Below, in pieces: positions 1-64,000 of a stretch of 64,000 bases of DNA. Below the pieces are notes generated by a model, which ran no database searches, was not told the DNA's origin, and worked only from the letters and a program-made list of their open reading frames with translations. How positions within the stretch are numbered: position 1 is the stretch's first letter; every line of letters begins with the position of its first letter. The stretch comes from Acidimicrobiia bacterium (GTDB lineage Bacteria; Actinomycetota; Acidimicrobiia; IMCC26256; PALSA-610). Location: the NCBI GenBank assembly GCA_036271555.1, contig DATBAK010000085.1, positions 62,001 through 126,000 on the forward strand, in the 5' to 3' direction. The position numbers were made by a program, and so were the translations under genes.

Positions 1-1
1 G

Positions 2-976
2 CAGGCCGACACGACCGAGCTCACCGCGGCGTGCTCGTCGTTCCTTCGCGACGTGTACGCATGGGAGGTGCCCATCGCGCGCGTCTTTCTCGTCGCCGAC
101 GTGCTGACCGGTGTCGCCGGCGCGTTCGACGTCTTCGTGCCGGCAGGCAGCCGTGTCGTGATCCCGACGCCCGCGTACCCGCCGCTGTTCGAGGTCGTCG
201 AGCTCGGCGGCCGACAGGTGGTCCCGGTGCCGATGACCGAGGACGCGGGTCGTTCGACGCTCGACCTCGACGCGATCGAAGCCGCGTTGCGCGCCGGCGC
301 GCGCTCGGTGCTGCTGTGCAGCCCGCACAACCCGACCGGACGCGTGTTCTCCGAGGACGAGCTCTGCGCGCTCGCGACGATCGTCGAGCATCACGGTGCT
401 CGGGTGGTCTCCGACGAAGTGCACGCGCCGCTCGTGTACTGCGGGCACCGCCACGTTCCGTACGCGAGCGTGTCGGAGGGCGCGGCGAACCACACGATCA
501 CGGTCACGTCCGCATCGAAGGCGTGGAACGTCGCGGGTCTGAAGTGCGCGCAGGTGATCGTGTCGAATCACGCCGACGCGGTCGTGTGGCGGCGCCTGCC
601 GGTGTTCAAGGTTGCCGGCGCGACACCGTTGGGAATCGCGGCGTCGACGGCGGCGTACACGGAAGCGCGCGAGTGGCGCACCGAGCTGGTCGCCTACCTC
701 GACGGCAACCGTCGTTTCCTCGGAGAGCTGCTCGCCGACAGCCTGCCCGGTGTCGAATACCGCGCGCCGGACGCGACGTTCCTCGCGTGGCTCGACTGCC
801 GCGCGCTGGAGCTGGCGGATCCGGCCCGGCACTTCCTCGACCACGCCGGCGTCGCCGTGAGCGACGGACCGCCGTTCGGCGCCGGGTACGAGCAACACGT
901 GCGCCTCAACTTCGCGACGTCGAGTGCGGTGCTCGAACGGATCGTGCGCGCGATGGGCGCGTCCCGACGCGCTTAG
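2..976 (+). CDS. MalY/PatB-type PLP aminotransferase / C-S lyase, 5' partial
   Basis: The reading frame is already open at base 2, so the N-terminus lies outside the window; 324 residues are visible. It is a fold-type I PLP enzyme: TPAYPPLF, the HNPTGRVFS substrate/PLP segment, SDEVHAPLVY with the Asp that binds the pyridine nitrogen, and SASKAWN carrying the Schiff-base lysine. The Asp-Glu-Val-His pattern and the SKAWN lysine box are typical of the MalY/PatB branch (cystathionine beta-lyase-like cytosolic enzymes that release homocysteine or thiols) rather than classical aspartate aminotransferases. It ends convergently with the DHFR-like gene, sharing 4 bp (TTAG). The exact substrate (cystathionine, cysteine conjugate or amino-acid transamination) cannot be read from sequence. 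Confidence 0.85.
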   Translation, partial: QADTTELTAACSSFLRDVYAWEVPIARVFLVADVLTGVAGAFDVFVPAGSRVVIPTPAYPPLFEVVELGGRQVVPVPMTEDAGRSTLDLDAIEAALRAGARSVLLCSPHNPTGRVFSEDELCALATIVEHHGARVVSDEVHAPLVYCGHRHVPYASVSEGAANHTITVTSASKAWNVAGLKCAQVIVSNHADAVVWRRLPVFKVAGATPLGIAASTAAYTEAREWRTELVAYLDGNRRFLGELLADSLPGVEYRAPDATFLAWLDCRALELADPARHFLDHAGVAVSDGPPFGAGYEQHVRLNFATSSAVLERIVRAMGASRRA

Positions 977-1497
977 TCGCGCACCGCGTACCGAAGCTCG
1001 ACGACGCCCGCGGGCCACGGTCGCGCGTCCTGGAAGTCGAGCGTGGTGTTCGTGTCGAAGTCGGGTGTCAGCCGGAGACCGGTACCGGTGAAGATCGGCA
1101 GCACCATGAGCCGTACCTCGGCCAGCGCGCCGAGCCCCCGAATCGTCTCGAGCGTGCGCGGGCCGCCGATGAGGTGGACATCACCGTGGGGCGCGACGGC
1201 GCGGAGCCGTGCGAGCAGGCGCGCGGGATCGGATTCGACGACGACGTCGTCCGGGGTTCCTGCCGCCCGCTGACCCCCGAGCACGAAGACCGGCAGCTCC
1301 CCCCAGGGCCAGTGCGGCGCGCCCAGCGCGGGTTCGAAGGTCGTGCGGCCCATCAAGACCGCGGCGCACTGCGACTGCACTTCGTAGAAGCCGAGCGCGC
1401 CGGCGTCCCAACCGTCGAACGCGAGCTGCACGGGGAGCCCTTCGGGCGTCGTGACGAAGCCGTCGAGGCTGGTGCACATGCGGGTGAAGATCTTCAT
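973..1497 (-). CDS. RibD-C/dihydrofolate reductase-like family protein
   Basis: A 174-residue protein starting MKIFTRMCTSLDGFVTT, the usual N-terminus of the small RibD C-terminal/DHFR-like reductases. It keeps the nucleotide-binding strand motif FVLGG and the late HLIGGPRTLE element, which in this fold form the NADPH-binding side. Members are often annotated dihydrofolate reductase, but most have unknown physiological substrates. Length matches the single-domain family. The stop of the upstream TIGR03086 gene is 11 bp before this ATG, so the two are probably co-transcribed, with the TIGR03086 gene first. Confidence 0.85.
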   Translation of the reverse strand: MKIFTRMCTSLDGFVTTPEGLPVQLAFDGWDAGALGFYEVQSQCAAVLMGRTTFEPALGAPHWPWGELPVFVLGGQRAAGTPDDVVVESDPARLLARLRAVAPHGDVHLIGGPRTLETIRGLGALAEVRLMVLPIFTGTGLRLTPDFDTNTTLDFQDARPWPAGVVELRYAVRD

Positions 1498-1508
1498 CGC
1501 CGTGTCCT

Positions 1509-2108
1509 TCACGCTCGTGGGGCCCAGCCGGGATCGCGACCGGTGAGCGCGATCGCGCGCTCGAGCAACGACGCGCCGGCATCGGGCGCGACGGGATCGC
1601 CGTAGGCGGTGCCGCGCATCTCGGCCTGGTCGGGGCCCGCGAACTGCGAGACGAATCCGATCACGGCCTGTGCGGACGCGTCGTCGATCGCGTAGGACTG
1701 CCCGATCGCGCGCGCGAGGTCCCACCCGTGCACGACGAGCTCCTCGACCGCGACGATCCCCGCGACCTCGCCGGGCATCTCGATCCCACCGGCGTTCGTC
1801 ATCCCGTCGCGCGCACCCGGCTCGCTCCAAGCGAGCACGAGCGCGTCGAGGCGCCGAGGGATCTCGTTGCGCCAGTCCGGGTGCAGGTGCGCGCGGTCAC
1901 CGGGCGGCGGGGGCCCGCTGTTCGAAGGCCCCGACTTGCGGGCGGCCTCGGTGAACGCGAGCGCCAGGCCCGCGATGTGATCGAGCAGGTCGGCGACGGT
2001 GTAATCGGTACACGGTGTGGGATCGCCGAGGCGGTCGTCGCGCGTCGCGCCGACGACGGCGGCCATCTGCTCGGCCGCAGTCTGCGGGTCGACGGCTGAG
2101 TTCTGCAC
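1509..2108 (-). CDS. TIGR03086 family (mycothiol-maleylpyruvate isomerase-like) metal-binding protein
   Basis: A 199-residue member of the actinobacterial TIGR03086/DinB-like helical-bundle group. The features seen are the early PTPCTDYTVADLLDHIAGL segment with its conserved His, and EELVVHGWDLARAIG carrying the family HGWDLA signature; these His/Asp/Glu residues ligate a divalent metal in the superfamily. The start is GTG at 2108: an AGGGAG Shine-Dalgarno lies 6 nt upstream, and more upstream codons would be poorly conserved arginine-rich sequence. Relatives act in mycothiol-dependent chemistry, but many have no known substrate. First gene of a two-gene unit with the DHFR-like reductase. Confidence 0.85.
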   Translation of the reverse strand: MQNSAVDPQTAAEQMAAVVGATRDDRLGDPTPCTDYTVADLLDHIAGLALAFTEAARKSGPSNSGPPPPGDRAHLHPDWRNEIPRRLDALVLAWSEPGARDGMTNAGGIEMPGEVAGIVAVEELVVHGWDLARAIGQSYAIDDASAQAVIGFVSQFAGPDQAEMRGTAYGDPVAPDAGASLLERAIALTGRDPGWAPRA

Positions 2109-2191
2109 GATGCGCTCCCTTGTCGATCGAGTCAGCAGATACGACGACGCGCGGCGGCGCGACTCATCGGCGCGTCGGCGCTCCGATGTGT

Positions 2192-5100
2192 TCAGCCGGC
2201 TGCGGTCAGGCGGGGGGCGCGAGCGCGGGCGACGAGGGCGGGGGCCCGGAGGCGCGTGGCGATGGCGACGGCCCGATCCAAGTGACGTGGCGCGTGAGCG
2301 TCGCCGCATCCGGCGGCCGCGATGCCCACGCCGTACGCGACCGGCGCGACGACCCAGAGACCGTTGAACACCACCTGGTCGGCGAACGGCACCAGCAGGT
2401 CGCGGATCGTCTCGCACACGGCGCGCTCACCGAGCATGCACGCGGTCTCCGCCGTCAGCACGAGCGTGCTCGACCAAAACGTGCCGCCCGGCAGCACACC
2501 GAAATGGTTCGCGGCGGTGTCGCGCAGCAGTTGCCGAGCCTCGTCGTGACACTCGGGGTCTTCGGCGAGGATCCGTGCGAGGAGCAGGGCGAATCCGGGG
2601 AACTGCCGGCCGACGTTGTCGTAGAAGGAGCGCGCGACGGGCAAGAGCTCGCAGATACGGCCCTGTTGCCAACGAGACCAGCCGCGCTGCATCCATCCCG
2701 CCTCGGGCGCGTGCGACACACCGTGCCCCTCGCCGTACGACGACGCCTCTTCGATCAGCTCCTCGGCCACATCGAACGAGCCGTCGAGTCCGGCTCGCCA
2801 GGCCCGGCGGATCAACGTGCTCCACCGCAGCGGCGCGAGCTCGTAGTGCGCGGCGATGGTGTCGGCCTCGGCCGAAAGCGCGTCGGCTTCGGCGAGGTCG
2901 CCGCTCTGGAGCGCGGGCACGATGTTCGAGCTCAACGCGAAGTAACGCGTGACCACGTCGGTAGCCGACGAGCTGAGGTCGAGCACCTCCCGGAGCGCGT
3001 TTCGGCGCGCTTCGAGCGTCTCGGGCGTCAACGACAACGCCGCGCTGCGCGACAACGTCTCGAGCAGTGCCGTTCGGTCGCCGCTCGCGCGCGCGAGGGC
3101 GACGGCCTCGGCGGCGCCGCGCTCCGCAGCCGGCGCGTCGGACAACGACATGTCGACGGCCAACCGCGCCAGGACACGACTGCGCGTCGCCGGATCGTCG
3201 ACGACGTCGAGCGCGCGCTCGATGAGCTGTCGCGTCTCGGGTCCTGTCACTCCCGGAAGGGTCGACCAGCCGGGCGTCGTGACGCGCACGATCTGCACCA
3301 CGAGGTCGTCGTCGTCGGATGTGAGCGCGAGGTCGACCGCCGCTTGCAGGGAGGCGATGCAGGCCGCGTCGCCTGCGAACATCTGCGCCTCGGCGAGCTC
3401 GGCGAGGAGCGAACCGCGGTCGGCCTCGTCGGTGAGGTACACGAGCGCGAGCTGGAACCAGGAAGCCGCCTCCTGCGGCTCGAGAATCTTCAACGACTCC
3501 CGGCCGGCCAGCCGCGCGTAGGCGAAGACCTTCTCGGCGATGTCGCCCGACGCCGCGCTCCAATGCGCCGCGAGGAGCGCGGGTGATTCGTTCCGGCGTT
3601 CGAGTGCCTCGGCGATGCGCCGGTGTCCGTCGGCGCGCTGCGTCGCCGACAGGTCGCCGGCGATGGCGTGGCGGAACAGCTGATGCGCGAACCGATACGA
3701 GCGCATCGTGCTCGACTGCAGGATGTGCGCTTCGACGGCGCGGTCGACCAACTCGGTCGCCGTGCGCGTCCCGATGCCGGCGGTCTCGGCGAGCAGGTCG
3801 ATCGTGAAGTCACGCTCGAACAGCGATGCGTGCTTCAGCAGCTCGGCGGTCGCGCGCCCGAGCTCCGCGGTTCGCCGGCGCGCGAGGTCGCGGACGCGAG
3901 GCGGCGACGTCCAGTCGGCCACGACGCGTTCGAGCGGCCCGGTGCTCAGCAACTCGGCCACCATCAGCGGGCTGCCGGCGGTCAGCTCGAGGAGCCGCCG
4001 GCCGAGCTTCTCGCGCGGCGCGATCCGCATTCGTTCGAGCAACTCGTCGATGTCGGTCGCGTCCAACGGCGGCAGCACGATCCGGTCGATGCACGCAGAC
4101 GCTTCGAGCGTCGCGACCAGATGCGCGAGGTAGGGCGCAGTGGTGTCGAAGGGCGTGCGCACGCTGCCGACCACGAGCACCCGCTTCGGCATCGAGAGAT
4201 TCGCGATCTGCGCGAACACGTGGAGCAGCGCGGGGCTCGCGTGATCGAGGTCGTCGACGACGACCACGACGGGCGCCTTCGCAGAGAGGCCGGCGATCCA
4301 TCGCGCCGCGGCCTCGAGGATCTCTTCGTCGTCGAGTCCGGGGACCGGCTCCCCGGCGACGAGCGCACGCGTCAGCTCGCGTAGTTGCGGGAGATCCCGG
4401 GTCGCTTCGGGGACGATTCCGATCACGGTCGCGAGCTCGTCGTCGGAGAGTCCGAGCGTCGCTTCGGCGATCACGCGTGCGAACGTGCGCAACGCGGGGC
4501 TGAAGACGTCGTGGACGTGCACCGGCAGGACGATCGCGTCGCTCGAGAGGCGCCGGGCCACCTGGGACAGGAACCGCGACTTGCCGATGCCCGGAACGCC
4601 CTCGACGAGGAGAAAGCGCATCTCGCCCTCGACGGCTTCGGCGAGCCGGGTCAGCAGGTGCTCGTACTCTGCGCCGCGGCCGACGTACGCGACGGTCTCG
4701 GCCGTCCACGCGGGGAGCGGCGTCATGAAGCCGGCATCGGTGGCGACCAGGCTCGGGTCCTGATCCAGCACCCGTCGTTCCAGATCGCGGATCTGCGGCG
4801 ACGGCTCGAGCCCCAACTCGTCGCGCAGCGACTTGCGCAGCGCTTCGCTCGCGCGCATCGCTTCGGCCTGACGACCCGCGCGGTACAGCGCGGCGATCTG
4901 CTGCGCGCGCAGGTGCTCGCGCAGTGGTGCCGCCGCGACCAACGCGTCGATGTCGCGCAGCACTTCGAGATGACGGCCGCTCGCCAGGTACGCGTCGTTG
5001 CGCGCTTCCACGAGCGTGAGGCGCAGGTCGGCGGCGCGACGCACGGCCTCGGGCCAGAACGGGCACGATTCGACGTCTTCGAACGCGTCGCCCGTCCACA

Positions 5101-5491
5101 ACGCGAGCGCGCGCTCGAACGCGTCGGCTGCGCGTGCGCTCTCCTCGCTCGCCAGCGCCATCCGTCCGTCACGCAGGAGCGACTCGGCGAGCAGCAGGTC
5201 GACTTCGTGAGCGGCCGCGTCGAGCCGGTAGCCGCCGGAGACCGCGGTGATGTGCGTGCCGTACGGACCCAGGTTCGTCTTCAACCGGGAGACGATGATC
5301 TGAAGCGCGGTACGAGGATGTTGCGGGAGGTCGTCGTCCCAGAGGGATTCGATCAGCGTGCTGCTGCCGACGACTTGGTTCGCGTCGAGGACGAGGCGCA
5401 CGAGGAGCGCGCGCTGCTTCGGCGCTCGGACCGCGATCAGATCGTCGTCGTCGGTCGAGACTCCCACGCGACCGAGGATGCGAATGAGCAC
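2192..5491 (-). CDS. SARP/BTAD-type transcriptional regulator with STAND ATPase and TPR region
   Basis: About 1099 residues. The N-terminus is an OmpR-like winged helix (RILGRVGV, then APKQRALLVRLVLDANQVV), followed by a bacterial transcriptional activation domain (BTAD; TGDAFEDVESCPFWPEA, RDELGLEPSPQIRDLE). A STAND-type ATPase follows, with Walker A GVPGIGKS and Walker B VVVVVDDLDHASP. The C-terminal half is alpha-helical and TPR-like. This is the AfsR/SARP architecture: a DNA-binding activator whose oligomerisation is ATP- and ligand-gated. I prefer GTG 5491 because a TAGCCT -10 element ends 7 nt upstream (leaderless mRNA); an ATG at 5566 is open but adds unconserved sequence. It is divergent from the PAS-GGDEF-EAL gene. 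Target genes are unknown. Confidence 0.85.
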   Translation of the reverse strand: MLIRILGRVGVSTDDDDLIAVRAPKQRALLVRLVLDANQVVGSSTLIESLWDDDLPQHPRTALQIIVSRLKTNLGPYGTHITAVSGGYRLDAAAHEVDLLLAESLLRDGRMALASEESARAADAFERALALWTGDAFEDVESCPFWPEAVRRAADLRLTLVEARNDAYLASGRHLEVLRDIDALVAAAPLREHLRAQQIAALYRAGRQAEAMRASEALRKSLRDELGLEPSPQIRDLERRVLDQDPSLVATDAGFMTPLPAWTAETVAYVGRGAEYEHLLTRLAEAVEGEMRFLLVEGVPGIGKSRFLSQVARRLSSDAIVLPVHVHDVFSPALRTFARVIAEATLGLSDDELATVIGIVPEATRDLPQLRELTRALVAGEPVPGLDDEEILEAAARWIAGLSAKAPVVVVVDDLDHASPALLHVFAQIANLSMPKRVLVVGSVRTPFDTTAPYLAHLVATLEASACIDRIVLPPLDATDIDELLERMRIAPREKLGRRLLELTAGSPLMVAELLSTGPLERVVADWTSPPRVRDLARRRTAELGRATAELLKHASLFERDFTIDLLAETAGIGTRTATELVDRAVEAHILQSSTMRSYRFAHQLFRHAIAGDLSATQRADGHRRIAEALERRNESPALLAAHWSAASGDIAEKVFAYARLAGRESLKILEPQEAASWFQLALVYLTDEADRGSLLAELAEAQMFAGDAACIASLQAAVDLALTSDDDDLVVQIVRVTTPGWSTLPGVTGPETRQLIERALDVVDDPATRSRVLARLAVDMSLSDAPAAERGAAEAVALARASGDRTALLETLSRSAALSLTPETLEARRNALREVLDLSSSATDVVTRYFALSSNIVPALQSGDLAEADALSAEADTIAAHYELAPLRWSTLIRRAWRAGLDGSFDVAEELIEEASSYGEGHGVSHAPEAGWMQRGWSRWQQGRICELLPVARSFYDNVGRQFPGFALLLARILAEDPECHDEARQLLRDTAANHFGVLPGGTFWSSTLVLTAETACMLGERAVCETIRDLLVPFADQVVFNGLWVVAPVAYGVGIAAAGCGDAHAPRHLDRAVAIATRLRAPALVARARAPRLTAAG

Positions 5492-5498
5492 AGGTGAA

Positions 5499-5504
5499 AG
5501 GCTA
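5499..5504 (-). promoter_or_regulatory. -10 element of a leaderless promoter for the SARP regulator
   Basis: TAGCCT on the minus strand fits the actinobacterial TAnnnT -10 consensus and ends 7 nt before GTG 5491, so transcription would start at the start codon. There is no Shine-Dalgarno before this GTG, which agrees with a leaderless message. The start site itself is inferred. Confidence 0.45.
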
Positions 5505-5608
5505 CGACGGCTCGGTCCTTTCGTTCCATGCCGATCGGGTGTGCGGCAGGCCGATCCGTCTGGCAACCTTTGGCGCGCACGGCGCCGGGGGGCACGTTGG
5601 GACTGGGT

Positions 5609-7204
5609 ATGGATGCCGAGGTTTCGGCGCAGCTACGGGGCTTCGTCGAGCAGACGGCCGACTTCGTGGGCGTCGCCGACGGTTGGGGCCGCGTGCTCTA
5701 CGTGAACCCGGCGGCCGCCAAGCGGCTCGGGATCTCGGACCTGACCGGCCTCACGCTCGCCGACGTGTTCCCGGCCGAGGAGACGGCCTTCTACCACGAC
5801 GTGATCCGGCCCGCGTTGCTCCGCGCCGGCGCGTGGAGCGGAGAGGTGCGGCTCACGGTCGCGGGTGAGGGCATCGTGCCGATGTGGGTCTCGACGACCG
5901 CGACCGTCGGTCCCGGCGGCGCGATCGACGGCTTGGTCGTGCACGCGCGTGATGCCGTACCCGTTGCGGCGCGCGCCGACGATCGCAGCGAGACGCGGGA
6001 TACGGCGACCGGTCTCCTCGATCGTGCCGCGTTCGACGTGCGCGTGAGCCGCGCGCTGCTCGCCCAGCGTCGCGGTGGTGAGGCCGTCGCGCTGGTGCTC
6101 GTCGACATGTCCGGCGCCGACACCGCGATCGAGACCGTCGGACCCGCGACCGGGGCGACGATCGTGCGATCACTCGCGCGCCGGCTGCAGCGGATCGCGC
6201 GTTCGTTCGACGTCGCCGGTCGCGTCGACGACCGTCACCTCGCGCTCTTGCTCGGCGCGGTTCGGGGCCGCGGTGAAGCGGCGCACATCGCCACGCGCGT
6301 TGGCGACGCGCTCGTCGACCTACCGTTCCCGACGCCCGGCGGTGAGGTCTGGATCGCGGTGCGGTGTGGCGCGTCCGTGGGCCGGCCGGACGACGAGCCT
6401 GCTGATCTCGTCGAACGCGCGGCGTCGGCGATCGAGCCGGCGCGCGTGGTCGAGGAACGGCGGCCCGGGTCGCCCAACATCGACGAGTTCCGCGTCGCGC
6501 TCAGTCTGCGCGAGCTGCGGACGTACGCGCGGCCGGTCGTCGGGCTTCGTTCCGGTCGATTGGTCGGCTATCGGGGCACGGCCCGCTGGCACCATCGGAG
6601 ACGCGGCGTTCTCGACGCCGCGGATTTCCTCGAGATGGCCGAGGCGACACCCCTCGTCACCCAGTTGGACCTGTTGGTCGTGCGCGAGCTCGCCGAGGTG
6701 CTCGCGCTCTCGACGAGCGAGGCGCCGCTGACGCTCTCCGCGCCGGCGTCGACCCGCTTGATCGCCGACGTGCGCACCGAGCAGTTCCTCGCCGAGGTCG
6801 CCGACGCGTTCCACCTCGCGATCGATCAGATCCGACTCCGCATCGATCGGCGCCTGCTCGACAATTGGTCGCCGTCACTCCAGGATGCGCTCGAGTCGCT
6901 GCGCGACGCGGGTGTCGGTCTCGTGCTGAACGGTGTCGACGAAGTCGACGACATGGACTCGGCCGTTGCCGCACGTGTTCACGAGGTCTACCTGTCGCGC
7001 GCGTTGACGCGTGCCGCCGCGACGGACGATGACGCGCGGCGCGCCGTGTCGGAGATCGTCCGGCTCGCCGCGACACGCGCGTCCGTGGTCGGCGCGACCG
7101 GCGTCGACACCGACGACATTCGTGACGCGTTGGTGGAGTTGGGTTGCGAGACCGGATCGGGCGACTTGTTCGGCCCGCCCGTGCTCGCGCGCGACATCGA
7201 CTGA
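5609..7204 (+). CDS. PAS-GGDEF-EAL protein with both catalytic motifs degenerate
   Basis: 531 residues starting at ATG 5609 (MDAEVSAQLRG). An N-terminal PAS domain (FVGVADGWGRVLYVNPAA, about residues 10-110) is followed by a GGDEF-like domain (about 130-285) and an EAL-like domain (about 290-525). The GGDEF signature is replaced by GRVDD. The EAL motif region reads VGYRGTARWHH, without the metal-binding Glu of EAL. The protein is therefore unlikely to make or hydrolyse c-di-GMP; it may bind the nucleotide or a partner and relay a PAS-sensed signal. No membrane segment is obvious, so it should be cytosolic. It is divergent from the SARP regulator gene; the 117-bp region between them would hold both promoters. 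Confidence 0.8.
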   Translation: MDAEVSAQLRGFVEQTADFVGVADGWGRVLYVNPAAAKRLGISDLTGLTLADVFPAEETAFYHDVIRPALLRAGAWSGEVRLTVAGEGIVPMWVSTTATVGPGGAIDGLVVHARDAVPVAARADDRSETRDTATGLLDRAAFDVRVSRALLAQRRGGEAVALVLVDMSGADTAIETVGPATGATIVRSLARRLQRIARSFDVAGRVDDRHLALLLGAVRGRGEAAHIATRVGDALVDLPFPTPGGEVWIAVRCGASVGRPDDEPADLVERAASAIEPARVVEERRPGSPNIDEFRVALSLRELRTYARPVVGLRSGRLVGYRGTARWHHRRRGVLDAADFLEMAEATPLVTQLDLLVVRELAEVLALSTSEAPLTLSAPASTRLIADVRTEQFLAEVADAFHLAIDQIRLRIDRRLLDNWSPSLQDALESLRDAGVGLVLNGVDEVDDMDSAVAARVHEVYLSRALTRAAATDDDARRAVSEIVRLAATRASVVGATGVDTDDIRDALVELGCETGSGDLFGPPVLARDID

Positions 7205-7519
7205 CCCACGCGCGGGCGCAAGGTCTCGACGGTCGTGGAAACGAGCGGTTCGTGGTCGGGCCCGCGGGTGTGAAGGCCGACCCGAGAAGCGGCAGGCGTC
7301 CGGCGGCCGCGTCCGCGGCACTCATGCACGCGATCCCGGCGAGCAGCGACGCCGCTCGCCGGCGTGCGCGTTTCACGCGACGCTCGATCGACGAATCCCC
7401 ACAACCAACGTGTGATCAGTGAACCGAAGAGCCCGGAGCGTTGTCAACGAACGCTCTGACGCGCCCCACCGGTGCTGAGGAGCGCCTCGCCGACAACTGA
7501 ACTTCGTGGGGCGGGCGCG
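7205..7519. other. 315-bp intergenic region with inverted repeats
   Basis: No credible gene is seen. It separates the convergent PAS-GGDEF-EAL and acyltransferase genes. It holds a small hairpin (GAGCGTT/AACGCTC, 7436-7456) and the left arm of a longer interrupted inverted repeat described separately. Confidence 0.5.
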
Positions 7520-7523
7520 TCAG
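7456..7523 (-). terminator. Imperfect long inverted repeat at the end of the acyltransferase gene
   Basis: CTGACGCGCCCCAC (7456-7469) is matched by the complement of 7506-7523 apart from a 4-nt indel, separated by 36 nt. The right arm spans the acyltransferase stop codon, so a transcript from that gene would fold here. There is no T-tract; a role in termination or message stabilisation is inferred. Confidence 0.3.
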
Positions 7524-9445
7524 CCGGCGCCGCGGCCGAGGATCTGCGAACCGAGCGCGTCGGCCACCGCGTCGGCCGCCGGGTCGGTGTAGTGCGTGCC
7601 GTCCGGACGGTCGTGGTAGTTCACCGGGCAGCCGCGGTCGTGCGCGGTCGACGACACGGTCATGTCGTTCTCGGCCGCGACCTGACGCGCGAGCGCGCCG
7701 AGCACGTCGACCCGGGTCGGGTCGTAGCGCGCCGCGCCGGCATCGGACGCGTCGGGCTCGGGACCGAAGCACGGGGGCGCGAGCCAGATCACGTGGGCAC
7801 CGCGCGCGGAGAGCGTGCGCGCCGCGTTCGAGATGAGCGCGCGGTAGCGCGCGTCGAAGTCGGGCTGCCCGGGCCACTCCCACGTGTGCCCGTCGTCGCG
7901 CGAGACGTCGAACACGTCCCACGTGCCGTAAAGCACGACGACGACGTCCGGACGGAACTGGTCGATCGCCTTCGGCCACGTTTCGGCGCGATGACACGAG
8001 TCCGGCGGCCGGCGCGCGATCCCGGTGGAGCTGCGCACGAGCACGTCGTCGACGAGCGTGCAGCCGAGCGCACCGCCGTTCCACACGAGCACGCCGTGGC
8101 TCTTGCCCCACCGTTCGATGCCGCGACCGAGCGTCAACGCGACCGAATCGCCGGTGACGAGCACGCGCCGCACCGGCGCGATCGTCGGAGTGGTCGAGGC
8201 CGCGGAGGCGGCACGCGCCGCCGCCGTCGATGCGCGCATGTGCTGCGCGGCCGCGAGCACCGATTGTGGCGTCGCCGTCGCCGCGAACGTCACGGCGGGT
8301 GTCGCCGCCAGCGCTCCGACGAGCAGCGCCGCGCCCGCCGCGGCCGCGAGCGCGGCCGGGGGTGCGACGAGCCGCCGCCGGCCGGTGACGACGCGGCGCT
8401 CGCGCACCGGACGCTCGACGAACAGGTACGAGAGTGTCGCGACGACGAGCGTGAGCGCGACCCGCACGGTCGTGAGCGCGAGCGGGTCGAGCCCGGTCCG
8501 GCTCGCACTGAGCCACAGGAAGATCGGCCAGTGGTACACGTACACGCCGTAGCTGATGCGTCCGAGCCCGCGTAGCGGCGGGAGCGAGCACACCCAACGC
8601 ACGACGCCGCGCTCGCGCGCCGCGAGCACCACAACGCCGCCCGCGATCGCGTACGCGAGCAGCCCGCCGTGGTAGAGCGCGTGATCGGTGACCGCGAAGT
8701 GCGCGTTCGCCCACGCCATCGCGACGAGCGCGGCGGGGCCCACGATCGCGATCGCGCGCGCGGATCGCCGACCGAGTGACCGGTGCGCGAGTGCGACGGC
8801 GAGCGCGGCACCGACGAGGAACTCGAGCGCGCGCGTGTCGGTGCCGTAGTACGCGCGGTCGATGTTGTGCGCGGACACGATCCACGCGTCGACGAACGAC
8901 GCCGCGCCGAGCGCGGTCAACACTCCGAGGAGCGCAGTTCGACTGCCGCGCAGCAGCGCGAGGAGCGCGACCGTGAGCGGCGCGAGCACGAGATAGAACT
9001 GCTCCTCGACCGCGAGCGACCAGTAGTGCTGCAGCGGCGACGGTGTCGAGAACAGCGCCGTGTACGACTGTCCCGACACGAGGAAGCGCCAGTTGGCGAC
9101 GTTCGCCAGCGCGGCGAGGCCGTCGAGTGGGAACGCGCGTGAGGTTTGCGCGTCGTGCAGGCGCACCGCGACCGCGGCCGCGAGCACGACGCCGATCACG
9201 GCCGCGGGCAGGAGTCGGCGGATGCGTCGCGCGTAGAAGTCGCCGAGCGCGACCCGGCCCCGCGACCACCACTCGTCGAGCAGCAGTCCCGTGATCAGGA
9301 AGCCCGACAGGGTGAAGAAGGTCGAGACGCCGAGGAATCCGCCCCGGAGCCGGCCGTCGTGGAAGGCGAGGACGGCCGCGACCGCGAAGGCCCGCAGGCC
9401 GTCGAGGCCCGGTTCGTAGCGCCGTCTGCCTGCCTGCCCATTCAC
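7520..9445 (-). CDS. Integral membrane acyltransferase 3 (OafA/YrhL-like) fused to an SGNH hydrolase domain
   Basis: About 641 residues. The N-terminal ~370 residues are a ten-helix acyltransferase-3 domain: PGLDGLRAFAV at the start, then HDGRLRGGFLGVSTFFTLSGF, with the family His and Gly-rich segment. The C-terminal ~220 residues form an extracytoplasmic SGNH domain: RRVLVTGDSVALTLG with the catalytic Ser, and DGTHYTDPAADAV near the end with the Asp/His pair. This two-part layout is that of OatA/OafB-type enzymes, which carry acetyl groups across the membrane and O-acetylate cell-wall or surface glycans. GTG 9445 is chosen because the domain begins immediately after it and a TAGGAT -10-like box lies 8 nt upstream. 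It is divergent from a secreted SGNH protein that may act on the same polymer. Confidence 0.88.
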   Translation of the reverse strand: MNGQAGRRRYEPGLDGLRAFAVAAVLAFHDGRLRGGFLGVSTFFTLSGFLITGLLLDEWWSRGRVALGDFYARRIRRLLPAAVIGVVLAAAVAVRLHDAQTSRAFPLDGLAALANVANWRFLVSGQSYTALFSTPSPLQHYWSLAVEEQFYLVLAPLTVALLALLRGSRTALLGVLTALGAASFVDAWIVSAHNIDRAYYGTDTRALEFLVGAALAVALAHRSLGRRSARAIAIVGPAALVAMAWANAHFAVTDHALYHGGLLAYAIAGGVVVLAARERGVVRWVCSLPPLRGLGRISYGVYVYHWPIFLWLSASRTGLDPLALTTVRVALTLVVATLSYLFVERPVRERRVVTGRRRLVAPPAALAAAAGAALLVGALAATPAVTFAATATPQSVLAAAQHMRASTAAARAASAASTTPTIAPVRRVLVTGDSVALTLGRGIERWGKSHGVLVWNGGALGCTLVDDVLVRSSTGIARRPPDSCHRAETWPKAIDQFRPDVVVVLYGTWDVFDVSRDDGHTWEWPGQPDFDARYRALISNAARTLSARGAHVIWLAPPCFGPEPDASDAGAARYDPTRVDVLGALARQVAAENDMTVSSTAHDRGCPVNYHDRPDGTHYTDPAADAVADALGSQILGRGAG

Positions 9446-9576
9446 CCCAGGCCATCCTAGAGTGGTCAGCCCGCCACCATCAGTGTGGATCTGCCCCGAT
9501 TCGGCCTCAGGTAAGCGCCCGGGGCGGTCGATGCCGCCTCTGCCGATCTCCCGACGCCGCGGGGTGCGCCGACGAC

Positions 9577-11220
9577 ATGGCCGGGTTTGCAAAGTTCAGA
9601 GGCTGGCGCCCGCGGTACGCCGCGGTATTCGGCGCGCTCCTCGGCGGTCTGCTCGTCACCGCGCCGGCCTGGGGCGCACCCTCGATCGCCCGCCTCGTGA
9701 CGACGACCGGCAGTGAATCGCCACGAGCGACCGCGGCCGGGCCCCCCGCCCGGGTGCTGCTCATCGGCGACAGCGTGATGGACCAGCAGGGCAACCCCGC
9801 CGCGTTCGTGCTCCGCCAGGCGGGCGTCGACGCGCGCGCCGAAGGCTGGTGGGGAACGAGTCTCCTCACGACCGACCAGTACGACTTCGGCCATTCGAAG
9901 CTCGACGGCGGTTGGTTGAAGGAGGCGCGGCACCAGGTCGACACGTTCGACCCGCAGGTCGTCGCGGTCTACCTCAACCACAACTACTTCCCGCCGCACC
10001 CGCACGACGCGGCCGGTCGCCCGATCGAGGACCTCTGGTCGCCGTCGGGACAGACGATGCTGCACCAACAGGTGCTCACACTCCTCGCGATCCTCCGCAG
10101 CCGCGGCGCGCAGGTGCTCTTCGTGACGCCGATCCCCGCGGGCGCGTCGAGGGCGAGCCCCGATCCGAACGTGTGGGATCCGATCTGGCACGGCTATCTC
10201 CCCGTGCTGCGCGCGTTCCACGTTCCGATCATCGATGCGGGCCACGCGCTCGCCGCGCCCGATGGCCATCGCACCGAGACCAAGCCCGACTGCAGCGGCG
10301 CGCCGACCCTCGTGCGGCCGCCGGCCAACCTCCATCAGACGCGCTTCGGCGCGTCACTCACCGGCACGGTCGACGCGCAGTACATCGCGCGCGTCGTGCA
10401 CGTGAGCCTGCGCGACGACGTTGCACCCGGCGACCGCACGGTCGCGCTCGTTCCGAGTCCCGCGAGCGGGTACTGGCTCGTCGGTTGCGATGGCTCGGTG
10501 TATCGCTTCGGGGGCGCGGCGACGGTCGCGGGCGCGCACTCGCGCGTCGTCGGGCACGGTGGAGTGGTCGGCGCGACCGCGACCGCGAGCGGTCACGGTC
10601 TCTGGCTCGTCGCGGCAGACGGGACGATCGTCCCGGTCGGTGACGCGCCGCGGATCGCGTTCACGGCGCGTCCGTCGACGCGACTCGCCGCGATCACGGC
10701 GACGCCGGCGCACACGGGTTTGCTCGCAGTCGGCACGAACGGCGCGGTGTACGCGGCGGGTCACGCGCGTGTGCTCGGCGGCATCTCGCGCCTCGCGCAC
10801 GCGCCGGTCGTCGGCTTCACCGCGACGCCGGATGGCAAGGGCTACTGGATCGCCGGCCGTGACGGCGGCATCTTCTCCTTCGGTGACGCCCGCTTCTTCG
10901 GCTCGATGGGCGGCGTGAAGCTGCAGGGCGCGATCGCCGGCATCGCGTCGACGCCCGACGGCCGTGGTTACTGGCTCGTCGGAGCCGACGGCGGCATCTT
11001 CTCGTTCGGCGACGCGCACTACTGGGGCAACGGGCGCTGGACGAGGCCTGCCTACCCGAACAACCTGTTCACCGCCGCGCCGGGCCCGACCGTCGCCATC
11101 GTCGCCGCGCCGGGAGCGCGCCAGGGCTACTGGACGCTCGCCGACACCGGCCGGGTCACGAACCACGGCGGCGCGAGCGGAAGCGCCGGCGACAACAACC
11201 TCGCGCTGAACACGCAGTAA
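9577..11220 (+). CDS. Secreted SGNH/GDSL hydrolase with GYW-type propeller-like repeats
   Basis: 547 residues. A signal peptide (basic start, hydrophobic AAVFGALLGGLLVTAPAWG) is followed by an SGNH domain: RVLLIGDSVMDQQG with the predicted nucleophile Ser66, and VVAVYLNHNYF and LFVTPIPAG as later blocks. From about residue 300 there are six copies of a ~40-residue repeat with the core GYWLVGxDGGIFSFGDA; the fourth and fifth copies are the best preserved and the first and last are diverged. Such repeats are common in exported actinobacterial, especially acidimicrobial, proteins and probably build a beta-propeller for surface or carbohydrate binding. It is divergent from the membrane acyltransferase, so it may remove or transfer acyl groups on a glycan that the neighbour acylates (inference). 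Confidence 0.8.
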   Translation: MAGFAKFRGWRPRYAAVFGALLGGLLVTAPAWGAPSIARLVTTTGSESPRATAAGPPARVLLIGDSVMDQQGNPAAFVLRQAGVDARAEGWWGTSLLTTDQYDFGHSKLDGGWLKEARHQVDTFDPQVVAVYLNHNYFPPHPHDAAGRPIEDLWSPSGQTMLHQQVLTLLAILRSRGAQVLFVTPIPAGASRASPDPNVWDPIWHGYLPVLRAFHVPIIDAGHALAAPDGHRTETKPDCSGAPTLVRPPANLHQTRFGASLTGTVDAQYIARVVHVSLRDDVAPGDRTVALVPSPASGYWLVGCDGSVYRFGGAATVAGAHSRVVGHGGVVGATATASGHGLWLVAADGTIVPVGDAPRIAFTARPSTRLAAITATPAHTGLLAVGTNGAVYAAGHARVLGGISRLAHAPVVGFTATPDGKGYWIAGRDGGIFSFGDARFFGSMGGVKLQGAIAGIASTPDGRGYWLVGADGGIFSFGDAHYWGNGRWTRPAYPNNLFTAAPGPTVAIVAAPGARQGYWTLADTGRVTNHGGASGSAGDNNLALNTQ

Positions 11221-11234
11221 GCCGCGCGCGTCGG

Positions 11235-12185
11235 TCAGCGCGCGTGGTCGCGACTCACGAGCTCGCGCCCGATGCGCACGAGCTCGCGTCGCAATGACTC
11301 GGGACCGACGACCTCGACGGCCGTACCCCATCCCGCGAGCTGCTGCGCGAGCATCGTCGCGCCGGTGCCCGCGATCGTGACGTCGAAGTGACCGTCGGCG
11401 CGCTCGGCGCCGACCTCGAGGTCGTCGCCGAATTGGTAGCGCAGCGGTGTGAGCTCGGCGCGTCCGACACGCAGGTGCCCGCGCATCGTGCGGCGCAGCT
11501 CGTTGACGTTCTCCGCGACGCGATCCCACTCGGCCGCGAGGTCGAAGTCGTCGTGCACGACGACGGGCTCGTCGGTGACCGTGACGCCGCGCACGCGGCC
11601 GACGCGGAACGTGCGTTGCCCCGCGTCGGTGTCGGCAAGCAGGTACCACGTCGCGCCCTTCTTCACGACACCGAGCGGGCTCACGACGCGCGTCGACGCG
11701 CGGCCGCCGCGATCGCCGTACTCGAGCTCGACGCGGCGCCGGGCGACGATCGCGTGCCGGAGCGCGTCGAGATGGCGCGGCTCGTGGGCGCTCGCCCGGC
11801 CGCCCCACGCCGCGGAGTCGATGACGACCGACGTCGACGACGTACGCGCCGCGTCGCGGAAGGGCGCGGGGAGTGCCTGCACGAGCTTGCGCAGCGCGGT
11901 CTTCGCCGCGGGCGACAGTTCCGCCGCGGGCCCGACGAGGAAGAAGAGGGCCTTCGCCTCGGCTTCGGTGAGCCCGCTGAGGTCGGTCCGCGCGCCCCCG
12001 ACGAGCTCCCAGCCGCCGTTGCGACCGGGCCGCGAATAGACGGGCACGCCCGAGGCCGCGAGCGCCTCGAGGTCGCGGCGGGCGGTCTTCACCGACACCT
12101 CGAGCTCCGCCGCGAGCTCGGCCGCGGTCACCTTGCCCTTGGCCTGGAGGACGAGCAGGGCGGTGAGGAGTCGGTCGGCGCGCAC
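11235..12185 (-). CDS. YafY-type HTH/WYL-domain transcriptional regulator
   Basis: 316 residues. The N-terminal DeoR-like winged helix is clear (MRADRLLTALLVLQ, then VSVKTARRDLEALAASGVP). The central WYL domain has VSPLGVVKKGATWYLLAD, and a C-terminal WCX-like extension follows. WYL domains bind nucleic acid or small ligands and these proteins are usually local regulators. GTG 12185 is supported by a TAATCT -10 box 6 nt upstream (leaderless). It is divergent from a DinB-family gene with a palindrome between them, an arrangement seen repeatedly for YafY-type regulators, so DinB-gene control plus autoregulation is the likely job. Confidence 0.88.
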   Translation of the reverse strand: MRADRLLTALLVLQAKGKVTAAELAAELEVSVKTARRDLEALAASGVPVYSRPGRNGGWELVGGARTDLSGLTEAEAKALFFLVGPAAELSPAAKTALRKLVQALPAPFRDAARTSSTSVVIDSAAWGGRASAHEPRHLDALRHAIVARRRVELEYGDRGGRASTRVVSPLGVVKKGATWYLLADTDAGQRTFRVGRVRGVTVTDEPVVVHDDFDLAAEWDRVAENVNELRRTMRGHLRVGRAELTPLRYQFGDDLEVGAERADGHFDVTIAGTGATMLAQQLAGWGTAVEVVGPESLRRELVRIGRELVSRDHAR

Positions 12186-12191
12186 CGGTCG

Positions 12192-12197
12192 AGATTA
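12192..12197 (-). promoter_or_regulatory. -10 element of a leaderless promoter for the WYL regulator
   Basis: TAATCT on the minus strand ends 6 nt before GTG 12185, so the predicted transcription start falls on the start codon. No Shine-Dalgarno is present. Confidence 0.5.
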
Positions 12198-12203
12198 CGC
12201 AGG

Positions 12204-12228
12204 AAACTGCCCAGGAGCTGTCCAGTTT
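12204..12228. promoter_or_regulatory. Imperfect palindrome between WYL and DinB genes, candidate operator
   Basis: AAACTG (12204-12209) and CAGTTT (12223-12228) are perfect 6-bp arms, with further dyad symmetry inside (CCAG/CTG). The site lies just upstream of the WYL-gene -10 and centrally in the divergent region, where an autoregulator would sit. Binding is inferred. Confidence 0.4.
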
Positions 12229-12268
12229 GGGCGCGCATGATGTCCCGGTCCCCAACGAAGGAGCGCCC

Positions 12269-12817
12269 ATGCCCGGTCTTCCCGCCCCCACGAACGACGA
12301 GCGCACCCTGCTCCTGCGATTCCTCGAGCAGCAGCGCGCCGGCGTCCGCAACGCCGTCTTCGGCCTCGACGACGAGCAGGCGCAGACGCGGTCGACGGTG
12401 AGCGAGCTCACGCTCGCCGGCCTGTTGCGGCACGCCCTCGTCGGTGAGCGCAGTTGGATCTCGGTGGCGCAGGGTGGCCCGTCGGCGGGCGATCAAGGCT
12501 TCGGGCTCGCGGCCGGCGAAACGCTCGCGAGCCTGCTCGACGAGTACGACCGCGTCGCCTCGGAGACCGAAGCCGTGATCGCGCGGCTGAGCCTCGACGA
12601 CCCGGTGCCGGTGCCGCAGGGCGTGCCGTGGTTCCCGGACGACATCGACGCGTGGTCCGTGCGCTGGGTGCTCTTGCACCTCATCGAGGAGATCGCGCGC
12701 CACGCCGGTCACGCCGACGTCATCCGCGAGAGCATCGACGGCGCGAGCTGCTACCCGCTCATGGCCGCGGTCGAAGGCTGGCCCGAGACGCCCTGGATGC
12801 AGCCGTGGCGTTGCTGA
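12269..12817 (+). CDS. DinB family (DUF664-type) protein
   Basis: 182 residues beginning MPGLPAPTNDERTLLL. A strong GAAGGAG lies 5 nt before ATG 12269, which decides this start over an in-frame codon 42 nt upstream. The fold is the DinB/YfiT four-helix bundle: the first helix contains LLRFLEQQRAGVRNAVFGL, the second GLLRHALVGERSW with the first metal His, and a late HLIEEIARHAGHADVIRE segment carries the remaining His ligands. Many such proteins are thiol-dependent transferases (bacillithiol or mycothiol S-transferases); here the substrate is unknown. Divergent from the WYL regulator. Confidence 0.85.
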   Translation: MPGLPAPTNDERTLLLRFLEQQRAGVRNAVFGLDDEQAQTRSTVSELTLAGLLRHALVGERSWISVAQGGPSAGDQGFGLAAGETLASLLDEYDRVASETEAVIARLSLDDPVPVPQGVPWFPDDIDAWSVRWVLLHLIEEIARHAGHADVIRESIDGASCYPLMAAVEGWPETPWMQPWRC

Positions 12818-12820
12818 CGC

Positions 12821-13333
12821 TCAGTCGGCGATGGCGGGCGCGCCGCTTCCGGTGTGCGTGCGCGTCGCCGGCAGGCGCCGGCGCACATCGGTCCCGAGCG
12901 CGAGCACGGCATCGCGCGCGGTGAGGACCCGGCCGTTCAACTGCGGCTTCCAGCGCGCGAGCCGCATCACCTGTTCGTTCGTGAGCAGCGCGGCGCGCGT
13001 CACCTCGTAGCTCGCGTCGAAGAGGATCACGAGCACCTCGTCGAAGTCGACGTTGCGGAACGGCGCGAGGTGGCGGTCGTCGATCTGGTCGACGCGGACG
13101 ATGTAACTGCGCACCTGGAGCCGCCGACCGTCGGGCGTCGTCAGATCGTGCGAGGCGCTCTCGGGCGTGATCGCGCCACCGAACGCCTCGTGCGCGAGCC
13201 ACAGTGCGTACTGCTGCTCGGGCGCCTCGTCGGTACGAACGACGCCGCGGTCGCGAAGGGCCGTGAGGACCGCCTCGTGCGTGGCGAGCAGGTCGCGGAC
13301 GGTCAGCTCGCTCATGGCGTCGGCGTCGATCAT
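12821..13333 (-). CDS. Conserved protein resembling DUF6998 (restriction-endonuclease-like) domains
   Basis: 170 residues. The body reads YALWLAHEAFGG, SHDLTTPDGRRLQVRSY, LAPFRNVDFDEVLVILFD, which matches my recollection of the DUF6998 pattern (an Asp followed by GRRxQVK/R, then a hydrophobic strand ending FDEVLVVLFD). If so, the D...QVR element would be a variant PD-(D/E)xK core, with Arg in place of the usual Lys. This is an inference from pattern memory; the protein could equally be called hypothetical. It lies convergent to the DinB gene, only 3 bp away. Start at ATG 13333; an internal ATG at 13315 is an alternative. Confidence 0.6.
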   Translation of the reverse strand: MIDADAMSELTVRDLLATHEAVLTALRDRGVVRTDEAPEQQYALWLAHEAFGGAITPESASHDLTTPDGRRLQVRSYIVRVDQIDDRHLAPFRNVDFDEVLVILFDASYEVTRAALLTNEQVMRLARWKPQLNGRVLTARDAVLALGTDVRRRLPATRTHTGSGAPAIAD

Positions 13334-13406
13334 CGCCTGGTATCGGCGCCGCGTCGCGAGCGGTTGAGCGGGCCGTGCGTCTACGCGTACGCGGGCGCCG
13401 GCGACG

Positions 13407-13967
13407 TCACGAGGGCCCGGCGCTCGCGACGAGCGCGCGGAGCCGGGTGACCCGTTCGTCGTCGGCGCCGAGGTAGTGGACGAGCGCGCCGATCACGAGA
13501 TCGGCGTCGAGCGTGCCCGCGTCGATCATCGCCTCGAGATCCGCCCAGTCCTTCGTGCGGTTGAAGAACGCCTTGAACACGGCGACATCGCTGCAGCCGA
13601 GGAACGGGACGGCGTGCGACGCGAACTCGTGCACGACCGCGCGATCGGCCGCGGCGAGATGGAACGCGGTCGTGTTGGTGAACACGTCGACGGGCGTCGC
13701 CGCCCACCACAGCCGCACCTGCCCGTCGCGCACGCACCTCACGAGATCGGCTTCGGACCACGCGACCTCGTGAGGGAGCGCCTTCAGCACCGCGTCGGCC
13801 TCCTGCTGATCGACGAACACGTTGACGTCGATGTCGACGGTGCCGCGTGCTTGCTGCGTGCACCATGCGAGCGCGAGCGCACCGCCGAACGCGTGCGCCA
13901 GGTGTGCCTGATCGAGCGCGCGGTGCAGCGCCAGGATCTTCTCGACGATCCCGACCTCAGTCGCCAT
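13407..13967 (-). CDS. AbiEii-like nucleotidyltransferase, partner of an XRE regulator
   Basis: 186 residues from ATG 13967. The protein has the minimal nucleotidyltransferase layout: HAFGGALALAWCTQQ, then RGTVDIDVNVFVD, in which the Gly-Gly/Ala and D-x-D residues form the metal and NTP site. A later FLGCSDVAVFKAFFNRTKDW segment, with its invariant Lys/Phe, is typical of AbiEii/AbiGii-type and related DUF-labelled transferases. The start overlaps the end of the upstream XRE gene by 11 bp, so translation is coupled. In toxin-antitoxin and abortive-infection pairs (AbiE, HTH-NTase modules) the NTase is usually the toxin and the HTH protein the repressor or antitoxin. Whether this pair is toxic is not known. 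Confidence 0.8.
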   Translation of the reverse strand: MATEVGIVEKILALHRALDQAHLAHAFGGALALAWCTQQARGTVDIDVNVFVDQQEADAVLKALPHEVAWSEADLVRCVRDGQVRLWWAATPVDVFTNTTAFHLAAADRAVVHEFASHAVPFLGCSDVAVFKAFFNRTKDWADLEAMIDAGTLDADLVIGALVHYLGADDERVTRLRALVASAGPS

Positions 13968-14271
13968 GGCGACCGAACTTCGGGAAGGCCAGCGTGCGGC
14001 GATGACGCGCCGGGAACTGCGACGCGAGCACGAGGGCGTCGACGAGCTCCGCGGAGCGGTCGCGATCGGATGCGACGCGCGGCGTGAGCGACAGCGAGGT
14101 TGTGAACCCGGCCGCCGAGAGCACCCGCTCGAACGTGTCGACCGTCGGAGTGACGCGGCCGGCTTCGTACGCGGCGAGGGTCGAGTGGGACGTGTGGGCG
14201 CGGGCGGCCAGCTCACGGAGGCTGAGCCCGGCGCGGAGCCGGGCCCGGCGCAGCACGGCGTCGGCGTCCAT
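13957..14271 (-). CDS. XRE-family HTH regulator (antitoxin-like)
   Basis: 104 residues with one XRE/Cro HTH: VLRRARLRAGLSLRELAAR, then SHSTLAAYEAGRVTPTVDTF. The remaining ~40 residues are a short tail. It precedes and overlaps the nucleotidyltransferase gene. A 20-bp palindrome sits directly upstream of the ATG and overlaps a TACCAT -10 box, the expected position for an autorepressor site. Small size, order and overlap all fit a repressor/antitoxin controlling a two-gene operon. Confidence 0.85.
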   Translation of the reverse strand: MDADAVLRRARLRAGLSLRELAARAHTSHSTLAAYEAGRVTPTVDTFERVLSAAGFTTSLSLTPRVASDRDRSAELVDALVLASQFPARHRRTLAFPKFGRHGD

Positions 14272-14278
14272 GGGGTCG

Positions 14279-14299
14279 ATGGTATCATTTCAGATACCA
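14279..14299 (-). promoter_or_regulatory. Palindromic operator overlapping the leaderless promoter of the XRE-NTase operon
   Basis: TGGTATCATTTCAGATACCA (14280-14299) has perfect 7-bp arms and a 6-bp spacer. It is an AT-rich island in ~70% GC DNA. On the minus strand it includes TACCAT (14279-14284), a TAnnnT box ending 7 nt before ATG 14271. A protein bound here would block the promoter. Autoregulation by the XRE protein is inferred. Confidence 0.6.
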
Positions 14300-14315
14300 G
14301 GGATGGAAGCTCCGG

Positions 14316-14618
14316 TCAGCCCCCGGCCATCGCCCCGATCACGAAGAAGGGTTCGGTCCCCGCGGCCACCGGGGCCGGGAGGGGCGCGTCCGGCGATTCG
14401 TGCGAGAGGTCCTCTTCGAGCGCGAAGAAGCGCACGAACTTCCGGCGCGCCTTCGTGTCGTGGTCGCGGAGCGTGCCCTCGAGCATCGGATACTCGGCCT
14501 CGAGCGCGTCGAGCACCGAGCGCTGCGTCACCACGCCGTCGACGGCGATCGTGACCTCGCCGTGCACGCCCGCGAGCGTGCGCAGGTGCGCCGGGAGCAC
14601 GATCCGGACCTCGCTCAC
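14316..14618 (-). CDS. MoaD/ThiS-family ubiquitin-like protein
   Basis: 100 residues from GTG 14618. The sequence follows the beta-grasp pattern of MoaD/ThiS ([14 protein letters not shown], then [16 protein letters not shown]) and ends in Ala-Gly-Gly, the C-terminal Gly-Gly used for adenylation and thiocarboxylate formation. Its GTG overlaps the stop of the BNR-propeller gene (GTGA), so the two are translationally coupled. MoaD/ThiS proteins donate sulfur to molybdopterin, thiazole or cysteine synthesis; no such biosynthetic gene is nearby, so this is probably a stand-alone sulfur carrier or modifier with an unknown acceptor. Confidence 0.82.
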
Positions 14619-15730
14619 GGCAGCGTCTGCACCTCGACCGACAACACCGCGGGCAGGTCGCGCACAATCGGCCGCCAAGTGTCGCCGGAGTCGGGCGACA
14701 CGTACACCTGCCCGCCGGTCGTGCCGAAGTAGACGCCGCACTCGTCGAGCGAGTCGACGGCCATCGCGTCGCGCAGCACGTTCACGTAGCAGTGATCCTG
14801 CGGCAAACCCTTCGTGAGCTCTTCCCACTCGTTGCCGCCGGTGCGACTGCGGTAGACGCGCAGGCGCCCGTCGGGCGGGTAGTGCAGCGAGTCGCTCGTG
14901 ATCGGCACGACGTAAATGGTCTCGGGCTCGTGCGCGTGCACGTCGATGGGGAATCCGAAGTCGGTCGGGAGGTTGCCACTCACCTCGTGCCAGTGGTCGC
15001 CGCCGTCGTCGCTGCGCATGACGTCCCAGTGCTTCTGCATGTAGAGCACGTCTGGATTCGAGCGGTGCATCGCGATGCGGTGCACGCAGTGACCGACCTC
15101 GGCGTCGTCGTCGGGAATGCCTTCGGAGTGCAGACCGTGGTTCGTCGGCTTCCAACTCGCTCCGCCGTCGGTCGTACGGAACACGCCGGCCGCCGAGATC
15201 GCGACGAACATCCGTTGCTCGTCGGTCGGATCGATCACGATCGTATGCAGGCACATGCCGCCGGCGCCCGGTTGCCACGCGGGACCGGAACCCTGCTCGC
15301 GCAGCGCCGGCAGCTCACTCCACGTCGAGCCGCCGTCGGTCGAGCGGAACAGCGCTGCGTCCTCGACCCCGGCGTACACCGTGTCGACGTCGGTCGGCGA
15401 CGGCTCGAGGTGCCAGACGCGCGCGAACTCCCAAGGGTGCGGCGTTCCGTCGTACCACTGGTGGGTTCCGGGCACGCCCTCGTAGCGGAACTCGTTGCCG
15501 ACCGGCGTCCACGTCGCGCCGCCGTCGTCGGAGCGTTGGATGAGCTGGCCGAACCAACCCGTCGACTGCGACGCGTACAGGCGGTTCGGATCCACCGGCG
15601 AGCCCTTGACGTGGTACAGCTCCCAGCCGCCGAAGACGGGCCCGGTCACCGTCCAGTCCTCTCGCGTGCCCTCGGCCGTCAGGATGAAGGCGCCCTTGCG
15701 GGTGCCGACCAGGACGCGAACACCACTCAT
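14615..15730 (-). CDS. BNR-repeat (sialidase-like) beta-propeller protein
   Basis: 371 residues. Multiple BNR/Asp-box motifs are visible: [32 protein letters not shown] and SPDSGDTW, spaced as in six- or seven-bladed propellers. It begins [15 protein letters not shown] with no signal peptide, so it is likely cytosolic and probably not a sialidase despite the repeats. ATG 15730 is chosen because AGGAGGAG lies about 7 nt upstream; a GTG two codons earlier would be too close to it. It is the first gene of a coupled pair with the MoaD-like protein, a pairing that suggests a shared function. Confidence 0.82.
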
Positions 15731-15830
15731 CCGCACACTCCTCCTGCCGGGCGCGCCAATCGGGACGCACCGGTTCGAACCTTTGACGATCGGGCCGCCC
15801 GGAACTCATCGCTGTGCGAGGCTCGGGCCG

Positions 15831-16217
15831 GTGGAGGAGCCCGGCGCACCGATCGAGTGCATCAACGCGGTGACGCTCGTGACCGCCGACATGGCGGCCG
15901 CGGTCGAGTTCTACGAGGCCATCGGATTTCTGACGATCGTCGGCGGGGCAGGAGCCGCGTTCACGACGTTCCGCGTCGGGCCGACGTTCTTGAACTTGCA
16001 GCTCGATCCGTCGGCGCCGAGCCGTCGCGACGTGTGGGGTCGCATCGTGTTCTGGGTCGACGACGTCGACGCGATGTACGCGCGCGTGCAGGCCGCGGGC
16101 CGGCAGCCGGAGATGACGCCGTCGGACGCGCCGTGGGGCGAGCGCTACTTCCATGTACGCGACCCCGACGGGCACGAGCTCAGCTTCGCCCGCTTGCTCT
16201 CGCGTTCGTCTCGCTAG
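15831..16217 (+). CDS. VOC-superfamily (glyoxalase/bleomycin-resistance-like) protein
   Basis: 128 residues from GTG 15831. The fold elements are VTLVTADMAAAVEFYEAIGF at the start, RIVFWVDDVDAMYARVQAAG in the middle, and YFHVRDPDGHELSFAR at the end. The final block carries the Glu metal ligand and the typical DPDGHEL signature of the vicinal oxygen chelate family. Substrate unknown; relatives include isomerases, dioxygenases and drug-binding proteins. Its TAG stop overlaps the opposing stop of the beta-lactamase-family gene by 3 bp (CTAG). Confidence 0.85.
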   Translation: MEEPGAPIECINAVTLVTADMAAAVEFYEAIGFLTIVGGAGAAFTTFRVGPTFLNLQLDPSAPSRRDVWGRIVFWVDDVDAMYARVQAAGRQPEMTPSDAPWGERYFHVRDPDGHELSFARLLSRSSR

Positions 16218-17266
16218 CTCAGGTCGGCGGCGATCGTCGCGAGCCGGTTCGCGCGCATGCCTGCGTTCATCTGATCGTCGGTCACTGCGTTGTTCAGACA
16301 GGCGAACGAGATTCCCGAGTCGGGATCGGCCCACGCGGTCTGCGCGTGCGCGCCTGCGTGTCCGAACGAACGGGGCGAGCACCCCGCGCCGAAGATCGCG
16401 TAGCGCAGGATGTGCTTGCCGTCGTCGCCCGCGACGACGAGACCGAGCGTGCGGTTCACCGGAACGCCCATGAGCGGGTCGGCGAAGGTGCAGCGGATGT
16501 GCGCCTTCGCGTCACGCAGCACGTCGCGGTCCCAGAGTCCGCCGGGGTTGTGCAGCAGCCCTTGGTAGAAGCACGCGAGATCGGCCGCGGTCGCGATCGC
16601 GCCGCCGCCTGGAAGACCGGCGGCGCGCACCCGAGGATCGTTGAGCTGGAGTGCGTGCGGATCGGCGTTGGTCCCGGTCGTGTCGACGAGCACGGCGATG
16701 TCGTCCTGCTGATCGACGGGGATGCCGAGCACGCGCGGCAGGCCGAGCGGCGCGCACACCTGCTGCGCGACGAAATCGCGGAAGTCGACCTCTGTGACCC
16801 GCTCGATGATGTCGATGAGCACCCAGTGCGCGGCGCCGCCGTGGTACTCGAACCGTGTGCCGGGCTCCCACTCGAGGCGCCAGCGCGCGAATTGCGCGCG
16901 TCGCTGGGTTGCGTCGCTGACGTCGGCACGCGTGTCGGCGTTCGGGAAGCCCGATGTGTGCAGCATCACCTGCTCGACCGTGACGCGCTCGAAGCCGTCG
17001 TGCGCGAGCTCGGGTACGTAGTCGCGCACCGGACGCGAGACGTCGACCGAGCCCTCGCCGATCAGCAGCCAGATCGCGGACGCGACGATCGGCTTCGTCG
17101 CCGAGAAGATGCAGAAGCGCGTGGTGTTCGTCGCCGCGCCGAACGTCTCGAACGCGACGAGCTCGCCGGCGCGCGCGACCGCGAGCTGGCACGCGGGAAC
17201 CGTGCCGGAGTCGACGTCGGCGCGCGCCGCGTCACAGAGCTCGTCGATCGTGGTGATGTGGCGCAG
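16214..17266 (-). CDS. Serine beta-lactamase-family hydrolase (EstB/class C-like), start uncertain
   Basis: About 350 residues. The active-site SxxK is in FCIFSATKPIVASAIW; the second motif has Tyr in RFEYHGGAAHWVL; the third is HAGAHAQTAW in place of KTG. LHTSGFPN and LPGGGAIATAADLACFY also match this class C-like esterase group. No ATG, GTG or TTG exists in frame between the neighbour's stop (17293) and the SxxK motif; the only plausible initiation codon is CTG 17266, a few residues before the domain starts. I use that start tentatively; a base error or unusual initiation is possible. Lacks a signal peptide. It may hydrolyse esters rather than beta-lactams. Confidence 0.78.
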   Translation of the reverse strand: MRHITTIDELCDAARADVDSGTVPACQLAVARAGELVAFETFGAATNTTRFCIFSATKPIVASAIWLLIGEGSVDVSRPVRDYVPELAHDGFERVTVEQVMLHTSGFPNADTRADVSDATQRRAQFARWRLEWEPGTRFEYHGGAAHWVLIDIIERVTEVDFRDFVAQQVCAPLGLPRVLGIPVDQQDDIAVLVDTTGTNADPHALQLNDPRVRAAGLPGGGAIATAADLACFYQGLLHNPGGLWDRDVLRDAKAHIRCTFADPLMGVPVNRTLGLVVAGDDGKHILRYAIFGAGCSPRSFGHAGAHAQTAWADPDSGISFACLNNAVTDDQMNAGMRANRLATIAADLS

Positions 17267-17292
17267 GCTAGAACGCGGCGCCGGACCGTGGC

Positions 17293-17787
17293 TCAGCCGG
17301 CGATGTTCGCGAACTCGATCGGGACGACGAACGGCACGGTCTCGCCGGGCACACGCGGGAACGGGAGGAAGGTGATGTAGCCGGTACCCGAGCACGGCAC
17401 GGAGATCGACGTCGGGATCGGCTTCGCGTGTCCGAAGTGCTTGAACGTCGCGAGGCCGCCGGTCGCGGTGCTCGACGGCGGGATCCCGAAGACCGCGGTG
17501 ATGTGTGTCGCGTCGGGGCCGGTGTTGCCGACGGTTCCGCCCGATGCCGCCGGGATGCTCACCGCGAGGGTCTGGTGCGGGAGCGGATGCGTCCGCTGAC
17601 TGGGATCCGGGCTCGGGCACGCGACCTTGACCACGGCCGGTTGGTGCCCGCCGGTGCTGCCGTTCACGAGGCCGACGAACTCCTCGTTCGGCCGGATGCG
17701 CGGATGGGTCGCGCTCGCGACGCCCACGCCCGTGCCGATGGTCGTCGCGACCACTGCGGCGAACACGACTGCTCGACGAATCGACAT
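17293..17787 (-). CDS. Secreted hypothetical protein
   Basis: 164 residues beginning MSIRRAVVFAAVVATTIG, a clear signal peptide ending near ASATHP. GGGGAGAG precedes the ATG with suitable spacing, so I prefer 17787 over the longer open frame. The mature part is Pro/Gly/Thr-rich with two Cys (VACPSPD and VPCSGTG), probably one disulfide. No family recognised. The next gene upstream on the same strand also encodes a small exported protein, so the pair may be co-expressed. Confidence 0.65.
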   Translation of the reverse strand: MSIRRAVVFAAVVATTIGTGVGVASATHPRIRPNEEFVGLVNGSTGGHQPAVVKVACPSPDPSQRTHPLPHQTLAVSIPAASGGTVGNTGPDATHITAVFGIPPSSTATGGLATFKHFGHAKPIPTSISVPCSGTGYITFLPFPRVPGETVPFVVPIEFANIAG

Positions 17788-17824
17788 GTGACTCTCCCCG
17801 ATGACCCCCACCGGCGATCCACGT

Positions 17825-18037
17825 TCAGGCGCGAGCCTGGGGCGGCGGATGGTGCCCGTCAAGGGGCGGTCGGGTCACGGTGAAGAAGAACCGGGCCTTC
17901 GTGACGCCGTGGTCGGGGTTCGTGTCGATCACGCTCGACATCGCCGGCGAGCGTCGAGCCGGCGCGGCCGTGGCCGTCGTCGTCGCGCCGACGACCAGCG
18001 CGGCCGTCGCGATCAGCGCCCACGCGCGCGTGCGCAC
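17825..18037 (-). CDS. Small possible exported protein
   Basis: 70 residues, GTG start, with a hydrophobic leader (WALIATAALVVGATTTATAAP) and a short basic Pro-rich tail. The only support is the leader and its position 37 bp before the secreted protein gene on the same strand. No homology is recognised and the start lacks a good ribosome site, so it may not be translated. Confidence 0.35.
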   Translation of the reverse strand: MRTRAWALIATAALVVGATTTATAAPARRSPAMSSVIDTNPDHGVTKARFFFTVTRPPLDGHHPPPQARA

Positions 18038-18086
18038 CCTGACTTCATGGTCCCCCCGCCCCCGTGTCGCGGCGCATGTGAGAGAA

Positions 18087-18113
18087 GAGGGGCGGCCCGG
18101 CGGGCCGCCCCTC
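18087..18113 (-). terminator. Hairpin terminator after the sedolisin gene
   Basis: GAGGGGCGGCCCG and its exact complement CGGGCCGCCCCTC are separated by one base (a real loop would open a few more pairs). The hairpin sits about 75 nt past the stop of the S53 protease. The T-rich stretch after it is weak. Confidence 0.6.
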
Positions 18114-18187
18114 GGTCTCGCTCTGAACTCACAATCGCTCGTTCGTTCCCGCAGGAGCGGCGAGCGAAGCGAGTGCGCCCGGAGGGC

Positions 18188-20137
18188 TCAGTACTTCATG
18201 GCCTTGAGGAAGAACAACCCGTTCGGGGTGCCCACGCCGGTCATGTCGTCGTAGCCGGGCAACGTGAAGATGTGCGTCGGCACGCCGATCGTCTGGAGCA
18301 GATACGCGTAGCCCTGGTTGTCGTTGAGGTTGTTCACGTAGTTCGTGCGCACCGTCGCCTCGGGGGCCGACGAGTGCTGAACGTCGGTGATCGCCGCTTC
18401 GTTGCTGTTCTGGTACACGAGCGGGTTGATGAACCCGACCGCCGCGCCGTGGTTGTACTCGATCGCGTCGGCCACGACCCCCGCGAACAGCGGTGACGAC
18501 AGGCTCGTGCCGCCGAGACGGTACGTCTCGTAGCGCGTGGTCTTGCCGAAGACCTGCGTCTCGCCGATGCGGAGGCCGGTGTTCGGGTCGCCCGGCATCG
18601 AGATGTCGGGCACCGCGCGCATCGGCGTCTTGCCGCCGTTGTACTCGCTGATCGACGTCGGCACGACGCCGGCCTGGTACCACGGCTGCTCGTAGAGCTT
18701 GCTCGTGCCGCCACCGCTGCCGCTGCTGTACGGACCCGGAGGCTTCGGCTTCCACTGGTTGCCGTCGAGCGTGGCGTACGCGTTCGACCAGCCGTCCTGG
18801 AAGACGATCTTGCCGTTGGCGCCGATCTCGGTGCTCGTGCCGCCGATGCCGGTCGCCCACGGGCTCGACGTCGGGAAGTTCACCGACTTGCCGATCGTGC
18901 CCGACTGGTCGCCGTCGTCGCCGCTCGAGAACATCACGGTGATGCCGGTCGTCGCGGCCTGCTGCAGCTCGTTGTCGAAGAACGTCCGCTGGCCTTGCGG
19001 CACGTTCTCGCCGTTGTTGGTCCACGAGTTGGTGATGACGCTCGCCTTGTGGTCGTCGATGACCGACGCCCACGCGCGGTTGAGGCCGCCGATGCAGTTC
19101 TCGCCACCGACGTAGAGCACGTTCGCGCCCGGTGCCATCGCGTGCACCGACTCGACGTCGAGCGTCTCTTCGCCGTACCAACCCTGCGGGCCGCACAGGT
19201 CCGCGTGGTCGAAGCCGTCGGGCTGCGGGATGTCCTGCTTGAACTGGCCCTTCGCGAACTTCGGGATGTCGTTGTCGTTCGACCAGCGCTGCGCGTCGGC
19301 GAGGATCGTCGGCGCCGCGTACGCGTCGGTGATGGCGACGGTGACACCGTGGCCGTTGTGACCGGCCGCGATCGCGCCGCTCAGGCCGAACGCGCTCTGG
19401 TACTGCTTCGCGTTGTAACCGCAGATCGTGTACGGCCAGGTCTGCCCGTACGCCGGCGGCTTGTCGGTCGCCGTCTGCTGGCCGTAGTAGTCGGAGCAGG
19501 GTTCGACGCCGTAGCGGACGCCGGGCGGCGGACCGGGCTCGGTGTCGGCGGGTGTGCGCAACGCGAAGCTGTCGTCGAGGTCGACGATGCCCGCGACCTT
19601 CGACTTCACGTCACTCGACACCTGGTAGTCCGCGACCGGCGCCGCGAGCTGCTTGCCCTGGTACGAGTAGATGTGCATCGACGTACCGACGAGCGCCTCG
19701 GCCTGCGCCATCGTGCCGGTCGCCTCGAGGTAGAGGCGGCTCGACGCGACGGACGCGACCTGCAGGCCCGAACTGCGGACCCACGCGCTCACCGCGTCGA
19801 CGTCGGCGGTCGACGGCGCGTACCGGTCGCGGAACTGCGCCGCCGTGAGGAAGTGACGGAACGATGCGCTCGACGGCGACGACACCGCGCGCGCTTCCGC
19901 GGCCAACCCCGCGGCGTCGGGCACTGCGAGTGCGACCTCGAAGTCGACGCGCCGGTTCGCCGGCGCGGCCCCGAGGTCGACGGCCGACGCGGCGAACGCG
20001 GGTCGGCTGTGAGCCAGCGTGACGCGGGATGTGGATGCCCCCGCGCCGCTGGTCCCCACCGCAACCCCCGCGGTGAGTGCGCCCACGGACGCCACCACGA
20101 TGGCGACGCGAGCATGACGAACGGCTCGACCAAACAT
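18188..20137 (-). CDS. Sedolisin / S53-family secreted peptidase with pro-domain
   Basis: 649 residues. A signal peptide (IVVASVGALTAGVAVG) is followed by a pro-kumamolisin activation domain (to about residue 190) and the subtilisin-like catalytic domain. The Ser of the S53 Ser-Glu-Asp triad lies in LGGTSLSSPLFAGVV; EETLDVESVHAMAPGA carries the Glu/Asp pair; GYDDMTGVGTPNG is the C-terminal Ca2+-binding loop. Sedolisins are acid-active endopeptidases that self-cleave their pro-domain after export, so this one probably digests protein outside the cell, perhaps in acidic niches. ATG 20137 has an AGGAGG 8 nt upstream, better than the TTG one codon before. Transcribed alone, with a hairpin terminator downstream. 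Confidence 0.92.
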   Translation of the reverse strand: MFGRAVRHARVAIVVASVGALTAGVAVGTSGAGASTSRVTLAHSRPAFAASAVDLGAAPANRRVDFEVALAVPDAAGLAAEARAVSSPSSASFRHFLTAAQFRDRYAPSTADVDAVSAWVRSSGLQVASVASSRLYLEATGTMAQAEALVGTSMHIYSYQGKQLAAPVADYQVSSDVKSKVAGIVDLDDSFALRTPADTEPGPPPGVRYGVEPCSDYYGQQTATDKPPAYGQTWPYTICGYNAKQYQSAFGLSGAIAAGHNGHGVTVAITDAYAAPTILADAQRWSNDNDIPKFAKGQFKQDIPQPDGFDHADLCGPQGWYGEETLDVESVHAMAPGANVLYVGGENCIGGLNRAWASVIDDHKASVITNSWTNNGENVPQGQRTFFDNELQQAATTGITVMFSSGDDGDQSGTIGKSVNFPTSSPWATGIGGTSTEIGANGKIVFQDGWSNAYATLDGNQWKPKPPGPYSSGSGGGTSKLYEQPWYQAGVVPTSISEYNGGKTPMRAVPDISMPGDPNTGLRIGETQVFGKTTRYETYRLGGTSLSSPLFAGVVADAIEYNHGAAVGFINPLVYQNSNEAAITDVQHSSAPEATVRTNYVNNLNDNQGYAYLLQTIGVPTHIFTLPGYDDMTGVGTPNGLFFLKAMKY

Positions 20138-20264
20138 CAACTGGCCCTCCTTTGCCTGACACGAGAGTCCACCCGGCCGGAAGCCTGGGGCGGTCGCGCG
20201 CGGTGCGTCAAGCGCGTGCCGAAGGAATGTTGCGATTCGTTGCGCGCGTACCGTTCCGATTTCC

Positions 20265-20280
20265 GTGACAGTTATGTCAC
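20265..20280. repeat. Perfect inverted repeat between protease and CoA-transferase genes
   Basis: GTGACAGTTATGTCAC has 6-bp arms and a 4-bp spacer, roughly 130 bp upstream of the sedolisin start and 90 bp past the CoA-transferase stop. It could be an operator for the protease gene or a weak hairpin. The spacing GTGA-N8-TCAC is 2 nt too long for a standard Crp site. Confidence 0.35.
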
Positions 20281-20368
20281 CGGAGCGTCAGGCTCGCGTG
20301 ACTCCGGCGTCCGTGTGCCGGTCGGCGCGCTCGCCCGGCATCGCCGGTGTCGGCGCGGGCGCGGACGC

Positions 20369-22600
20369 CTATTCGACTGCGCCGGCCTCGCGCAGCGAGT
20401 CCCGCGTGGCCGCGTCGAGGCCGAGCACCTCGCCGAGCGCCCAGTCGGTGTCCTGGCCGAGCGTCGGACCGCCGCGCGAATAGCCACCGGGACACGCCGC
20501 GAGGCGCGTTCCCGTGCGCTCGTACATCGTGTCGCCGACGACGGGATGCGTCATCGGCACGAAGTGCTCGCGGTACGCGAGCTGAGGGTCGTCGTGGAGG
20601 TCGCCGAAGTCCTGGACGGGCACGGCTTCGATCCCGGCGCGCTGGAGTCGCTCCGCGATCTCGGCGCGCGTGCGGGCGCGGGTCCACGCCTCGATGTCGT
20701 CGGTGCCCGCGATGGCGTGCAGGCGCGCGAGCTCGTCGTCGGTCCAGCACGCGATCGCGATCCAACGATCGCGGACACCGTCCTCGTCGGCACACGCGAA
20801 CGCGCCGTGCAGCAACGCGCGCGTGTCGTCGTTGCCGTTGCGCTGACCGATGACGCCGTCGACCGCGTAGTCGAGGAGCCACGGCGCGAGCGACCAGCTC
20901 GCGGATTCGACCTGCGAGACGTCGAGGTACACGCCGCGTCCGGTGCGCCGGCGGTAGTGCAGTCCTGCGGCGAGCGCGGTCGCGACGTAGCGCGGCGCGA
21001 GCGAGTCGGTGATCGTGCCGTACGGTCCGCACGGCTCGCGGTCGGGCCAACCGGTGAGCGCGTTGTAACCCGCGAGCGCGGAGCCCTGCCCACCGAAGCC
21101 GGGATAGTCCTTGTGCGGACCGGTCTGCCCGTTCAAGCAGGTGCTGATCATCACGAGGTCGGACCGCAGCGGCGCGAGTGAGTCGTAGTCGAGACCGAAT
21201 CCCTTCATCGCGCGGGGCGCGTAGTTCTCCGCGACCGCGTCGGCCCACTCCACGACGAGGCGCTTCACGAGCTCGACCGACTCGGGTTTCTTGAGGTTCA
21301 GCGTGAGGTTGCGCTTGCCGACGTTGAGGCCGTCGTAGAGCGGTGCGCCTTCGAGGCCGTGCGGATGGCTCGGGTCGGCGAGCGCCATCGTGCGGAGGAA
21401 GTCGGGCCGCGTGCGCGACTCGACGCGCAGCACGGTCGCGCCCTGCTCGATGAAGTAGCGCGTGGCGATCGGCCCGGCCGCGCCCGAACCGAACTCGAGG
21501 ACCCTCAACCCGTCCCACGCGCCCTTGCCGGTGGCGCGTGCTCCGGACGCGGGCCTCGTGCGCGCCGGTGTGCTCGCGCTGACCGACGGCCCCGCGATGC
21601 CGACCTCACCGTCGGCCGATCGCAGGAGGACGAACGCGCGAGGGAACCGCGCGACGTCGCCGAGGGGACCGAAGAAGTCGCGCGACGCGAGCTGCGCCGA
21701 CGCGTAGATCTCGCGCGGCGAGTTGATCGGGGCGAGCATCAGGTTCGTCTCGCACGCGATGTCGTAGAGCTCCTGCATCGAATGCTTCGCGAAGTACGTG
21801 CCGACCTTCTGCTCGACGGCCTTGAGCTCGTCGTCGGTCGCGGTGTTGACGTTCCACTCGCTCCAGTCGCGCGCCGGGAGATCCGCGAGCTTCGCGATGA
21901 GCTCGAGGCTCGCGATCCGCGCCTTGCCGCCCCGCAGCCCGAACGACACGAACCCGTCGAGCGTCGGCCAGATCTCGCGCGTGCGGCCGATGTTGGCACC
22001 CGCGCGCCGCCCGCGCTGGCCGGTGCGCGGGTAGTTCGCGGGCGCGGCCATGCTCGCGCTGATCACGACTTCTTGCATCGAGACGTCGACGATCTGCGGG
22101 ATGCCGGACCACAGCCCCGAGAGCGCGGCGAACGCGGCTTCCCCGCCGCTGTGCGCGTAGCCCGTGGGCTCTGCGCAGCGCAGCGGCGCGCGATCGGGAT
22201 CGCCCGTGCAGTACATGTTGCCGCTCGCGGCCATCACGCCGAGGTTCGACGCGCGCCAGGTGGAGCGCGGGCCGTCGATGCCGAACGGGGTGACGTGCAC
22301 CCACACGGCCTGCGCCGCGCGCGCCGGGTCGAGCACGTGCGTGCCGGGGACGTCGGGAGAGTCGAACACGATGTCGACGTCGCGCAGCAGCGCGTCGAGC
22401 TCGCTCGCGTCGGCGGCGAGCGTGTGCACGCGCTTGCCCGCGTTCCACGCGCGCTCGACGTTGCCGGTCAGTACGTCGCCCGGAGTCGGGACGACGCGAT
22501 CGACGGACGCGCCGAGGTCGCCGAGGATGCGCGCCGCGCGCGCCGCGGCGTCGCCGCCGAGGTCGAGGACGCGGACGCCCTCGAGCAACCGTTCGGTCAC
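20369..22600 (-). CDS. Double-domain CaiB/BaiF (class III) CoA-transferase
   Basis: 743 residues with two CaiB-like copies. The first starts EGVRVLDLGGDAAARAARIL, the second near residue 350 (WDGLRVLEFGSGAAGPIATR). The second copy has the expected catalytic Asp in GTITDSLAPRYVATAL and the YLDVSQVES helix. The first reads GYAHSGGEAAFAALSGLW where an Asp would normally stand, so it may be structural (inference). Class III enzymes move CoA between a donor acyl-CoA and a carboxylic acid, often to activate a degradation substrate. It is the last gene of a three-gene unit, 10 bp after the thiolase, so it likely supplies or recycles the CoA thioester used by that module. Confidence 0.88.
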   Translation of the reverse strand: MTERLLEGVRVLDLGGDAAARAARILGDLGASVDRVVPTPGDVLTGNVERAWNAGKRVHTLAADASELDALLRDVDIVFDSPDVPGTHVLDPARAAQAVWVHVTPFGIDGPRSTWRASNLGVMAASGNMYCTGDPDRAPLRCAEPTGYAHSGGEAAFAALSGLWSGIPQIVDVSMQEVVISASMAAPANYPRTGQRGRRAGANIGRTREIWPTLDGFVSFGLRGGKARIASLELIAKLADLPARDWSEWNVNTATDDELKAVEQKVGTYFAKHSMQELYDIACETNLMLAPINSPREIYASAQLASRDFFGPLGDVARFPRAFVLLRSADGEVGIAGPSVSASTPARTRPASGARATGKGAWDGLRVLEFGSGAAGPIATRYFIEQGATVLRVESRTRPDFLRTMALADPSHPHGLEGAPLYDGLNVGKRNLTLNLKKPESVELVKRLVVEWADAVAENYAPRAMKGFGLDYDSLAPLRSDLVMISTCLNGQTGPHKDYPGFGGQGSALAGYNALTGWPDREPCGPYGTITDSLAPRYVATALAAGLHYRRRTGRGVYLDVSQVESASWSLAPWLLDYAVDGVIGQRNGNDDTRALLHGAFACADEDGVRDRWIAIACWTDDELARLHAIAGTDDIEAWTRARTRAEIAERLQRAGIEAVPVQDFGDLHDDPQLAYREHFVPMTHPVVGDTMYERTGTRLAACPGGYSRGGPTLGQDTDWALGEVLGLDAATRDSLREAGAVE

Positions 22601-22610
22601 GACAGCAGGA

Positions 22611-23807
22611 TCAGCCGAGCCGGCTGCCGAGGATCGACACGAACGACACCATCTCGCCGGGGTACCCGCCGAGATTGTGCGTCAGCGCGAGCCCGCGGTC
22701 GGCGTGCTTGATCGTGCGCTCGGGCGGAGCCTCACCGCGCAGCTGGAGCCACGACTCGAACACCATGCGCAGGCCCGAAGCGCCGACCGGGTGGCCGAAG
22801 CTCTTGAGCCCGCCGTCGGGGTTCACCGGCAGCGCGCCCTCGAGGTCGAACGTGCCGTCGAGCACTTCCTTCCACGCGGTGCCGCGCTCGGCGAACTGCA
22901 GGTCCTCGTAGATGAGGAGCTCGGCGGGCGTGAAGCAGTCGTGCACCTCGGCCATCGCGAGCTGCTCGCGCGGGTTCGTGATGCCGGCCTGCGCGTATGC
23001 GTCACGACCGGTGGCCGCGATCTCCGGGAACGTCGTGTAGTCGTAGTCGGGGTCCGCGTTGCCGGAGCAGTTGCCCGCGACGAGCGACAGCGCCTTGATG
23101 TAGACCGGCTTGTCGGTGTACTTGTGCGCGTCCTCGGCGCGGACGATCACCGCGGCTGCGGAACCGTCGGCGACGCCGGAGCAGTCGTACACGCCGAGCC
23201 CGCCGGCCATGAGCGGCGCGTTGCAGATCGTCTCCATCGAGACCGGCTTGCGGAACTGCGCGCGTTCGTTCTTCGCGCCGTTCTGGTGGTTCTTCCACGC
23301 GATGCGTGCGAGCACCTCGCGCATCTGGTCGTCGTCGAGCCCGTACTTCTTGCCGTATCCGGGCGAGCACATCGCGAACATCGCGGCCGCGGTGAGCGTG
23401 CGACCGGTGCCGTCGGTCGGCGTCTTGCCCGCGCCGACGAGGCCCTGGTAGCCGCTGTCCTTCACCTTCTCGATGCCGATCGCCATCGCCATGTCGAACG
23501 CGCCGCTCGCGACCGCGTAGGCCGCGTTGCGGAGCGCCTCCGACGCGGTCGCGCAGAAGTTCTCGACGTGCGTGACCGGCTTGTCGTGGAGCTGGAGCGG
23601 CCGGGCGAGCATCATGCCGCTCATGCCCGACATCGCGGTGCCGAGCCAGTAGGCGTCGACATCGTCCTTCGTCACTCCGGCCGACGCGAACGCGTCGGCC
23701 GACGAGTCGATCATGAGGTCGTCGGCGCTCTTGTTCCAGTGCTCGCCGAAGGGCGTGCACCCCATTCCGACGATGGCGACGCGGTCCTTGATGCCGTTCG
23801 AACTCAT
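22611..23807 (-). CDS. SCP2-type thiolase / lipid-transfer-like acyl-CoA enzyme
   Basis: 398 residues, the normal length of SCP2-thiolase-like proteins. N-terminal block VAIVGMGCTPFGEHW; nucleophile region VENFCATASEALR (Cys85); later VHDCFTPAELLIYEDL and GHPVGASGLRM hold the His-containing C-terminal active-site segments. In actinobacteria such thiolases act in fatty-acid or steroid side-chain breakdown, either as true thiolases or, when paired with an OB-fold partner, as retro-aldolases. It lies between the HMG-CoA-synthase-like/OB fusion (16 bp upstream) and the CoA-transferase (10 bp downstream), so a complex with the fusion protein is likely. Confidence 0.9.
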   Translation of the reverse strand: MSSNGIKDRVAIVGMGCTPFGEHWNKSADDLMIDSSADAFASAGVTKDDVDAYWLGTAMSGMSGMMLARPLQLHDKPVTHVENFCATASEALRNAAYAVASGAFDMAMAIGIEKVKDSGYQGLVGAGKTPTDGTGRTLTAAAMFAMCSPGYGKKYGLDDDQMREVLARIAWKNHQNGAKNERAQFRKPVSMETICNAPLMAGGLGVYDCSGVADGSAAAVIVRAEDAHKYTDKPVYIKALSLVAGNCSGNADPDYDYTTFPEIAATGRDAYAQAGITNPREQLAMAEVHDCFTPAELLIYEDLQFAERGTAWKEVLDGTFDLEGALPVNPDGGLKSFGHPVGASGLRMVFESWLQLRGEAPPERTIKHADRGLALTHNLGGYPGEMVSFVSILGSRLG

Positions 23808-23823
23808 GTGCGCTCTCTTCTCG

Positions 23824-25233
23824 CTACGCCCGTACGGGGCGGGCCTTCCAGAAGTAGTTGTGGATCTCGTCGGAGGTGAACAGCCGGCGGAACGTCATCT
23901 CGACGCGGTCGCCCATCTTCAGGTTCGCGGCGTCGACGTCGCAGAGCTCGACCGGGAGCCGGCCGCCGCCGTCCCAGTCGACGACCGCGAACACGGTCGG
24001 CGGGCTCTGGGAGTAGGCGATGCGGTCGATCGTGACGAGCGCGATCGTGCCGACGGCGTCGGCCATCGGCGCCGCTTCCATCTCGTCGACCGCGTCGCCG
24101 ACGCGCGAGACGCGCGCGGGCGGCATGTGCAGCTCACCGCTCGATCGATCGCGTGAAGCGACGAAGCCGTACTTCCAACCCTCGGTACGGCCCGACACCG
24201 ACGCGGAGATGCGGTCGGGCTCGGGACGCCGGGGCGGCTCGATCGAGACCGCGCCGCGCCAGCTCAGGTACTTGCTGTACGGGAGGTCGGCGGCGTTCTC
24301 GATCTGGCTCGCGATCGTGCGCGCCGCCGAGTAGTTCGCGATCGCGTCGGTCGCGCGGAACACGAGGACGTCGACACCGTCGGCGAGGACGACGACCGCG
24401 ATGACCTCGCCGGGCTTCGCATTTTCCAGCGCGTTCGTGAGGAGCAGCGCGGCGTGCGCGGTGCCGGTGTTGCCGACGGTCGCGGCGAGGTCCTCCGCGA
24501 GCGCTTCCTTCGCGACCCCGAGCTTCGCCGCGATCCCGCGTACGGCCCGCGTGTGCATGCCGGTGACGATCACGCGCGCGACGCCGTCGGTCGAGACGTT
24601 CGCGGCCTTGAGCGCGCCGTTCCACGCCTGCTCGGCGAGCGGCCCGTACTTGACTTCGCCGAAGCGCTCCTCCCACTGGCGGGAGCGGGTCGAGCCGGGC
24701 GAGCGCCAGCGCTCGATGAACTCCTCGGTCGCGCTCGCGCCGCCGAGGTACTCGGCGATGACCGGTGCGCTCGAGTCGTCGCCGACGAGGAGCGCGGCGG
24801 CACCGTCGCCGGTCGCGGCCTCGTCGACACTCGTGGGCAACCCGGTGCGCAGGTCGGCGGTGACGACGAGCGTCGTGCCCCGGCCGTCGAGCGCGGCGCG
24901 GATCGCGCCGGGCCCGGAGCGCAGCGCGCCACCGAAGTCGAACGCGGCCACGTCGGAGTCGAGCCGGAGCGCGGCGTGCACCGTCGACGCGTTGTTCTTG
25001 TCGAGGTACGCGGGTTCCGCGGTCGCGAACCAGAGCGCGCTCGGTGTTGCCGACGCGGGTGCGGCCCGGAGCGCGAGGCGCGCGGCCTCGACACCCATCG
25101 TCGTCGTGTCCTCGTCGTAGGACGCGACCGAACGGGTGCCCTTGCCCCCGCCGCTCCCGAACGTCTTCGCGATCTCCGCGCGCTGGAGGCGCCGGTACGG
25201 GACGTACCCGCCGGCGCTGATGATGCCTCTCAT
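23824..25233 (-). CDS. Cys-less HMG-CoA synthase-like domain fused to an OB-fold (DUF35/ChsH2-type) domain
   Basis: 469 residues. Residues 1 to about 350 follow the HMG-CoA synthase/KAS III fold (GIISAGGYVPYRR, TGDGAAALLVGDD, TVGNTGTAHAALLL). The remaining ~120 residues are an OB-fold tail (ARVSRVGDAVDEM, FAVVDWDGGGRLPVELCDVD, KMGDRVEMTFRRL) resembling DUF35/ChsH2. At the nucleophile site the sequence is AAFDFGGALRSG, so the catalytic Cys is absent; the only Cys in the protein is in the OB tail (VELCDVD). The DUF35 CxxC zinc ribbon is also missing. Claisen chemistry through an acyl-Cys is therefore impossible; a scaffold, CoA-channelling or retro-aldol role with the adjacent thiolase is more likely. 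First gene of the operon; ATG 25233 follows a TAGACT -10 by 7 nt. Confidence 0.82.
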   Translation of the reverse strand: MRGIISAGGYVPYRRLQRAEIAKTFGSGGGKGTRSVASYDEDTTTMGVEAARLALRAAPASATPSALWFATAEPAYLDKNNASTVHAALRLDSDVAAFDFGGALRSGPGAIRAALDGRGTTLVVTADLRTGLPTSVDEAATGDGAAALLVGDDSSAPVIAEYLGGASATEEFIERWRSPGSTRSRQWEERFGEVKYGPLAEQAWNGALKAANVSTDGVARVIVTGMHTRAVRGIAAKLGVAKEALAEDLAATVGNTGTAHAALLLTNALENAKPGEVIAVVVLADGVDVLVFRATDAIANYSAARTIASQIENAADLPYSKYLSWRGAVSIEPPRRPEPDRISASVSGRTEGWKYGFVASRDRSSGELHMPPARVSRVGDAVDEMEAAPMADAVGTIALVTIDRIAYSQSPPTVFAVVDWDGGGRLPVELCDVDAANLKMGDRVEMTFRRLFTSDEIHNYFWKARPVRA

Positions 25234-25240
25234 GCGCCGG

Positions 25241-25246
25241 AGTCTA
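25241..25246 (-). promoter_or_regulatory. -10 element of a leaderless promoter for the HMGCS-OB/thiolase/CoA-transferase operon
   Basis: TAGACT on the minus strand ends 7 nt before ATG 25233. No Shine-Dalgarno lies between, so a leaderless message starting at the ATG is predicted. Confidence 0.5.
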
Positions 25247-25316
25247 TGGAGCAGGTCTCCGCGCGGGCACCTCGGCGTTCCGGCGAGGGCCGACGACGTA
25301 CGCGAGGATCACGGTC

Positions 25317-26441
25317 ATGCGCGGGCGCGATCGGGGGGACCGCGGGCGGGTGCGGGTGAGCGACGTGGTGGGTGTCCCGATGCTGCCACCGGCGCGAATG
25401 ACCATCGCGACGACCCGGCTGCGGGCCGCGCTCCTGTCGCTCCACCGGCGCATGGCGCCGCCGCCGGTCGGGATCCTCGAGTCGATGCTCGGCCTGCTCG
25501 ACAACGCCGCGCTCGTCGCGTGCTGCGAGCTCGGGATTCCCGAGCGTCTGACGCGCCCGATGCGGGTCGACGAGCTCGGGGCTGCGCTCGGAGTCGAGGT
25601 CGAGCCGCTCGATCGGTTGCTGCGGTTCGCCGCGGCGCGCGGTTGGCTCGCCTTCGGTCGCGGCGACCGGGTCAAGCCGACGCGGACGACGCGGTTCCTG
25701 CGCGCCGATCATCCGGGCGGTTGGCGGGCGTGGGTCGACTTCGCAGGCTCCGGAGAGGTGTCGTCGGCGGCGCGGGCGTTGTCGGATTCGACGCGCGCGG
25801 GAACGAGCGGCTTCGCGCACGCGCACGGCGCCGAATTCTTTGCGTGGATGACCGATCATCCCGCCCGCCACGCGGTGTTCGACGGCGCGATGGACGCGGG
25901 CGCGCGGCTGCACGCGCTCGCGCTCTCGGCTGCGCTCCCGTGGCGCGAGGCGTCGCGGGTCTGCGATGTCGGCGGCGGCTCGGGCGCGCTGCTGCGCGCG
26001 TTGCTCGGCGCGCACTCGCATCTCTCCGGCGTGCTGTTCGACCTTCCCGCAGTGATCGCCCGCGCCGAGCCACACGATCGGATCGAGCCGGTGGGAGGCG
26101 ACGCGTTCGCAGCGGTACCGGCCGGTTGCGACACCTATCTCTTGGTCAACGTGCTGCACGACTGGGGCGACGACGACTGCGCGCGCCTGCTCGGTCGCGT
26201 CGCGGATGCGATGCCGGCCGACGGCCGCGTCGTGGTCGTCGACGGCGAGCGGGCGCAGCGTGCTCTCGACACGATGAGCACCCGTACCGATCTGCTCATG
26301 CTCGTGCTCACCGCGACCGGGAAGGAGCGCACGACCGCGGAGTTCGGCGCGCTGGGCGGGCGCGCGGGTCTCCGGCTCGCGCGGTCGATCGAGCTCGCGT
26401 CGGGCGACCGCGCACACGTGTTCTCGCGCGCCCCGGCCTGA
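25317..26441 (+). CDS. SAM-dependent O-methyltransferase (caffeate/hydroxyneurosporene type)
   Basis: 374 residues. The N-terminal helical dimerisation domain (GLLDNAALVACCELGIPERL) precedes a Rossmann domain with motif I VCDVGGGSGALLRALL, LFDLPAVIARA, and the late NVLHDWGDDDCARLL block typical of Methyltransf_2 enzymes that use a His/Asp pair to deprotonate a phenolic hydroxyl. ATG 25317 has a GAGGA 8 nt upstream; in-frame ATGs at 25380 and 25398 also precede the domain. Substrate unknown; no biosynthetic cluster surrounds it. Convergent with the LAL regulator. Confidence 0.85.
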   Translation: MRGRDRGDRGRVRVSDVVGVPMLPPARMTIATTRLRAALLSLHRRMAPPPVGILESMLGLLDNAALVACCELGIPERLTRPMRVDELGAALGVEVEPLDRLLRFAAARGWLAFGRGDRVKPTRTTRFLRADHPGGWRAWVDFAGSGEVSSAARALSDSTRAGTSGFAHAHGAEFFAWMTDHPARHAVFDGAMDAGARLHALALSAALPWREASRVCDVGGGSGALLRALLGAHSHLSGVLFDLPAVIARAEPHDRIEPVGGDAFAAVPAGCDTYLLVNVLHDWGDDDCARLLGRVADAMPADGRVVVVDGERAQRALDTMSTRTDLLMLVLTATGKERTTAEFGALGGRAGLRLARSIELASGDRAHVFSRAPA

Positions 26442-26454
26442 CCCGGCAGGCGGA

Positions 26455-29400
26455 TCAGGCCGTCGCGGCCTCGTCGACGCCGAGCCCCGCGCGCTGCCCG
26501 ATCTCGCCGGCCTCGACGCGACTCGATACGTCCAGCTTGCGCAGGATGTTCGAGACGTGGACGCTCGCGGTCTTCCGGCTGATGTAGAGCTGGTCGGCGA
26601 TCTGTCGGTCGGTGCGGCCGCGGGCGAGCTGGTCGAGCACCTCGACCTCGCGCGGCGTCAGATCCAGGTCCTCGGCGACGCGTTCCGACAGTGGCTGTGC
26701 GTCGTCGTCGGACCCTGTGTCGGTCAACGCGAGGCGCGCCCGCTGCGCGAGCCGTTCGATGCGGGTGACGAGCGTCCGAGCGCCCATCTGCGCCGCGAGC
26801 CGGCGCGCTTCTTGCAGGCGCTGCGTCGCGCGCGGACGGCCACCGCGCGACTGGAGCAGCGCGTCGGCCTCGCGCCAGCGACAGTACGCGCCCTCGTACG
26901 GCTGACCGATCCCGTCCCAATGCGCCGCGGCGTCGGCCCAGAGCTCGGCGTCGGGCTCGTAGAGGCGAGCGTGCTCGGCGCGCGCGGTCGCCCGCCACGC
27001 GACGACTGCGGGCAGCGCACCGACGTCGGCATCCGGACGTTCGATGAACTCCTCGATCGCGTCGAGCCGTTCGGTCGCGAGCAGACGGGCCTTGTCGACG
27101 TCCGGCCGCTTCGTACGCACGCGCGCGTCGTCGATTCCGTCGGCGATCGTGCGCAGCGCGAGCGCGCCCAGCTCGACCTGGAACGGGTCGTCGGTGCCGG
27201 CGGCCAGCGCGAGCGCGCCGTCGATCGACCGCTGCGCGTCGTCGGGGCGGCCTTCGCTCAACGCGAGCTCGGTCGCGATCGCCTGGAACACGCCGCGGAA
27301 ATCGATCTCCACCAAGCCCTCGGTCGCCGCCTCGAGCTGCGGTGCGAGCTCGGTCGCGAGGTCGTTGTCGCCGCGGCGCACCGCGATCACCATGCGCAGG
27401 AGCGGCGGCGAGATCTGGCAGTTGCCGGCGAGACCGCCGAGGTCTTCGAGCAGACCGAGCGCCTCGTCGGTGCGGCCGAGCGAGATCAGCGCCTGTGCGC
27501 TGTTCACCGCGGCTCCGTTCAGACGGATGCCGCCGAGCGCCTCGCCCATCGCGATCCCGTCGAGCGCGACCGCGGCCGACTTCTCGAGCAGCCCGGCGTG
27601 CAGCAGCAACAGGCTGAGGTGCGTGTAACCGAGGTTGAGGTTGTCGGGGATCTCGAGCTCCTCGGCGATCGCGAGCGCCTGGTGCACGGCCTCGATGCCA
27701 CCCGCGAAGTCGCCGATCATGCCGAGACACATGCCGTAGGTGTCGAGCGCGTGACCCTCTTCGGCGCGCGCGCCGACTTGGCGCGCGACCGCCATCGCGC
27801 GCCGGCAGAGCTCGACCGCGTCGTGGAAGCGCGCCATGAGCAGCAGACAGCGGCTCTGGAGCGCGAGCACGCGCGCGAGCTCGACGGTGGGCGGGTCGTC
27901 GCCGAGCATCTCGGCCGCGGTCCGGAAGAGCTGGAAGGCGCGTTCCGTCTCGCCGAGGAGGAACGTGTTGCGCGCGAGGCGGGCCTGACACAGCGCGGCG
28001 CGTTCGGGCTCGGCTTCTTCGTCGACGAGCTCCAGCGCGAGCTGCCACAGCTCGCACGCGCGTGCCGACGACGCGCCGAAGTACGCGGTGTCGGCCGCGC
28101 CCTCGACGAGCTCGAGATACGCGTGGTCGTCGAGACGATCGGTCTCGGCGACGCGGTCGTTCGCGGCGAGCGCGCGGTCGTAGTGCGCGTAGGCCTCCGG
28201 CATCGCGAGCAGCGCGGTCATCGCGCGCGCAGCAGCGATCGACGCGTCGCGCGCTTCCTTCCAATCGCCCGCCGCCCACCAGTGCGCGGCGAGCTCGACC
28301 GACGCGTGGGTTGGTCCGGCCGCGCTCAGCTCGGGCTTGGCGGTGAGCTCGACGGCGAGGCGGTGGTGCAGGACGCCGCGATCCGTCGGCAGCATCGCGT
28401 CCGAGATCGCATCGCGTTGGAGCGCGTGACGGAACGCGAACCGATCGTCGTCGACGACGACGAGGACTCCGCGTTCCACCGCCCCCGCAATCGCCGCGTA
28501 GAGCTCCGCGTCGTCGAGATCGCAGACGGCCGCCAGCAGCCGATGGTCGACCTTCGATCCCGCGGCCGCCGCCACGGATACGACGCGCCGCGCCTTTGCC
28601 GACAACCGGTCGATGCGCAGGAGGATGACGTTGCGCAGCACCGACGGCAGCGACGTCGCGTCGCGCGCGGCCGTGAGCTCCTCCGCGAAGAAGGGGTTCC
28701 CGGCACACCGAGCGTGCACCGCGTCGACCAGGGCCCACTCGGGCTGCCGGCTGAGGATGCCGGCCATGAGCGCGGCGATCGCGTCGCGGTCGAGGCCGGT
28801 CAGCTCGACCTGCGAGACCGCGCGATGACGGCCGAGCTCGGTAAGCACCCGGCGCAGGGGTCGCGCCTCGTCGGGCTCGTCGTTGCGGAAGGTTCCGACG
28901 ACGAGCACGGGCGCGTCCGCGAGGTTGCGCACGAGAAAATCGAACAGGTCCATCGTCGCGGAGTCGGCCCACTGGAGATCTTCGAACACCACGACGACGC
29001 GTGCCCGCTCCGCGAGCGCGGTGAGGCAGAGCAACACGGACTCGAAGAGGCGCGTCTTCGCGAGCGCGCCCGACGGCGTCGCGTCGTCGCTCGCGGTCGA
29101 CGGCTCGACGAGCCCGAGCTCGCGACGCACCGCGAGCAGCGCGGAGCTCGCCGCCGGCTGGTCGAGGACCTTGCCGAGCTCGCGCACGATGCCGAGCAGC
29201 GGCGCGTACGGAAGCCCGCCGCCGTCGGCCGGAGTGCAGACACCGGTCGCGATGCAGGCACCGGCGGCACGGGCGCGCGCACGGAACTCCTCGACCAAAC
29301 GCGTCTTGCCGATGCCGGCCTCACCGCCGACCAGCACGGTGCGCGCCCCGCTCGTCTCGAGCGAGGCGAACACCGTGCACAGCCGGTCGAGCTCGGTCTC

Positions 29401-29502
29401 CCGACCGGCGAACGTCGTGCTCGACAACGGCTCGCCCACCGCGAAAGTGTCCCACAGGGTCCTTCCGTCGGGGTCGGGCGATGCCGCGCGCGGGTCGGTC
29501 AC
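26455..29502 (-). CDS. LAL-type LuxR-family regulator (AAA ATPase + LuxR HTH)
   Basis: 1015 residues. An N-terminal STAND/AAA ATPase has Walker A GGEAGIGKTRL and Walker B VVVVFEDLQWADS. A long TPR-like helical middle is followed by a C-terminal LuxR HTH (DLTPREVEVLDQLARGRTD, then SRKTASVHVSNILRKLDV). This is the large ATP-binding LuxR (LAL/MalT-like) architecture, where ATP and an inducer switch oligomerisation. Its GTG overlaps the stop of the preceding DUF4242 gene (GTGA), so translation is coupled and the small protein may belong to the same signalling unit. Targets unknown. Confidence 0.9.
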   Translation of the reverse strand: MTDPRAASPDPDGRTLWDTFAVGEPLSSTTFAGRETELDRLCTVFASLETSGARTVLVGGEAGIGKTRLVEEFRARARAAGACIATGVCTPADGGGLPYAPLLGIVRELGKVLDQPAASSALLAVRRELGLVEPSTASDDATPSGALAKTRLFESVLLCLTALAERARVVVVFEDLQWADSATMDLFDFLVRNLADAPVLVVGTFRNDEPDEARPLRRVLTELGRHRAVSQVELTGLDRDAIAALMAGILSRQPEWALVDAVHARCAGNPFFAEELTAARDATSLPSVLRNVILLRIDRLSAKARRVVSVAAAAGSKVDHRLLAAVCDLDDAELYAAIAGAVERGVLVVVDDDRFAFRHALQRDAISDAMLPTDRGVLHHRLAVELTAKPELSAAGPTHASVELAAHWWAAGDWKEARDASIAAARAMTALLAMPEAYAHYDRALAANDRVAETDRLDDHAYLELVEGAADTAYFGASSARACELWQLALELVDEEAEPERAALCQARLARNTFLLGETERAFQLFRTAAEMLGDDPPTVELARVLALQSRCLLLMARFHDAVELCRRAMAVARQVGARAEEGHALDTYGMCLGMIGDFAGGIEAVHQALAIAEELEIPDNLNLGYTHLSLLLLHAGLLEKSAAVALDGIAMGEALGGIRLNGAAVNSAQALISLGRTDEALGLLEDLGGLAGNCQISPPLLRMVIAVRRGDNDLATELAPQLEAATEGLVEIDFRGVFQAIATELALSEGRPDDAQRSIDGALALAAGTDDPFQVELGALALRTIADGIDDARVRTKRPDVDKARLLATERLDAIEEFIERPDADVGALPAVVAWRATARAEHARLYEPDAELWADAAAHWDGIGQPYEGAYCRWREADALLQSRGGRPRATQRLQEARRLAAQMGARTLVTRIERLAQRARLALTDTGSDDDAQPLSERVAEDLDLTPREVEVLDQLARGRTDRQIADQLYISRKTASVHVSNILRKLDVSSRVEAGEIGQRAGLGVDEAATA

Positions 29503-29750
29503 TTGCCCTCCTGCACCGGCGTGATCGAGTCGGCGAGCAGTCCGTGCGCTTCCGCGTGGACCTTCGCCGCGGTCTCGGCGTCGGGCGCGTCGACGAGACA
29601 GAACACCTTGCCGTTCTCCTCGTCGAACCAGTAGCGGAGGTAGTTCGCCCCGTACTTGCCCTGGACCTCGAGGTCGCGGGCGTGGGCCTGGGCAACGGCT
29701 TCGGAGGTGAGGCCGTCGACCTTCTCGTGGACGTCCATGAACAGAGGCAT
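29499..29750 (-). CDS. DUF4242 / SCO4226-like nickel-binding family protein
   Basis: 83 residues, MPLFMDVHEKVDGL at the start, then YWFDEENGKVFCLVDAPDAE, the core of the DUF4242 ferredoxin-like fold. The related Streptomyces protein SCO4226 binds nickel; metal binding here is by family analogy only. Overlaps the LAL regulator start by 4 bp and follows a small membrane protein gene by 11 bp, giving a three-gene operon. It may sense or carry a ligand for the regulator (inference). Confidence 0.85.
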   Translation of the reverse strand: MPLFMDVHEKVDGLTSEAVAQAHARDLEVQGKYGANYLRYWFDEENGKVFCLVDAPDAETAAKVHAEAHGLLADSITPVQEGK

Positions 29751-29761
29751 GTCGCTTCCTT

Positions 29762-30001
29762 TCAGCAGGGCCGGCCGATCCGGCAGAGATAGGGCGCGGT
29801 CGTCGGCGTTGCCGCCGGCATGGGGGGTGCGACCCTCGCCGGTGTGCTCGCCGGACGGGCCGCGCTGGTCGACGTCGCTCGCCCGATGGCGAACGCGCCG
29901 ATCGTGAACGCCGCGATCACGACGATCGCAGCCGCGAATCGCAGCCAGGCCTGCACGGTCGAGACCGGCTCGGCGCGGTTCAACACCGAAGTCGAAGTCA
30001 T
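29762..30001 (-). CDS. Small single-span membrane or exported protein
   Basis: 79 residues starting at ATG 30001, preceded by GAGAGGAAG; the GTG one codon upstream is too close to that site. One hydrophobic segment (FAAAIVVIAAFTIGAFAIG) is followed by a Pro/Thr/Ala-rich tail ending in two Cys (YLCRIGRPC). No family recognised. First gene of the operon with the DUF4242 protein and the LAL regulator. Confidence 0.6.
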   Translation of the reverse strand: MTSTSVLNRAEPVSTVQAWLRFAAAIVVIAAFTIGAFAIGRATSTSAARPASTPARVAPPMPAATPTTAPYLCRIGRPC

Positions 30002-30148
30002 CACACTTCCTCTCGCTCGGCCCGTCCGCTCGTCGGTCGGGTTGTCATGGCCACGATGCGCCCGCGGGCTTCGAGACGCATCGGGAACGCGCCTTACATC
30101 CGGGCTGTGCCCTACCTATTCGCGCGCTTCGCGCTAGGAACTACGGCC

Positions 30149-30618
30149 ATGACCGAGGTCGTGGTACTGGCACCGATGCCCCTCGAGATGCACGCGATCG
30201 TGAAGGCGTTCGGGCTCTCGCCGTTCCGCGATGCCGCGCCTGCGCCGTCGACGGGGCACGTCGGCGATGCCAACGTCACCGCGATCCACATCGGGATGGG
30301 TCCGCCGGCGACCCGCGCCGCGCTCACGAAGCGCTGTTCGATTCCGGCGCGCCCGTGGACCACGTGATGATCGCCGGGATCTGCGGCGGCCTCGATCCCT
30401 ACCGGTGCATCGGCGACCGGCACTTCGACGGTCTGCTCGACGCGCGTGTCATCGCGCTCACGAATCCCGACGGCTCGGGGCGAATGGACGAGATCGCCGC
30501 GCTGCTCGCCCGCGAGCCCGAGGTCGCGGAGAAGCTGGAACGGCTCGGTCGGGACGCGTCGAACGCGGCGCGGCTCGCGGCCGAGGCCGCGGTACGCGGG
30601 TGCGAGGCGCTGTCGTAG
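30149..30618 (+). pseudogene. Broken PNP/MTA-SAH nucleosidase-like gene (frameshift plus internal deletion)
   Basis: The 5' part (MTEVVVLAPMPLEMHAIVKA, VTAIHIGMGPPATRAAL) and the later part (APVDHVMIAGICGGLDP, then DGLLDARVIALTNPDGSG) belong to one nucleosidase-like protein but lie in different frames. Around 30325-30331 one base seems missing: adding one restores ALTEALFDSGAPVDHV. The central portion is also absent: the sequence jumps from CIGD, where IGDLVVPE is expected, straight to RHFDGLLDA, a late block normally after ISD. That would remove on the order of 90 residues, perhaps through the shared Asp codon context. Intact relatives are about 230-240 residues; here about 156 codons remain. 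It abuts the opposing propeller gene with no gap. Confidence 0.7.
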
Positions 30619-31878
30619 TCAGGCGCGGGCTGCGATGCGCGTGACGGTCGAGAACGAGCAGCAGTAGACGTCGCGTTCGAAGCCGGCCGCGGGGAACACG
30701 ACGGATTGCACCGCGCTCCCGGACGGCACGCGCACACGTTCGGCACCGGTCTCGATGTCGAGCACGACGACGTCCTCGTGCATGCGTTCGGCGTCGTGAT
30801 CGTTCGTGACGAGCTCGCCGGTGTCGGGGAAGAGCAGGAGATGACACGCGTGGTCCTGGTCGCGGCGCCAGCGCGGTGACGTGGTGCCGTTGTGCGCGAC
30901 GTCGAACGCGGCGAGCACGCCGTTCCCGCTGTCGTAGCCGACCACGATGCGACGCCCTTCGTCGACGAGCGGCGGGTTCGCGATGAGACCGTTCGCCAAC
31001 CCGCAGATCTCGGTGAGCGTGACCTTGGCGGTCGCGAGATCGACGCGCACGAGATGCAGTGGCGCGCCGGCCGTGCCCTGGCCGTGGAACGTTCCCGCGT
31101 ACCGCTCGCTGCCTTCGCCGTTGTCGAGGAACCACGCGGCGCCGAGCGCGAGGATGGGATCCCAGCCGTAGTTCTGGCCTTCGATCGTGCGGTAGCGCGC
31201 CGCGAACGTCTCGTCGCGCACGAGCGCCGAGCCGTTCCAGTGGACGCCGAAGAGCGTCGTCGTGCCGACCGCGTAGACGTCGTCGCCGTCGGCCGAGAGA
31301 CGCGCGATCGACGGTTCCGGGAGCGCGCATCGACTCACGATCTCGAGCGACTCCGGATGGAGTGCGAGGAGCTCTGCGGGTTCTGCCGGCGGCGCGTCGG
31401 GTGGGTCGTGCGGGAGGCGGCCGCCGAAGTCCTTCGTGACGAGCGTGCCGTCGGGGAGAACGACGAAGCTGTTGTACGGACGTCGGCGCGGCAGCTCGCG
31501 CGACACGAGCACGTCGAGGTCGGCCGACAGCCGGTGCGCGTGATTGCCGAACACGACGTGCAGCGATCCGTTGCCGTGCGCCGCGAGCCCGCCCGGCCAC
31601 ATCGGCCCGGCCGGAAGGTCGGCCGACCGCGCGATCGGATCGAGCGTGACCGGGTCGACGCGCTCGACCCAGGCGATCACTTCGGCGCCGAGCGTGTGCC
31701 GCAGCAGGAACACCTCGCCGGGATCGCGCAGCACGACCATCGTCGACGCGATCGCCTCGCGCGCGATCACGTCGACTCGGTCGGGTTCGAAGTTCGGACC
31801 TGCGCCCGAGCTCGGTACTTGGAGACGCCGTGGTCCGCCGTCTTCCGCGGGCCATCGCGACGACCAGAGGTTCGTCAT
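30619..31878 (-). CDS. Predicted beta-propeller protein of unknown function
   Basis: 419 residues from ATG 31878. Repeating strand patterns such as GSLHVVFGNHAHRLSAD, LVTKDFGGRLPHD, DDVYAVGTTTLFGVHWNG and GYDSGNGVLAAFDVAHNG suggest a six- or seven-bladed propeller like SMP-30 or PQQ-type lactonases. No signal peptide and no recognised catalytic residues. ETICGLANGLIANPP-type text is not a known motif. The preceding sequence is open further upstream but unconserved. Convergent with the broken nucleosidase gene. Confidence 0.65.
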   Translation of the reverse strand: MTNLWSSRWPAEDGGPRRLQVPSSGAGPNFEPDRVDVIAREAIASTMVVLRDPGEVFLLRHTLGAEVIAWVERVDPVTLDPIARSADLPAGPMWPGGLAAHGNGSLHVVFGNHAHRLSADLDVLVSRELPRRRPYNSFVVLPDGTLVTKDFGGRLPHDPPDAPPAEPAELLALHPESLEIVSRCALPEPSIARLSADGDDVYAVGTTTLFGVHWNGSALVRDETFAARYRTIEGQNYGWDPILALGAAWFLDNGEGSERYAGTFHGQGTAGAPLHLVRVDLATAKVTLTEICGLANGLIANPPLVDEGRRIVVGYDSGNGVLAAFDVAHNGTTSPRWRRDQDHACHLLLFPDTGELVTNDHDAERMHEDVVVLDIETGAERVRVPSGSAVQSVVFPAAGFERDVYCCSFSTVTRIAARA

Positions 31879-32179
31879 CACTCGCCAGCGTGCCGGACCG
31901 AGTCCCGCCAAAACCAGTCGGGCGGAGTCTCGAACGTCGTCATGTCGCTTCGCGTTTCGGCGCCGGCGTCGGCTCCGTCCGGACGCGAGAGGAGGGGTGG
32001 CCCCCCACAAAGGCCACCCCTCCCGCGACCGACGGCGCAACCGCCCGTATTGCGCCGTGCTGATCCTCGGCTCCGAACCGGACACCGTGTTGGATCGGGT
32101 CCGACACCGACTGGATCGGTCGGATCGAACCTACGACGGTCGCCTCGAGAGAACCGTCGGCCCGGCGACACTCACGACG
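31879..32179. other. 301-bp intergenic region with a terminator and repeated TGGATCGG-like sequence
   Basis: No gene seen. It contains the hairpin 31991-32023, a weaker hairpin CGACGGT/ACCGTCG (32134-32159), and short repeats of a GGATCGG core around 32090-32127. It must also hold the promoter of the downstream propeller gene. Confidence 0.45.
31991..32023 (-). terminator. Hairpin terminator after the SLOG-cyclase gene
   Basis: GGAGGGGTGGCC (31991-32002) and GGCCACCCCTCC (32012-32023) form a perfect 12-bp stem with a 9-nt loop. It lies about 155 nt past the cyclase stop and separates it from the next minus-strand gene. No strong T-tract. Confidence 0.6.
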
Positions 32180-34021
32180 TCAGGGCCGCGACACCCTTCG
32201 ACGCCCCGCACGCCGCGCGAGGCGGTACATCGGAATGGTCTCGAAGTCCTTCGCGGTCGTCACGCGACCGACGTACTCGGTGACGAAGGGTGCGTCCGAT
32301 TCGAGCGCGAGCAGCGCGGCGAACGCATCGGTGACGTAGACCTCTCCGGCAGGGGTGCGGGGCTCGATGCGCGCGGCCCGCGTCAGTTCCCGGCCCCAAT
32401 AGGTCGGGCGCCCGGTAATGGGATCGCGAAGGGCGAGCATCGGGCCGACATGCGCACCGATCCGGAGCTCCAGATCATCGGGCAGGCCGAGCGTCGCAAC
32501 GTCGATGTCGACGAGCGCGTCGTGGAAGCCGGAGACGCAGGATGCCGCGCTCACGACGTCGCGTGTGACCGCAGCGATCGCATCGCCCCAGGAGTTGCGC
32601 CACAGGACCGCGTCGCCGTGCGCTTCGAGCACACGGGCGAGCGCGCCGAGCACGTGCGCGACGAACGGTTCGAACTGCTCGTCGCGCAGGCGCGAGAAGC
32701 CACGAAAGTCCGCGAAGAGAACCGCGTTCACAGTCCGTGCGTTCTCGGCGTCCGTCGACGGCACGTCCGGCCGAGACTCGCGACCGACGGCGGCGTCAAC
32801 GACGTGCGTGCGGTGACCGGCACTGCGCCAGACTCCGACGTCGTAACCGGTGCCGGCCCGCCCGGCCGTCTCGCGTCCGTCCCAGATTGCCAGTTGCTCG
32901 ACCGACGCGTCGAGCATCGCGGCGCGGTTCAGCGAGTGGCCCATGGCGACGCGAGCTGCGTGCGCGAAGAGTGTGTCGTCGCCGAGATACGCGGAGTCGC
33001 AGCTGTACTCCACCGAGGTCGCTACCTCGAGGCAACGACGGAACCGCTCGGACCAACCCGCACCACCGGGTGAGACCGAGACCTGCTCGAACTCGTCGCG
33101 CGCGAACGGCAGGACGACGTGCACCTCGGCGCCGGATTCGACGAGGGCCTCGGCGATCACGATGTCGGAACCCGACGCGAGCGAGCCGTAACCGAAGCCG
33201 ACGCGTCTCGTCCGGAGGTACGTGCGGACCTTGTCGGTGATCTCCGACTCGCTCGCGACCGGAAAGCGGGATGTGTCATCGGCCGTGTCGACTCGGTGAC
33301 CGCAGTAGTGCACGACGCTCGGGACCGCGAGCGCATCGAGGATGTCGTCGCTCTCGTCGAGCGCGTCGCACACGAGGCGCAACTGCCGGCGCGTCGTCGC
33401 CATGGCTGCATAGTCGGACCCGGCCACGAGCGCGGCCGACTCGAGCGCCTCATGTGCGCGGAGCCGACTCCCCAAGACGAGCGCGGCCTCGGCTTCGCTC
33501 GCGTATTGCCAATAGTCGCGTCGCTCGGCGTTCGGCTCGGCGCGCTCGATGAGAGCAATCGCATAGCTCGCACACTGCTCGGCGTGCGCGCGGTCGCCCG
33601 CCAAGAGCGACAGTGTGGCCGCGTTACCGGCCGCGTACGCGCTCTCGTATCGGTGCGCGACCACCTCGTATCGATCGGCGGCCGCGCGCAGCGAAGTCGC
33701 ACGCTCGGCGTCGTCACTCTGCAACGCGCGGTCCTTCGCGAGCCGGGCGCGCAGGGCCGCGATCTCCTCGGCCACCGCCGGCGGGCTCCCGCTCTCGGGC
33801 AACCGCGCCACGGCTGCTTCCGCGTCGTTGGCCGCGCCCGCGCGCGCGAGCGCGAGCGCGGCGAGATGCGCGAGCGCGAGGTCGTCGGGGTGCTCGCGGT
33901 GCGCGGCGGCCGCGACGTCGTAGGCCATCAGCGCATCACCGCGCGCGAGCGCGGCGCGCGCCGACCGCTCGGCGTCGCGCGCAGAACCGGGCTGGTTCAA
34001 CGGCCGTGCCGCCGGACCCAC
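32180..34021 (-). CDS. TPR / SLOG-like / class III nucleotide cyclase protein
   Basis: 613 residues. Residues 14-215 are TPR-like helical repeats. Residues 235-410 resemble a SLOG (nucleotide/ligand-binding Rossmann) domain: VVHYCGHRVD, GYGSLASGSDIVIAEALVES, VHVVLPFARDEF. Residues 428-600 are a class III cyclase: VNAVLFADFRGFS with metal Asp438, RNSWGDAIAAV with Asp480, and YWGRELTRAARIEP, in which the transition-state Asn is Thr and the Arg is kept. Both metal Asp are present, so activity is plausible; ATP versus GTP cannot be told. The gene starts (GTG 34021) inside the end of the Crp/Fnr gene, a 25-bp overlap; a TTG at 34000 would give a 4-bp overlap. The cyclase and its likely receptor are thus co-expressed. 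Confidence 0.78.
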   Translation of the reverse strand: MGPAARPLNQPGSARDAERSARAALARGDALMAYDVAAAAHREHPDDLALAHLAALALARAGAANDAEAAVARLPESGSPPAVAEEIAALRARLAKDRALQSDDAERATSLRAAADRYEVVAHRYESAYAAGNAATLSLLAGDRAHAEQCASYAIALIERAEPNAERRDYWQYASEAEAALVLGSRLRAHEALESAALVAGSDYAAMATTRRQLRLVCDALDESDDILDALAVPSVVHYCGHRVDTADDTSRFPVASESEITDKVRTYLRTRRVGFGYGSLASGSDIVIAEALVESGAEVHVVLPFARDEFEQVSVSPGGAGWSERFRRCLEVATSVEYSCDSAYLGDDTLFAHAARVAMGHSLNRAAMLDASVEQLAIWDGRETAGRAGTGYDVGVWRSAGHRTHVVDAAVGRESRPDVPSTDAENARTVNAVLFADFRGFSRLRDEQFEPFVAHVLGALARVLEAHGDAVLWRNSWGDAIAAVTRDVVSAASCVSGFHDALVDIDVATLGLPDDLELRIGAHVGPMLALRDPITGRPTYWGRELTRAARIEPRTPAGEVYVTDAFAALLALESDAPFVTEYVGRVTTAKDFETIPMYRLARRAGRRRVSRP

Positions 34022-34644
34022 TCGAGATCGCGGACTGTCACCCGGCCCCGTGTCATGTCGAGTGCACCCTCGCGCTCGCCGTCACGCAGCATTCGGTTCG
34101 CGGTCTGGCGGGTCGTGCCGGCGAGCTGGGCCAGATCTTCCTGCGTGAGCGGGATCGTGATCGGTGGTTCCTGTCCGTACGTCGCCGCGAGCTCGTCGAT
34201 GCGACGCCATAGTCGCTTGTCGACCGGGAGGTAGAGCGCTTCGAGCAGCGCCGCGGCGAGGCGGCGCACCTCGGCCACCAGCGAATCGACGAGGATCGCT
34301 TCGAGCGAGCGGTGTTCCGCGCGGAGCGTCGCGAAGTTGGACGCGTGCAGCGCGAGCGTCTCGGCGGGCTCGAGCGCGACGACCGTGGCGTTTCGGGGCC
34401 CCGGCGAGAGGACCGCGAGCTCGCCGAAGTGATCGCCGGGGCTCAGGACGCGCAGCGTCGCGACGTCGCCGAGTGGTGTGGTGCCGCGCGCCGCCAAGTG
34501 CCCTTTGGACACGAGGTGCAGCGAGTCTCCGGGATCGCCCTCGTGGAACAGCACCTCGCCCTTGGCGAATTTTCGCCGCCGCGCCAGCGCGAGCACGCGG
34601 CGTTGGTCATCCGCGGACACACCATCGAGCAATCGCCACGCCAT
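33997..34644 (-). CDS. Crp/Fnr-family cyclic-nucleotide-responsive regulator
   Basis: 215 residues. The N-terminal cNMP-binding barrel (KGEVLFHEGDPGDSLHLVSKG) contains a phosphate-binding cassette HFGELAVLSPGPRNATVVA, with the Glu and Arg that grip ribose and phosphate, so genuine cyclic-nucleotide binding is likely. The C-terminal winged helix has LTQEDLAQLAGTTRQTANRML. It lacks the Cys cluster of Fnr. The gene overlaps the cyclase gene downstream and is divergent from the TIR-STAND gene (97 bp apart), so it may control one or both. Confidence 0.88.
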   Translation of the reverse strand: MAWRLLDGVSADDQRRVLALARRRKFAKGEVLFHEGDPGDSLHLVSKGHLAARGTTPLGDVATLRVLSPGDHFGELAVLSPGPRNATVVALEPAETLALHASNFATLRAEHRSLEAILVDSLVAEVRRLAAALLEALYLPVDKRLWRRIDELAATYGQEPPITIPLTQEDLAQLAGTTRQTANRMLRDGEREGALDMTRGRVTVRDLEWVRRHGR

Positions 34645-34741
34645 GCCCCAGTTTCGCCCGAACCGGGTCGGCGACGGAAGTTCCGGTGGAGCGCCCTACG
34701 GCCGCGGTTGCGGGCCGCCCGGCGGTGGCGGACAATTGGCG

Positions 34742-37700
34742 GTGTCCGATCCCGCCGAGCAACACGCCGTGAGCGTGTTCATCAACTACCGGCGGAGTGA
34801 CGTCGCGGGGCACGCGGGCCGTCTCTACGACGACCTCTCGCAGCGGCTCGGCGCGGATCAGGTGTTCATGGACGTGGACACGATCCCGGTCGGTGTCGAT
34901 TTCGCGGAAGTGGTTCGCGAGGCGCTCGGTCGCTGCGACATCGTGCTCGCGCTCATTGGCAAGAGCTGGAGCGACACGCGTGACCGGACCGGGCGTCGCC
35001 GTCTCGACCGGCCGGACGACTACGTACGCGTCGAGCTCGAGACCGCGCTCGAACATCGCATTCCCATCCTGCCGATCCTGTTGCAAGACGCCGAGATGCC
35101 GGCTGAGAGCGAGCTCCCGGCGTCGCTCGCCTTCCTCGCGCGAGTCAACGCGCTCGACCTCTCGGACCGACGCTGGCGTCGCGACATCGATCTCCTCTAC
35201 GAGCAGCTCGGACTCGCCGCGGACGATGAAGTCGCGCCCGACGCGGATGATCCGGTCGTCCAACCGCCACCGACTCGAGACGTTCGCAAGCTCGTGTCGG
35301 TCGTTCTCGCCGAGCTCTCCGCGGCAGTCGGACACGCGGATCGCGACCCCGAGGCGGTCGACGCCGCGCGCCGCCGCTACTTCGACGCGTCGCGGGCGGC
35401 GGTCGAACGTCACGGCGGCCTCGTACAGAGTTTTCTCGACGACAGTGTCGTCGGCGTGTTCGGTGTGCCGCACGCGCACGAGGACGACGCGCTCCGTGCG
35501 ACGCGCGCGGCGTCGGAGTTGCTCGATCTCGTGACCGATCCCGCGTCGCGCGCGGTCGCGGGTCTCGACGAGGCGGTCGACGCCCGGATCGTCGTGCTGA
35601 CCGACGAGACGGTCATTCGATCGGACCCGACGTCGACGCTCACTGCGAGCGATCTCGTCAGCCGCGCGGCGCGACTTCAGCACGCGACCGAGCCGAACAC
35701 GATCCTGTTGAGCGACACGACCTTCCGACTCGTGCAGACGGAGGTCGAGGCCGACGAGCTCGACCGAACGCGCGCCGGGGACGCGCCCGCGTATCGGCTG
35801 GGGCGAGTGCGACGCATCGATGAGATCACCGCGCCCACCGCCGGGGTTCCGCTCATCGGCCGCGATCGGGAACTGCGCATTCTCGAACGCCTCGTAGAGG
35901 ACTGCGTGGCCGACGAGACCTGCGCGCTCGTCACGCTGCTCGGCGAGGCCGGTATCGGCAAGACGCGAATCGTCGCGGCGTTGGAGGCACACCTCGCGGA
36001 CTCGGCCCGCGTCGTCGTCGGTCGCTGCGCGTCGTACGGCGAAGGCATCACGTTCCTGCCGGTCGCGCAGGTGATCGAGGCGCTCACCGGGATCGATCGC
36101 TCCGACTCTCCGGACACGGTGCGGGCGAAGCTCGGCGCGGTCGTCGATCGCTTCGCGCTCCCGCCGGTCGCGGCGGTCGGTCTGGCTCGCCTCGTCGGCC
36201 ACGAGCCGCCGGCCGGCGAGATCGAGGAGACGTTCTGGGCGTTCCGGAGCCTCCTCGAGAGCTTCGCTCGGGAACGACCGCTCGTGGTCGTCTTCGAGGA
36301 CCTCCACTGGGCCGACGAGTCGGTGCTCGAGGTGATCGAGCACGTGTCGGACTGGTCGTCGGGCGCGCCCGTCCTGATCGTGGCGACGGCCCGGCCGGAC
36401 CTCCTCGAACGTCGACCCGAGTGGGCGGGGGGCAAGCGCCAGACGACGACGCGGACGCTGCAGCCGCTCGGTCCCGATGCGTCTCGAGAACTGCTCGAGG
36501 CGCTGCCCCACGGTGCCGCGCTCCCCGAACCGGTCGCGGGCCGACTTCTCGACGCCGCGGGTGGGGTGCCGCTCTTCGTCGAGGAAGTGCTCGCCGCGCT
36601 CGTGCAGCGCAGCGCGGGAGGCGACGAGCGGGAGATCGCGACGAGCGTGGTCATGCCACAGTCGTTGAGCGCGCTGCTCGAGGCTCGCATCGACCAGCTC
36701 ACTCCGGCGGAGCGAAACCTGTTGCAGTGTGCGTCGATCGTCGGTGATTCCGTCGGGATGGCGCCCCTGACCGCCCTGACCGAGCTCGAGCCGTCGGAGG
36801 TCGGCGATCTCGTCACCGCGCTCGTACGGCGCGACATCCTCACGATTGCCGAAGGCGACGCGCGCGATCCGAAGACGGTGCAGTGCCGGCATGCGCTGGT
36901 GCGCGAGGCGGCGTACCGGAGCCTCACGAAGCGGGAACGCGCGACGTTGCACGAATCGTTCGTTGCCTGGCTCGATGCCGACTCCACCACGACCGGAGAA
37001 CAACGGGAAGCGCTCGTCGCACGACAGCTCGAGCTCGCGATCACGACTTCGCGCGAGATCGGTCGCTCGACGGACGCCCGCGTGGTCGAGCGATCGATCG
37101 TGGCGTTCTGCGCCGTGATCGACGATGCGAACGGTCGCGGCCGAGCGACGGGCGAGCTCTTGGCCCGCGTCGAGCACGTCGCGGCGCGAGATGCGACCAT
37201 GCGCGCGCGCCTCGGTCCGCGCCTCGCGAGCGCGCTGGCCGACAAGGGCGACTGCGACACCGCCGCCACGATCGTGTCCGATTGGGGCGCGGAGCACTCG
37301 GACAGCGTGCAGTGGCGGCTCGCCGACGCCGCATTGCGCACCGCTCGGCTGTCGACCGGCGACCACGAGGCCGCGAGCGCGATCCTCGATCGGCTGGCGG
37401 GTTCGGAGCCGCCGCTCGAACCCTCGGACGAGATCGAGGCGCTCCATCACCGAGGCTTCCTCGAGACGCAGTTCGGACAGCGCGCCGCGGCCGTCGTCGA
37501 CTTCGCGCGCGCGGCTTCCCTCGCACGCGCGGAGTCGCTCACGCACTACGAGATCCGCGCGCTGCGGCACCTCGTCACGTCCGCCGCGTACGGTCCCACG
37601 CCCGTCGACGAGCTCGAGCGGATCCTCGATGAGACCTCGGCGCGCATGCAGGAGCTCGGTTCGCGTCCGGCGGCGATCGCGCGCGGAGCTGCGCTGCTCG

Positions 37701-38317
37701 CAGCCATGCGCGGCGATACGGAGCGCGCTCGTGCTGCGCTCCAGGAGTACTTCGATCTCGAGCAGACCTACGGCCTCAGCCGGCACCTCGCGAGCCATGG
37801 CCAGGACGTGTACGACATCGAGTGGTGGACGGGCGACATCGACGCCGCTCGGATCGCGCTGGAAGCGAGCGACAAGCAGCTCCGGCTCATGGGTGCCGAC
37901 AACTATCGAACGACCGTGCTCGCGCAGCTGTCGCGTGTGCTCGCTCGACAGGGCCGGCTCGACGAGGCGATCAGCGCGGCGGCCGAGGCAGAACGGCTGG
38001 TCGAGCCGCACGACTCCGACTCGCTGGTGCTGCTGCACGCGGCGTTTGCGAACGCGTACGCGCGCATCGGGCGTGGCGACGACGCGATCCGCGCCGGTCA
38101 GGACGCGGTCGCCGTCGAGACCGACTGCCTCCTCGACCGCGGCGAGGCGTTCCTCAGCTACGGCGAGGCACTCGCGCGATCCGGCCGGGCCGACGACGCG
38201 CGCGCGGCGCTTTTACAGGCGATCGACTGCTTCGAGCGCAAGGGCGCACTCGCGCCGCTCCGCACGACTCGTTCGACGCTGGAACAGCTCGAAGCGTCGG
38301 GGGCCTGGCCGTCCTGA
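34742..38317 (+). CDS. TIR / cyclase-like / STAND ATPase / TPR signalling protein
   Basis: 1191 residues from GTG 34742. Residues 10-150 are a TIR domain: SVFINYRRSDVAGHAGRLYD, VFMDVDTIPVG, DYVRVELETALEH with the Glu (about residue 98) where NADase TIRs place catalysis. Residues 180-345 resemble a class III cyclase but are eroded: VSVVLAELSA has Glu for the first metal Asp, while FLDDSVVGVFGVPHAHEDDA keeps the second. A STAND ATPase follows (Walker A LLGEAGIGKTR at 401-408, Walker B VVVFEDLHWADES near 520), then about 430 residues of TPR-like helices. No C-terminal HTH. The layout is that of an NTP-gated sensor with a TIR effector, as in bacterial immune STANDs, or of a multidomain regulator. 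Divergent from the Crp/Fnr-cyclase pair. Confidence 0.82.
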   Translation: MSDPAEQHAVSVFINYRRSDVAGHAGRLYDDLSQRLGADQVFMDVDTIPVGVDFAEVVREALGRCDIVLALIGKSWSDTRDRTGRRRLDRPDDYVRVELETALEHRIPILPILLQDAEMPAESELPASLAFLARVNALDLSDRRWRRDIDLLYEQLGLAADDEVAPDADDPVVQPPPTRDVRKLVSVVLAELSAAVGHADRDPEAVDAARRRYFDASRAAVERHGGLVQSFLDDSVVGVFGVPHAHEDDALRATRAASELLDLVTDPASRAVAGLDEAVDARIVVLTDETVIRSDPTSTLTASDLVSRAARLQHATEPNTILLSDTTFRLVQTEVEADELDRTRAGDAPAYRLGRVRRIDEITAPTAGVPLIGRDRELRILERLVEDCVADETCALVTLLGEAGIGKTRIVAALEAHLADSARVVVGRCASYGEGITFLPVAQVIEALTGIDRSDSPDTVRAKLGAVVDRFALPPVAAVGLARLVGHEPPAGEIEETFWAFRSLLESFARERPLVVVFEDLHWADESVLEVIEHVSDWSSGAPVLIVATARPDLLERRPEWAGGKRQTTTRTLQPLGPDASRELLEALPHGAALPEPVAGRLLDAAGGVPLFVEEVLAALVQRSAGGDEREIATSVVMPQSLSALLEARIDQLTPAERNLLQCASIVGDSVGMAPLTALTELEPSEVGDLVTALVRRDILTIAEGDARDPKTVQCRHALVREAAYRSLTKRERATLHESFVAWLDADSTTTGEQREALVARQLELAITTSREIGRSTDARVVERSIVAFCAVIDDANGRGRATGELLARVEHVAARDATMRARLGPRLASALADKGDCDTAATIVSDWGAEHSDSVQWRLADAALRTARLSTGDHEAASAILDRLAGSEPPLEPSDEIEALHHRGFLETQFGQRAAAVVDFARAASLARAESLTHYEIRALRHLVTSAAYGPTPVDELERILDETSARMQELGSRPAAIARGAALLAAMRGDTERARAALQEYFDLEQTYGLSRHLASHGQDVYDIEWWTGDIDAARIALEASDKQLRLMGADNYRTTVLAQLSRVLARQGRLDEAISAAAEAERLVEPHDSDSLVLLHAAFANAYARIGRGDDAIRAGQDAVAVETDCLLDRGEAFLSYGEALARSGRADDARAALLQAIDCFERKGALAPLRTTRSTLEQLEASGAWPS

Positions 38318-38320
38318 GCG

Positions 38321-40357
38321 CTACGGAAGCGCGAACTTCTGGATCTGGTTGAGGGTCGAGCCGACGTAGATCGCGCCGTTCGTCAGCGTGATGTCGCTCG
38401 CGACCAGCCCGGTGTCCGCGGTGAACAGTGCACTCGTGAACGAGCTCTGATTCAACACGAAGATCTTCTGCGCGACCGGGTCCGAGAACGCGACGACCCC
38501 GTTCGCCACCGCGGCTCGCGTCGTGATCGATCCGCCGGAGATGAAGCTGTCGATGGGGTGGCCGTCGGAGAGGGACAGCTCGTCGAACGTGCCGCTCTCG
38601 GTTCCGACGAAGACGCCGCCCTGGCCGATCGCGATGCCCGCACCCACTGGTTGGCCGGTTGCCCGCTTCCAGACCGGTTTGGGCGTGCCCGTGCTGTCGG
38701 TGTTCCACGCGTAGACGGTTCCGTCCTGGGAACCGACGACAACGAGACCGTTGGCGACCGCCGCCGACGATCGGATCCGTTGCTTCGTCTTCCCGGTCCA
38801 GACGACCGCGCCCTGGGCCTTGGTGTTCAGCGCGTAGAGGAGACCGCTGTCGGTCCCGGCGAACACGAGCTTTCCGTTGGTCGCGAGCGTCGAGTGCACC
38901 GGCGTTTGCAGCGATTTCTTCCAGCGTGGGGTTCCGGTCGCTTCGTCGATCGCGAACACGGTTCCGTTCGCGGCATCGGTCGCGACGTAGACGACACCGT
39001 GGTCGGTGAGCGGCGCACGGTTCAACGGGTGCCCGGTGTCGAATCCCCAGATCTCCTTGCCGTTGGTGGGGTCGAGCGCGTACAGGAACCCGTCGGCCGC
39101 GGAGACGAACAACATGCCGTTGTCGTACGACGGCGCGCCGCGGAGCGCGACGACCTTCGCGCGACGGTGCGGCATCCCGCTTCCCGTCGCGCAGGGAGAC
39201 GTGCCGGGCACGCACGCCCACACACGCGCCCCGGTGACGTCGTTGAAGGCGTAGACGAAACCGTCGGCAGCCGCGGTGTACACGACGCCGTCGACGACGA
39301 TCGGTGCGGTGGGCCGACCGCCGGTGAGGCCCGCGTCCGCGTCGGGCCACGCATTGACGAGGTTCGCCGCGTCGGCGGGATCGAGCTGGTTCTCGGCGCG
39401 GTTGAAGCTCGCGCGGCTGGCGTTGAAGCCGTTTTGGCGCCAATCGGTGTGCACCGAGAAGTTCGCGGTTCCTTCGTCCTGCGCGCCCTGGGCGACGATG
39501 GTCGCCGGGCCGGGTGCGGCCAGCTCGGAGATGACCAGCTGGGTGTGGAACGCGCCCGTCCCGTCGGTGTGCACCGGCGCGTCGAGGTGTCCGTCCACGG
39601 AGATGTCGACGTTCTCGTCCGAGGCGAATCCCGAACCGTCCACGGTGATCGTCGAACCCGGGGCGCCGTCGGCGGACGACAGTGTGAGCTGTGGTGTCGG
39701 CACCTGCGGGGCGTCGGTGCAGATCGAGTCGATCGCGAAGTCATGGCCGTTCACCGTCAGCGTGACCTTCCCGATGTCGCCCAACGGGCGGTCGAGCTGG
39801 AAGATCGACATATGGCGGCCGTCGGGGATCTTGTGCGTCGGTGTCGAACCGAGCTTCTTGCCCGTCGAGGAGAACGCGGTGAGCGTCGCCTTGGAGTAGT
39901 CGCTCACGAGCATGCTGAAATGCGACGCGGTGCCGCCGGTGAGGTTGATCGTCGCGGTGTTGGCGCCGGTCGCGGTGCTCCAGTGCGTCTGCTCGCTCGA
40001 GAGCGGGCCCGCGGGGAACTTCTCGCCGTCGGCCGCGCCGGCATCGAAGTTGCGCACCGTCCAGTGCGCGCCGTGGTCGGCCGAGAACGAGAGTCCGGGA
40101 ACGCTGGCGCTTCCGAGCGTCGAGTCGGTGCCCAGGTCCTCGAAACCGACGAACCCGATGCCCGATTGCGGGCAGCTGTAGGAGTCGAAGTCGGTGATGT
40201 CTTGGACGGTTCCGGTTCGGAACGCCGGCCGCGCGCTCACGGGCGCCGCGCCGGTGGCGAGGAACGCCGCCGAGCTGACGACGACACACACTGCGGTGAG
40301 CGCGACCCTTCGCGCGCCGAACTTCGAGATCCTCAACCGCTGCCTCCAGCCCCTCAT
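38321..40357 (-). CDS. Exported PQQ-repeat (BamB-like) beta-propeller protein with TIG-like domain
   Basis: 678 residues. A signal peptide (VALTAVCVVVSSAAFLATG) is followed by a ~170-residue N-terminal domain, a TIG/Ig-like module (LTLSSADGAPGSTITVDGSG), and eight-odd PQQ/BamB-type repeats, for example VVYVATDAANGTVFAIDEATG and GLVVVGSQDGTVYAWNTD. Such propellers scaffold protein or glycan contacts; there is no PQQ dehydrogenase active site to see. Convergent with the TIR-STAND gene, only 3 bp between stops. Confidence 0.82.
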   Translation of the reverse strand: MRGWRQRLRISKFGARRVALTAVCVVVSSAAFLATGAAPVSARPAFRTGTVQDITDFDSYSCPQSGIGFVGFEDLGTDSTLGSASVPGLSFSADHGAHWTVRNFDAGAADGEKFPAGPLSSEQTHWSTATGANTATINLTGGTASHFSMLVSDYSKATLTAFSSTGKKLGSTPTHKIPDGRHMSIFQLDRPLGDIGKVTLTVNGHDFAIDSICTDAPQVPTPQLTLSSADGAPGSTITVDGSGFASDENVDISVDGHLDAPVHTDGTGAFHTQLVISELAAPGPATIVAQGAQDEGTANFSVHTDWRQNGFNASRASFNRAENQLDPADAANLVNAWPDADAGLTGGRPTAPIVVDGVVYTAAADGFVYAFNDVTGARVWACVPGTSPCATGSGMPHRRAKVVALRGAPSYDNGMLFVSAADGFLYALDPTNGKEIWGFDTGHPLNRAPLTDHGVVYVATDAANGTVFAIDEATGTPRWKKSLQTPVHSTLATNGKLVFAGTDSGLLYALNTKAQGAVVWTGKTKQRIRSSAAVANGLVVVGSQDGTVYAWNTDSTGTPKPVWKRATGQPVGAGIAIGQGGVFVGTESGTFDELSLSDGHPIDSFISGGSITTRAAVANGVVAFSDPVAQKIFVLNQSSFTSALFTADTGLVASDITLTNGAIYVGSTLNQIQKFALP

Positions 40358-40423
40358 TCGCGCGCTGCGCGCTGTCGACCCGTTGCGGAACGTATCGACG
40401 CGTTCGCGAGGCTGTCAATGATC

Positions 40424-40459
40424 GCGGGCCCGGCCGACTTCGTTGTCGACCGAGCCCGC
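40424..40459 (-). terminator. Hairpin terminator after the NIDO-like exported protein gene
   Basis: GCGGGCCCGGCCGAC (40424-40438) and GTCGACCGAGCCCGC (40445-40459) pair over 15 bp on the minus-strand RNA with two G-U pairs and a 6-nt loop, starting about 10 nt after the stop at 40470. Confidence 0.6.
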
Positions 40460-40469
40460 AACTGCACCG

Positions 40470-41141
40470 TCAGGAGTACGTGAACCGCAGCCGCTCGCCT
40501 GGCGTCACGACGTTGTGCTTGCCGGGGTTACAGAGGAACTGGGTCGCCGGCCCGGTCGCCGACTGCTGCACGCCGATGGTCGCGCTGTACCCGTCGCCGT
40601 CGGAGTACACGAAGTCGAAGTACGGCTTGCCTTCGGTGAAGACGATCTCGAAGCGAACCGCGGTCTCGCCCGTCGAGTAGTCGACGCCTCGCCACGAGAT
40701 GGCGAACTTGCGATTCGGAGCGACCCCGTCGGTCACCGTGAACACGCCGTCGGGCGAGCTCGGGTTCGGTCGCAGGATGAGGTCGTCCCAGTACGGGGAG
40801 AGCACCGGATTGCCGAGGGTCGAGTCGGGCAGGCAGTCGTTGGTGAACGCGGCCGAGGGCCGCGAACCGAATTGCAGGTTGCCGTTGCTCGAGACCCACC
40901 CGGTCGTGTGCTGCTTGCCGTAGATGCTGACGGGGAACGGGAAGGCGACCTGCGCGACCGAGTCGTCGGTGCCGCTCGGGAACAGATTGGGCGCCTTCGC
41001 GACGAGGTACGTCGCCGCGCCCCGCTTGATCGTGTAGGTGTGGAAGATCGCTCCCGCCTGACTCGCGGGCATGCTCGCGGCGACGGATCCGATCAGGCAA
41101 GCCCCCGTCGCGACCAACACGCCCAGCCTCTTGCTTCTCAT
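40470..41141 (-). CDS. Exported protein with NIDO-like motif
   Basis: 223 residues from ATG 41141, preceded by GGGAGG at good spacing. A signal peptide (VLVATGACLIGSVAASM) precedes a region with FPFPVSIYGKQHTTGWVSSN, LQFGSRPSAAF and VLSPYWDDLIL, the pattern of nidogen-like (NIDO) extracellular domains, ending in a short Cys-containing tail. Probably a surface or secreted adhesion-type protein; no enzyme features. Followed by a hairpin terminator. Confidence 0.7.
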   Translation of the reverse strand: MRSKRLGVLVATGACLIGSVAASMPASQAGAIFHTYTIKRGAATYLVAKAPNLFPSGTDDSVAQVAFPFPVSIYGKQHTTGWVSSNGNLQFGSRPSAAFTNDCLPDSTLGNPVLSPYWDDLILRPNPSSPDGVFTVTDGVAPNRKFAISWRGVDYSTGETAVRFEIVFTEGKPYFDFVYSDGDGYSATIGVQQSATGPATQFLCNPGKHNVVTPGERLRFTYS

Positions 41142-41293
41142 CTCTGCCTCCCTCTGGTGAGCGCCGGATCTGTGATCGGCGGCGCAACGTCGACGGAGTT
41201 CGTCGATGCGTGCAGCGTGCGCTCCTGCGACGCCGCGTTCGTTCGCTCGCGCGACGTGGGGAACGTCATCGGGGCGACACGCGACGGACGCGC

Positions 41294-41322
41294 CGAGGCC
41301 CGGCCGTAAGGACCGGGCCTCG
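41294..41322 (-). terminator. Hairpin terminator after the RDD gene
   Basis: CGAGGCCCGG (41294-41303) and CCGGGCCTCG (41313-41322) form a perfect 10-bp stem with a 9-nt loop about 43 nt past the RDD stop. No T-tract. Confidence 0.5.
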
Positions 41323-41364
41323 ATGTGATCGGGTGCAGCGTGCGGCCGCGCGCGGCCGCACCGT

Positions 41365-41856
41365 TCAGCCACGAAGGTTCGGGCGCGTGTTCCAGGCGTC
41401 ATGGGGATCCGTCACGACGTACGTGTTCGAAACCTTGTCCCAGAGGTTCTGATGGCGACGGTCCCAGAACGGCATGAAAAAGAGAATGCCGAGTGTGAAG
41501 ACCGCGACCAGGTAGCCAATCCAGCCGGCAATGAGACCGCGCATGAAGACCATCCGAGCGAACCCCGCCGGTTGAATCGTGTCCGCCGTGATGACCCTGA
41601 GCTTCAGGAGGCTCTTCGCCGGCGTCTGTCCGGTGCTCGCGATCATCGCGGCCCAGATGATCCAACCGACGCCGAGCGTCAGGGCCATGAGAACAGCTTC
41701 GAGAAGGCAGGAGCCCAGGCGCAGCCAAGGGTTGGCGACCTGGACGCCGGCGGGAAAGGCGATTGCAGTGCGTCGCTCGACGGAGGCACCGCTGGGCGCG
41801 AAGACCGCCGGCGGAGCCGATGGCGGCGGCAGGTTCGGGCGAGGAGTCTCGAGCAT
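41365..41856 (-). CDS. RDD-family membrane protein
   Basis: 163 residues. A Pro-rich cytosolic head (PRPNLPPPSAPP) is followed by three hydrophobic segments: LLEAVLMALTLGVGWIIWA, the region after RMVFMRGLIAG, and LVAVFTLGILFF. GQTPAKSLLKLRVI and MPFWDRRHQNLWDKVSNTYVV are the signature blocks of RDD proteins, though the canonical first Arg-Asp pair is weak. Function of RDD proteins is mostly unknown; some act in transport or ion exchange. Confidence 0.85.
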   Translation of the reverse strand: MLETPRPNLPPPSAPPAVFAPSGASVERRTAIAFPAGVQVANPWLRLGSCLLEAVLMALTLGVGWIIWAAMIASTGQTPAKSLLKLRVITADTIQPAGFARMVFMRGLIAGWIGYLVAVFTLGILFFMPFWDRRHQNLWDKVSNTYVVTDPHDAWNTRPNLRG

Positions 41857-41992
41857 GGTTCCCCCATAGGACGTGTGGCCAATATGACGAGTCGTTCGAG
41901 CCGGCCGTTGCCGTTCGCCGTTGAACGGCGCGCGCCGACCTCGTGATCGTGCGGGTTCTCGGCGAGAAGCTCCGTCGCGCGCGCGACGCGAG

Positions 41993-43705
41993 CTATGTCA
42001 GCGAGGCGACAGGAGGGCGGCCGCGGGCGATGATCGCCTGCAGGTCGACGCCGCGCGGCAGGGTGCCGAACGCGCGGCCGGAATCGCCGGCGATACGGGA
42101 CGCGCAAAAGGCGTCGGCGACTGCGGGCGGTGCGTGGCGGAGGAGGAGCGACGCCTGGAACACGGTCGCGAGCTGCTCGACGAGGCGACGGGCGCGCCGT
42201 TCGATGTCGTCGAGGTCGGCGCACTCCTTGCGTAGCGCCTCGACCCGTTCGTCGAGCCGGCGGTCGGTACCCGCGGCGATGCTCACCTCGTCGAAGAATG
42301 CGTCGAGCGACGCGGGATCGCGCGCGATCGCGCGCAGCACGTCGAGGCAGATGACGTTGCCCGACCCTTCCCACACGCCGTTCAGCGGGCTCTGCCGGAA
42401 GAGCCGAGGCAGATCGGATTCCTCGACGTAGCCCGCGCCGCCGAGGCACTCGAGCGCTTCGGCCGCGTGTTGTGGCGCGCGCTTGCACGTCCAGTACTTG
42501 ATGATCGGAGTGGCAAGCCGCTTGAGTCGTTGTTCGTGCTCGTCGTGCGCGTCTGCACCGAACGCTCGCGCCAGCCGCATCGCGGCGACGGTCGCGGCCT
42601 GCGACTCGAGCACGAGATCCGCGAGCACGTTCGCCATCAACGGCTGCTCGTCGAGGAGCGCGCCGAACGCGTGGCGGAAGTGCGTGTGCCACAAGGCCTG
42701 CACGACGCCCTGGCGCATGATCGCAGTCGAACCGAGCACGCAGTCGAGCCGCGTGTGGTTCACCATCTCGATGATCGTGCGGACGCCGCGTCCTTCTTCT
42801 CCGACGAGCGCGCCCCATGTGCGGAACAGCTCGATCTCGCTCGACGCGTTCGAACGATCGCCGAGCTTGTCCTTCAGTCGCTCGATGTGGATTGCGTTGC
42901 GGGTGCCGTCCGGCTTCCACCGCGGCACGAGGAAGCACGACAAGCCGCTCGGCGCCTGGGCGAGCATGAGGAACGCGTCCGACATCGGCGCCGAGCAGAA
43001 CCATTTGTGGCCGGTGAGCAGATAGCCGTCGGCGGTCGCTTCGGCGACGGTCGTGTTCGCACGCACGTCGGAGCCGCCCTGCTTCTCGGTCATCGCCATG
43101 CCGCACGTCGCGCCCGCCTTGAGCTCGGCGGGCCGATTCGACGGGTCGTAGACGCGGGTCGTGAGTCGCGGCTCCCACGTGGCCGCGAGGTCGGACGCGT
43201 GCCGGAGCGCGGGCACGACCGAGTACGTCATCGAGATCGGACAGACGTGGCCGCCGTCGACCTGGTACCAGACGATCACCTTCGCGGCGCGCGCGACGTG
43301 CGCGCCCTCTCGATCGTCGGCCCACGGCGCCGCGTGCAGACCGTTCGCGATCGCGGTCGTCATGAGCTCGTGGTACGCGGGGTGGTAGCGGACGACGTCG
43401 ATTCGGTTGCCGTAGCGATCATGCGTGAGCAGCGTGGGCGGGTTCTCGTTCGCGCGCCGGCCGAGCTCGAGCGCCTCGAACGATCCCGCGCGCGTGCCGA
43501 GCGCGTGCAGCTCGGCGTGGGCCCAACCCGCGCCTTCGCGTTCCACCGCTTCGACGAGCGCGGCGTCGGCACCGAACCCGTCGTAGCCCGCGAGCGGCGG
43601 CGCCTGGTTCGTCACCTCGTGCGTCTCGAACGGTGTCGTCACGAACCCGAGGTTAGGCAGCGCGGGCGCGCGTTCGAGTTGCGGGCCGGTGATCGACACC
43701 GGCAT
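41993..43705 (-). CDS. AidB-like acyl-CoA dehydrogenase family flavoprotein
   Basis: 570 residues, longer than the usual ~380-residue dehydrogenase and matching the AidB branch: an extra N-terminal domain (FETHEVTNQAPPLAGYDGFG, DRYGNRIDVVRYHPAYHELM), then AGATCGMAMTEKQGGSDVRA, GHKWFCSAPMSDAFLMLAQA for FAD and substrate, and LECLGGAGYVEESDLPRLFR near the end. E. coli AidB protects DNA against alkylation and has weak isovaleryl-CoA dehydrogenase activity; which applies here is open. Third gene of an operon after the methyltransferase (21 bp). Confidence 0.88.
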   Translation of the reverse strand: MPVSITGPQLERAPALPNLGFVTTPFETHEVTNQAPPLAGYDGFGADAALVEAVEREGAGWAHAELHALGTRAGSFEALELGRRANENPPTLLTHDRYGNRIDVVRYHPAYHELMTTAIANGLHAAPWADDREGAHVARAAKVIVWYQVDGGHVCPISMTYSVVPALRHASDLAATWEPRLTTRVYDPSNRPAELKAGATCGMAMTEKQGGSDVRANTTVAEATADGYLLTGHKWFCSAPMSDAFLMLAQAPSGLSCFLVPRWKPDGTRNAIHIERLKDKLGDRSNASSEIELFRTWGALVGEEGRGVRTIIEMVNHTRLDCVLGSTAIMRQGVVQALWHTHFRHAFGALLDEQPLMANVLADLVLESQAATVAAMRLARAFGADAHDEHEQRLKRLATPIIKYWTCKRAPQHAAEALECLGGAGYVEESDLPRLFRQSPLNGVWEGSGNVICLDVLRAIARDPASLDAFFDEVSIAAGTDRRLDERVEALRKECADLDDIERRARRLVEQLATVFQASLLLRHAPPAVADAFCASRIAGDSGRAFGTLPRGVDLQAIIARGRPPVASLT

Positions 43706-43726
43706 CGGTCGGCTCGCCCGCTGCGG

Positions 43727-44338
43727 TTACGCGCGCGCGGTGCCGGCGTACATGAAGCTCATGAGCTTCGGGCCGGGGATCGTGAACTTCGCCGCGTGCT
43801 CCATCTCGAACCCGGCGGCTTGCACCAGCGCGAGTGGATCACGGTTGATGTTGCAGCCGCCGGCGATCTTGCGCTGGATCGGATTGAAGCGATTCTGGCG
43901 GTGGGCGACCTTCGGGTCGTCGGCGATCCCGTGCTCGAGGAAGAGCAGCTTCCCGCCGGGGCGCAGCACGCGCCGGACCTCGCGCAGCGCGGCGTCGACG
44001 TCGGGGATCGTGCACAGCGTCCACGTGCTGAGCGCGTTGTCGACCGACGCGTCTTCGAGCGGGATCGACGCGCCGTCGAGCCCGACGAACTCCACGGGGA
44101 CCTTCGACATCGCGAGCCGCTTCGCCGCGAGCTTCCGACCCACGAGCGCGGGATCGACCGCGTACACGCGCTCGACCGCGTCCGGGTAGTAGGGCACGTT
44201 CGTGCCGCTCCCGAATCCGATCTCGACGACGTTGCCCTCGAGGCCTTCCATCGCGCGCGATCGCAACTTCCCCATGCGCTTCGATCCGAGGAGCACGTCG
44301 ATGACGCGCGGCAGCACGTGATCGTCGTAGAAGCCCAT
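43727..44338 (-). CDS. Class I SAM-dependent methyltransferase
   Basis: 203 residues. VVEIGFGSGTNVPYYPDAV is motif I, VYAVDPALVGRKLAAK motif II, LSTWTLCTIPDVDAALREVR motif IV and LRPGGKLLFLEHG motif V. This is the UbiE/Methyltransf_11 pattern common in actinobacteria; relatives methylate small molecules or quinone-like lipids, and the substrate here is unknown. It follows the double-stranded beta-helix gene by 4 bp and precedes the AidB-like gene. Confidence 0.88.
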   Translation of the reverse strand: MGFYDDHVLPRVIDVLLGSKRMGKLRSRAMEGLEGNVVEIGFGSGTNVPYYPDAVERVYAVDPALVGRKLAAKRLAMSKVPVEFVGLDGASIPLEDASVDNALSTWTLCTIPDVDAALREVRRVLRPGGKLLFLEHGIADDPKVAHRQNRFNPIQRKIAGGCNINRDPLALVQAAGFEMEHAAKFTIPGPKLMSFMYAGTARA

Positions 44339-44342
44339 CCGC

Positions 44343-44897
44343 TCAGTCCGACTGCTCGCGCCAGCGTGCGTTGGCCGCGTCGAAGACGCGGCGCGTGCGC
44401 TCGAAGTCGCGCGGCCGCTCCACGTAGGTGTCGAAGTCCCACTCGGATCGCTCGATCTCGTAGAAGTCGCCGCCGTAGACGTGCAGCGCGACCGCGAACT
44501 CGCGGCGTGTGTTCGCCACCGAGTGGATCACGTCGTCACCGAGCAGCAGCACCTCGCCGGTCGTGATCTCCTGGCCGCCGGCGGCGTCGAGACCGTGCTC
44601 ACTCCGCCGGTAGAACGTGTTGTCCTCCTGCCCGCCGTACATCGCGATCGCCGCCCACATCCGGTGCTCGTGCGGGTTGAGCGCGATGCCGGGCGTCCAT
44701 GCGACGCGCAGGATCGTGAGGTCGGGCGCCTGGTGCAGCGTCGTGATCCCGCCGAGCTCGATCGCGCCGACCGCATGCTCGAGCGTGTCGGGATCGGCGA
44801 TCAGCTCGGCGAGCACATCGCGCATCGCGAGCTGGGGAGTGTGCTCGGCGAGCGCCCCTTGGCAGCGGGCGACGATGTCCTCGACCGCGAGTGTCAC
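44343..44897 (-). CDS. Predicted double-stranded beta-helix (cysteine-dioxygenase-like) metal enzyme
   Basis: 184 residues. The cupin-like part has ILRVAWTPGIALNPHEHRMW with two His ligands, IAMYGGQEDNTFYR, and VLLLGDDVIHSVANT with a third His, resembling the COG5553/cysteine-dioxygenase type-I-like group of iron enzymes. GTG 44897 follows a TAGCCT -10 by 6 nt. First gene of a three-gene operon with the methyltransferase and AidB-like protein, divergent from the macro-domain gene. Substrate unknown. Confidence 0.78.
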   Translation of the reverse strand: MTLAVEDIVARCQGALAEHTPQLAMRDVLAELIADPDTLEHAVGAIELGGITTLHQAPDLTILRVAWTPGIALNPHEHRMWAAIAMYGGQEDNTFYRRSEHGLDAAGGQEITTGEVLLLGDDVIHSVANTRREFAVALHVYGGDFYEIERSEWDFDTYVERPRDFERTRRVFDAANARWREQSD

Positions 44898-44903
44898 GCT
44901 CGA

Positions 44904-44909
44904 AGGCTA
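44904..44909 (-). promoter_or_regulatory. -10 element of a leaderless promoter for the beta-helix enzyme operon
   Basis: TAGCCT on the minus strand ends 6 nt before GTG 44897; the same hexamer precedes the SARP gene. No Shine-Dalgarno is present. Confidence 0.5.
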
Positions 44910-44945
44910 CGACTCGACGGACGGCTGCGTGGGCATGATGTCGGC

Positions 44946-45458
44946 GTGCAGATCGAGGCGGTGCAGGGCGACATCACGACCGCGTCCGTCGACGCGATCG
45001 TGAACGCCGCGAACTCCGCGTTACAGCGCGGCGGCGGCGTCTGCGGCGCGATCTTCGCGGCCGCGGGCCCGGAGCTCGACCGCGCGTGCGCGGCGATCGG
45101 CGGCTGCGCGACCGGCGACGCCGTCGTCACGCCCGGCTTCGCGCTGCCGGCCCGCTGGATCGTTCACACCGTCGGACCCGTATGGCACGGCGGCGGATCG
45201 GGTGAGCCCGAGCTGCTCGCGTCGTGCTACCGCCGATCGCTCGCGGTCGCCCACGGTGCCGGTGCGACCTCGATCGCGTTCCCCGCGATCTCGACCGGCA
45301 TCTTCGGCTACCCGGCGCGCGACGCGGCCGAGATCGCAGTCGAAACCCTCCGGACCGCGTCCGCGTCCCGGTCCGGGTCGGCCGGCCTCGACCTCGCGCA
45401 GCTCGTCGCCTTCGACCGCGCCACCCTCGACATCTTCGAGCAGCTGCTCAGTGCCTGA
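44946..45458 (+). CDS. Macro-domain ADP-ribose hydrolase (YmdB-like)
   Basis: 170 residues. Macro-domain signatures: AVQGDITTASVDAIVNAANS, RGGGVCGAIFAAAG (ADP-ribose phosphate loop), IVHTVGPVWHGG, and SIAFPAISTGIFGYPARDAA (second phosphate loop). YmdB-type enzymes hydrolyse O-acetyl-ADP-ribose or ADP-ribose esters on proteins or nucleic acids. GTG 44946 is chosen for the domain start; CATGAT 6 nt upstream could be a weak -10. Single gene, divergent from the beta-helix operon. Confidence 0.9.
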   Translation: MQIEAVQGDITTASVDAIVNAANSALQRGGGVCGAIFAAAGPELDRACAAIGGCATGDAVVTPGFALPARWIVHTVGPVWHGGGSGEPELLASCYRRSLAVAHGAGATSIAFPAISTGIFGYPARDAAEIAVETLRTASASRSGSAGLDLAQLVAFDRATLDIFEQLLSA

Positions 45459-45563
45459 TGGTCACGCTCGCTCGCTCGTCCGGCTCGGCACGAAGGTGCC
45501 GCGGCGAGCGCGCACTCGATCGCCCGCCGCTCCGCGACGCGGGATCGGAGTCGATGAGGGCGC

Positions 45564-45579
45564 ACGCTCGCTCCGCTCA
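45564..45579 (-). repeat. GAGCGAGCGT-type intergenic repeat copy
   Basis: On the minus strand TGAGCGGAGCGAGCGT, matching the copy at 60321-60336 at 15 of 16 positions. It lies in a 137-bp gene-free gap rich in CGCTCG. No gene or element is assigned. Confidence 0.3.
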
Positions 45580-45595
45580 CTGCTGACGATGCGCC

Positions 45596-46477
45596 TCAAT
45601 CCTCGAGCGCGGTGAAGTCGAGCTTCTGCAGACGCTCGGGGTCGGCGAGCGCGTCGATCGCGGCGATGCGATCGCGCTGCACGGTGAAGCCGATGACGGA
45701 GACCGGCCGATCGTTCAGCGTGACGAGCATGCCCGCGGCGCCGTTCACGAGCACCGGACGGACGACGGCCCGGGGGTTGGCGAACATGAGCGCGCGCCCC
45801 GCGACCGCTTCGGCACCGTGCACGACCGTGGTGAGCTTCGGACGTGCGGCGCCCGCGTCGGCGCGCATCACGACGTCGGGGTCGAGGAGCGACACGAGCG
45901 TGTCGAAGTTGCCTTCGCGCGCGGCGCGGAAGAACGCGTCGACGACCTCGCGCTGACGTTCGAGGTCGACGTCGGGTAGCGCAGCCGATCCCTGCACGCG
46001 TCGCCGCGCCCGGCTCGCGAGCTGGCGCGCGGCTTCGGGCGTGCGGTCGACGATCGACGCGATCTCGTCGAACGGCACCGCGAACATGTCGTGCAGCACG
46101 AACGCGAGCCGTTCGGCCGGCGTCAGCGTGTCGAACACGACGAGCAACGCGAGCCCGACCGAGTCGGCGAGCAGCGCCTCGCGCTCGGGATCGAGTCGCT
46201 CGTCGCTCACGATGGGATCGGGGACGTGGACGTCGAGCGGCTCCTCGCGGCGCGTGCTGCGAGAGCGCAACAGATTGAGGCAGACGCGCGCGGTCACGGT
46301 CGTGAGCCAGCCGCCGAGGTTCTCGATCGAGTCCGCGTCGGCGCGGCTCACGCGCAGCCACGCCTCCTGCACCGCGTCGTCGGCCTCGCTCATCGAGCCG
46401 AGCATCCGGTACGCGAGCGACCGCAGGCGCGTGCGGTGCTCCTCGAAGCGTCGGGCCAGGAACTCGGCTTCGTCCAT
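45596..46477 (-). CDS. ECF41-type sigma factor (SigJ-like) with SnoaL-like C-terminal domain
   Basis: 293 residues. Sigma region 2 (FEEHRTRLRSLAYRMLGSM, DDAVQEAWLRVSRAD) and region 4 (LTPAERLAFVLHDMF, SIVDRTPEAARQLASRARRR) are followed by a SnoaL/NTF2-like domain (VDAFFRAAREGNFDTLVSLL, VIGFTVQRDRIAAIDALADP), the hallmark of ECF41 factors. In this group the C-terminal domain autoregulates the sigma factor and no separate anti-sigma is needed, which fits the absence of one here. A GGAGGA precedes ATG 46477. The carboxymuconolactone-type partner often adjacent is not seen. Confidence 0.92.
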   Translation of the reverse strand: MDEAEFLARRFEEHRTRLRSLAYRMLGSMSEADDAVQEAWLRVSRADADSIENLGGWLTTVTARVCLNLLRSRSTRREEPLDVHVPDPIVSDERLDPEREALLADSVGLALLVVFDTLTPAERLAFVLHDMFAVPFDEIASIVDRTPEAARQLASRARRRVQGSAALPDVDLERQREVVDAFFRAAREGNFDTLVSLLDPDVVMRADAGAARPKLTTVVHGAEAVAGRALMFANPRAVVRPVLVNGAAGMLVTLNDRPVSVIGFTVQRDRIAAIDALADPERLQKLDFTALED

Positions 46478-46627
46478 CCGTCACGTTCCTCCGTCGGGGC
46501 GGGTCATGTCGTTGACCCCGCCGGACGCGTCGATGTGACCGCGCCGACGTTGATACCCCGAAGGACCCGGTCATGGAAGCCGCATGACGCCGCGCCGCGC
46601 TCGTACGCGGGACTCGGGTGGTGAACG

Positions 46628-47767
46628 TCAGCGGCCGGTGAGCACGAGCGTTCGCTCGCCGAGCCCGATGCCGCGGATGAAGCCCGCGACGAAGCAACGA
46701 CCGTGTTTCGGACACGACGCGCCCCAGAGATCGTTCGTGTTCGCGCCGGGATAGTTGTCGCTCGGCACGGCCGTCCAGACCGCGCCGTCGAAGGACTCGA
46801 CGTGGGTGACGGGCACGGAGCCGGCTTGGTAGCCGGCGGCGATGCAGTGAGTGGCGCTCGCACAGGAGACGGCCTGCAGCAGGTCGCGGTCGTGCGGCGT
46901 CGCCGTCGTCGTGACGCTCCAGACGGCACCGTCCAACTTCATCGCGACCGCGCGTTGGGGATCGCCCCATCCGACGGCGACGCACGTCTGCCTGTCGACG
47001 CAGGAGACGTCGTCGAGGAAGGTCTGGTCGAGCCCGCTGTCGGGAGCGGTGTCCATCGACCAGCTGCTTCCGTGCAGCTGCTCGATCAGGGCTGCGGCGT
47101 CCACGGAATCACCGGATTGCGGGGCATTCGCATAGCCGACCGCGACGCAATCGGTGGCGGTCGGACACGAGACGGCGTCCAGGTCGCTCGCTTTCCGCGC
47201 CGGCCGGGGCGGTTTCATGAGCGTCCAGTGCGTGCCGTCCCACGACTCCGCGAGCGGCCGGCTCTCGAGCGGGGTGCTCGTCGCAGCGAACCCACCGACG
47301 GCGACGCATCGCGATCGACTCACGCACGAGACGGATTGCAGGTTCGCGCTCGAATTCGCCGGGTTCGGTGACGTCTCGATGGTCCATGCGGAGCCGCGCC
47401 ACGTCTCGATCAGGATGGCGCCGTTCGTGCTGCCGACGGCGACGCAGAAGTTCGCGGTCGGGCAGGACACGCCGTCCAACGACGAGTTCGTACCGGTGTC
47501 GGCGCCGGTTGCCAACGACCATGTCGCGCCGTCCGACGATTCGATCAGCGCGCCGGTCTTGAACGACTGACCGACCGCGACGCAGTGGGTCGGCGCGGGG
47601 CAGGAGAGCGCGAGCAGGCCGCCCGAGCCCGAGTTCGGTGTGCTCACGATGTGGTAGCCCGCGTCGGCCGCCGACGCGCTCGCGCCGACCGTCATCGCGA
47701 TCGGCAGTGCCAGTGCCGCCGCGACGACGCGCAGCGAGCGTGCAGCGCGCTTCCGCCCGTGATTCAT
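46628..47767 (-). CDS. Secreted Cys-pair repeat beta-propeller protein
   Basis: 379 residues from ATG 47767. A signal peptide (VVAAALALPIAMTVGASASA) is followed by seven ~45-residue repeats with the core SCPTATxCVAVG: LSCPAPTHCVAVG, VSCPTANFCVAVG, VSCVSRSRCVAVG, VSCPTATDCVAVG, VSCVDRQTCVAVG, VSCASATHCIAAG, ASCPKHGRCFVAG. Each has a Cys pair and a trailing W-containing strand (GTHWTLM). It probably folds as a disulfide-stabilised propeller. Function unknown; such proteins are frequent in soil actinobacteria. Confidence 0.82.
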   Translation of the reverse strand: MNHGRKRAARSLRVVAAALALPIAMTVGASASAADAGYHIVSTPNSGSGGLLALSCPAPTHCVAVGQSFKTGALIESSDGATWSLATGADTGTNSSLDGVSCPTANFCVAVGSTNGAILIETWRGSAWTIETSPNPANSSANLQSVSCVSRSRCVAVGGFAATSTPLESRPLAESWDGTHWTLMKPPRPARKASDLDAVSCPTATDCVAVGYANAPQSGDSVDAAALIEQLHGSSWSMDTAPDSGLDQTFLDDVSCVDRQTCVAVGWGDPQRAVAMKLDGAVWSVTTTATPHDRDLLQAVSCASATHCIAAGYQAGSVPVTHVESFDGAVWTAVPSDNYPGANTNDLWGASCPKHGRCFVAGFIRGIGLGERTLVLTGR

Positions 47768-47868
47768 GGCAGTCCCCGATCCCGGCGCCGAGTAGGCGCT
47801 CCGCCGCACCGGAGCGTAGGTGCCGCACGGCCGAGAGATCGAGGGCCGAGGCGCGGAGGTCGCCCCGG

Positions 47869-47874
47869 TAGGTT
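47869..47874 (+). promoter_or_regulatory. -10 element of a leaderless promoter for the DMT transporter
   Basis: TAGGTT ends 6 nt before GTG 47881, so the predicted start of transcription coincides with the GTG. Confidence 0.5.
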
Positions 47875-47880
47875 GCGAGC

Positions 47881-48837
47881 GTGGTCTCCGCCCCACTGCG
47901 CGTACACCGGCTGCCGGTCGAGACCCGGGGTGTGCTCGCGGTCGGCGTGGCCGTCGTGCTGTGGTCGGCCACGACGCTCTTCGTGCGCGCCGGCGACTCC
48001 GACGCGCTGATCTTCACGACCTACCGGCTCTGGTTCGCGCTTCCGCCGCTCGCGCTCATCGTCGCGTCGCGCGCCCGACGTCGCGGCGCCGCGCACTGGC
48101 GGCCACCCGGCACCTCGACGCGCCGCTGGGCGCTGTTGTTCCTTGGCGCGGGCGCGTTCTTCGTGTCGGGCGCGGGCACGATGTTCGCGGCGCTGAACAT
48201 GACGCGACTCCTCGACGTCACGCTCATCGGCGCGCTGCAGCCGGTCCTGATCATCGGGTTCGCGGTCGCGTTCCTCGGCGAGCACGCGGGGCGCGGGCAC
48301 GTCGTGCGCGCGGTGCTCGCGGTCACGGGCGTGGTCGTCGTCGCGGTCTCGGCGTCGAGCACGGGCTCGTGGAGCCTCGCCGGCGACGTCGTCGCGATCG
48401 TGAGCCTCGTCGCGAACTCGGGCTGGTTCCTCTACGGCCGCGTCCTGCGCACCAGCTGGCCGATCGATCCGTTCGTCTTCCTCCTCGGCACGTTGACCGC
48501 CGCCGCGCTGCTGATCACGCCGGTCGCGCTCGTCGCGAACGGCGGGCTCGGAATCAGCGGGCGTGGTCTGTTCTTCGCCGCCTGCACGATGACCGCGGGA
48601 ACCACCGCGCACACGCTCGTCGTGTGGGCGCACCGCTATGTGCCGACTTCGGTGTCGTCGCCGTTCCTGCTCGGCGAGGCGCCGCTCGTCGCGATCGGCG
48701 CGTGGGTCTGCTTCGGCGAGTCCGTCGGCGTGCTCGCGGCGGTCGGAAGCGCGATCGTCGTCGGCGCGCTCTGGGGCATCGTGCGCGCGCCCGCGCTCGA
48801 GCATCAAGACGTGCCCGATCCATCGCCACCGACGTAA
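47881..48837 (+). CDS. EamA-family (DMT superfamily) transporter
   Basis: 318 residues with ten hydrophobic segments in two five-helix halves: LAVGVAVVLWSATTLFVRAG begins the first, and FFAACTMTAGTTAHTLVVWA and VLAAVGSAIVVGALWGIVR lie in the second. EamA proteins export amino acids, metabolites or drugs; substrate not predictable. GTG 47881 is supported by a leaderless promoter. Divergent from the Cys-repeat propeller gene. Confidence 0.88.
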   Translation: MVSAPLRVHRLPVETRGVLAVGVAVVLWSATTLFVRAGDSDALIFTTYRLWFALPPLALIVASRARRRGAAHWRPPGTSTRRWALLFLGAGAFFVSGAGTMFAALNMTRLLDVTLIGALQPVLIIGFAVAFLGEHAGRGHVVRAVLAVTGVVVVAVSASSTGSWSLAGDVVAIVSLVANSGWFLYGRVLRTSWPIDPFVFLLGTLTAAALLITPVALVANGGLGISGRGLFFAACTMTAGTTAHTLVVWAHRYVPTSVSSPFLLGEAPLVAIGAWVCFGESVGVLAAVGSAIVVGALWGIVRAPALEHQDVPDPSPPT

Positions 48838-48898
48838 ATCGGTCGAGGTCGAGCGTCGTGCGCGAACGGAAGACCGTCGGGAGTCGCGTCGGTCCGTG

Positions 48899-49237
48899 CT
48901 ATCCCGCCGGTGGGCCGTTGAAGATGACGAGCCGGGCGATGCGGTCGCCGACGAGGGTGAAGAAGTCGCCGACGAGCGAGACGGTGCCGTTCATGCGCAG
49001 GCGGATCTCGACCGCGACCCGGTCGCCGTCGAGGAGCAACGGCCCCGGCTCGGGCCAGAGGTCGTCGACTCGGAAGGCGAGGTCGCGGTAGAAGCCGGCG
49101 ATCGCCGCGGGTCCGGTGAACGTGCCCGCCAACGTGACGAGCTGCGCGTCGTCGGTGAACAGCGCGCCGAGCGCGTCGGCGTCCTTGGCGCGGATGGCGG
49201 CGAAGTACGCGTCGATCGTCGTCGCGGTCGCGCTCAT
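48899..49237 (-). CDS. SnoaL/NTF2-like protein
   Basis: 112 residues: ATTIDAYFAAIRAKDADALG at the start, then LFTDDAQLVTLAGTFTGPAA and GDRIARLVIFNGP at the end, the cone-shaped alpha+beta NTF2/SnoaL fold. Its ATG overlaps the amidohydrolase stop (ATGA), so translation is coupled; it is the last gene of the sulfatase operon. Relatives are cyclases, isomerases or polyketide enzymes; no catalytic residue is assigned here. Confidence 0.85.
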   Translation of the reverse strand: MSATATTIDAYFAAIRAKDADALGALFTDDAQLVTLAGTFTGPAAIAGFYRDLAFRVDDLWPEPGPLLLDGDRVAVEIRLRMNGTVSLVGDFFTLVGDRIARLVIFNGPPAG

Positions 49238-50319
49238 GACATTCCGTAGCAGGCGAGGGCGTTCGTTCCGAGCACCTGGTCCTGTTCACGCGCGCCGAGC
49301 GGCGCGATCGTCGCGCGCAGCTTGTCGACCGCGCCCGGGAACGTCGAGTCGTGGTGCGGGTAGTCGGAGCCCCAGAGGATGCGATCCGCTCCGATGATCG
49401 GCGCCAGCGCGGGCAGGGTCGGTTCATCGATCTCGAAGCTGATCCAGCACTGGCGCGCGAAGTACTCGCTCGGCGTCAGCTTCATCTCCGGACAGAAGCC
49501 GCCGAACCCGTCGACCTGCTCGTCGAGGCGCCACAGCCAGTACGGCGCCCACCCGCCGCCGGCTTCGAGGAATGCGAACCGCAGCGCGGGATGGTGCTGC
49601 ATCACGCCGCTCGTGATCAGGGACGCGCACGCGAGCATCTGCTCGAACGTGTGCGACACCGCGTGCAGGATCAGCGGGTTGAACGGGCGGCGGTCGGCGG
49701 CGAGGGTCTCGATGAAGTTCGACGAGCCTTCGTGGATGCCGACGGTGACGCCGAGCTCCTCGGCGGCGGCCCAGAACGGCTCGTGGCTCGGGTGCGAGAT
49801 CGTGCGGCCCCGGCACGGGTTCGGACGGAGGAACACGGCGGGAAAGCCGAGCTCGTCGTGCGCGCGGCGCAGCTCCGCGACCGCGGCGTCGACCGATTGC
49901 CACGGCACCATCGCCGCGCCGTGCAGCCGCGCGGGATCGGCCGCGCAGTAGTGCGCGAGCCAGTCGTTGTACGCGCGCGCCATCGCGGTGGCCGCCTCCG
50001 GATCGGTGATCGCCCAGAAGTACAGACCGAGCGTCGGATAGAGGACCGCGGTCTCGATGCCCTCGGCGTCCATGTCGCGCAAACGCGCGACGGGGTCGAA
50101 GCCGCCGGCGTGTGCGTCGGCGTAATCGGGCGAGCTCGACAGATCCGACATGGCGGAGCCGGGCGTGCCGATCTTCCCGAGCGAGACGGTGACGATCTCC
50201 TGATCGCCGACGAACACGTGGTCCAGCTCGTAGGAGTCGCGCGTCGTGTGCAGCAGGTCCGCGAAGACGTCGAGCGGTTCGAGCACGTGCCCGTCGGCGT
50301 CGAACACGCGCGCGTTCAC
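49234..50319 (-). CDS. Amidohydrolase_2 family (ACMSD-like) metal-dependent hydrolase
   Basis: 361 residues from GTG 50319, whose GTGA overlaps the sulfatase stop by 4 bp. Motifs: VFDADGHVLEPLDVF (metal ligands), AVFLRPNPCRG and the final LWGSDYPHHDSTFPGA with the catalytic Asp region of the COG2159 TIM-barrel group (decarboxylases and hydrolases). An in-frame ATG at 50349 would overlap the sulfatase by 34 bp and is less likely. It lies between the sulfatase and the SnoaL protein, so it may process a desulfated aromatic or carboxylic product (inference). Confidence 0.88.
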   Translation of the reverse strand: MNARVFDADGHVLEPLDVFADLLHTTRDSYELDHVFVGDQEIVTVSLGKIGTPGSAMSDLSSSPDYADAHAGGFDPVARLRDMDAEGIETAVLYPTLGLYFWAITDPEAATAMARAYNDWLAHYCAADPARLHGAAMVPWQSVDAAVAELRRAHDELGFPAVFLRPNPCRGRTISHPSHEPFWAAAEELGVTVGIHEGSSNFIETLAADRRPFNPLILHAVSHTFEQMLACASLITSGVMQHHPALRFAFLEAGGGWAPYWLWRLDEQVDGFGGFCPEMKLTPSEYFARQCWISFEIDEPTLPALAPIIGADRILWGSDYPHHDSTFPGAVDKLRATIAPLGAREQDQVLGTNALACYGMS

Positions 50320-51851
50320 GACGCGGCCGGCGCCGGCTTGTTCGGCCACTGGTGAAACGTCCGCCGGTGGCGCGCGACCTCCGCGAGGATCGCGTCGATG
50401 TACACGAGCTTGCGGATCATGTACGAACGCGTCTCCTTCGGATCGAGGTACAGGTTGTACAGGCGGCCGTAGCCGTACGTCTGCACCGATCCCGTGAAAC
50501 CGCCGGGGTTCAGCACGTCGGTGTCGTCGTCGGTGATCGACACGAGCATGTACTTGTACTCACCGAGCCGTACGGCGGAGTAGTGCGCGGTGAGCCAGTA
50601 GTGCTGATGCTTCCGGTTCGACACGACCTCGGCTTCGTTCGCCGGCGCGAGCAGGAACGACGTCTGGTCGACGCTGTCGAGGTAGCGGTCGCCGGGAAGT
50701 TGCGCCTCGGCGCCCGCGAGCCGCGCGCAGGTCTCGAAGAGGTCGAGCAGGTGCACGATGCCGTCGCTCGCGCGACCGGCGTCGATCATGCCGGGCCACG
50801 AGACGACCGCGGGCACGCGCACGCCGCCCTCCCACGTCGATCCCTTCGCGCAACGGAACGGCGTGTACGCGGAGTCGGGCCACGTCTCCATCTCGGGCCC
50901 GTTGTCGGACGAGATGACGACGACCGTCGACTCGAGCTGACCCGTGCGCTCGAGCGCGGCGACGAGCCGGCCGCAGATGTCGTCGAGCTCGACGAGCGCG
51001 TCCTTGTACGGGTGCTTCGCGGGGGAGCGGCCGACGAAGTCGGGGTGCGGATAGTTGTCGAAGTGCGCGCCGCGCGTGCAGTGGTAGAGGAACCAGGGTT
51101 GCTCGCCGCCGGCCATCCGCTCGATGAACGCTTCCGAGTAACCGCACCACTTGTCGTCGAGCAGCGAGAGCACCGGGATCGTGACTTCTTCGACGTTCTC
51201 GAGCTCGCTGCCGCGCGTCGCGTGGACGAAGCACTTGTTGAACGGAATGTTCTCGACCCACTCGCGGCGCGCGTCGCTGTAGACGATCTCGGGGAAGAAG
51301 TACGGGTCGCGCCACTCGGTGTACATGTCCGACACGGAGAGGAATCCGTAGAAGTCGTCGAAGCCGACGTTTTGGGGCTGACTCTCGGTGTTCTCGCCCA
51401 TGTGCCACTTGCCGACCGCCTGCGTGACGTAGCCCGCGTCGGACAGCAGTTGCGGCAGCGTGATCTCACCGCTGAGGCCGCCGGGCATGCCGTACATCGG
51501 AGGGACGAGCAGCCCGTGTCGCATCGGCAGGCGTCCGGTCATGATCGACGCGCGCGTCGGCGTGCACGACGGCTCGCTGTAACACGACGTCAGCAGGAGT
51601 CCTTCGCGCGCGAGGCGGTCGACGTTCGGCGTCGGCGCGCCGACCGCGACCCCGCCGCCGTAACAGCCGAAGTCGCCCCAGCCGACGTCGTCCATGAGGA
51701 TGAAGAGGACGTTCGGTCGGCGTCCGGTGCGTTGCGCGAACTCGTCGAGCTTCGCCTGCGCGGCCTGTTCACGCGCCGGGATCACGAAGCGCGGCTCGCG
51801 ATTCGGCGAGGGCGCCTCGACGGGTCCGGTGATGGGATCGACGGTCGTCAT
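50316..51851 (-). CDS. Formylglycine-dependent sulfatase (arylsulfatase-like)
   Basis: 511 residues. NVLFILMDDVGWGDFG gives the metal-binding Asp pair, SEPSCTPTRASIMTGR the CxPxR sulfatase signature (Cys96 converted to formylglycine), and VVVISSDNGPEMETW the second metal site. No signal peptide is obvious: the first 40 residues are Pro/Ala/Gln-rich and unlike an exported leader. It hydrolyses sulfate esters in principle. Operon: 10 bp after the FtsX permease, coupled to the amidohydrolase. Confidence 0.9.
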   Translation of the reverse strand: MTTVDPITGPVEAPSPNREPRFVIPAREQAAQAKLDEFAQRTGRRPNVLFILMDDVGWGDFGCYGGGVAVGAPTPNVDRLAREGLLLTSCYSEPSCTPTRASIMTGRLPMRHGLLVPPMYGMPGGLSGEITLPQLLSDAGYVTQAVGKWHMGENTESQPQNVGFDDFYGFLSVSDMYTEWRDPYFFPEIVYSDARREWVENIPFNKCFVHATRGSELENVEEVTIPVLSLLDDKWCGYSEAFIERMAGGEQPWFLYHCTRGAHFDNYPHPDFVGRSPAKHPYKDALVELDDICGRLVAALERTGQLESTVVVISSDNGPEMETWPDSAYTPFRCAKGSTWEGGVRVPAVVSWPGMIDAGRASDGIVHLLDLFETCARLAGAEAQLPGDRYLDSVDQTSFLLAPANEAEVVSNRKHQHYWLTAHYSAVRLGEYKYMLVSITDDDTDVLNPGGFTGSVQTYGYGRLYNLYLDPKETRSYMIRKLVYIDAILAEVARHRRTFHQWPNKPAPAAS

Positions 51852-51861
51852 GCGGCCGACG

Positions 51862-54276
51862 CTATTCGGTGCGCAGGACCTCGGCCGTGCGCAGGCGCGC
51901 GGCGCGCCGCGCCGGCAGCGCGGCGAGCGAGTTCGCGACGACGAGCACCGCGGGTGCGATCACGACGACCGCGACGGTCGCGAGTGGCGCGACGTAGAGC
52001 AGCGGCGTGCGATCCGCGATCCAGCGCCACGCGAGCCGGCCCGCGACGATGCCGAGCGGGACGCCGACGACGACACCGATGATGCCGACGGTCGTCGCGA
52101 GCCACGCGATGCACGCCGCGCTCTGCCGCGGCCGCAGCCCGATCGCCTTCAAGATCGCGAGGTCGTGTCGGCGCCGGCGGACCGCGGTTGTGAGCGCGTG
52201 CCCGAGCGCGGCGAGCGCGAGCAGAACGAGGAAGATCGCGAGCGCGATCGGCAGCGACCGCACGTCGCGCAGGTAGACCACGTCCTGCGGCAGCGTGGCG
52301 GAGTCGAGGTCGTTGCCGACGTGCGCAGCGAGCGCGTGCATCAGCGTGTCCTGCGAAGTGCCCGGCTTCGCGGTGACGACGAAGCCGACATCCGTGTTCT
52401 GCGACTGCTCGACGGTTCCGAACAGCGCGGTCATCGTGCGCTTCGAGACCCAGAGCCCTTGGTCGAACGAGGAGTGCGGGCTCTCGGGCAGCAGCGCGGT
52501 TCCCGTGACGCGCAGGGTCGTCGGGTGCGTGCCGCGGACGCGGAGCCGCTCGCCCACGTGCACGTGCAGCTGGCGCGCCGTCGCGGGCCCGATGGCGACC
52601 TCGCCGTCGCGCGGCGTGTCACCCGACAGCATCGTGAAGTCCATCGCGCCGCGCATCGGTTCGAGATCCCAGAGCGGCAGCCCCGCGCCGGCGACGTTCG
52701 CGGTGCCGTGTCGGATCAGCGCGATCTTCGCGACCTGCGGGAGGTGCTCGAGCTTTGCCGGGAACGCGCGGTACTGCGCCTGGGAGTCGGGGGTGACGAG
52801 TGCGTCGTACACCTGGCCCGAGCGGGTCGGGCGCTCGAGCGCGTCGTCGATGCCGCGCAGGAAGCCGAGCGCCGCGACGATCCCGAGCACCGCGGCGATC
52901 ACGCCCGTGATCGCGGGGCGTACCGGGAGCGCGCGCTCGCCGCGCCCCGATTCGAACGCGAGACCCGCGCCGAGCGACACCGGAAGCGGGGCGCTCGCGA
53001 GCAACTCGCGCGCGGCCGAGGCGCGCCGACGGCGTGGGGCGCGCAGCCGGGTCGACGTCGCGCGACGCGCCGCGATCGCAGCCGCCGCCAGCACGAACAG
53101 TCCGACGACGACGAGTCCGGGCAGCAGCACGAGCCAGTCGACGTGGAAGCCGAGGCCCGGGTCGAACTGGCGCGCGAGACCGACCGGGAAGAAGCGTGAG
53201 AAGACGATGGCGAACCCGACCGCCGTGAGCGACGCGATCGCGAGCACGAGCGCGATCGGCCGCAGCAGTGCCCGCATCGAATCGCCGCGGGTGAAGCCGA
53301 GGGAGCGGAGGACGGGTACCGACTCGCCCATGGCGTAGACGACGCGCGCGATCGCCTGCCCGACGAGCACGATCGCCGCGCACGCGATGGCGCCCGCGAA
53401 CATCAGCAGACCCGTCGTCTCGACGTCGATCGCGTTCGTGACGCGCTTCGCATCGTCGTCGAGGTCGCGCACGGGCACGCCGAGCAGCGTCTGGTGGTCG
53501 ACCTTCGGGTCGCTGAGGAGCTGGACCGCGCGCCCGTGGAACGCGTCGACATCGGTTCCCGGCTTCAGCCGGACGATGAGGTTCGGCGAGTGCCCGACCT
53601 TGGCGCCGTACTTCGCCATGAACGCCCCGCCCGGCTCGAAGCCGGGATCGCCGGTGCCGAAGATCGCGTCGACCATCGAGCTGCCGATGCCGACGATCGT
53701 CGAGCGCAACTTCACGACGACGTGGGGTGGCGCTCCGTAGAAAGCGCTCTCGTTGCTCGCGGCCACGACCTCGACGTGCTGACCGATGTGCAAGTGGTAC
53801 TTGTGCGCGGCGACGTTGTTCACGACGATCTCGTCGGCCCGCGTCGGATCGGGCAGCCGGCCGTGCCGCAACAGCGGTCGCGACAACGTGCGGTACAGAT
53901 GCTGGTCGTTCGGGACGAGCGCGCCCAGATCTCCGAGCGGCACCTTGCCGTACCCGTCGATGTGCGTGATGACGACGGCCGCGAGGTCGAACGAGCCGCC
54001 GTCGACGACCTCGGGAAGCTTCAGCACGCGCGAGTAGTCGACCGACGACGCGCCGACCTGGGTGCCGAAGACGACCGCGTTCGGTGCCGCGGTCGCGTCC
54101 CGCCAGCGCGCGTAGGCGCGGTCACTGCGGCGCGCGCCTGCGAGCGCGGCGAGCGCGAGTCCACCCGCGAGCCCGCCGAGCACTCCGACTGCGACGAGGG
54201 AGCGCCAACGCTGCGCCAGCTCGCGCGCCGCCCACATCCGCCGGGCCGGCGCGAGCGTCGACGTTCCCTCGTTCAC
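51862..54276 (-). CDS. FtsX-like ABC transporter permease (MacB type), no ATPase alongside
   Basis: 804 residues. Helices include WRSLVAVGVLGGLAGGLAL, AIACAAIVLVGQAIARVVYA, LPIALAIFLVLLALAALGHA and TVAVVVIAPAVLVVANSLAA, with two large extracytoplasmic domains between. RRRHDLAILKAIGLRPRQSA is the FtsX signature block near the end. These permeases normally pair with a LolD/MacB-like ATPase, which is absent from the adjoining genes. It lies between the two sulfatase genes. Substrate unknown; lipid or peptide export and mechanotransmission are typical. Confidence 0.88.
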   Translation of the reverse strand: MNEGTSTLAPARRMWAARELAQRWRSLVAVGVLGGLAGGLALAALAGARRSDRAYARWRDATAAPNAVVFGTQVGASSVDYSRVLKLPEVVDGGSFDLAAVVITHIDGYGKVPLGDLGALVPNDQHLYRTLSRPLLRHGRLPDPTRADEIVVNNVAAHKYHLHIGQHVEVVAASNESAFYGAPPHVVVKLRSTIVGIGSSMVDAIFGTGDPGFEPGGAFMAKYGAKVGHSPNLIVRLKPGTDVDAFHGRAVQLLSDPKVDHQTLLGVPVRDLDDDAKRVTNAIDVETTGLLMFAGAIACAAIVLVGQAIARVVYAMGESVPVLRSLGFTRGDSMRALLRPIALVLAIASLTAVGFAIVFSRFFPVGLARQFDPGLGFHVDWLVLLPGLVVVGLFVLAAAAIAARRATSTRLRAPRRRRASAARELLASAPLPVSLGAGLAFESGRGERALPVRPAITGVIAAVLGIVAALGFLRGIDDALERPTRSGQVYDALVTPDSQAQYRAFPAKLEHLPQVAKIALIRHGTANVAGAGLPLWDLEPMRGAMDFTMLSGDTPRDGEVAIGPATARQLHVHVGERLRVRGTHPTTLRVTGTALLPESPHSSFDQGLWVSKRTMTALFGTVEQSQNTDVGFVVTAKPGTSQDTLMHALAAHVGNDLDSATLPQDVVYLRDVRSLPIALAIFLVLLALAALGHALTTAVRRRRHDLAILKAIGLRPRQSAACIAWLATTVGIIGVVVGVPLGIVAGRLAWRWIADRTPLLYVAPLATVAVVVIAPAVLVVANSLAALPARRAARLRTAEVLRTE

Positions 54277-54348
54277 GCCCTCATCCTCGCCCGCAACCCG
54301 CGTTCCGAACAGAGGAGCAGCACCCGCTCGGTGCGGATGCCTGCACCC

Positions 54349-55815
54349 TCAGCCCGCGAAGGGGTTCTTGTGGGGGCGGACCGGCGTCGTGGCGAGGAAG
54401 GGGCGGACCACGCCGTCCATCAGCTCGTCGACGACGGCCGCGCACTCGGGGTCGGTGAGGCGGTCGTGGTCCTCGTTCGGATCCTCGTAGTGGTCGAACA
54501 GCTGGCACGGTGCGCCGAGGTCTTCGTCGACGACGAGCTTGTAGCGGTCGGTCTCGAACGAGGCGAAGCCCCAGTTCTCGCTGATCGACACGTCGCGCGG
54601 CGCGGTATCGCCGTTGGTGCGGCCGTCGACATGACCGAGCAGCGAGCGACCCTCGCCCGCGGGGATCGCCGGCGCGCCCGCGAGCGCGCGGATGGTCGCG
54701 GGAACGTCGAGGTGCTCGACCAGTGCGTCGACGACGTGCGCGTCACGGCCGCGCGGAGGCCTGACGATCAGGGGTACGCGCACCGCGGGCTCGTAGAGCA
54801 CGCACTTCGACATCAGCCCGTGATTGCCGCCCATCTCGCCGTGGTCGCTCGTGTAGATGATCCACGTGTCGTCGGCGATGCCCTTCGCGTCGAGCGCGCC
54901 GACGATCGCGCCGACCTGGTCGTCGATCACCGAGACGTCGGCGCTGTACGCGCGCCGCATCCCGCGGATCGCGTCGTCGGTCATCGTGTCGGTGTCGGCG
55001 AGGTGCAGGAACGCGTTCAGGAGCGCGCCGTAGCGTCCGGTGCTCTCGGTGTTCGGCCGCCGGGTGGAGCGCGGCATCGAGATGTCGACGTCGCGGTAGC
55101 GATCGACCGCGGCCTGCGGCGCGTCCCACGGATCGTGCGGTCCGGGAAAGCCGACGAAGAGGAAGAAGGGATCGGCGCGGTCGTACTCGGTGATCCAGCG
55201 CACGGCTTCGCGCCCGTGCCAGCTGTCGACGTAGTCGTCGAGCGGGAGCGGCATCGGTGTCGCGTCCCACATCGGCACGCGCTTCGTCGGGTTCGCACCG
55301 GTCTCGTGGTCGCCTTGGTAGCTGCGATCCGCGATGTGCCGGCGATACGTGTCGAGCAGCCCGTTCTCACGGAGGTAGTCGGTATAGCGAGTCGGCGTGT
55401 CGCCCGCGAACTTGTCGCCGGTCTCGCGTACTTCCGCGAAGCCGAGCGCCTCGAGTCGCGACGCGAGGTCGTCGATATGGGTCGCGGTGAGGATCTCGTC
55501 GCGGTAGAGATGCGCCTTGCCGACGAGTGCAGTGTGGTAGCCGGCTTCGCGCAGCGACCACGTGTAGGTCGGGGAGTCGGGCGCGATCTCGGCCCAGTTC
55601 GTGTAGACGCCGTGGTCGCGGACGTAGCGCTCGGTCATGAATGACGCGCGCGCCGGCATGCACAACGGGCCCTGGCACGTGACCCGTTCGAAGCGAACGC
55701 CGCGCGCCGCGAGCGCGTCGAGGTTCGGCGTGAGCACACCGGCGTCGCCCGCGCAGCCCATCATGTCGGCGCGGTGCTGGTCGGACATGACCAGCACGAT
55801 GTTCGGAGCAGTCAT
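54349..55815 (-). CDS. Second sulfatase (choline-sulfatase/phosphonate-monoester-hydrolase-like)
   Basis: 488 residues from ATG 55815. NIVLVMSDQHRADMMG supplies the first metal Asp/Gln, CQGPLCMPARASFMTE the CxPxR signature (Cys52 as formylglycine), and WIIYTSDHGEMGGNHGLMSK the second metal site. The SDQHRAD and TSDHGEM blocks are closer to choline sulfatase and phosphonate monoester hydrolases than to arylsulfatase. Only 14 bp separate it from the 101-residue zinc-ribbon-like gene upstream. It differs clearly from the other sulfatase, so the two are not a recent duplication. Confidence 0.9.
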   Translation of the reverse strand: MTAPNIVLVMSDQHRADMMGCAGDAGVLTPNLDALAARGVRFERVTCQGPLCMPARASFMTERYVRDHGVYTNWAEIAPDSPTYTWSLREAGYHTALVGKAHLYRDEILTATHIDDLASRLEALGFAEVRETGDKFAGDTPTRYTDYLRENGLLDTYRRHIADRSYQGDHETGANPTKRVPMWDATPMPLPLDDYVDSWHGREAVRWITEYDRADPFFLFVGFPGPHDPWDAPQAAVDRYRDVDISMPRSTRRPNTESTGRYGALLNAFLHLADTDTMTDDAIRGMRRAYSADVSVIDDQVGAIVGALDAKGIADDTWIIYTSDHGEMGGNHGLMSKCVLYEPAVRVPLIVRPPRGRDAHVVDALVEHLDVPATIRALAGAPAIPAGEGRSLLGHVDGRTNGDTAPRDVSISENWGFASFETDRYKLVVDEDLGAPCQLFDHYEDPNEDHDRLTDPECAAVVDELMDGVVRPFLATTPVRPHKNPFAG

Positions 55816-55829
55816 GCCCCGAGTCTGGC

Positions 55830-56135
55830 TCAGGGCACTCGCACGTCGCGAGTCCGCGCCGCGATCGCGCGGTCCTCGTCGGTGAGCTCCGTGTCCTTCA
55901 CCGGCTTCACGAGCGTCCAGTGCTTGCCGACCGGGCAGCGCTGGAAGCGCGAGAGCCCGAGCTTGACCGACTTGATCGACGCGCCAGGGATCCAGATCGT
56001 CGTGAAGAGGTGACCCTTGCGACAGCGGACGACCGTGTTCGGGCCGAGCTTGTAGCCCCGCTTGCGGGCGACACCGGTCAGCAGTGCGAGCGCACCACCG
56101 GCGATCGCGAGCTTGCCGAGTTTGCGTGAAGCCAT
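55830..56135 (-). CDS. Small protein with two CxxGH-like metal-binding knuckles
   Basis: 101 residues. A hydrophobic N-terminal stretch (LAIAGGALALLTGVA) is followed by RCRKGHLFTTIW and RCPVGKHWTLVK, two similar Cys-x-x-Gly-(x)-His units that could bind zinc. Probably membrane-anchored. Family not recognised. ATG 56135 lies 7 nt after a TACGCT -10 box. First gene of the sulfatase run and divergent from the TauD-family gene. Confidence 0.65.
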   Translation of the reverse strand: MASRKLGKLAIAGGALALLTGVARKRGYKLGPNTVVRCRKGHLFTTIWIPGASIKSVKLGLSRFQRCPVGKHWTLVKPVKDTELTDEDRAIAARTRDVRVP

Positions 56136-56142
56136 ACCTGCG

Positions 56143-56148
56143 AGCGTA
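56143..56148 (-). promoter_or_regulatory. -10 element of a leaderless promoter for the sulfatase-side genes
   Basis: TACGCT on the minus strand ends 7 nt before ATG 56135. Confidence 0.45.
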
Positions 56149-56184
56149 CGTCCGCCGTCGGGCTCTCAGAACGCTCGGTGTCCG

Positions 56185-56190
56185 TATCAT
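56185..56190 (+). promoter_or_regulatory. -10 element of a leaderless promoter for the TauD-family gene
   Basis: TATCAT ends 6 nt before GTG 56197 and decides that start. The two opposed -10 boxes are only 36 bp apart. Confidence 0.5.
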
Positions 56191-56196
56191 CGGTGC

Positions 56197-57045
56197 GTGA
56201 ACGTCGAACCGTGGTCGGGCGTGTGCGGCGCGGTCATCACGGATGTGGACCTGGCGGGCGAGCTCGACGACGCGGAGATCGCGCGGATCCGTCGCGCGGT
56301 CGTCGAGCACGGTGTCGTGTTCTTCCGCGAGCAGCGGCTCGCTCCGGAGCAGCAGGTCGCGTTCAGCCGGCGCTTCGGACCGTTCTCACCGGTACCGTTC
56401 GTGCAGCCGATCGCGGACCATCCCGAAGTCATCGCCGTGGTGCGCGAGGCGTCGGAGATGCAGCGGTTCACGTTCGGGAGCATCTGGCACTCCGACTTCT
56501 CGTTCCTGCCCGAGCCACCGATGGGTTCGATCCTGCACGCGCTCGAAGTGCCGCCGGTGGGCGGCGACACGCTGTGGGCGAACCAGTACCTCGCGTTCGA
56601 GACGCTGTCGCCCGGGTTGCAGGAGTGCCTGCGTCGCCTGCGCGGCGTGCACAGCGCGCGGGATGCGTACTCGCCGAAGATGCAGGGCGTACACGATCGG
56701 CTCGCGGGGATGCGCGTGCAGACCGGCGACGAGGCGAACCACGAGCGATTGCATCCGGCGGTGCGCGTGCACCCGGAGACGGGACGCGAGGCGTTGTTCG
56801 TGAACGCGCAGTACACGCTCGGGCTCGACGGCTGGTGGCCGCACGAGGCGCGCTTGCTGCTCGACTACTTGTTCGCGCATGCGGTGCAACCGGCGTTCAC
56901 CTGTCGCTGGCGCTGGCAGCCCGGCGATGTCGCGTTCTGGGACAACCGGTGCGTGCAACACATGGTGATGGCCGACTCGTCGGGACACCGACGCGCCATG
57001 CACCGCACGACCGTCGCGGGCGAAGCGCCAATCGCGCCTGCATGA
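56197..57045 (+). CDS. TauD/TfdA-family Fe(II)/2-oxoglutarate-dependent dioxygenase
   Basis: 282 residues. The iron site is His98-x-Asp100 (FGSIWHSDFSFL) plus the distal His in VAFWDNRCVQHMVMADSSG; GHRRAMHRTTV contains the Arg that anchors 2-oxoglutarate. Family members release sulfite from taurine or alkyl sulfonates, cleave alkyl sulfates, or oxidise herbicide-type aryloxyacids. Divergent from the two sulfatase genes, it supports a role in sulfur-compound use, but sulfonate versus sulfate-ester specificity cannot be read. Confidence 0.9.
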   Translation: MNVEPWSGVCGAVITDVDLAGELDDAEIARIRRAVVEHGVVFFREQRLAPEQQVAFSRRFGPFSPVPFVQPIADHPEVIAVVREASEMQRFTFGSIWHSDFSFLPEPPMGSILHALEVPPVGGDTLWANQYLAFETLSPGLQECLRRLRGVHSARDAYSPKMQGVHDRLAGMRVQTGDEANHERLHPAVRVHPETGREALFVNAQYTLGLDGWWPHEARLLLDYLFAHAVQPAFTCRWRWQPGDVAFWDNRCVQHMVMADSSGHRRAMHRTTVAGEAPIAPA

Positions 57046-57099
57046 AAAGCGCCTGAAATCATTGGTGATTCGGCGGCAATAACTGTCACACCCTCGTCG

Positions 57100-57105
57100 T
57101 ACGAT
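57100..57105 (+). promoter_or_regulatory. -10 element of a leaderless promoter for the HNH gene
   Basis: TACGAT ends 7 nt before ATG 57113, within a locally AT-richer stretch. Confidence 0.45.
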
Positions 57106-57112
57106 CGCATCG

Positions 57113-57692
57113 ATGTTCGACACGATCACCTCGACGAGACGCGCGCTGGAGGAGCTCGCCGCGAGCTTCGAGCCGCGCACGCTCACGAACGAACAGGCGA
57201 CGCGGGTCGTCGACGAGCTCGACGCCGCCGCGCAGCAGATCTTCCGCAGTCGCCGCAAGGCGGGTCCGCACGAGTCACTCGAGGCCTACTCGGCCGACGC
57301 GCTCGCCGAGCTCGTTCTCGCCGAACCAACCGAGCGTAGGTCCGCCACGATCGCGGCCCATGTCGTGATCGATCACGTCGTACTCGTACGCGGCAACGCG
57401 ATCGAGGGTGAGCGGTGCGAGATCCCCGGTGTCGGTCCGGTGAACGTCGAGTGGGTGCGCGACCTGCTGGGTGAGGCGTTCGTCACTGCGATCGTGAAGA
57501 AGGGTCGCAACGTCGCGACCGTCGCACACTTCGGTCGCCACGTCCCGGCCCACCTCCGCACGGCCATGATCGTGGGCGGTCGCGAGTGCGACATCGAGGG
57601 CTGCCACAACCGCGGTTACCTCGAGCTCGATCACTCCGACGTCGACTTCGCCGACGGCGGCCCGGCCGCGTTGTGGAACCTCGACTGGTGTC
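57113..57692 (+). pseudogene. HNH endonuclease-like gene (DUF222-like N-terminus), truncated
   Basis: The frame encodes a helical N-terminus (MFDTITSTRRALEELAASF) and an HNH domain up to RECDIEGCHNRGYLELDHSD and FADGGPAALWNLDW. An intact HNH protein of this kind continues with a Cys/His-containing second half of the zinc site (typically CRxHHxxK). Here the frame runs into CRVPDLRGVRARERP, which is the out-of-frame reading of a different gene's tail. So the last zinc ligands are missing and the nuclease is probably dead, although the frame stays open to 57886. The promoter is intact, so a truncated protein may still be made. Confidence 0.65.
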
Positions 57693-57800
57693 GTGTTCCC
57701 GATCTGCGGGGTGTTCGAGCTCGAGAACGGCCGGATCAAGGCGCGCCGCGAGTACTTCGATCTCGGGCCGGCTCGCGCGGCCACGCTCCGCCAGGAATGA
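57693..57800 (+). pseudogene. C-terminal fragment of a SnoaL / limonene-epoxide-hydrolase-like gene
   Basis: In a second frame, GTG 57693 to TGA 57800 encodes 35 residues, VFPICGVFELENGRIKARRE followed by YFDLG, the final strand pair typical of limonene-1,2-epoxide hydrolase and SnoaL-like proteins. It has no N-terminal part and begins exactly where the HNH homology stops, so the two remnants meet at one junction near 57690. Confidence 0.55.
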
Positions 57801-57867
57801 CGCGCAGCGTCACGCGAATCGCGCTCAAGTTCAGGCCCGCGCGTGCCGATCCCAGGGGCGGACCGGA

Positions 57868-58068
57868 GTGTCTCCCCAGCACGTGATCGGGGCCAATGTG
57901 GGCATCGGAATCATCCTCGGCTCCATCGCCGTCTTCTTCGGCGGCGGCACTGTGCTCGCGCTGGTGCTGTGCGCGTCGGGTGACGACGCCGACCACCGCT
58001 TCCACGAAGCCGTCGACACCGCGACCGACGAGGTCGAGCGCGAGGCGAACACGCTCGTCCTGCGCTAA
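57868..58068 (+). CDS. Small predicted membrane protein
   Basis: 66 residues from GTG 57868. A hydrophobic span (GIGIILGSIAVFFGGG, continuing to LALVLCA) is followed by an acidic amphipathic tail (FHEAVDTATDEVEREANTL). An AGGGG lies upstream. No family recognised. Its stop overlaps the stop of the opposing acetyltransferase-like gene by 4 bp. Confidence 0.45.
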   Translation: MSPQHVIGANVGIGIILGSIAVFFGGGTVLALVLCASGDDADHRFHEAVDTATDEVEREANTLVLR

Positions 58069-58382
58069 CCGCCGGAGTCGCGCGCGCTGCCGGTAGTAGC
58101 CCAGTCGATCGAGACCCGCGCCGCGTCGTCCGGATGCCGTTCGAGCCAGGCGCGCGCGTACGGACAGCGGGGCACAACGGTCAGACCGTCGGTCTCGGCC
58201 GCGTCGACTGCGGTGCGCACGAGCTGCCCTGCGATGCCGCGGCCCTCGAGCGCGTGCGGCACCTCGGTGTGGATGAGCACGAGTCGCTTCCCGGAACGGT
58301 GGTACTCGAGCACACCGCGGTGACCGTCGACCTCGATCTCGAACCGCGACTCGGGCGGGTTGTCGCGTACTTCGTCGCTCAC
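58065..58382 (-). CDS. YjdJ-type GCN5-like N-acetyltransferase
   Basis: 105 residues, the short GNAT-like group (about 90-110 residues). FEIEVDGHRGVLEYHRSG, LIHTEVPHALEGRGIAGQLV (acetyl-CoA pyrophosphate loop) and VVPRCPYARAWLERHPD (family C-terminal block) are present. Cytosolic; acceptor unknown. GTG 58382 is used as start. Confidence 0.88.
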   Translation of the reverse strand: MSDEVRDNPPESRFEIEVDGHRGVLEYHRSGKRLVLIHTEVPHALEGRGIAGQLVRTAVDAAETDGLTVVPRCPYARAWLERHPDDAARVSIDWATTGSARDSGG

Positions 58383-58529
58383 GAGTCGCCGCGCCTCGTC
58401 GCCGAGCGCTGAGAGAGCACGCCGTACCGCATCATCGCCTCAGCCTTGCCCCCATCGTGCCCTCGGACAACCCCGACGGTTTCGTGACCGAAATCACCGC
58501 GGCCGTGAACGGTCGGTCCGGCATGATCT

Positions 58530-60281
58530 GTGGACATGCGGCAGCGGGGGTGGCGCAATCGCGCCCTGTTGCGGACCTGGCCCTACCTGCGGCCGTTCCG
58601 TCGTCATCTCGTCGTGATCCTGATCACGTCGGTGCTGTCGACCGCGGCCCAGCTCGCGATGCCGCTCATCGTCGCCGCGGTCATCGACGGGCCGCTGAAG
58701 ACCGGCGACCATGCCGACATCCTCCGATGGTGCGCGCTCGGCATCGTGCTCGCGGCCGTCGAAGTCGCACTCAACTTCGTACGCCGCTACCTCCTCGCCA
58801 TCGTCGCGACCGAGCTCGAGACGCGACTGCGCGACGACCTCTACGAGCATCTGCAGCACCTCGACGTCGGTTTCCACGACCGCTGGCAGTCGGGCCAGCT
58901 GTTGTCGCGCGCGACGACCGACCTCGCGATCGTGCGCCGCTTCATCGGCTTCGGCGCGGTGTTCTTCGTGCTGATCGGAGTGCAGGTGACCGCGATCTTC
59001 GCGGTGTTGCTGATCCTCAACGTGCCGCTCGCGCTGTTGACGTTCGTGGCCGCGATCCCGGTCGTCATGCTGTGCCGGCGTTTCGAGCGCGCGTACTACG
59101 ACATCGTCCGCAAGATCCAGGATCAGACCGGCGACCTCACGACGACGATCGAAGAGGCCGCGCGCGGCATCCGCGTCATCAAGGCGTTCGGCCGGGGACG
59201 CGAGTCGTTCGCAGGGTTCGACGAGCAGGCGACGGGCATCTACGACAGTCAGATCACGCGCATCGGGTTGCACACGCGGTTCGTGTGGGTGCTCGGCATC
59301 ATCCCGAACCTCACGCTCACCGCGGTGCTGCTCGCCGGCATCCTCGCGGTCGGTCACGGCAGCCTCAGCCTCGGCGACCTCGTCGCCTTCGTGTCCTACG
59401 TGCTGATCCTCACGTTCCCGCTCGAGGTGTTGGGTTGGATCATGGCGCTCGCGGGCGAGGCCGAGACCGCCGCGGGCCGTGTCTACGAGGTGTTCGACAC
59501 GGTGCCCGCGATCGTCGACCGGCCCGGCGCGATCGAATTGCCGAGCGTGCGCGGCGAGGTGCGCTTCGATGCGGTCGGCTTCGACTATCCGAACTCCGAC
59601 CGCACCGCGCTCTCGGGCATCGACCTCGTCGTGCACCCCGGCGAGACCCTCGCGGTCGTCGGCGCGACCGGCTCGGGCAAGACGACGCTCGTCACGCTGC
59701 TCACGCGCCTCTACGACCCGACCGTCGGTCGGATCACGCTCGACGGTCACGACCTGCGCGACATCACCGTGAGGAGCCTGCGCAGTCACGTCGGCTTCGC
59801 GTTCGAGGACCCGTCGTTGTTCTCGGCGTCGGTGCGCGAGAACCTGCTCATGGGCAAGCCCGACGCGACCGACGACGACCTCGCCGACGCGCTCCGCATC
59901 GCGCAGGCGAACTTCGCGCTCGACCTCCCGTGGGGGCTCGACACGCGCATCGGTGAGCAGGGCCTGTCGCTGTCGGGCGGCCAACGTCAGCGCCTCGCGC
60001 TCGCGCGTGCGGTCATCGGCCGGCCGCGGGTGCTCGTGCTCGACGATCCGCTCTCCGCGCTCGACGTGCACACGGAGGCGAAGGTCGAGGAGGCGCTGCG
60101 GCCGCTCCTCACCGAGTGCACGGTGTTCCTCGTCGTGCACCGGCCGTCGACGATCGCGCTCGCCGACCGCGCGGTGCTGCTCGACCGCGGGCACGTCGTC
60201 GCCGTCGGCACCCACCACGAGCTGATGGAACGCGAGCCGCGCTACCGCTCGGTGCTCAGCGAAGAAGCGGGTGCGGCATGA
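58530..60281 (+). CDS. ABC exporter half-transporter, degenerate Walker B partner
   Basis: 583 residues (GTG 58530; ATG 58536 is equally possible). Six N-terminal transmembrane helices (VVILITSVLSTAAQLAMPLI, VFFVLIGVQVTAIFAVLLIL) lead to a nucleotide-binding domain: Walker A GATGSGKTT near 378, signature LSLSGGQRQRLALARA, Walker B VLVLDDPLSALD where the catalytic Glu is Asp, and H-loop VVHRPSTIALAD. A non-canonical Glu site next to a canonical partner is the heterodimeric exporter pattern (TM287/288, BmrCD). Followed after 178 bp by that partner. Confidence 0.9.
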   Translation: MDMRQRGWRNRALLRTWPYLRPFRRHLVVILITSVLSTAAQLAMPLIVAAVIDGPLKTGDHADILRWCALGIVLAAVEVALNFVRRYLLAIVATELETRLRDDLYEHLQHLDVGFHDRWQSGQLLSRATTDLAIVRRFIGFGAVFFVLIGVQVTAIFAVLLILNVPLALLTFVAAIPVVMLCRRFERAYYDIVRKIQDQTGDLTTTIEEAARGIRVIKAFGRGRESFAGFDEQATGIYDSQITRIGLHTRFVWVLGIIPNLTLTAVLLAGILAVGHGSLSLGDLVAFVSYVLILTFPLEVLGWIMALAGEAETAAGRVYEVFDTVPAIVDRPGAIELPSVRGEVRFDAVGFDYPNSDRTALSGIDLVVHPGETLAVVGATGSGKTTLVTLLTRLYDPTVGRITLDGHDLRDITVRSLRSHVGFAFEDPSLFSASVRENLLMGKPDATDDDLADALRIAQANFALDLPWGLDTRIGEQGLSLSGGQRQRLALARAVIGRPRVLVLDDPLSALDVHTEAKVEEALRPLLTECTVFLVVHRPSTIALADRAVLLDRGHVVAVGTHHELMEREPRYRSVLSEEAGAA

Positions 60282-60320
60282 AAACGCCAGGAGTGCCTCG
60301 TTCCCACGCGGCCGAAGGCG

Positions 60321-60336
60321 TGAGTGGAGCGAGCGT
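60321..60336 (+). repeat. GAGCGAGCGT-type intergenic repeat copy in the 178-bp gap between ABC genes
   Basis: TGAGTGGAGCGAGCGT at 60321-60336 matches 45564-45579 (minus strand) at 15 of 16 positions. The gap 60282-60459 is full of GAGCG and CGCTCG units, ending in the GAAGGAGCGAGCGAG that serves as ribosome site for the second ABC gene. Confidence 0.3.
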
Positions 60337-60459
60337 CGAGGCTCGCCAGCGAGCGTGCGAGTCGGCGACCCGGTGCTGGATGGTCGCGCTCGCTGCTCGG
60401 CGGGATACCCGCCTCGCGGGCGCTCGCCGCTCTTGGGGAGCCGGCGAAGGAGCGAGCGA

Positions 60460-62349
60460 GTGAGTGCGGTAGAGCCCGACGAAGTCCACGAGCTCGATCC
60501 CGACGCGGTGCTCGACATCACGGGCGACGCGATCGTCGACGCGTGGCGCGGCGTCAAGGCCGAGGAAGAGGAGGAGGTCGAAGGCGGCCTCGCGGGGCTG
60601 CTGCGGTCGCGCAGCCGCGCGCTGCTCGGCGACCTCCTGCGCCCGCACCGCCGCGCGGTCGTCATCGCGTCGATCCTCATCGCGATCAGCACGGCCGCGC
60701 AGCTCGCGGTGCCGTGGCTCATCCAGATCGGCATCGACGACGGCATCCCCCCGCTGGTGAAGGGCGGCAGCGGCACGATCCGCCCGCTCGTCGGCGTCGT
60801 CGCCGGGGTCACGATCGCGACCGTGATCGCGGCGGTCACGTACAACGCGTTCCTGCTGCTGCTCGGGCGCGTCGGCCAGGACATCGTGCTCGACATCCGC
60901 CGCCGGCTGTTCGTGCACTTCGAGAAGCTGAGTGTCGCCTTCCACGAGCGCTACACGTCGGGGCGCGTGATCTCGCGCCAGACCTCCGACGTCGAGGCGA
61001 TCGGAGACCTGCTCGGCGACGGCCTCATCAACCTCATCACCTCGTTGCTGCTCATGATCGGGATCGGCATCGCGCTGCTCCTGCTCGACTGGCGCCTCGC
61101 GCTGCTGACGCTCAGCGCCTTCCCGGTCCTGTTCGTGATCACACGCTGGTTCCGCGGCCGCGCCGAGCGCGCGTACCGCGCGACGCGCGAAGCGGTCGCG
61201 CTCGTGATCGTGCACTTCGTCGAGAGCCTCGGCGGCATCCAGGCGGTGCACGCCTTCCGGCGCGAGCCGCGCAACCAGGAGATCTTCGAGCACCTCGACG
61301 ACCGTTACCGCGGCGCCAACTTCTGGTCGCAACAACTCGGCGCGGTCTACGGACCCGGCGTGCAGTTCGTCGGTCGCGTCATGACCGCGCTCGTGCTCGG
61401 CTACGGCAGCTACCTCGTGCTCGGTCACAACATGACCGTCGGCGTGCTCGCCGCGTTCCTCCTCTACCTGCGCCGGTTCTTCGCTCCGATGGAGGAGTTG
61501 AGCCAGTTCTACAACCTCTTCCAGGCCGCGGCGGCCGCGCTCGAGAAGCTCTCGGGCGTCCTCGAGGAGCCGACGAGCGTGCCCGAGCCGCTGCAGCCGA
61601 CGCCGCTCCCGCACGCGCGGGGCGAGATCGACTTCACCGCCGTGCGCTTTGCCTACCGCGAGCGCACGGTGCTGCACCGCCTCGACCTCATGATCCCGGC
61701 GGGGCAGACCGTCGCGCTCGTCGGCGCGACCGGCGCGGGCAAGACGACGATCGCCCGCCTCGCGGCGCGCTTCTGGGATCCGACCGAGGGCGAAATCACG
61801 CTCGACGGCGTCGACCTGCGTGATCTCACCGAGGACGACCTGCGGCGCGCGGTCGTGTCGGTGACGCAGGAGAACTTTCTCTTCTCCGGCTCGGTCGCCG
61901 ACAACATCCGCTTCGGGCAGCCGGGCGCGTCACTCGCCGACATCGAGACCGCGGCGCACGCGATCGGCGCGCACGAATTCATCGCCGGGTTGCCCGACGG
62001 TTACGACACCGACGTGCACCAGAAGGGCGCGCGCCTGTCGGCCGGGCAGCGCCAGCTCGTCGCGTTCGCACGTGCGTTCCTCGCCGATCCGGCGGTGCTC
62101 ATCCTCGACGAGGCGACGTCGTCACTCGACGTGCCGTCGGAGCGACTCGTGCAGCGCGCGCTGCAGACGCTCCTCGCGGATCGCACCGCGATCATCATCG
62201 CCCACCGCTTGACGACGGTGGAGATCGCGGACCGGGTGGTCGTCGTCGACGACGGTCGCATCGTCGAAGACGGCGCGCCGCGCGATCTCATCGGCGGCAC
62301 CGGCCGCTACGCGGCCCTCCACCACGCCTGGGCCCAGAGCCTCGTCTGA
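60460..62349 (+). CDS. ABC exporter half-transporter, canonical ATPase partner
   Basis: 629 residues from GTG 60460, with AAGGAG 7 nt upstream. It has an acidic N-terminal extension (VKAEEEEEVEGGLAG), six helices (AVVIASILIAISTAAQLAVP, LLLMIGIGIALLLLDWRLAL), and a nucleotide-binding domain: Walker A GATGAGKTT, signature LSAGQRQLVAFARA, Walker B VLILDEATSSLD with the catalytic Glu, H-loop IIAHRLTTVEIAD. It pairs with the preceding half-transporter, which has the degenerate site. Such heterodimers export drugs, lipids or peptides. Ends at a strong bidirectional hairpin. Confidence 0.92.
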   Translation: MSAVEPDEVHELDPDAVLDITGDAIVDAWRGVKAEEEEEVEGGLAGLLRSRSRALLGDLLRPHRRAVVIASILIAISTAAQLAVPWLIQIGIDDGIPPLVKGGSGTIRPLVGVVAGVTIATVIAAVTYNAFLLLLGRVGQDIVLDIRRRLFVHFEKLSVAFHERYTSGRVISRQTSDVEAIGDLLGDGLINLITSLLLMIGIGIALLLLDWRLALLTLSAFPVLFVITRWFRGRAERAYRATREAVALVIVHFVESLGGIQAVHAFRREPRNQEIFEHLDDRYRGANFWSQQLGAVYGPGVQFVGRVMTALVLGYGSYLVLGHNMTVGVLAAFLLYLRRFFAPMEELSQFYNLFQAAAAALEKLSGVLEEPTSVPEPLQPTPLPHARGEIDFTAVRFAYRERTVLHRLDLMIPAGQTVALVGATGAGKTTIARLAARFWDPTEGEITLDGVDLRDLTEDDLRRAVVSVTQENFLFSGSVADNIRFGQPGASLADIETAAHAIGAHEFIAGLPDGYDTDVHQKGARLSAGQRQLVAFARAFLADPAVLILDEATSSLDVPSERLVQRALQTLLADRTAIIIAHRLTTVEIADRVVVVDDGRIVEDGAPRDLIGGTGRYAALHHAWAQSLV

Positions 62350-62364
62350 CGTCTCCACGCGTCA

Positions 62365-62408
62365 GTGGTACTGCGTTGTTCGGCTATATGCCGACAACGC
62401 AGTACCAC
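62365..62408. terminator. Long bidirectional hairpin between ABC exporter and aldolase genes
   Basis: GTGGTACTGCGTTGT (62365-62379) pairs with ACAACGCAGTACCAC (62394-62408), and CGGC/GCCG continue the stem after a one-base bulge, giving 19 bp around TATAT. It lies between two convergent stops (62349 and 62419), as a shared terminator should. Less GC-rich than its surroundings; an operator-like role is an alternative. Confidence 0.75.
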
Positions 62409-62418
62409 GGGAACCCGG

Positions 62419-63495
62419 TCAGGCGATCGTGACCGACTCGTCGAGGTAGACGTCCTGGATCGCGTTGAGCAGCTGCACGCCCTCGGCCATCGGCCGCTGG
62501 AACGCCTTGCGGCCCGAGATCAGGCCCGTGCCGCCGGCGCGCTTGTTGATCACCGCGGTGCGTACGGCCTCGGCGAGGTCGCTCGCGCCCTTCGACTCGC
62601 CGCCCGAGTTGATGAGCCCCGAGCGGCCCATGTAGCAGCTCGCGACCTGGTAGCGGCAGAGGTCGATCGGGTTGTCGGTCGTGAGCGTGTCGTAGACGAT
62701 CTTCGACGTCTTGGCGAAGTCGATCGCGGTGAAGCCGCCGTTGTTGGTCGGAAGCTTCTGCTTGATGATGTCGGCCTCGATCGTGACGCCGAGGTGGTTC
62801 GCCTGACCGGTGACATCGGCGGCCGCGTGGTAGTCGACACCGTCCTTCTTGAACGCGTCGTTGCGCAGGTAGCACCACAGCACCGTCGCCAGGCCGAGCT
62901 CGTGCGCGTGCTGGAACGCGACCGCGATCTCCTGCAGCTGACGTGCCGACTCGGCGGAACCGAAGTAGATCGTCGCGCCGACCGCGACCGCGCCGAGGTC
63001 GGCCGCCTGCTTCACCGTGCCGAACAGCACCTGGTCGAACCGGTTCGGGTACGTGAGCAGCTCGTTGTGGTTGATCTTCACGATGAACGGGATCTTGTGC
63101 GCCCAGCGGCGCGCGACCGCGCCGAGCACGCCGAACGTCGACGCGACCGCGTTGCAACCACCTTCGACCGCGAGCTCGACGATGTTCTCGGGATCGAAGT
63201 AGAGCGGGTTCGGCGCGAACGACGCGCCGGCCGTGTGCTCGATGCCCTGGTCGACCGGGAGGATCGAGACGTAACCGGTGTTCGCGAGCCGGCCGTTCGC
63301 GTACAGCGACTCGAGGCTGCGCAGCACGCGCGTCGGCCGGTCGCTGTGGGCCCACACGCGGTCGACGAAGTCGGGACCCGGCAGGTGGAGCTGATCCTTG
63401 GCGATCGTCTTGCACTGATGCTGGAGGAGCGGCGCGGCGTCGTCGCCGAGGAGGGACTCCAACGTCCCTGCACCGTTCTTCGTCGCGGTTGCCAT
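62419..63495 (-). CDS. Class I (DhnA-type) fructose-bisphosphate aldolase
   Basis: 358 residues. It follows the DhnA-family aldolase closely: [77 protein letters not shown] and [20 protein letters not shown]. The Schiff-base Lys is expected in the ADIIKQK block. These enzymes split fructose-1,6-bisphosphate into DHAP and glyceraldehyde-3-phosphate and need no metal, unlike the class II enzyme most actinobacteria also carry. A GGAGG lies 7 nt before ATG 63495. Confidence 0.93.
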
Positions 63496-63598
63496 CGTGC
63501 CGCCTCCGTCGTCTGCGTGTCGCGTCGGTCACCGCCCGCACGGGCGAAGGACCCGTATGGTTGCCGTCGAGCGGGCAGGGTGTCGAACGGAGGCGGGA

Positions 63599-63991
63599 AT
63601 GCGGCGCGCACGGGTCGACGGATGGGCCGTGGCGGCGGGGACGATCCGGCTCGCATCCGGCGTGTCGTTCCTGGTCGCTCCCGAGGCGGCGAACCGGCTC
63701 TGGGGCGATGCCGAGGACTCGGGCCCGACCGCGAGCCTCCTGCTGCGATCCATGGGATACCGCGACGCGCTGATCGGCGGGCTCCTCGCGGGGAGCGGAC
63801 TCGCGGGCCGCGACTCGGCCGCGGGCTGGTTCCTCGCCTCGGCCGGCGCCGACGCGGCCGACCTCGTCGGCGGGATCGCGAACCGTCATCGCATGCGGCG
63901 CAGCCAGGTCGTCCGCGGGCTCGGTGGCGCCGCGTTCGGTGTCGCCGTCGGCCTCGTCGGCGCGGTGCACTCGCGCCGGGCGCGCCACTGA
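63599..63991 (+). CDS. Small membrane protein (DUF4267-like)
   Basis: 130 residues from ATG 63599, with GGAGG 5 nt upstream, which decides against earlier in-frame codons. Hydrophobic segments include AVAAGTIRLASGVSFLVAPE, ALIGGLLAGSGLAGR and GLGGAAFGVAVGLVGAVHS, with RSMGYRDALIGGLL resembling the DUF4267 core. Function unknown. Divergent from the aldolase gene and the last gene in the window. Confidence 0.7.
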   Translation: MRRARVDGWAVAAGTIRLASGVSFLVAPEAANRLWGDAEDSGPTASLLLRSMGYRDALIGGLLAGSGLAGRDSAAGWFLASAGADAADLVGGIANRHRMRRSQVVRGLGGAAFGVAVGLVGAVHSRRARH

Positions 63992-64000
63992 GACTCGTAA

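Follow-up and report, generated by a model that had tools for sequence, protein, structure and literature searches.

A fused, zinc-less HMG-CoA synthase-like/OB protein as a probable scaffold for a thiolase of steroid catabolism in Acidimicrobiia

Introduction

What might an HMG-CoA synthase (HMGCS)-like protein do when the position of its nucleophile reads FDFGGALRSG and a thiolase is encoded right next to it? This question is raised by three co-directional genes in the window, which is the entire 64,000-nucleotide stretch of Acidimicrobiia DNA that we analyzed. On the minus strand, a 469-residue fusion protein (23824..25233) is followed by a 398-residue thiolase (22611..23807) and a 743-residue CoA-transferase (20369..22600), with gaps of 16 and then 10 nt. 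This agrees with an earlier note on this DNA, which described a synthase-like part fused to an OB fold beside a thiolase and a CoA-transferase and proposed that the unit has kept a scaffold, lost Claisen condensation, and possibly become a retro-aldol or CoA-shuttling unit fed by the CoA-transferase. A Methyltransf_2 O-methyltransferase gene adjoins the unit divergently. No paper describing such a fusion was found in our literature search.

Results

The N-terminal part of the fusion (residues ~1 to 330; 24244..25233, minus strand) is an HMGCS-like domain. Residues 2 to 329 match archaeal HMGCS (6esq_I, E 8e-18), but the archaeal-type profiles NF003274 and TIGR00748 do not reach their cut-offs (131.8 versus 244 and 83.5 versus 353 bits, respectively). 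Alignment with chain I of 6ESQ showed that all three catalytic residues are replaced: Cys114 by L104, Glu82 by A72, and His238 by T224. L104 lies within FDFGGALRSG, the one-time nucleophile motif (residues 98 to 107; 24913..24942, minus strand), just where the earlier note had placed it, and the single Cys of the fusion, C431, is indeed in the OB tail. The catalytic Cys, Glu, and His are found at their three columns in 0/118 distinct fusion homologues, and they are likewise gone from more distant actinobacterial fusions. Since these 118 distinct homologues all lack the synthase catalytic residues, the sequences indicate that their loss is no chance event of one gene. A bona fide HMG-CoA synthase is thus ruled out by the missing catalytic residues, and PF01154 has no match across the genome. 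Two substitutes for these residues were also rejected: a nucleophile elsewhere in the fusion, because C431 is in the OB part and 40 of the 118 distinct homologues are Cys-free, and E73 as a displaced catalytic Glu, because it is not conserved.

The C-terminal part (residues ~331 to 469; 23827..24243, minus strand) is a DUF35-type ribbon and OB domain, with PF01796 found at residues 395 to 449 (36.3 bits, cut-off 27.1). The zinc ligands of the ribbon are replaced (SRDRSSGELHMPPARVSRVGD). The four ligand Cys are missing from the 68-row clade that contains the window protein and are kept in the 22 remaining rows, a pattern that maps to a single change in the phylogeny (SH-aLRT 96). Zinc-bearing relatives have ECH, SDR, and ACAD genes as neighbors but no ipd genes, and these other contexts imply that the wider family has other roles.

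The AlphaFold2 model of the fusion (pLDDT 93.7, pTM 0.94) bears out the kinship with the archaeal thiolase/HMGCS/DUF35 complex that the earlier note had suspected, and the retention of the scaffold, in both halves of the protein. The best fold matches are the HMGCS, PhlA, and MucA subunits of thiolase-DUF35 complexes (Z 42.9, 41.5, and 38.7, respectively), while stand-alone HMGCS reach at most 36.0; the top match of the HMGCS-like half, 6esq_I, superposes over 329 residues at 2.0 Å. When the C-terminal domain was searched alone, its top matches were the DUF35 subunits of the same three-part complexes (Z 13.2 to 14.0, the highest being 6esq_F), and the DUF35 domains of ChsH2 and Shy matched as well (Z 12.6).

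The thiolase is of the SCP2 type and exceeds the cut-off of NF004810 (PRK06157) (579.9 versus 403 bits); its NCBIfam name is acetyl-CoA acetyltransferase. It is nearer to archaeal thiolases (~1e-50; 6esq_A, E 7.5e-51) than to PhlC (~1e-22). Its catalytic set, consisting of Cys85, the HDCF motif (H289-D-C291-F), and the GHP motif (G-H339-P), is present in 109/109 distinct thiolase partners. With the catalytic residues of the thiolase all in place, chemistry has been lost from the synthase half only, which means that the proposal of a kept scaffold and lost Claisen condensation stands for the scaffold and the synthase nucleophile but not for the unit as a whole. The two genes travel together: at 127 of 130 loci, the thiolase is directly downstream of the fusion. 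Their start and stop touch or overlap in distant clades, and the distance matrices of the two proteins correlate with a Mantel r of 0.90 (species tree not removed). The HMGCS-like and DUF35 parts form a single chain in the window protein and throughout its homologues. None of the loci shows fusion and thiolase joined in a single ORF, the odd overlap at one of them (L159) resembling a frame problem.

Which pathway might this pair serve? It is common in Acidimicrobiia, a group that lives in soil and water, and class-wide the genes around it are of catabolic kinds (ACAD, MaoC, ECH, and IpdABC), ChsH1/ChsH2-like MaoC genes being frequent among them. Using an IpdA homologue (6co6, E 4e-105) as a marker of steroid ring C/D (HIP) catabolism, we found that, uncorrected for phylogeny, 54 genomes of the class have both fusion and IpdA, 11 the fusion only, 8 IpdA only, and 125 neither. 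Of the 11 genomes with the fusion but no IpdA, 4 are only 68 to 88% complete, but there are also complete ones. In orders other than that of the window, the corresponding counts are 18, 7, 3, and 119 (p 1e-14, phylogeny-uncorrected). Within the order to which the window belongs, a paralogous fusion follows IpdA about equally well, so the discriminating evidence comes from the other orders and from gene clusters. Distant families have the fusion within ipd clusters, and the fusion-thiolase pair lies in or near ECH/IpdA/IpdB/IpdC clusters in several genomes (L193, L194, L195+L196, L197+L198, and L199), where the called genes include no other recognized thiolase. The genome that contains the window has the fusion, the IpdABC cluster, and a ChsH-like cluster on three separate contigs.

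These data bear on the most serious alternative, in which a dead-synthase/thiolase complex serves ordinary or other peripheral beta-oxidation (e.g., of branched acyl-CoA or acetoacetyl-CoA), the link with steroid genes being a reflection of large catabolic genomes and not of a shared pathway. The contexts of the zinc-bearing relatives, the paralogue that follows IpdA within the window's order, and the NCBIfam label of the thiolase would all fit such a role. However, among the 21 IpdA genomes of other orders, the fusion is present in 18, the paralogue in 2, and the CoA-transferase in 0, and in distant families the fusion is located inside ipd clusters. We therefore regard other beta-oxidation as a real but clearly less probable explanation than a steroid role.

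Discussion

Taken together, these findings make it reasonably probable that the fusion acts in the steroid (HIP) catabolism of Acidimicrobiia as a scaffold for a thiolase, resembling a PhlA-PhlB pair that has been fused and has no zinc. The fusion would have no catalytic task of its own but would assist the thiolase encoded beside it, uniting in a single polypeptide what PhlA and PhlB (or the archaeal HMGCS and DUF35 subunits) provide as a pair. The chemistry would fall to the thiolase: a 3-ketoacyl-CoA would donate its acyl group to Cys85, acid/base work would be performed by HDCF and GHP, and CoA would complete thiolysis, or a reverse Claisen reaction. The integrity of the complex would depend on the dead synthase half together with the OB half, both of which would probably also contribute to binding of the acyl-CoA. 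We infer complex formation, a shared CoA site, the thiolytic direction, and the substrate; the most likely role would be a thiolase step in HIP catabolism beside IpdAB, IpdC, and EchA20. Since the pair tracks the genes for the last steroid rings, it may be the thiolase of the HIP pathway that has been described as less clear (PMC5380842). In mycobacteria, the same step, thiolysis after IpdAB, is proposed for FadA6, which shares 38% identity with the thiolase FadA5 and for which no scaffold partner is reported in the paper concerned (PMC5380842). More tentatively, and with less confidence than doubt, we suggest that the dead synthase half might be an acyl-CoA-binding chamber that passes the ring-opened beta-keto-CoA to the thiolase, which would make the unit a branch of the thiolase/HMGCS/DUF35 architecture devoted to catabolism. 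If so, a ring C/D thiolase step that is unsettled in mycobacteria would be performed by a PhlABC-like complex in Acidimicrobiia. Homology alone would name this widespread gene pair HMG-CoA synthase and acetyl-CoA acetyltransferase, whereas the evidence points to a dead-enzyme scaffold and a live thiolase and makes the pair a candidate for a steroid-catabolic step whose thiolase has been described as unclear.

A dead HMGCS-like subunit is already known in PhlA, which lacks the Cys and Glu, acyl transfer involving PhlC residues only (PMC6392133). PhlABC (PpATase/CsATase; PDB 5M3K and 9SKH), with this subunit, an intact thiolase-fold subunit, and a DUF35 OB subunit, matches the fusion with Z of 40 to 41.5 (HMGCS-like) and 13.2 to 13.4 (OB), and the window encodes the same set together: a Cys-less HMGCS-like part, a Cys/His thiolase, and a DUF35 part. 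However, PhlA and PhlB are separate chains, whereas three separate polypeptides are found neither in the window nor in its homologues, and the window unit also differs in its missing zinc ligands and catabolic neighbors. One-chain equivalents of PhlA and PhlB, together with a zinc site that was lost only once, should help to probe the functions of the HMGCS-like and DUF35 parts in such complexes. The archaeal acetoacetyl-CoA thiolase/HMGCS/DUF35 complex (6ESQ/6ET9) is closest in the fold of both halves and has a close thiolase, but its HMGCS is active (Cys114 and Glu82) and serves mevalonate synthesis, whereas the catalytic residues have become Leu, Ala, and Thr in the fusion. The benzoylsuccinyl-CoA thiolase BbsAB (7PXP) combines a thiolase with DUF35 in CoA-ester catabolism, and a further resemblance is that the window CoA-transferase matches benzylsuccinate CoA-transferase best in the PDB, but BbsAB lacks the HMGCS-like part.

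Could the unit instead make an acylated product, as a PhlABC- or MucABC-like C-acyltransferase rather than a catabolic thiolase? PhlABC performs CoA-independent C-acylation in antibiotic biosynthesis. MucABC of Streptococcus macacae (9VBO/9VBT), for which tetramate acylation is proposed, has a Cys-less HMGCS-like subunit (with Glu at that column), an OB subunit, and a thiolase-like subunit, although on separate chains. Despite PhlA/PhlB and MucA being among the closest folds and the divergent O-methyltransferase next door, this seems quite unlikely, given catabolic neighbors class-wide and a thiolase with HDCF and the PRK06157 profile that is nearer to archaeal thiolases than to PhlC.

Even less credit is due to the originally proposed retro-aldol complex with a CoA-transferase feed, which would resemble Ltp2/ChsH2 or Sal/Shy. 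These aldolases also pair a thiolase fold with DUF35 in steroid catabolism, their DUF35 domains match the OB half, and ChsH1/ChsH2-like MaoC genes often adjoin the pair. However, the nucleophilic Cys is absent from the known retro-aldolases of thiolase fold, Sal having Gly at that position and relying on Tyr/Cys at other sites and Ltp2 on a Tyr pair (PMC12329534), whereas Cys85, HDCF, and GHP are invariant in the partners of the fusion; a retro-aldolase is rejected on these residues. Moreover, the known systems have no HMGCS-like part and carry DUF35 on a hydratase, while here it is not carried on a MaoC hydratase, and in a relative, a small DUF35-like ORF comes directly after an Ltp2-like gene of its own (NF005892, above cut-off). 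The hint at steroid degraders was nevertheless useful, through the ring C/D pathway and not through an Ltp2 aldolase. Just as improbable is that the synthase half retains another, non-Cys activity (hydrolysis or decarboxylation) via the strongly conserved charged residues D40-E41-D42, R105, and H227, since these form no known triad, H227 occurs in 101 of the 118 distinct homologues rather than in all, and the PhlA precedent shows that a non-catalytic role is enough.

As for the CoA-transferase, it is a class III (CaiB) enzyme with two CaiB domains in tandem (PF02515, 325.9 bits), whose best PDB match is benzylsuccinate CoA-transferase (9fn0, E 6e-39). Judging from the motif and one alignment only, the position expected for the catalytic Asp appears to hold Glu in both halves. 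Its orthologues are present in 13 of 14 family genomes at other places, unlinked to the pair, so that adjacency is specific to the window genome; a conserved third member is therefore rejected, and a feed of the unit by this enzyme finds no support. Another, single-domain CaiB is a frequent divergent neighbor of the fusion-thiolase pair.

Fold and domain make-up of the fusion

The fusion (469 aa, window 25233 to 23824) is the first of three co-directional genes on the minus strand of contig C85, part of a 4.68-Mb draft genome. It is followed after 16 nt by the thiolase (398 aa, 23807 to 22611) and, after a further 10 nt, by the CoA-transferase (743 aa, 22600 to 20369). Using Pfam/NCBIfam, we found that the CoA-transferase is a tandem class III protein, that the thiolase is SCP2-type (NF004810, 579.9 bits, above cut-off), that residues 395-449 of the fusion form an OB_ChsH2_C domain, and that its residues 2-329 match archaeal HMG-CoA synthase below cut-off.

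A confident AlphaFold2 model of the fusion (pLDDT 93.7, pTM 0.94) best matched archaeal HMGCS (Z 42.9), PhlA (41.5), and MucA (38.7). Each of these is the HMGCS-like member of one of the three solved complexes that combine an HMGCS-like protein, a DUF35 protein, and a thiolase; stand-alone HMG-CoA synthases scored lower (Z at most 36.0). When folded alone, the C-terminal 140 residues best matched the DUF35 subunits (Z 14.0 for 6ESQ, 13.5 for MucABC, and 13.4 for PhlB), with ChsH2 and Shy DUF35 next (12.6), and this match covers the ribbon region although the zinc ligands are gone. Loss of these ligands is one change in a tree of 90 fusions (SH-aLRT 96), and the resulting zinc-less clade contains the window fusion and all five members from loci with ipdABC. 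That DUF35 domains occur fused to thiolase-superfamily proteins was recognized as early as 2010 (PMC2954200).

The same genome encodes a second, distant fusion (contig C48:14931-16337; L032:9932-11338), about 26-28% identical and with zinc ligands present. After it come a thiolase gene of its own and genes for an enoyl-CoA hydratase and an SDR. This gene set appears to be another pathway using the same architecture.

The synthase half is predicted to be dead and the thiolase alive

In our alignment, Cys114/Glu82/His238 of the archaeal synthase (6ESQ chain I) correspond to L104/A72/T224 in the fusion. The three catalytic columns carry no Cys, Glu, or His in any of 130 homologous fusions (118 distinct, since collections overlap), and a phylum-wide sample of 30 loci (28 new to the count) gives the same picture. 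The counterpart of the synthase half in the PhlABC acylase, PhlA, also lacks the Cys and Glu, with Gly115 and Cys83 instead (PMC6392133), and was already noted as an inactive thiolase-superfamily partner in 2010 (PMC2954200). The synthase half thus appears to be catalytically dead, a state that is old and has a characterized precedent, and we rejected HMG-CoA synthase as an identity for the fusion because these residues are lost.

In contrast, every partner thiolase (109 distinct sequences in 125 rows) keeps C85, H289-D-C291-F, and the H339 of GHP, which argues that the thiolase is alive. The earlier note's proposal that the unit has lost Claisen condensation therefore holds for the synthase half only. 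Known retro-aldolases of the thiolase fold have no nucleophilic Cys (PMC12329534).

The thiolase lies directly downstream of the fusion, on the same strand, in 127 of the 130 loci with room for it, and in distant clades the stop codon of one mostly abuts or overlaps the start codon of the other. Distances among the fusions and among their thiolases are correlated (r 0.90), much of which shared ancestry by itself would produce. These gene arrangements point to one genetic unit. In a few loci, the matched thiolase is not adjacent, being ~0.9 kb (L086 and L107) or 2.2 kb (L118) away.

Acyl transfer by PhlABC involves residues of PhlC only (PMC6392133). The fusion-thiolase pair would function in the manner of PhlABC and of the archaeal complex, the thiolase alone doing the catalysis. 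Strict PhlABC membership was rejected, since the window fusion is one chain instead of two; it is a fused, zinc-less variant of the PhlABC/archaeal-complex architecture.

The CoA-transferase is a neighbor particular to this genome

CoA-transferase orthologs are found in 13 of 14 genomes of the family, at sites other than the fusion's. In the five relatives examined, the ortholog sits with an ACAD and an IpdF-like SDR, and ipdA is 5-13 kb off on the same contig. In the window genome, the IpdABC, IpdF-like, and ACAD genes are on contig C40 without the CoA-transferase, whose sole copy is at the fusion. Its adjacency to the fusion is therefore a rearrangement particular to this genome, and the two genes that it joins both track one and the same pathway. 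In relatives, the fusion usually has CaiB-ACAD-CaiB-MaoC-MaoC(-ACAD) as divergent partners, and these are on contig C44 here; among solved structures, the MaoC proteins are closest to ChsH1/ChsH2, and one ACAD is closest to steroid-type ACADs (4x28 and 6wy8).

At the motif expected to hold the catalytic Asp of class III enzymes, the two halves of the tandem CoA-transferase read SMQE and SQVE, with Glu in its place, as judged by motif and one alignment. Relatives have Glu there too (L177 was matched in the C half only), and the protein may be an atypical enzyme. Other lineages (L078, L080, L081, L087, L095, and L111) have a second tandem CaiB family (729-775 aa, ~30% identical to the window's) downstream of the pair, so tandem CaiB proteins reached it more than once.

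Genomic link to steroid ring C/D catabolism

In steroid breakdown by way of HIP, the enzyme that hydrolyses ring C is IpdAB (PMC5380842). The IpdA homolog was compared with solved structures (6co6/6con, E about 1e-105); EchA20, FadE30, and IpdF names in relatives come from gene order, Pfam class, and within-locus similarity, genes there being called by a simple codon-score script. Among 198 genomes of the class Acidimicrobiia, 54 have fusion and IpdA together, 125 have neither, and 19 have only one of them, kinship ignored and with E-value thresholds of our own choice. Within the window's order this is uninformative, because the fusion, the CoA-transferase, and the paralogous fusion all track IpdA there. 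Outside it, 18 genomes have both, 7 the fusion only, 3 IpdA only, and 119 neither (p 1e-14, a statistic that ignores kinship), and neither the CoA-transferase (0 of 21) nor the paralogous fusion (2 of 21) tracks IpdA.

The pair stands at the end of an ECH-IpdA-IpdB-IpdC-MaoC-SDR-MFS cluster in L193 and L199, with a divergent CaiB; L193 additionally has an AMP-ligase, an IpdF-like SDR, and an ACAD. In L194, L195+L196, and L197+L198, ECH-IpdABC and the pair are no more than about 15-24 kb apart. No second thiolase was recognized among the called genes of these five stretches. The identity of the mycobacterial HIP thiolase has been termed less clear, as FadA5 can stand in for FadA6 (PMC5380842). 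Genomics supports assigning the pair to steroid ring C/D catabolism, with HIP-CoA side-chain thiolysis, MOODA-CoA formation, or the last beta-ketoadipyl step as candidate steps.

As called, the window-genome IpdA ORF (L190:9213-10739) is 508 aa rather than about 282; the surplus is a long N-terminal stretch that possibly comes from a wrong start. Around the three window genes are a divergent O-methyltransferase adjoining the fusion (25398-26441; Methyltransf_2 plus dimerisation domain), not seen as a conserved neighbor; a large LuxR-family ATPase (26455-29502; AAA_16 plus GerE, 1015 aa), a possible local regulator; and, on the downstream side of the CoA-transferase, a protease of the kumamolisin/sedolisin type that has a pro-domain (18188-20140; PF09286 and PF00082).
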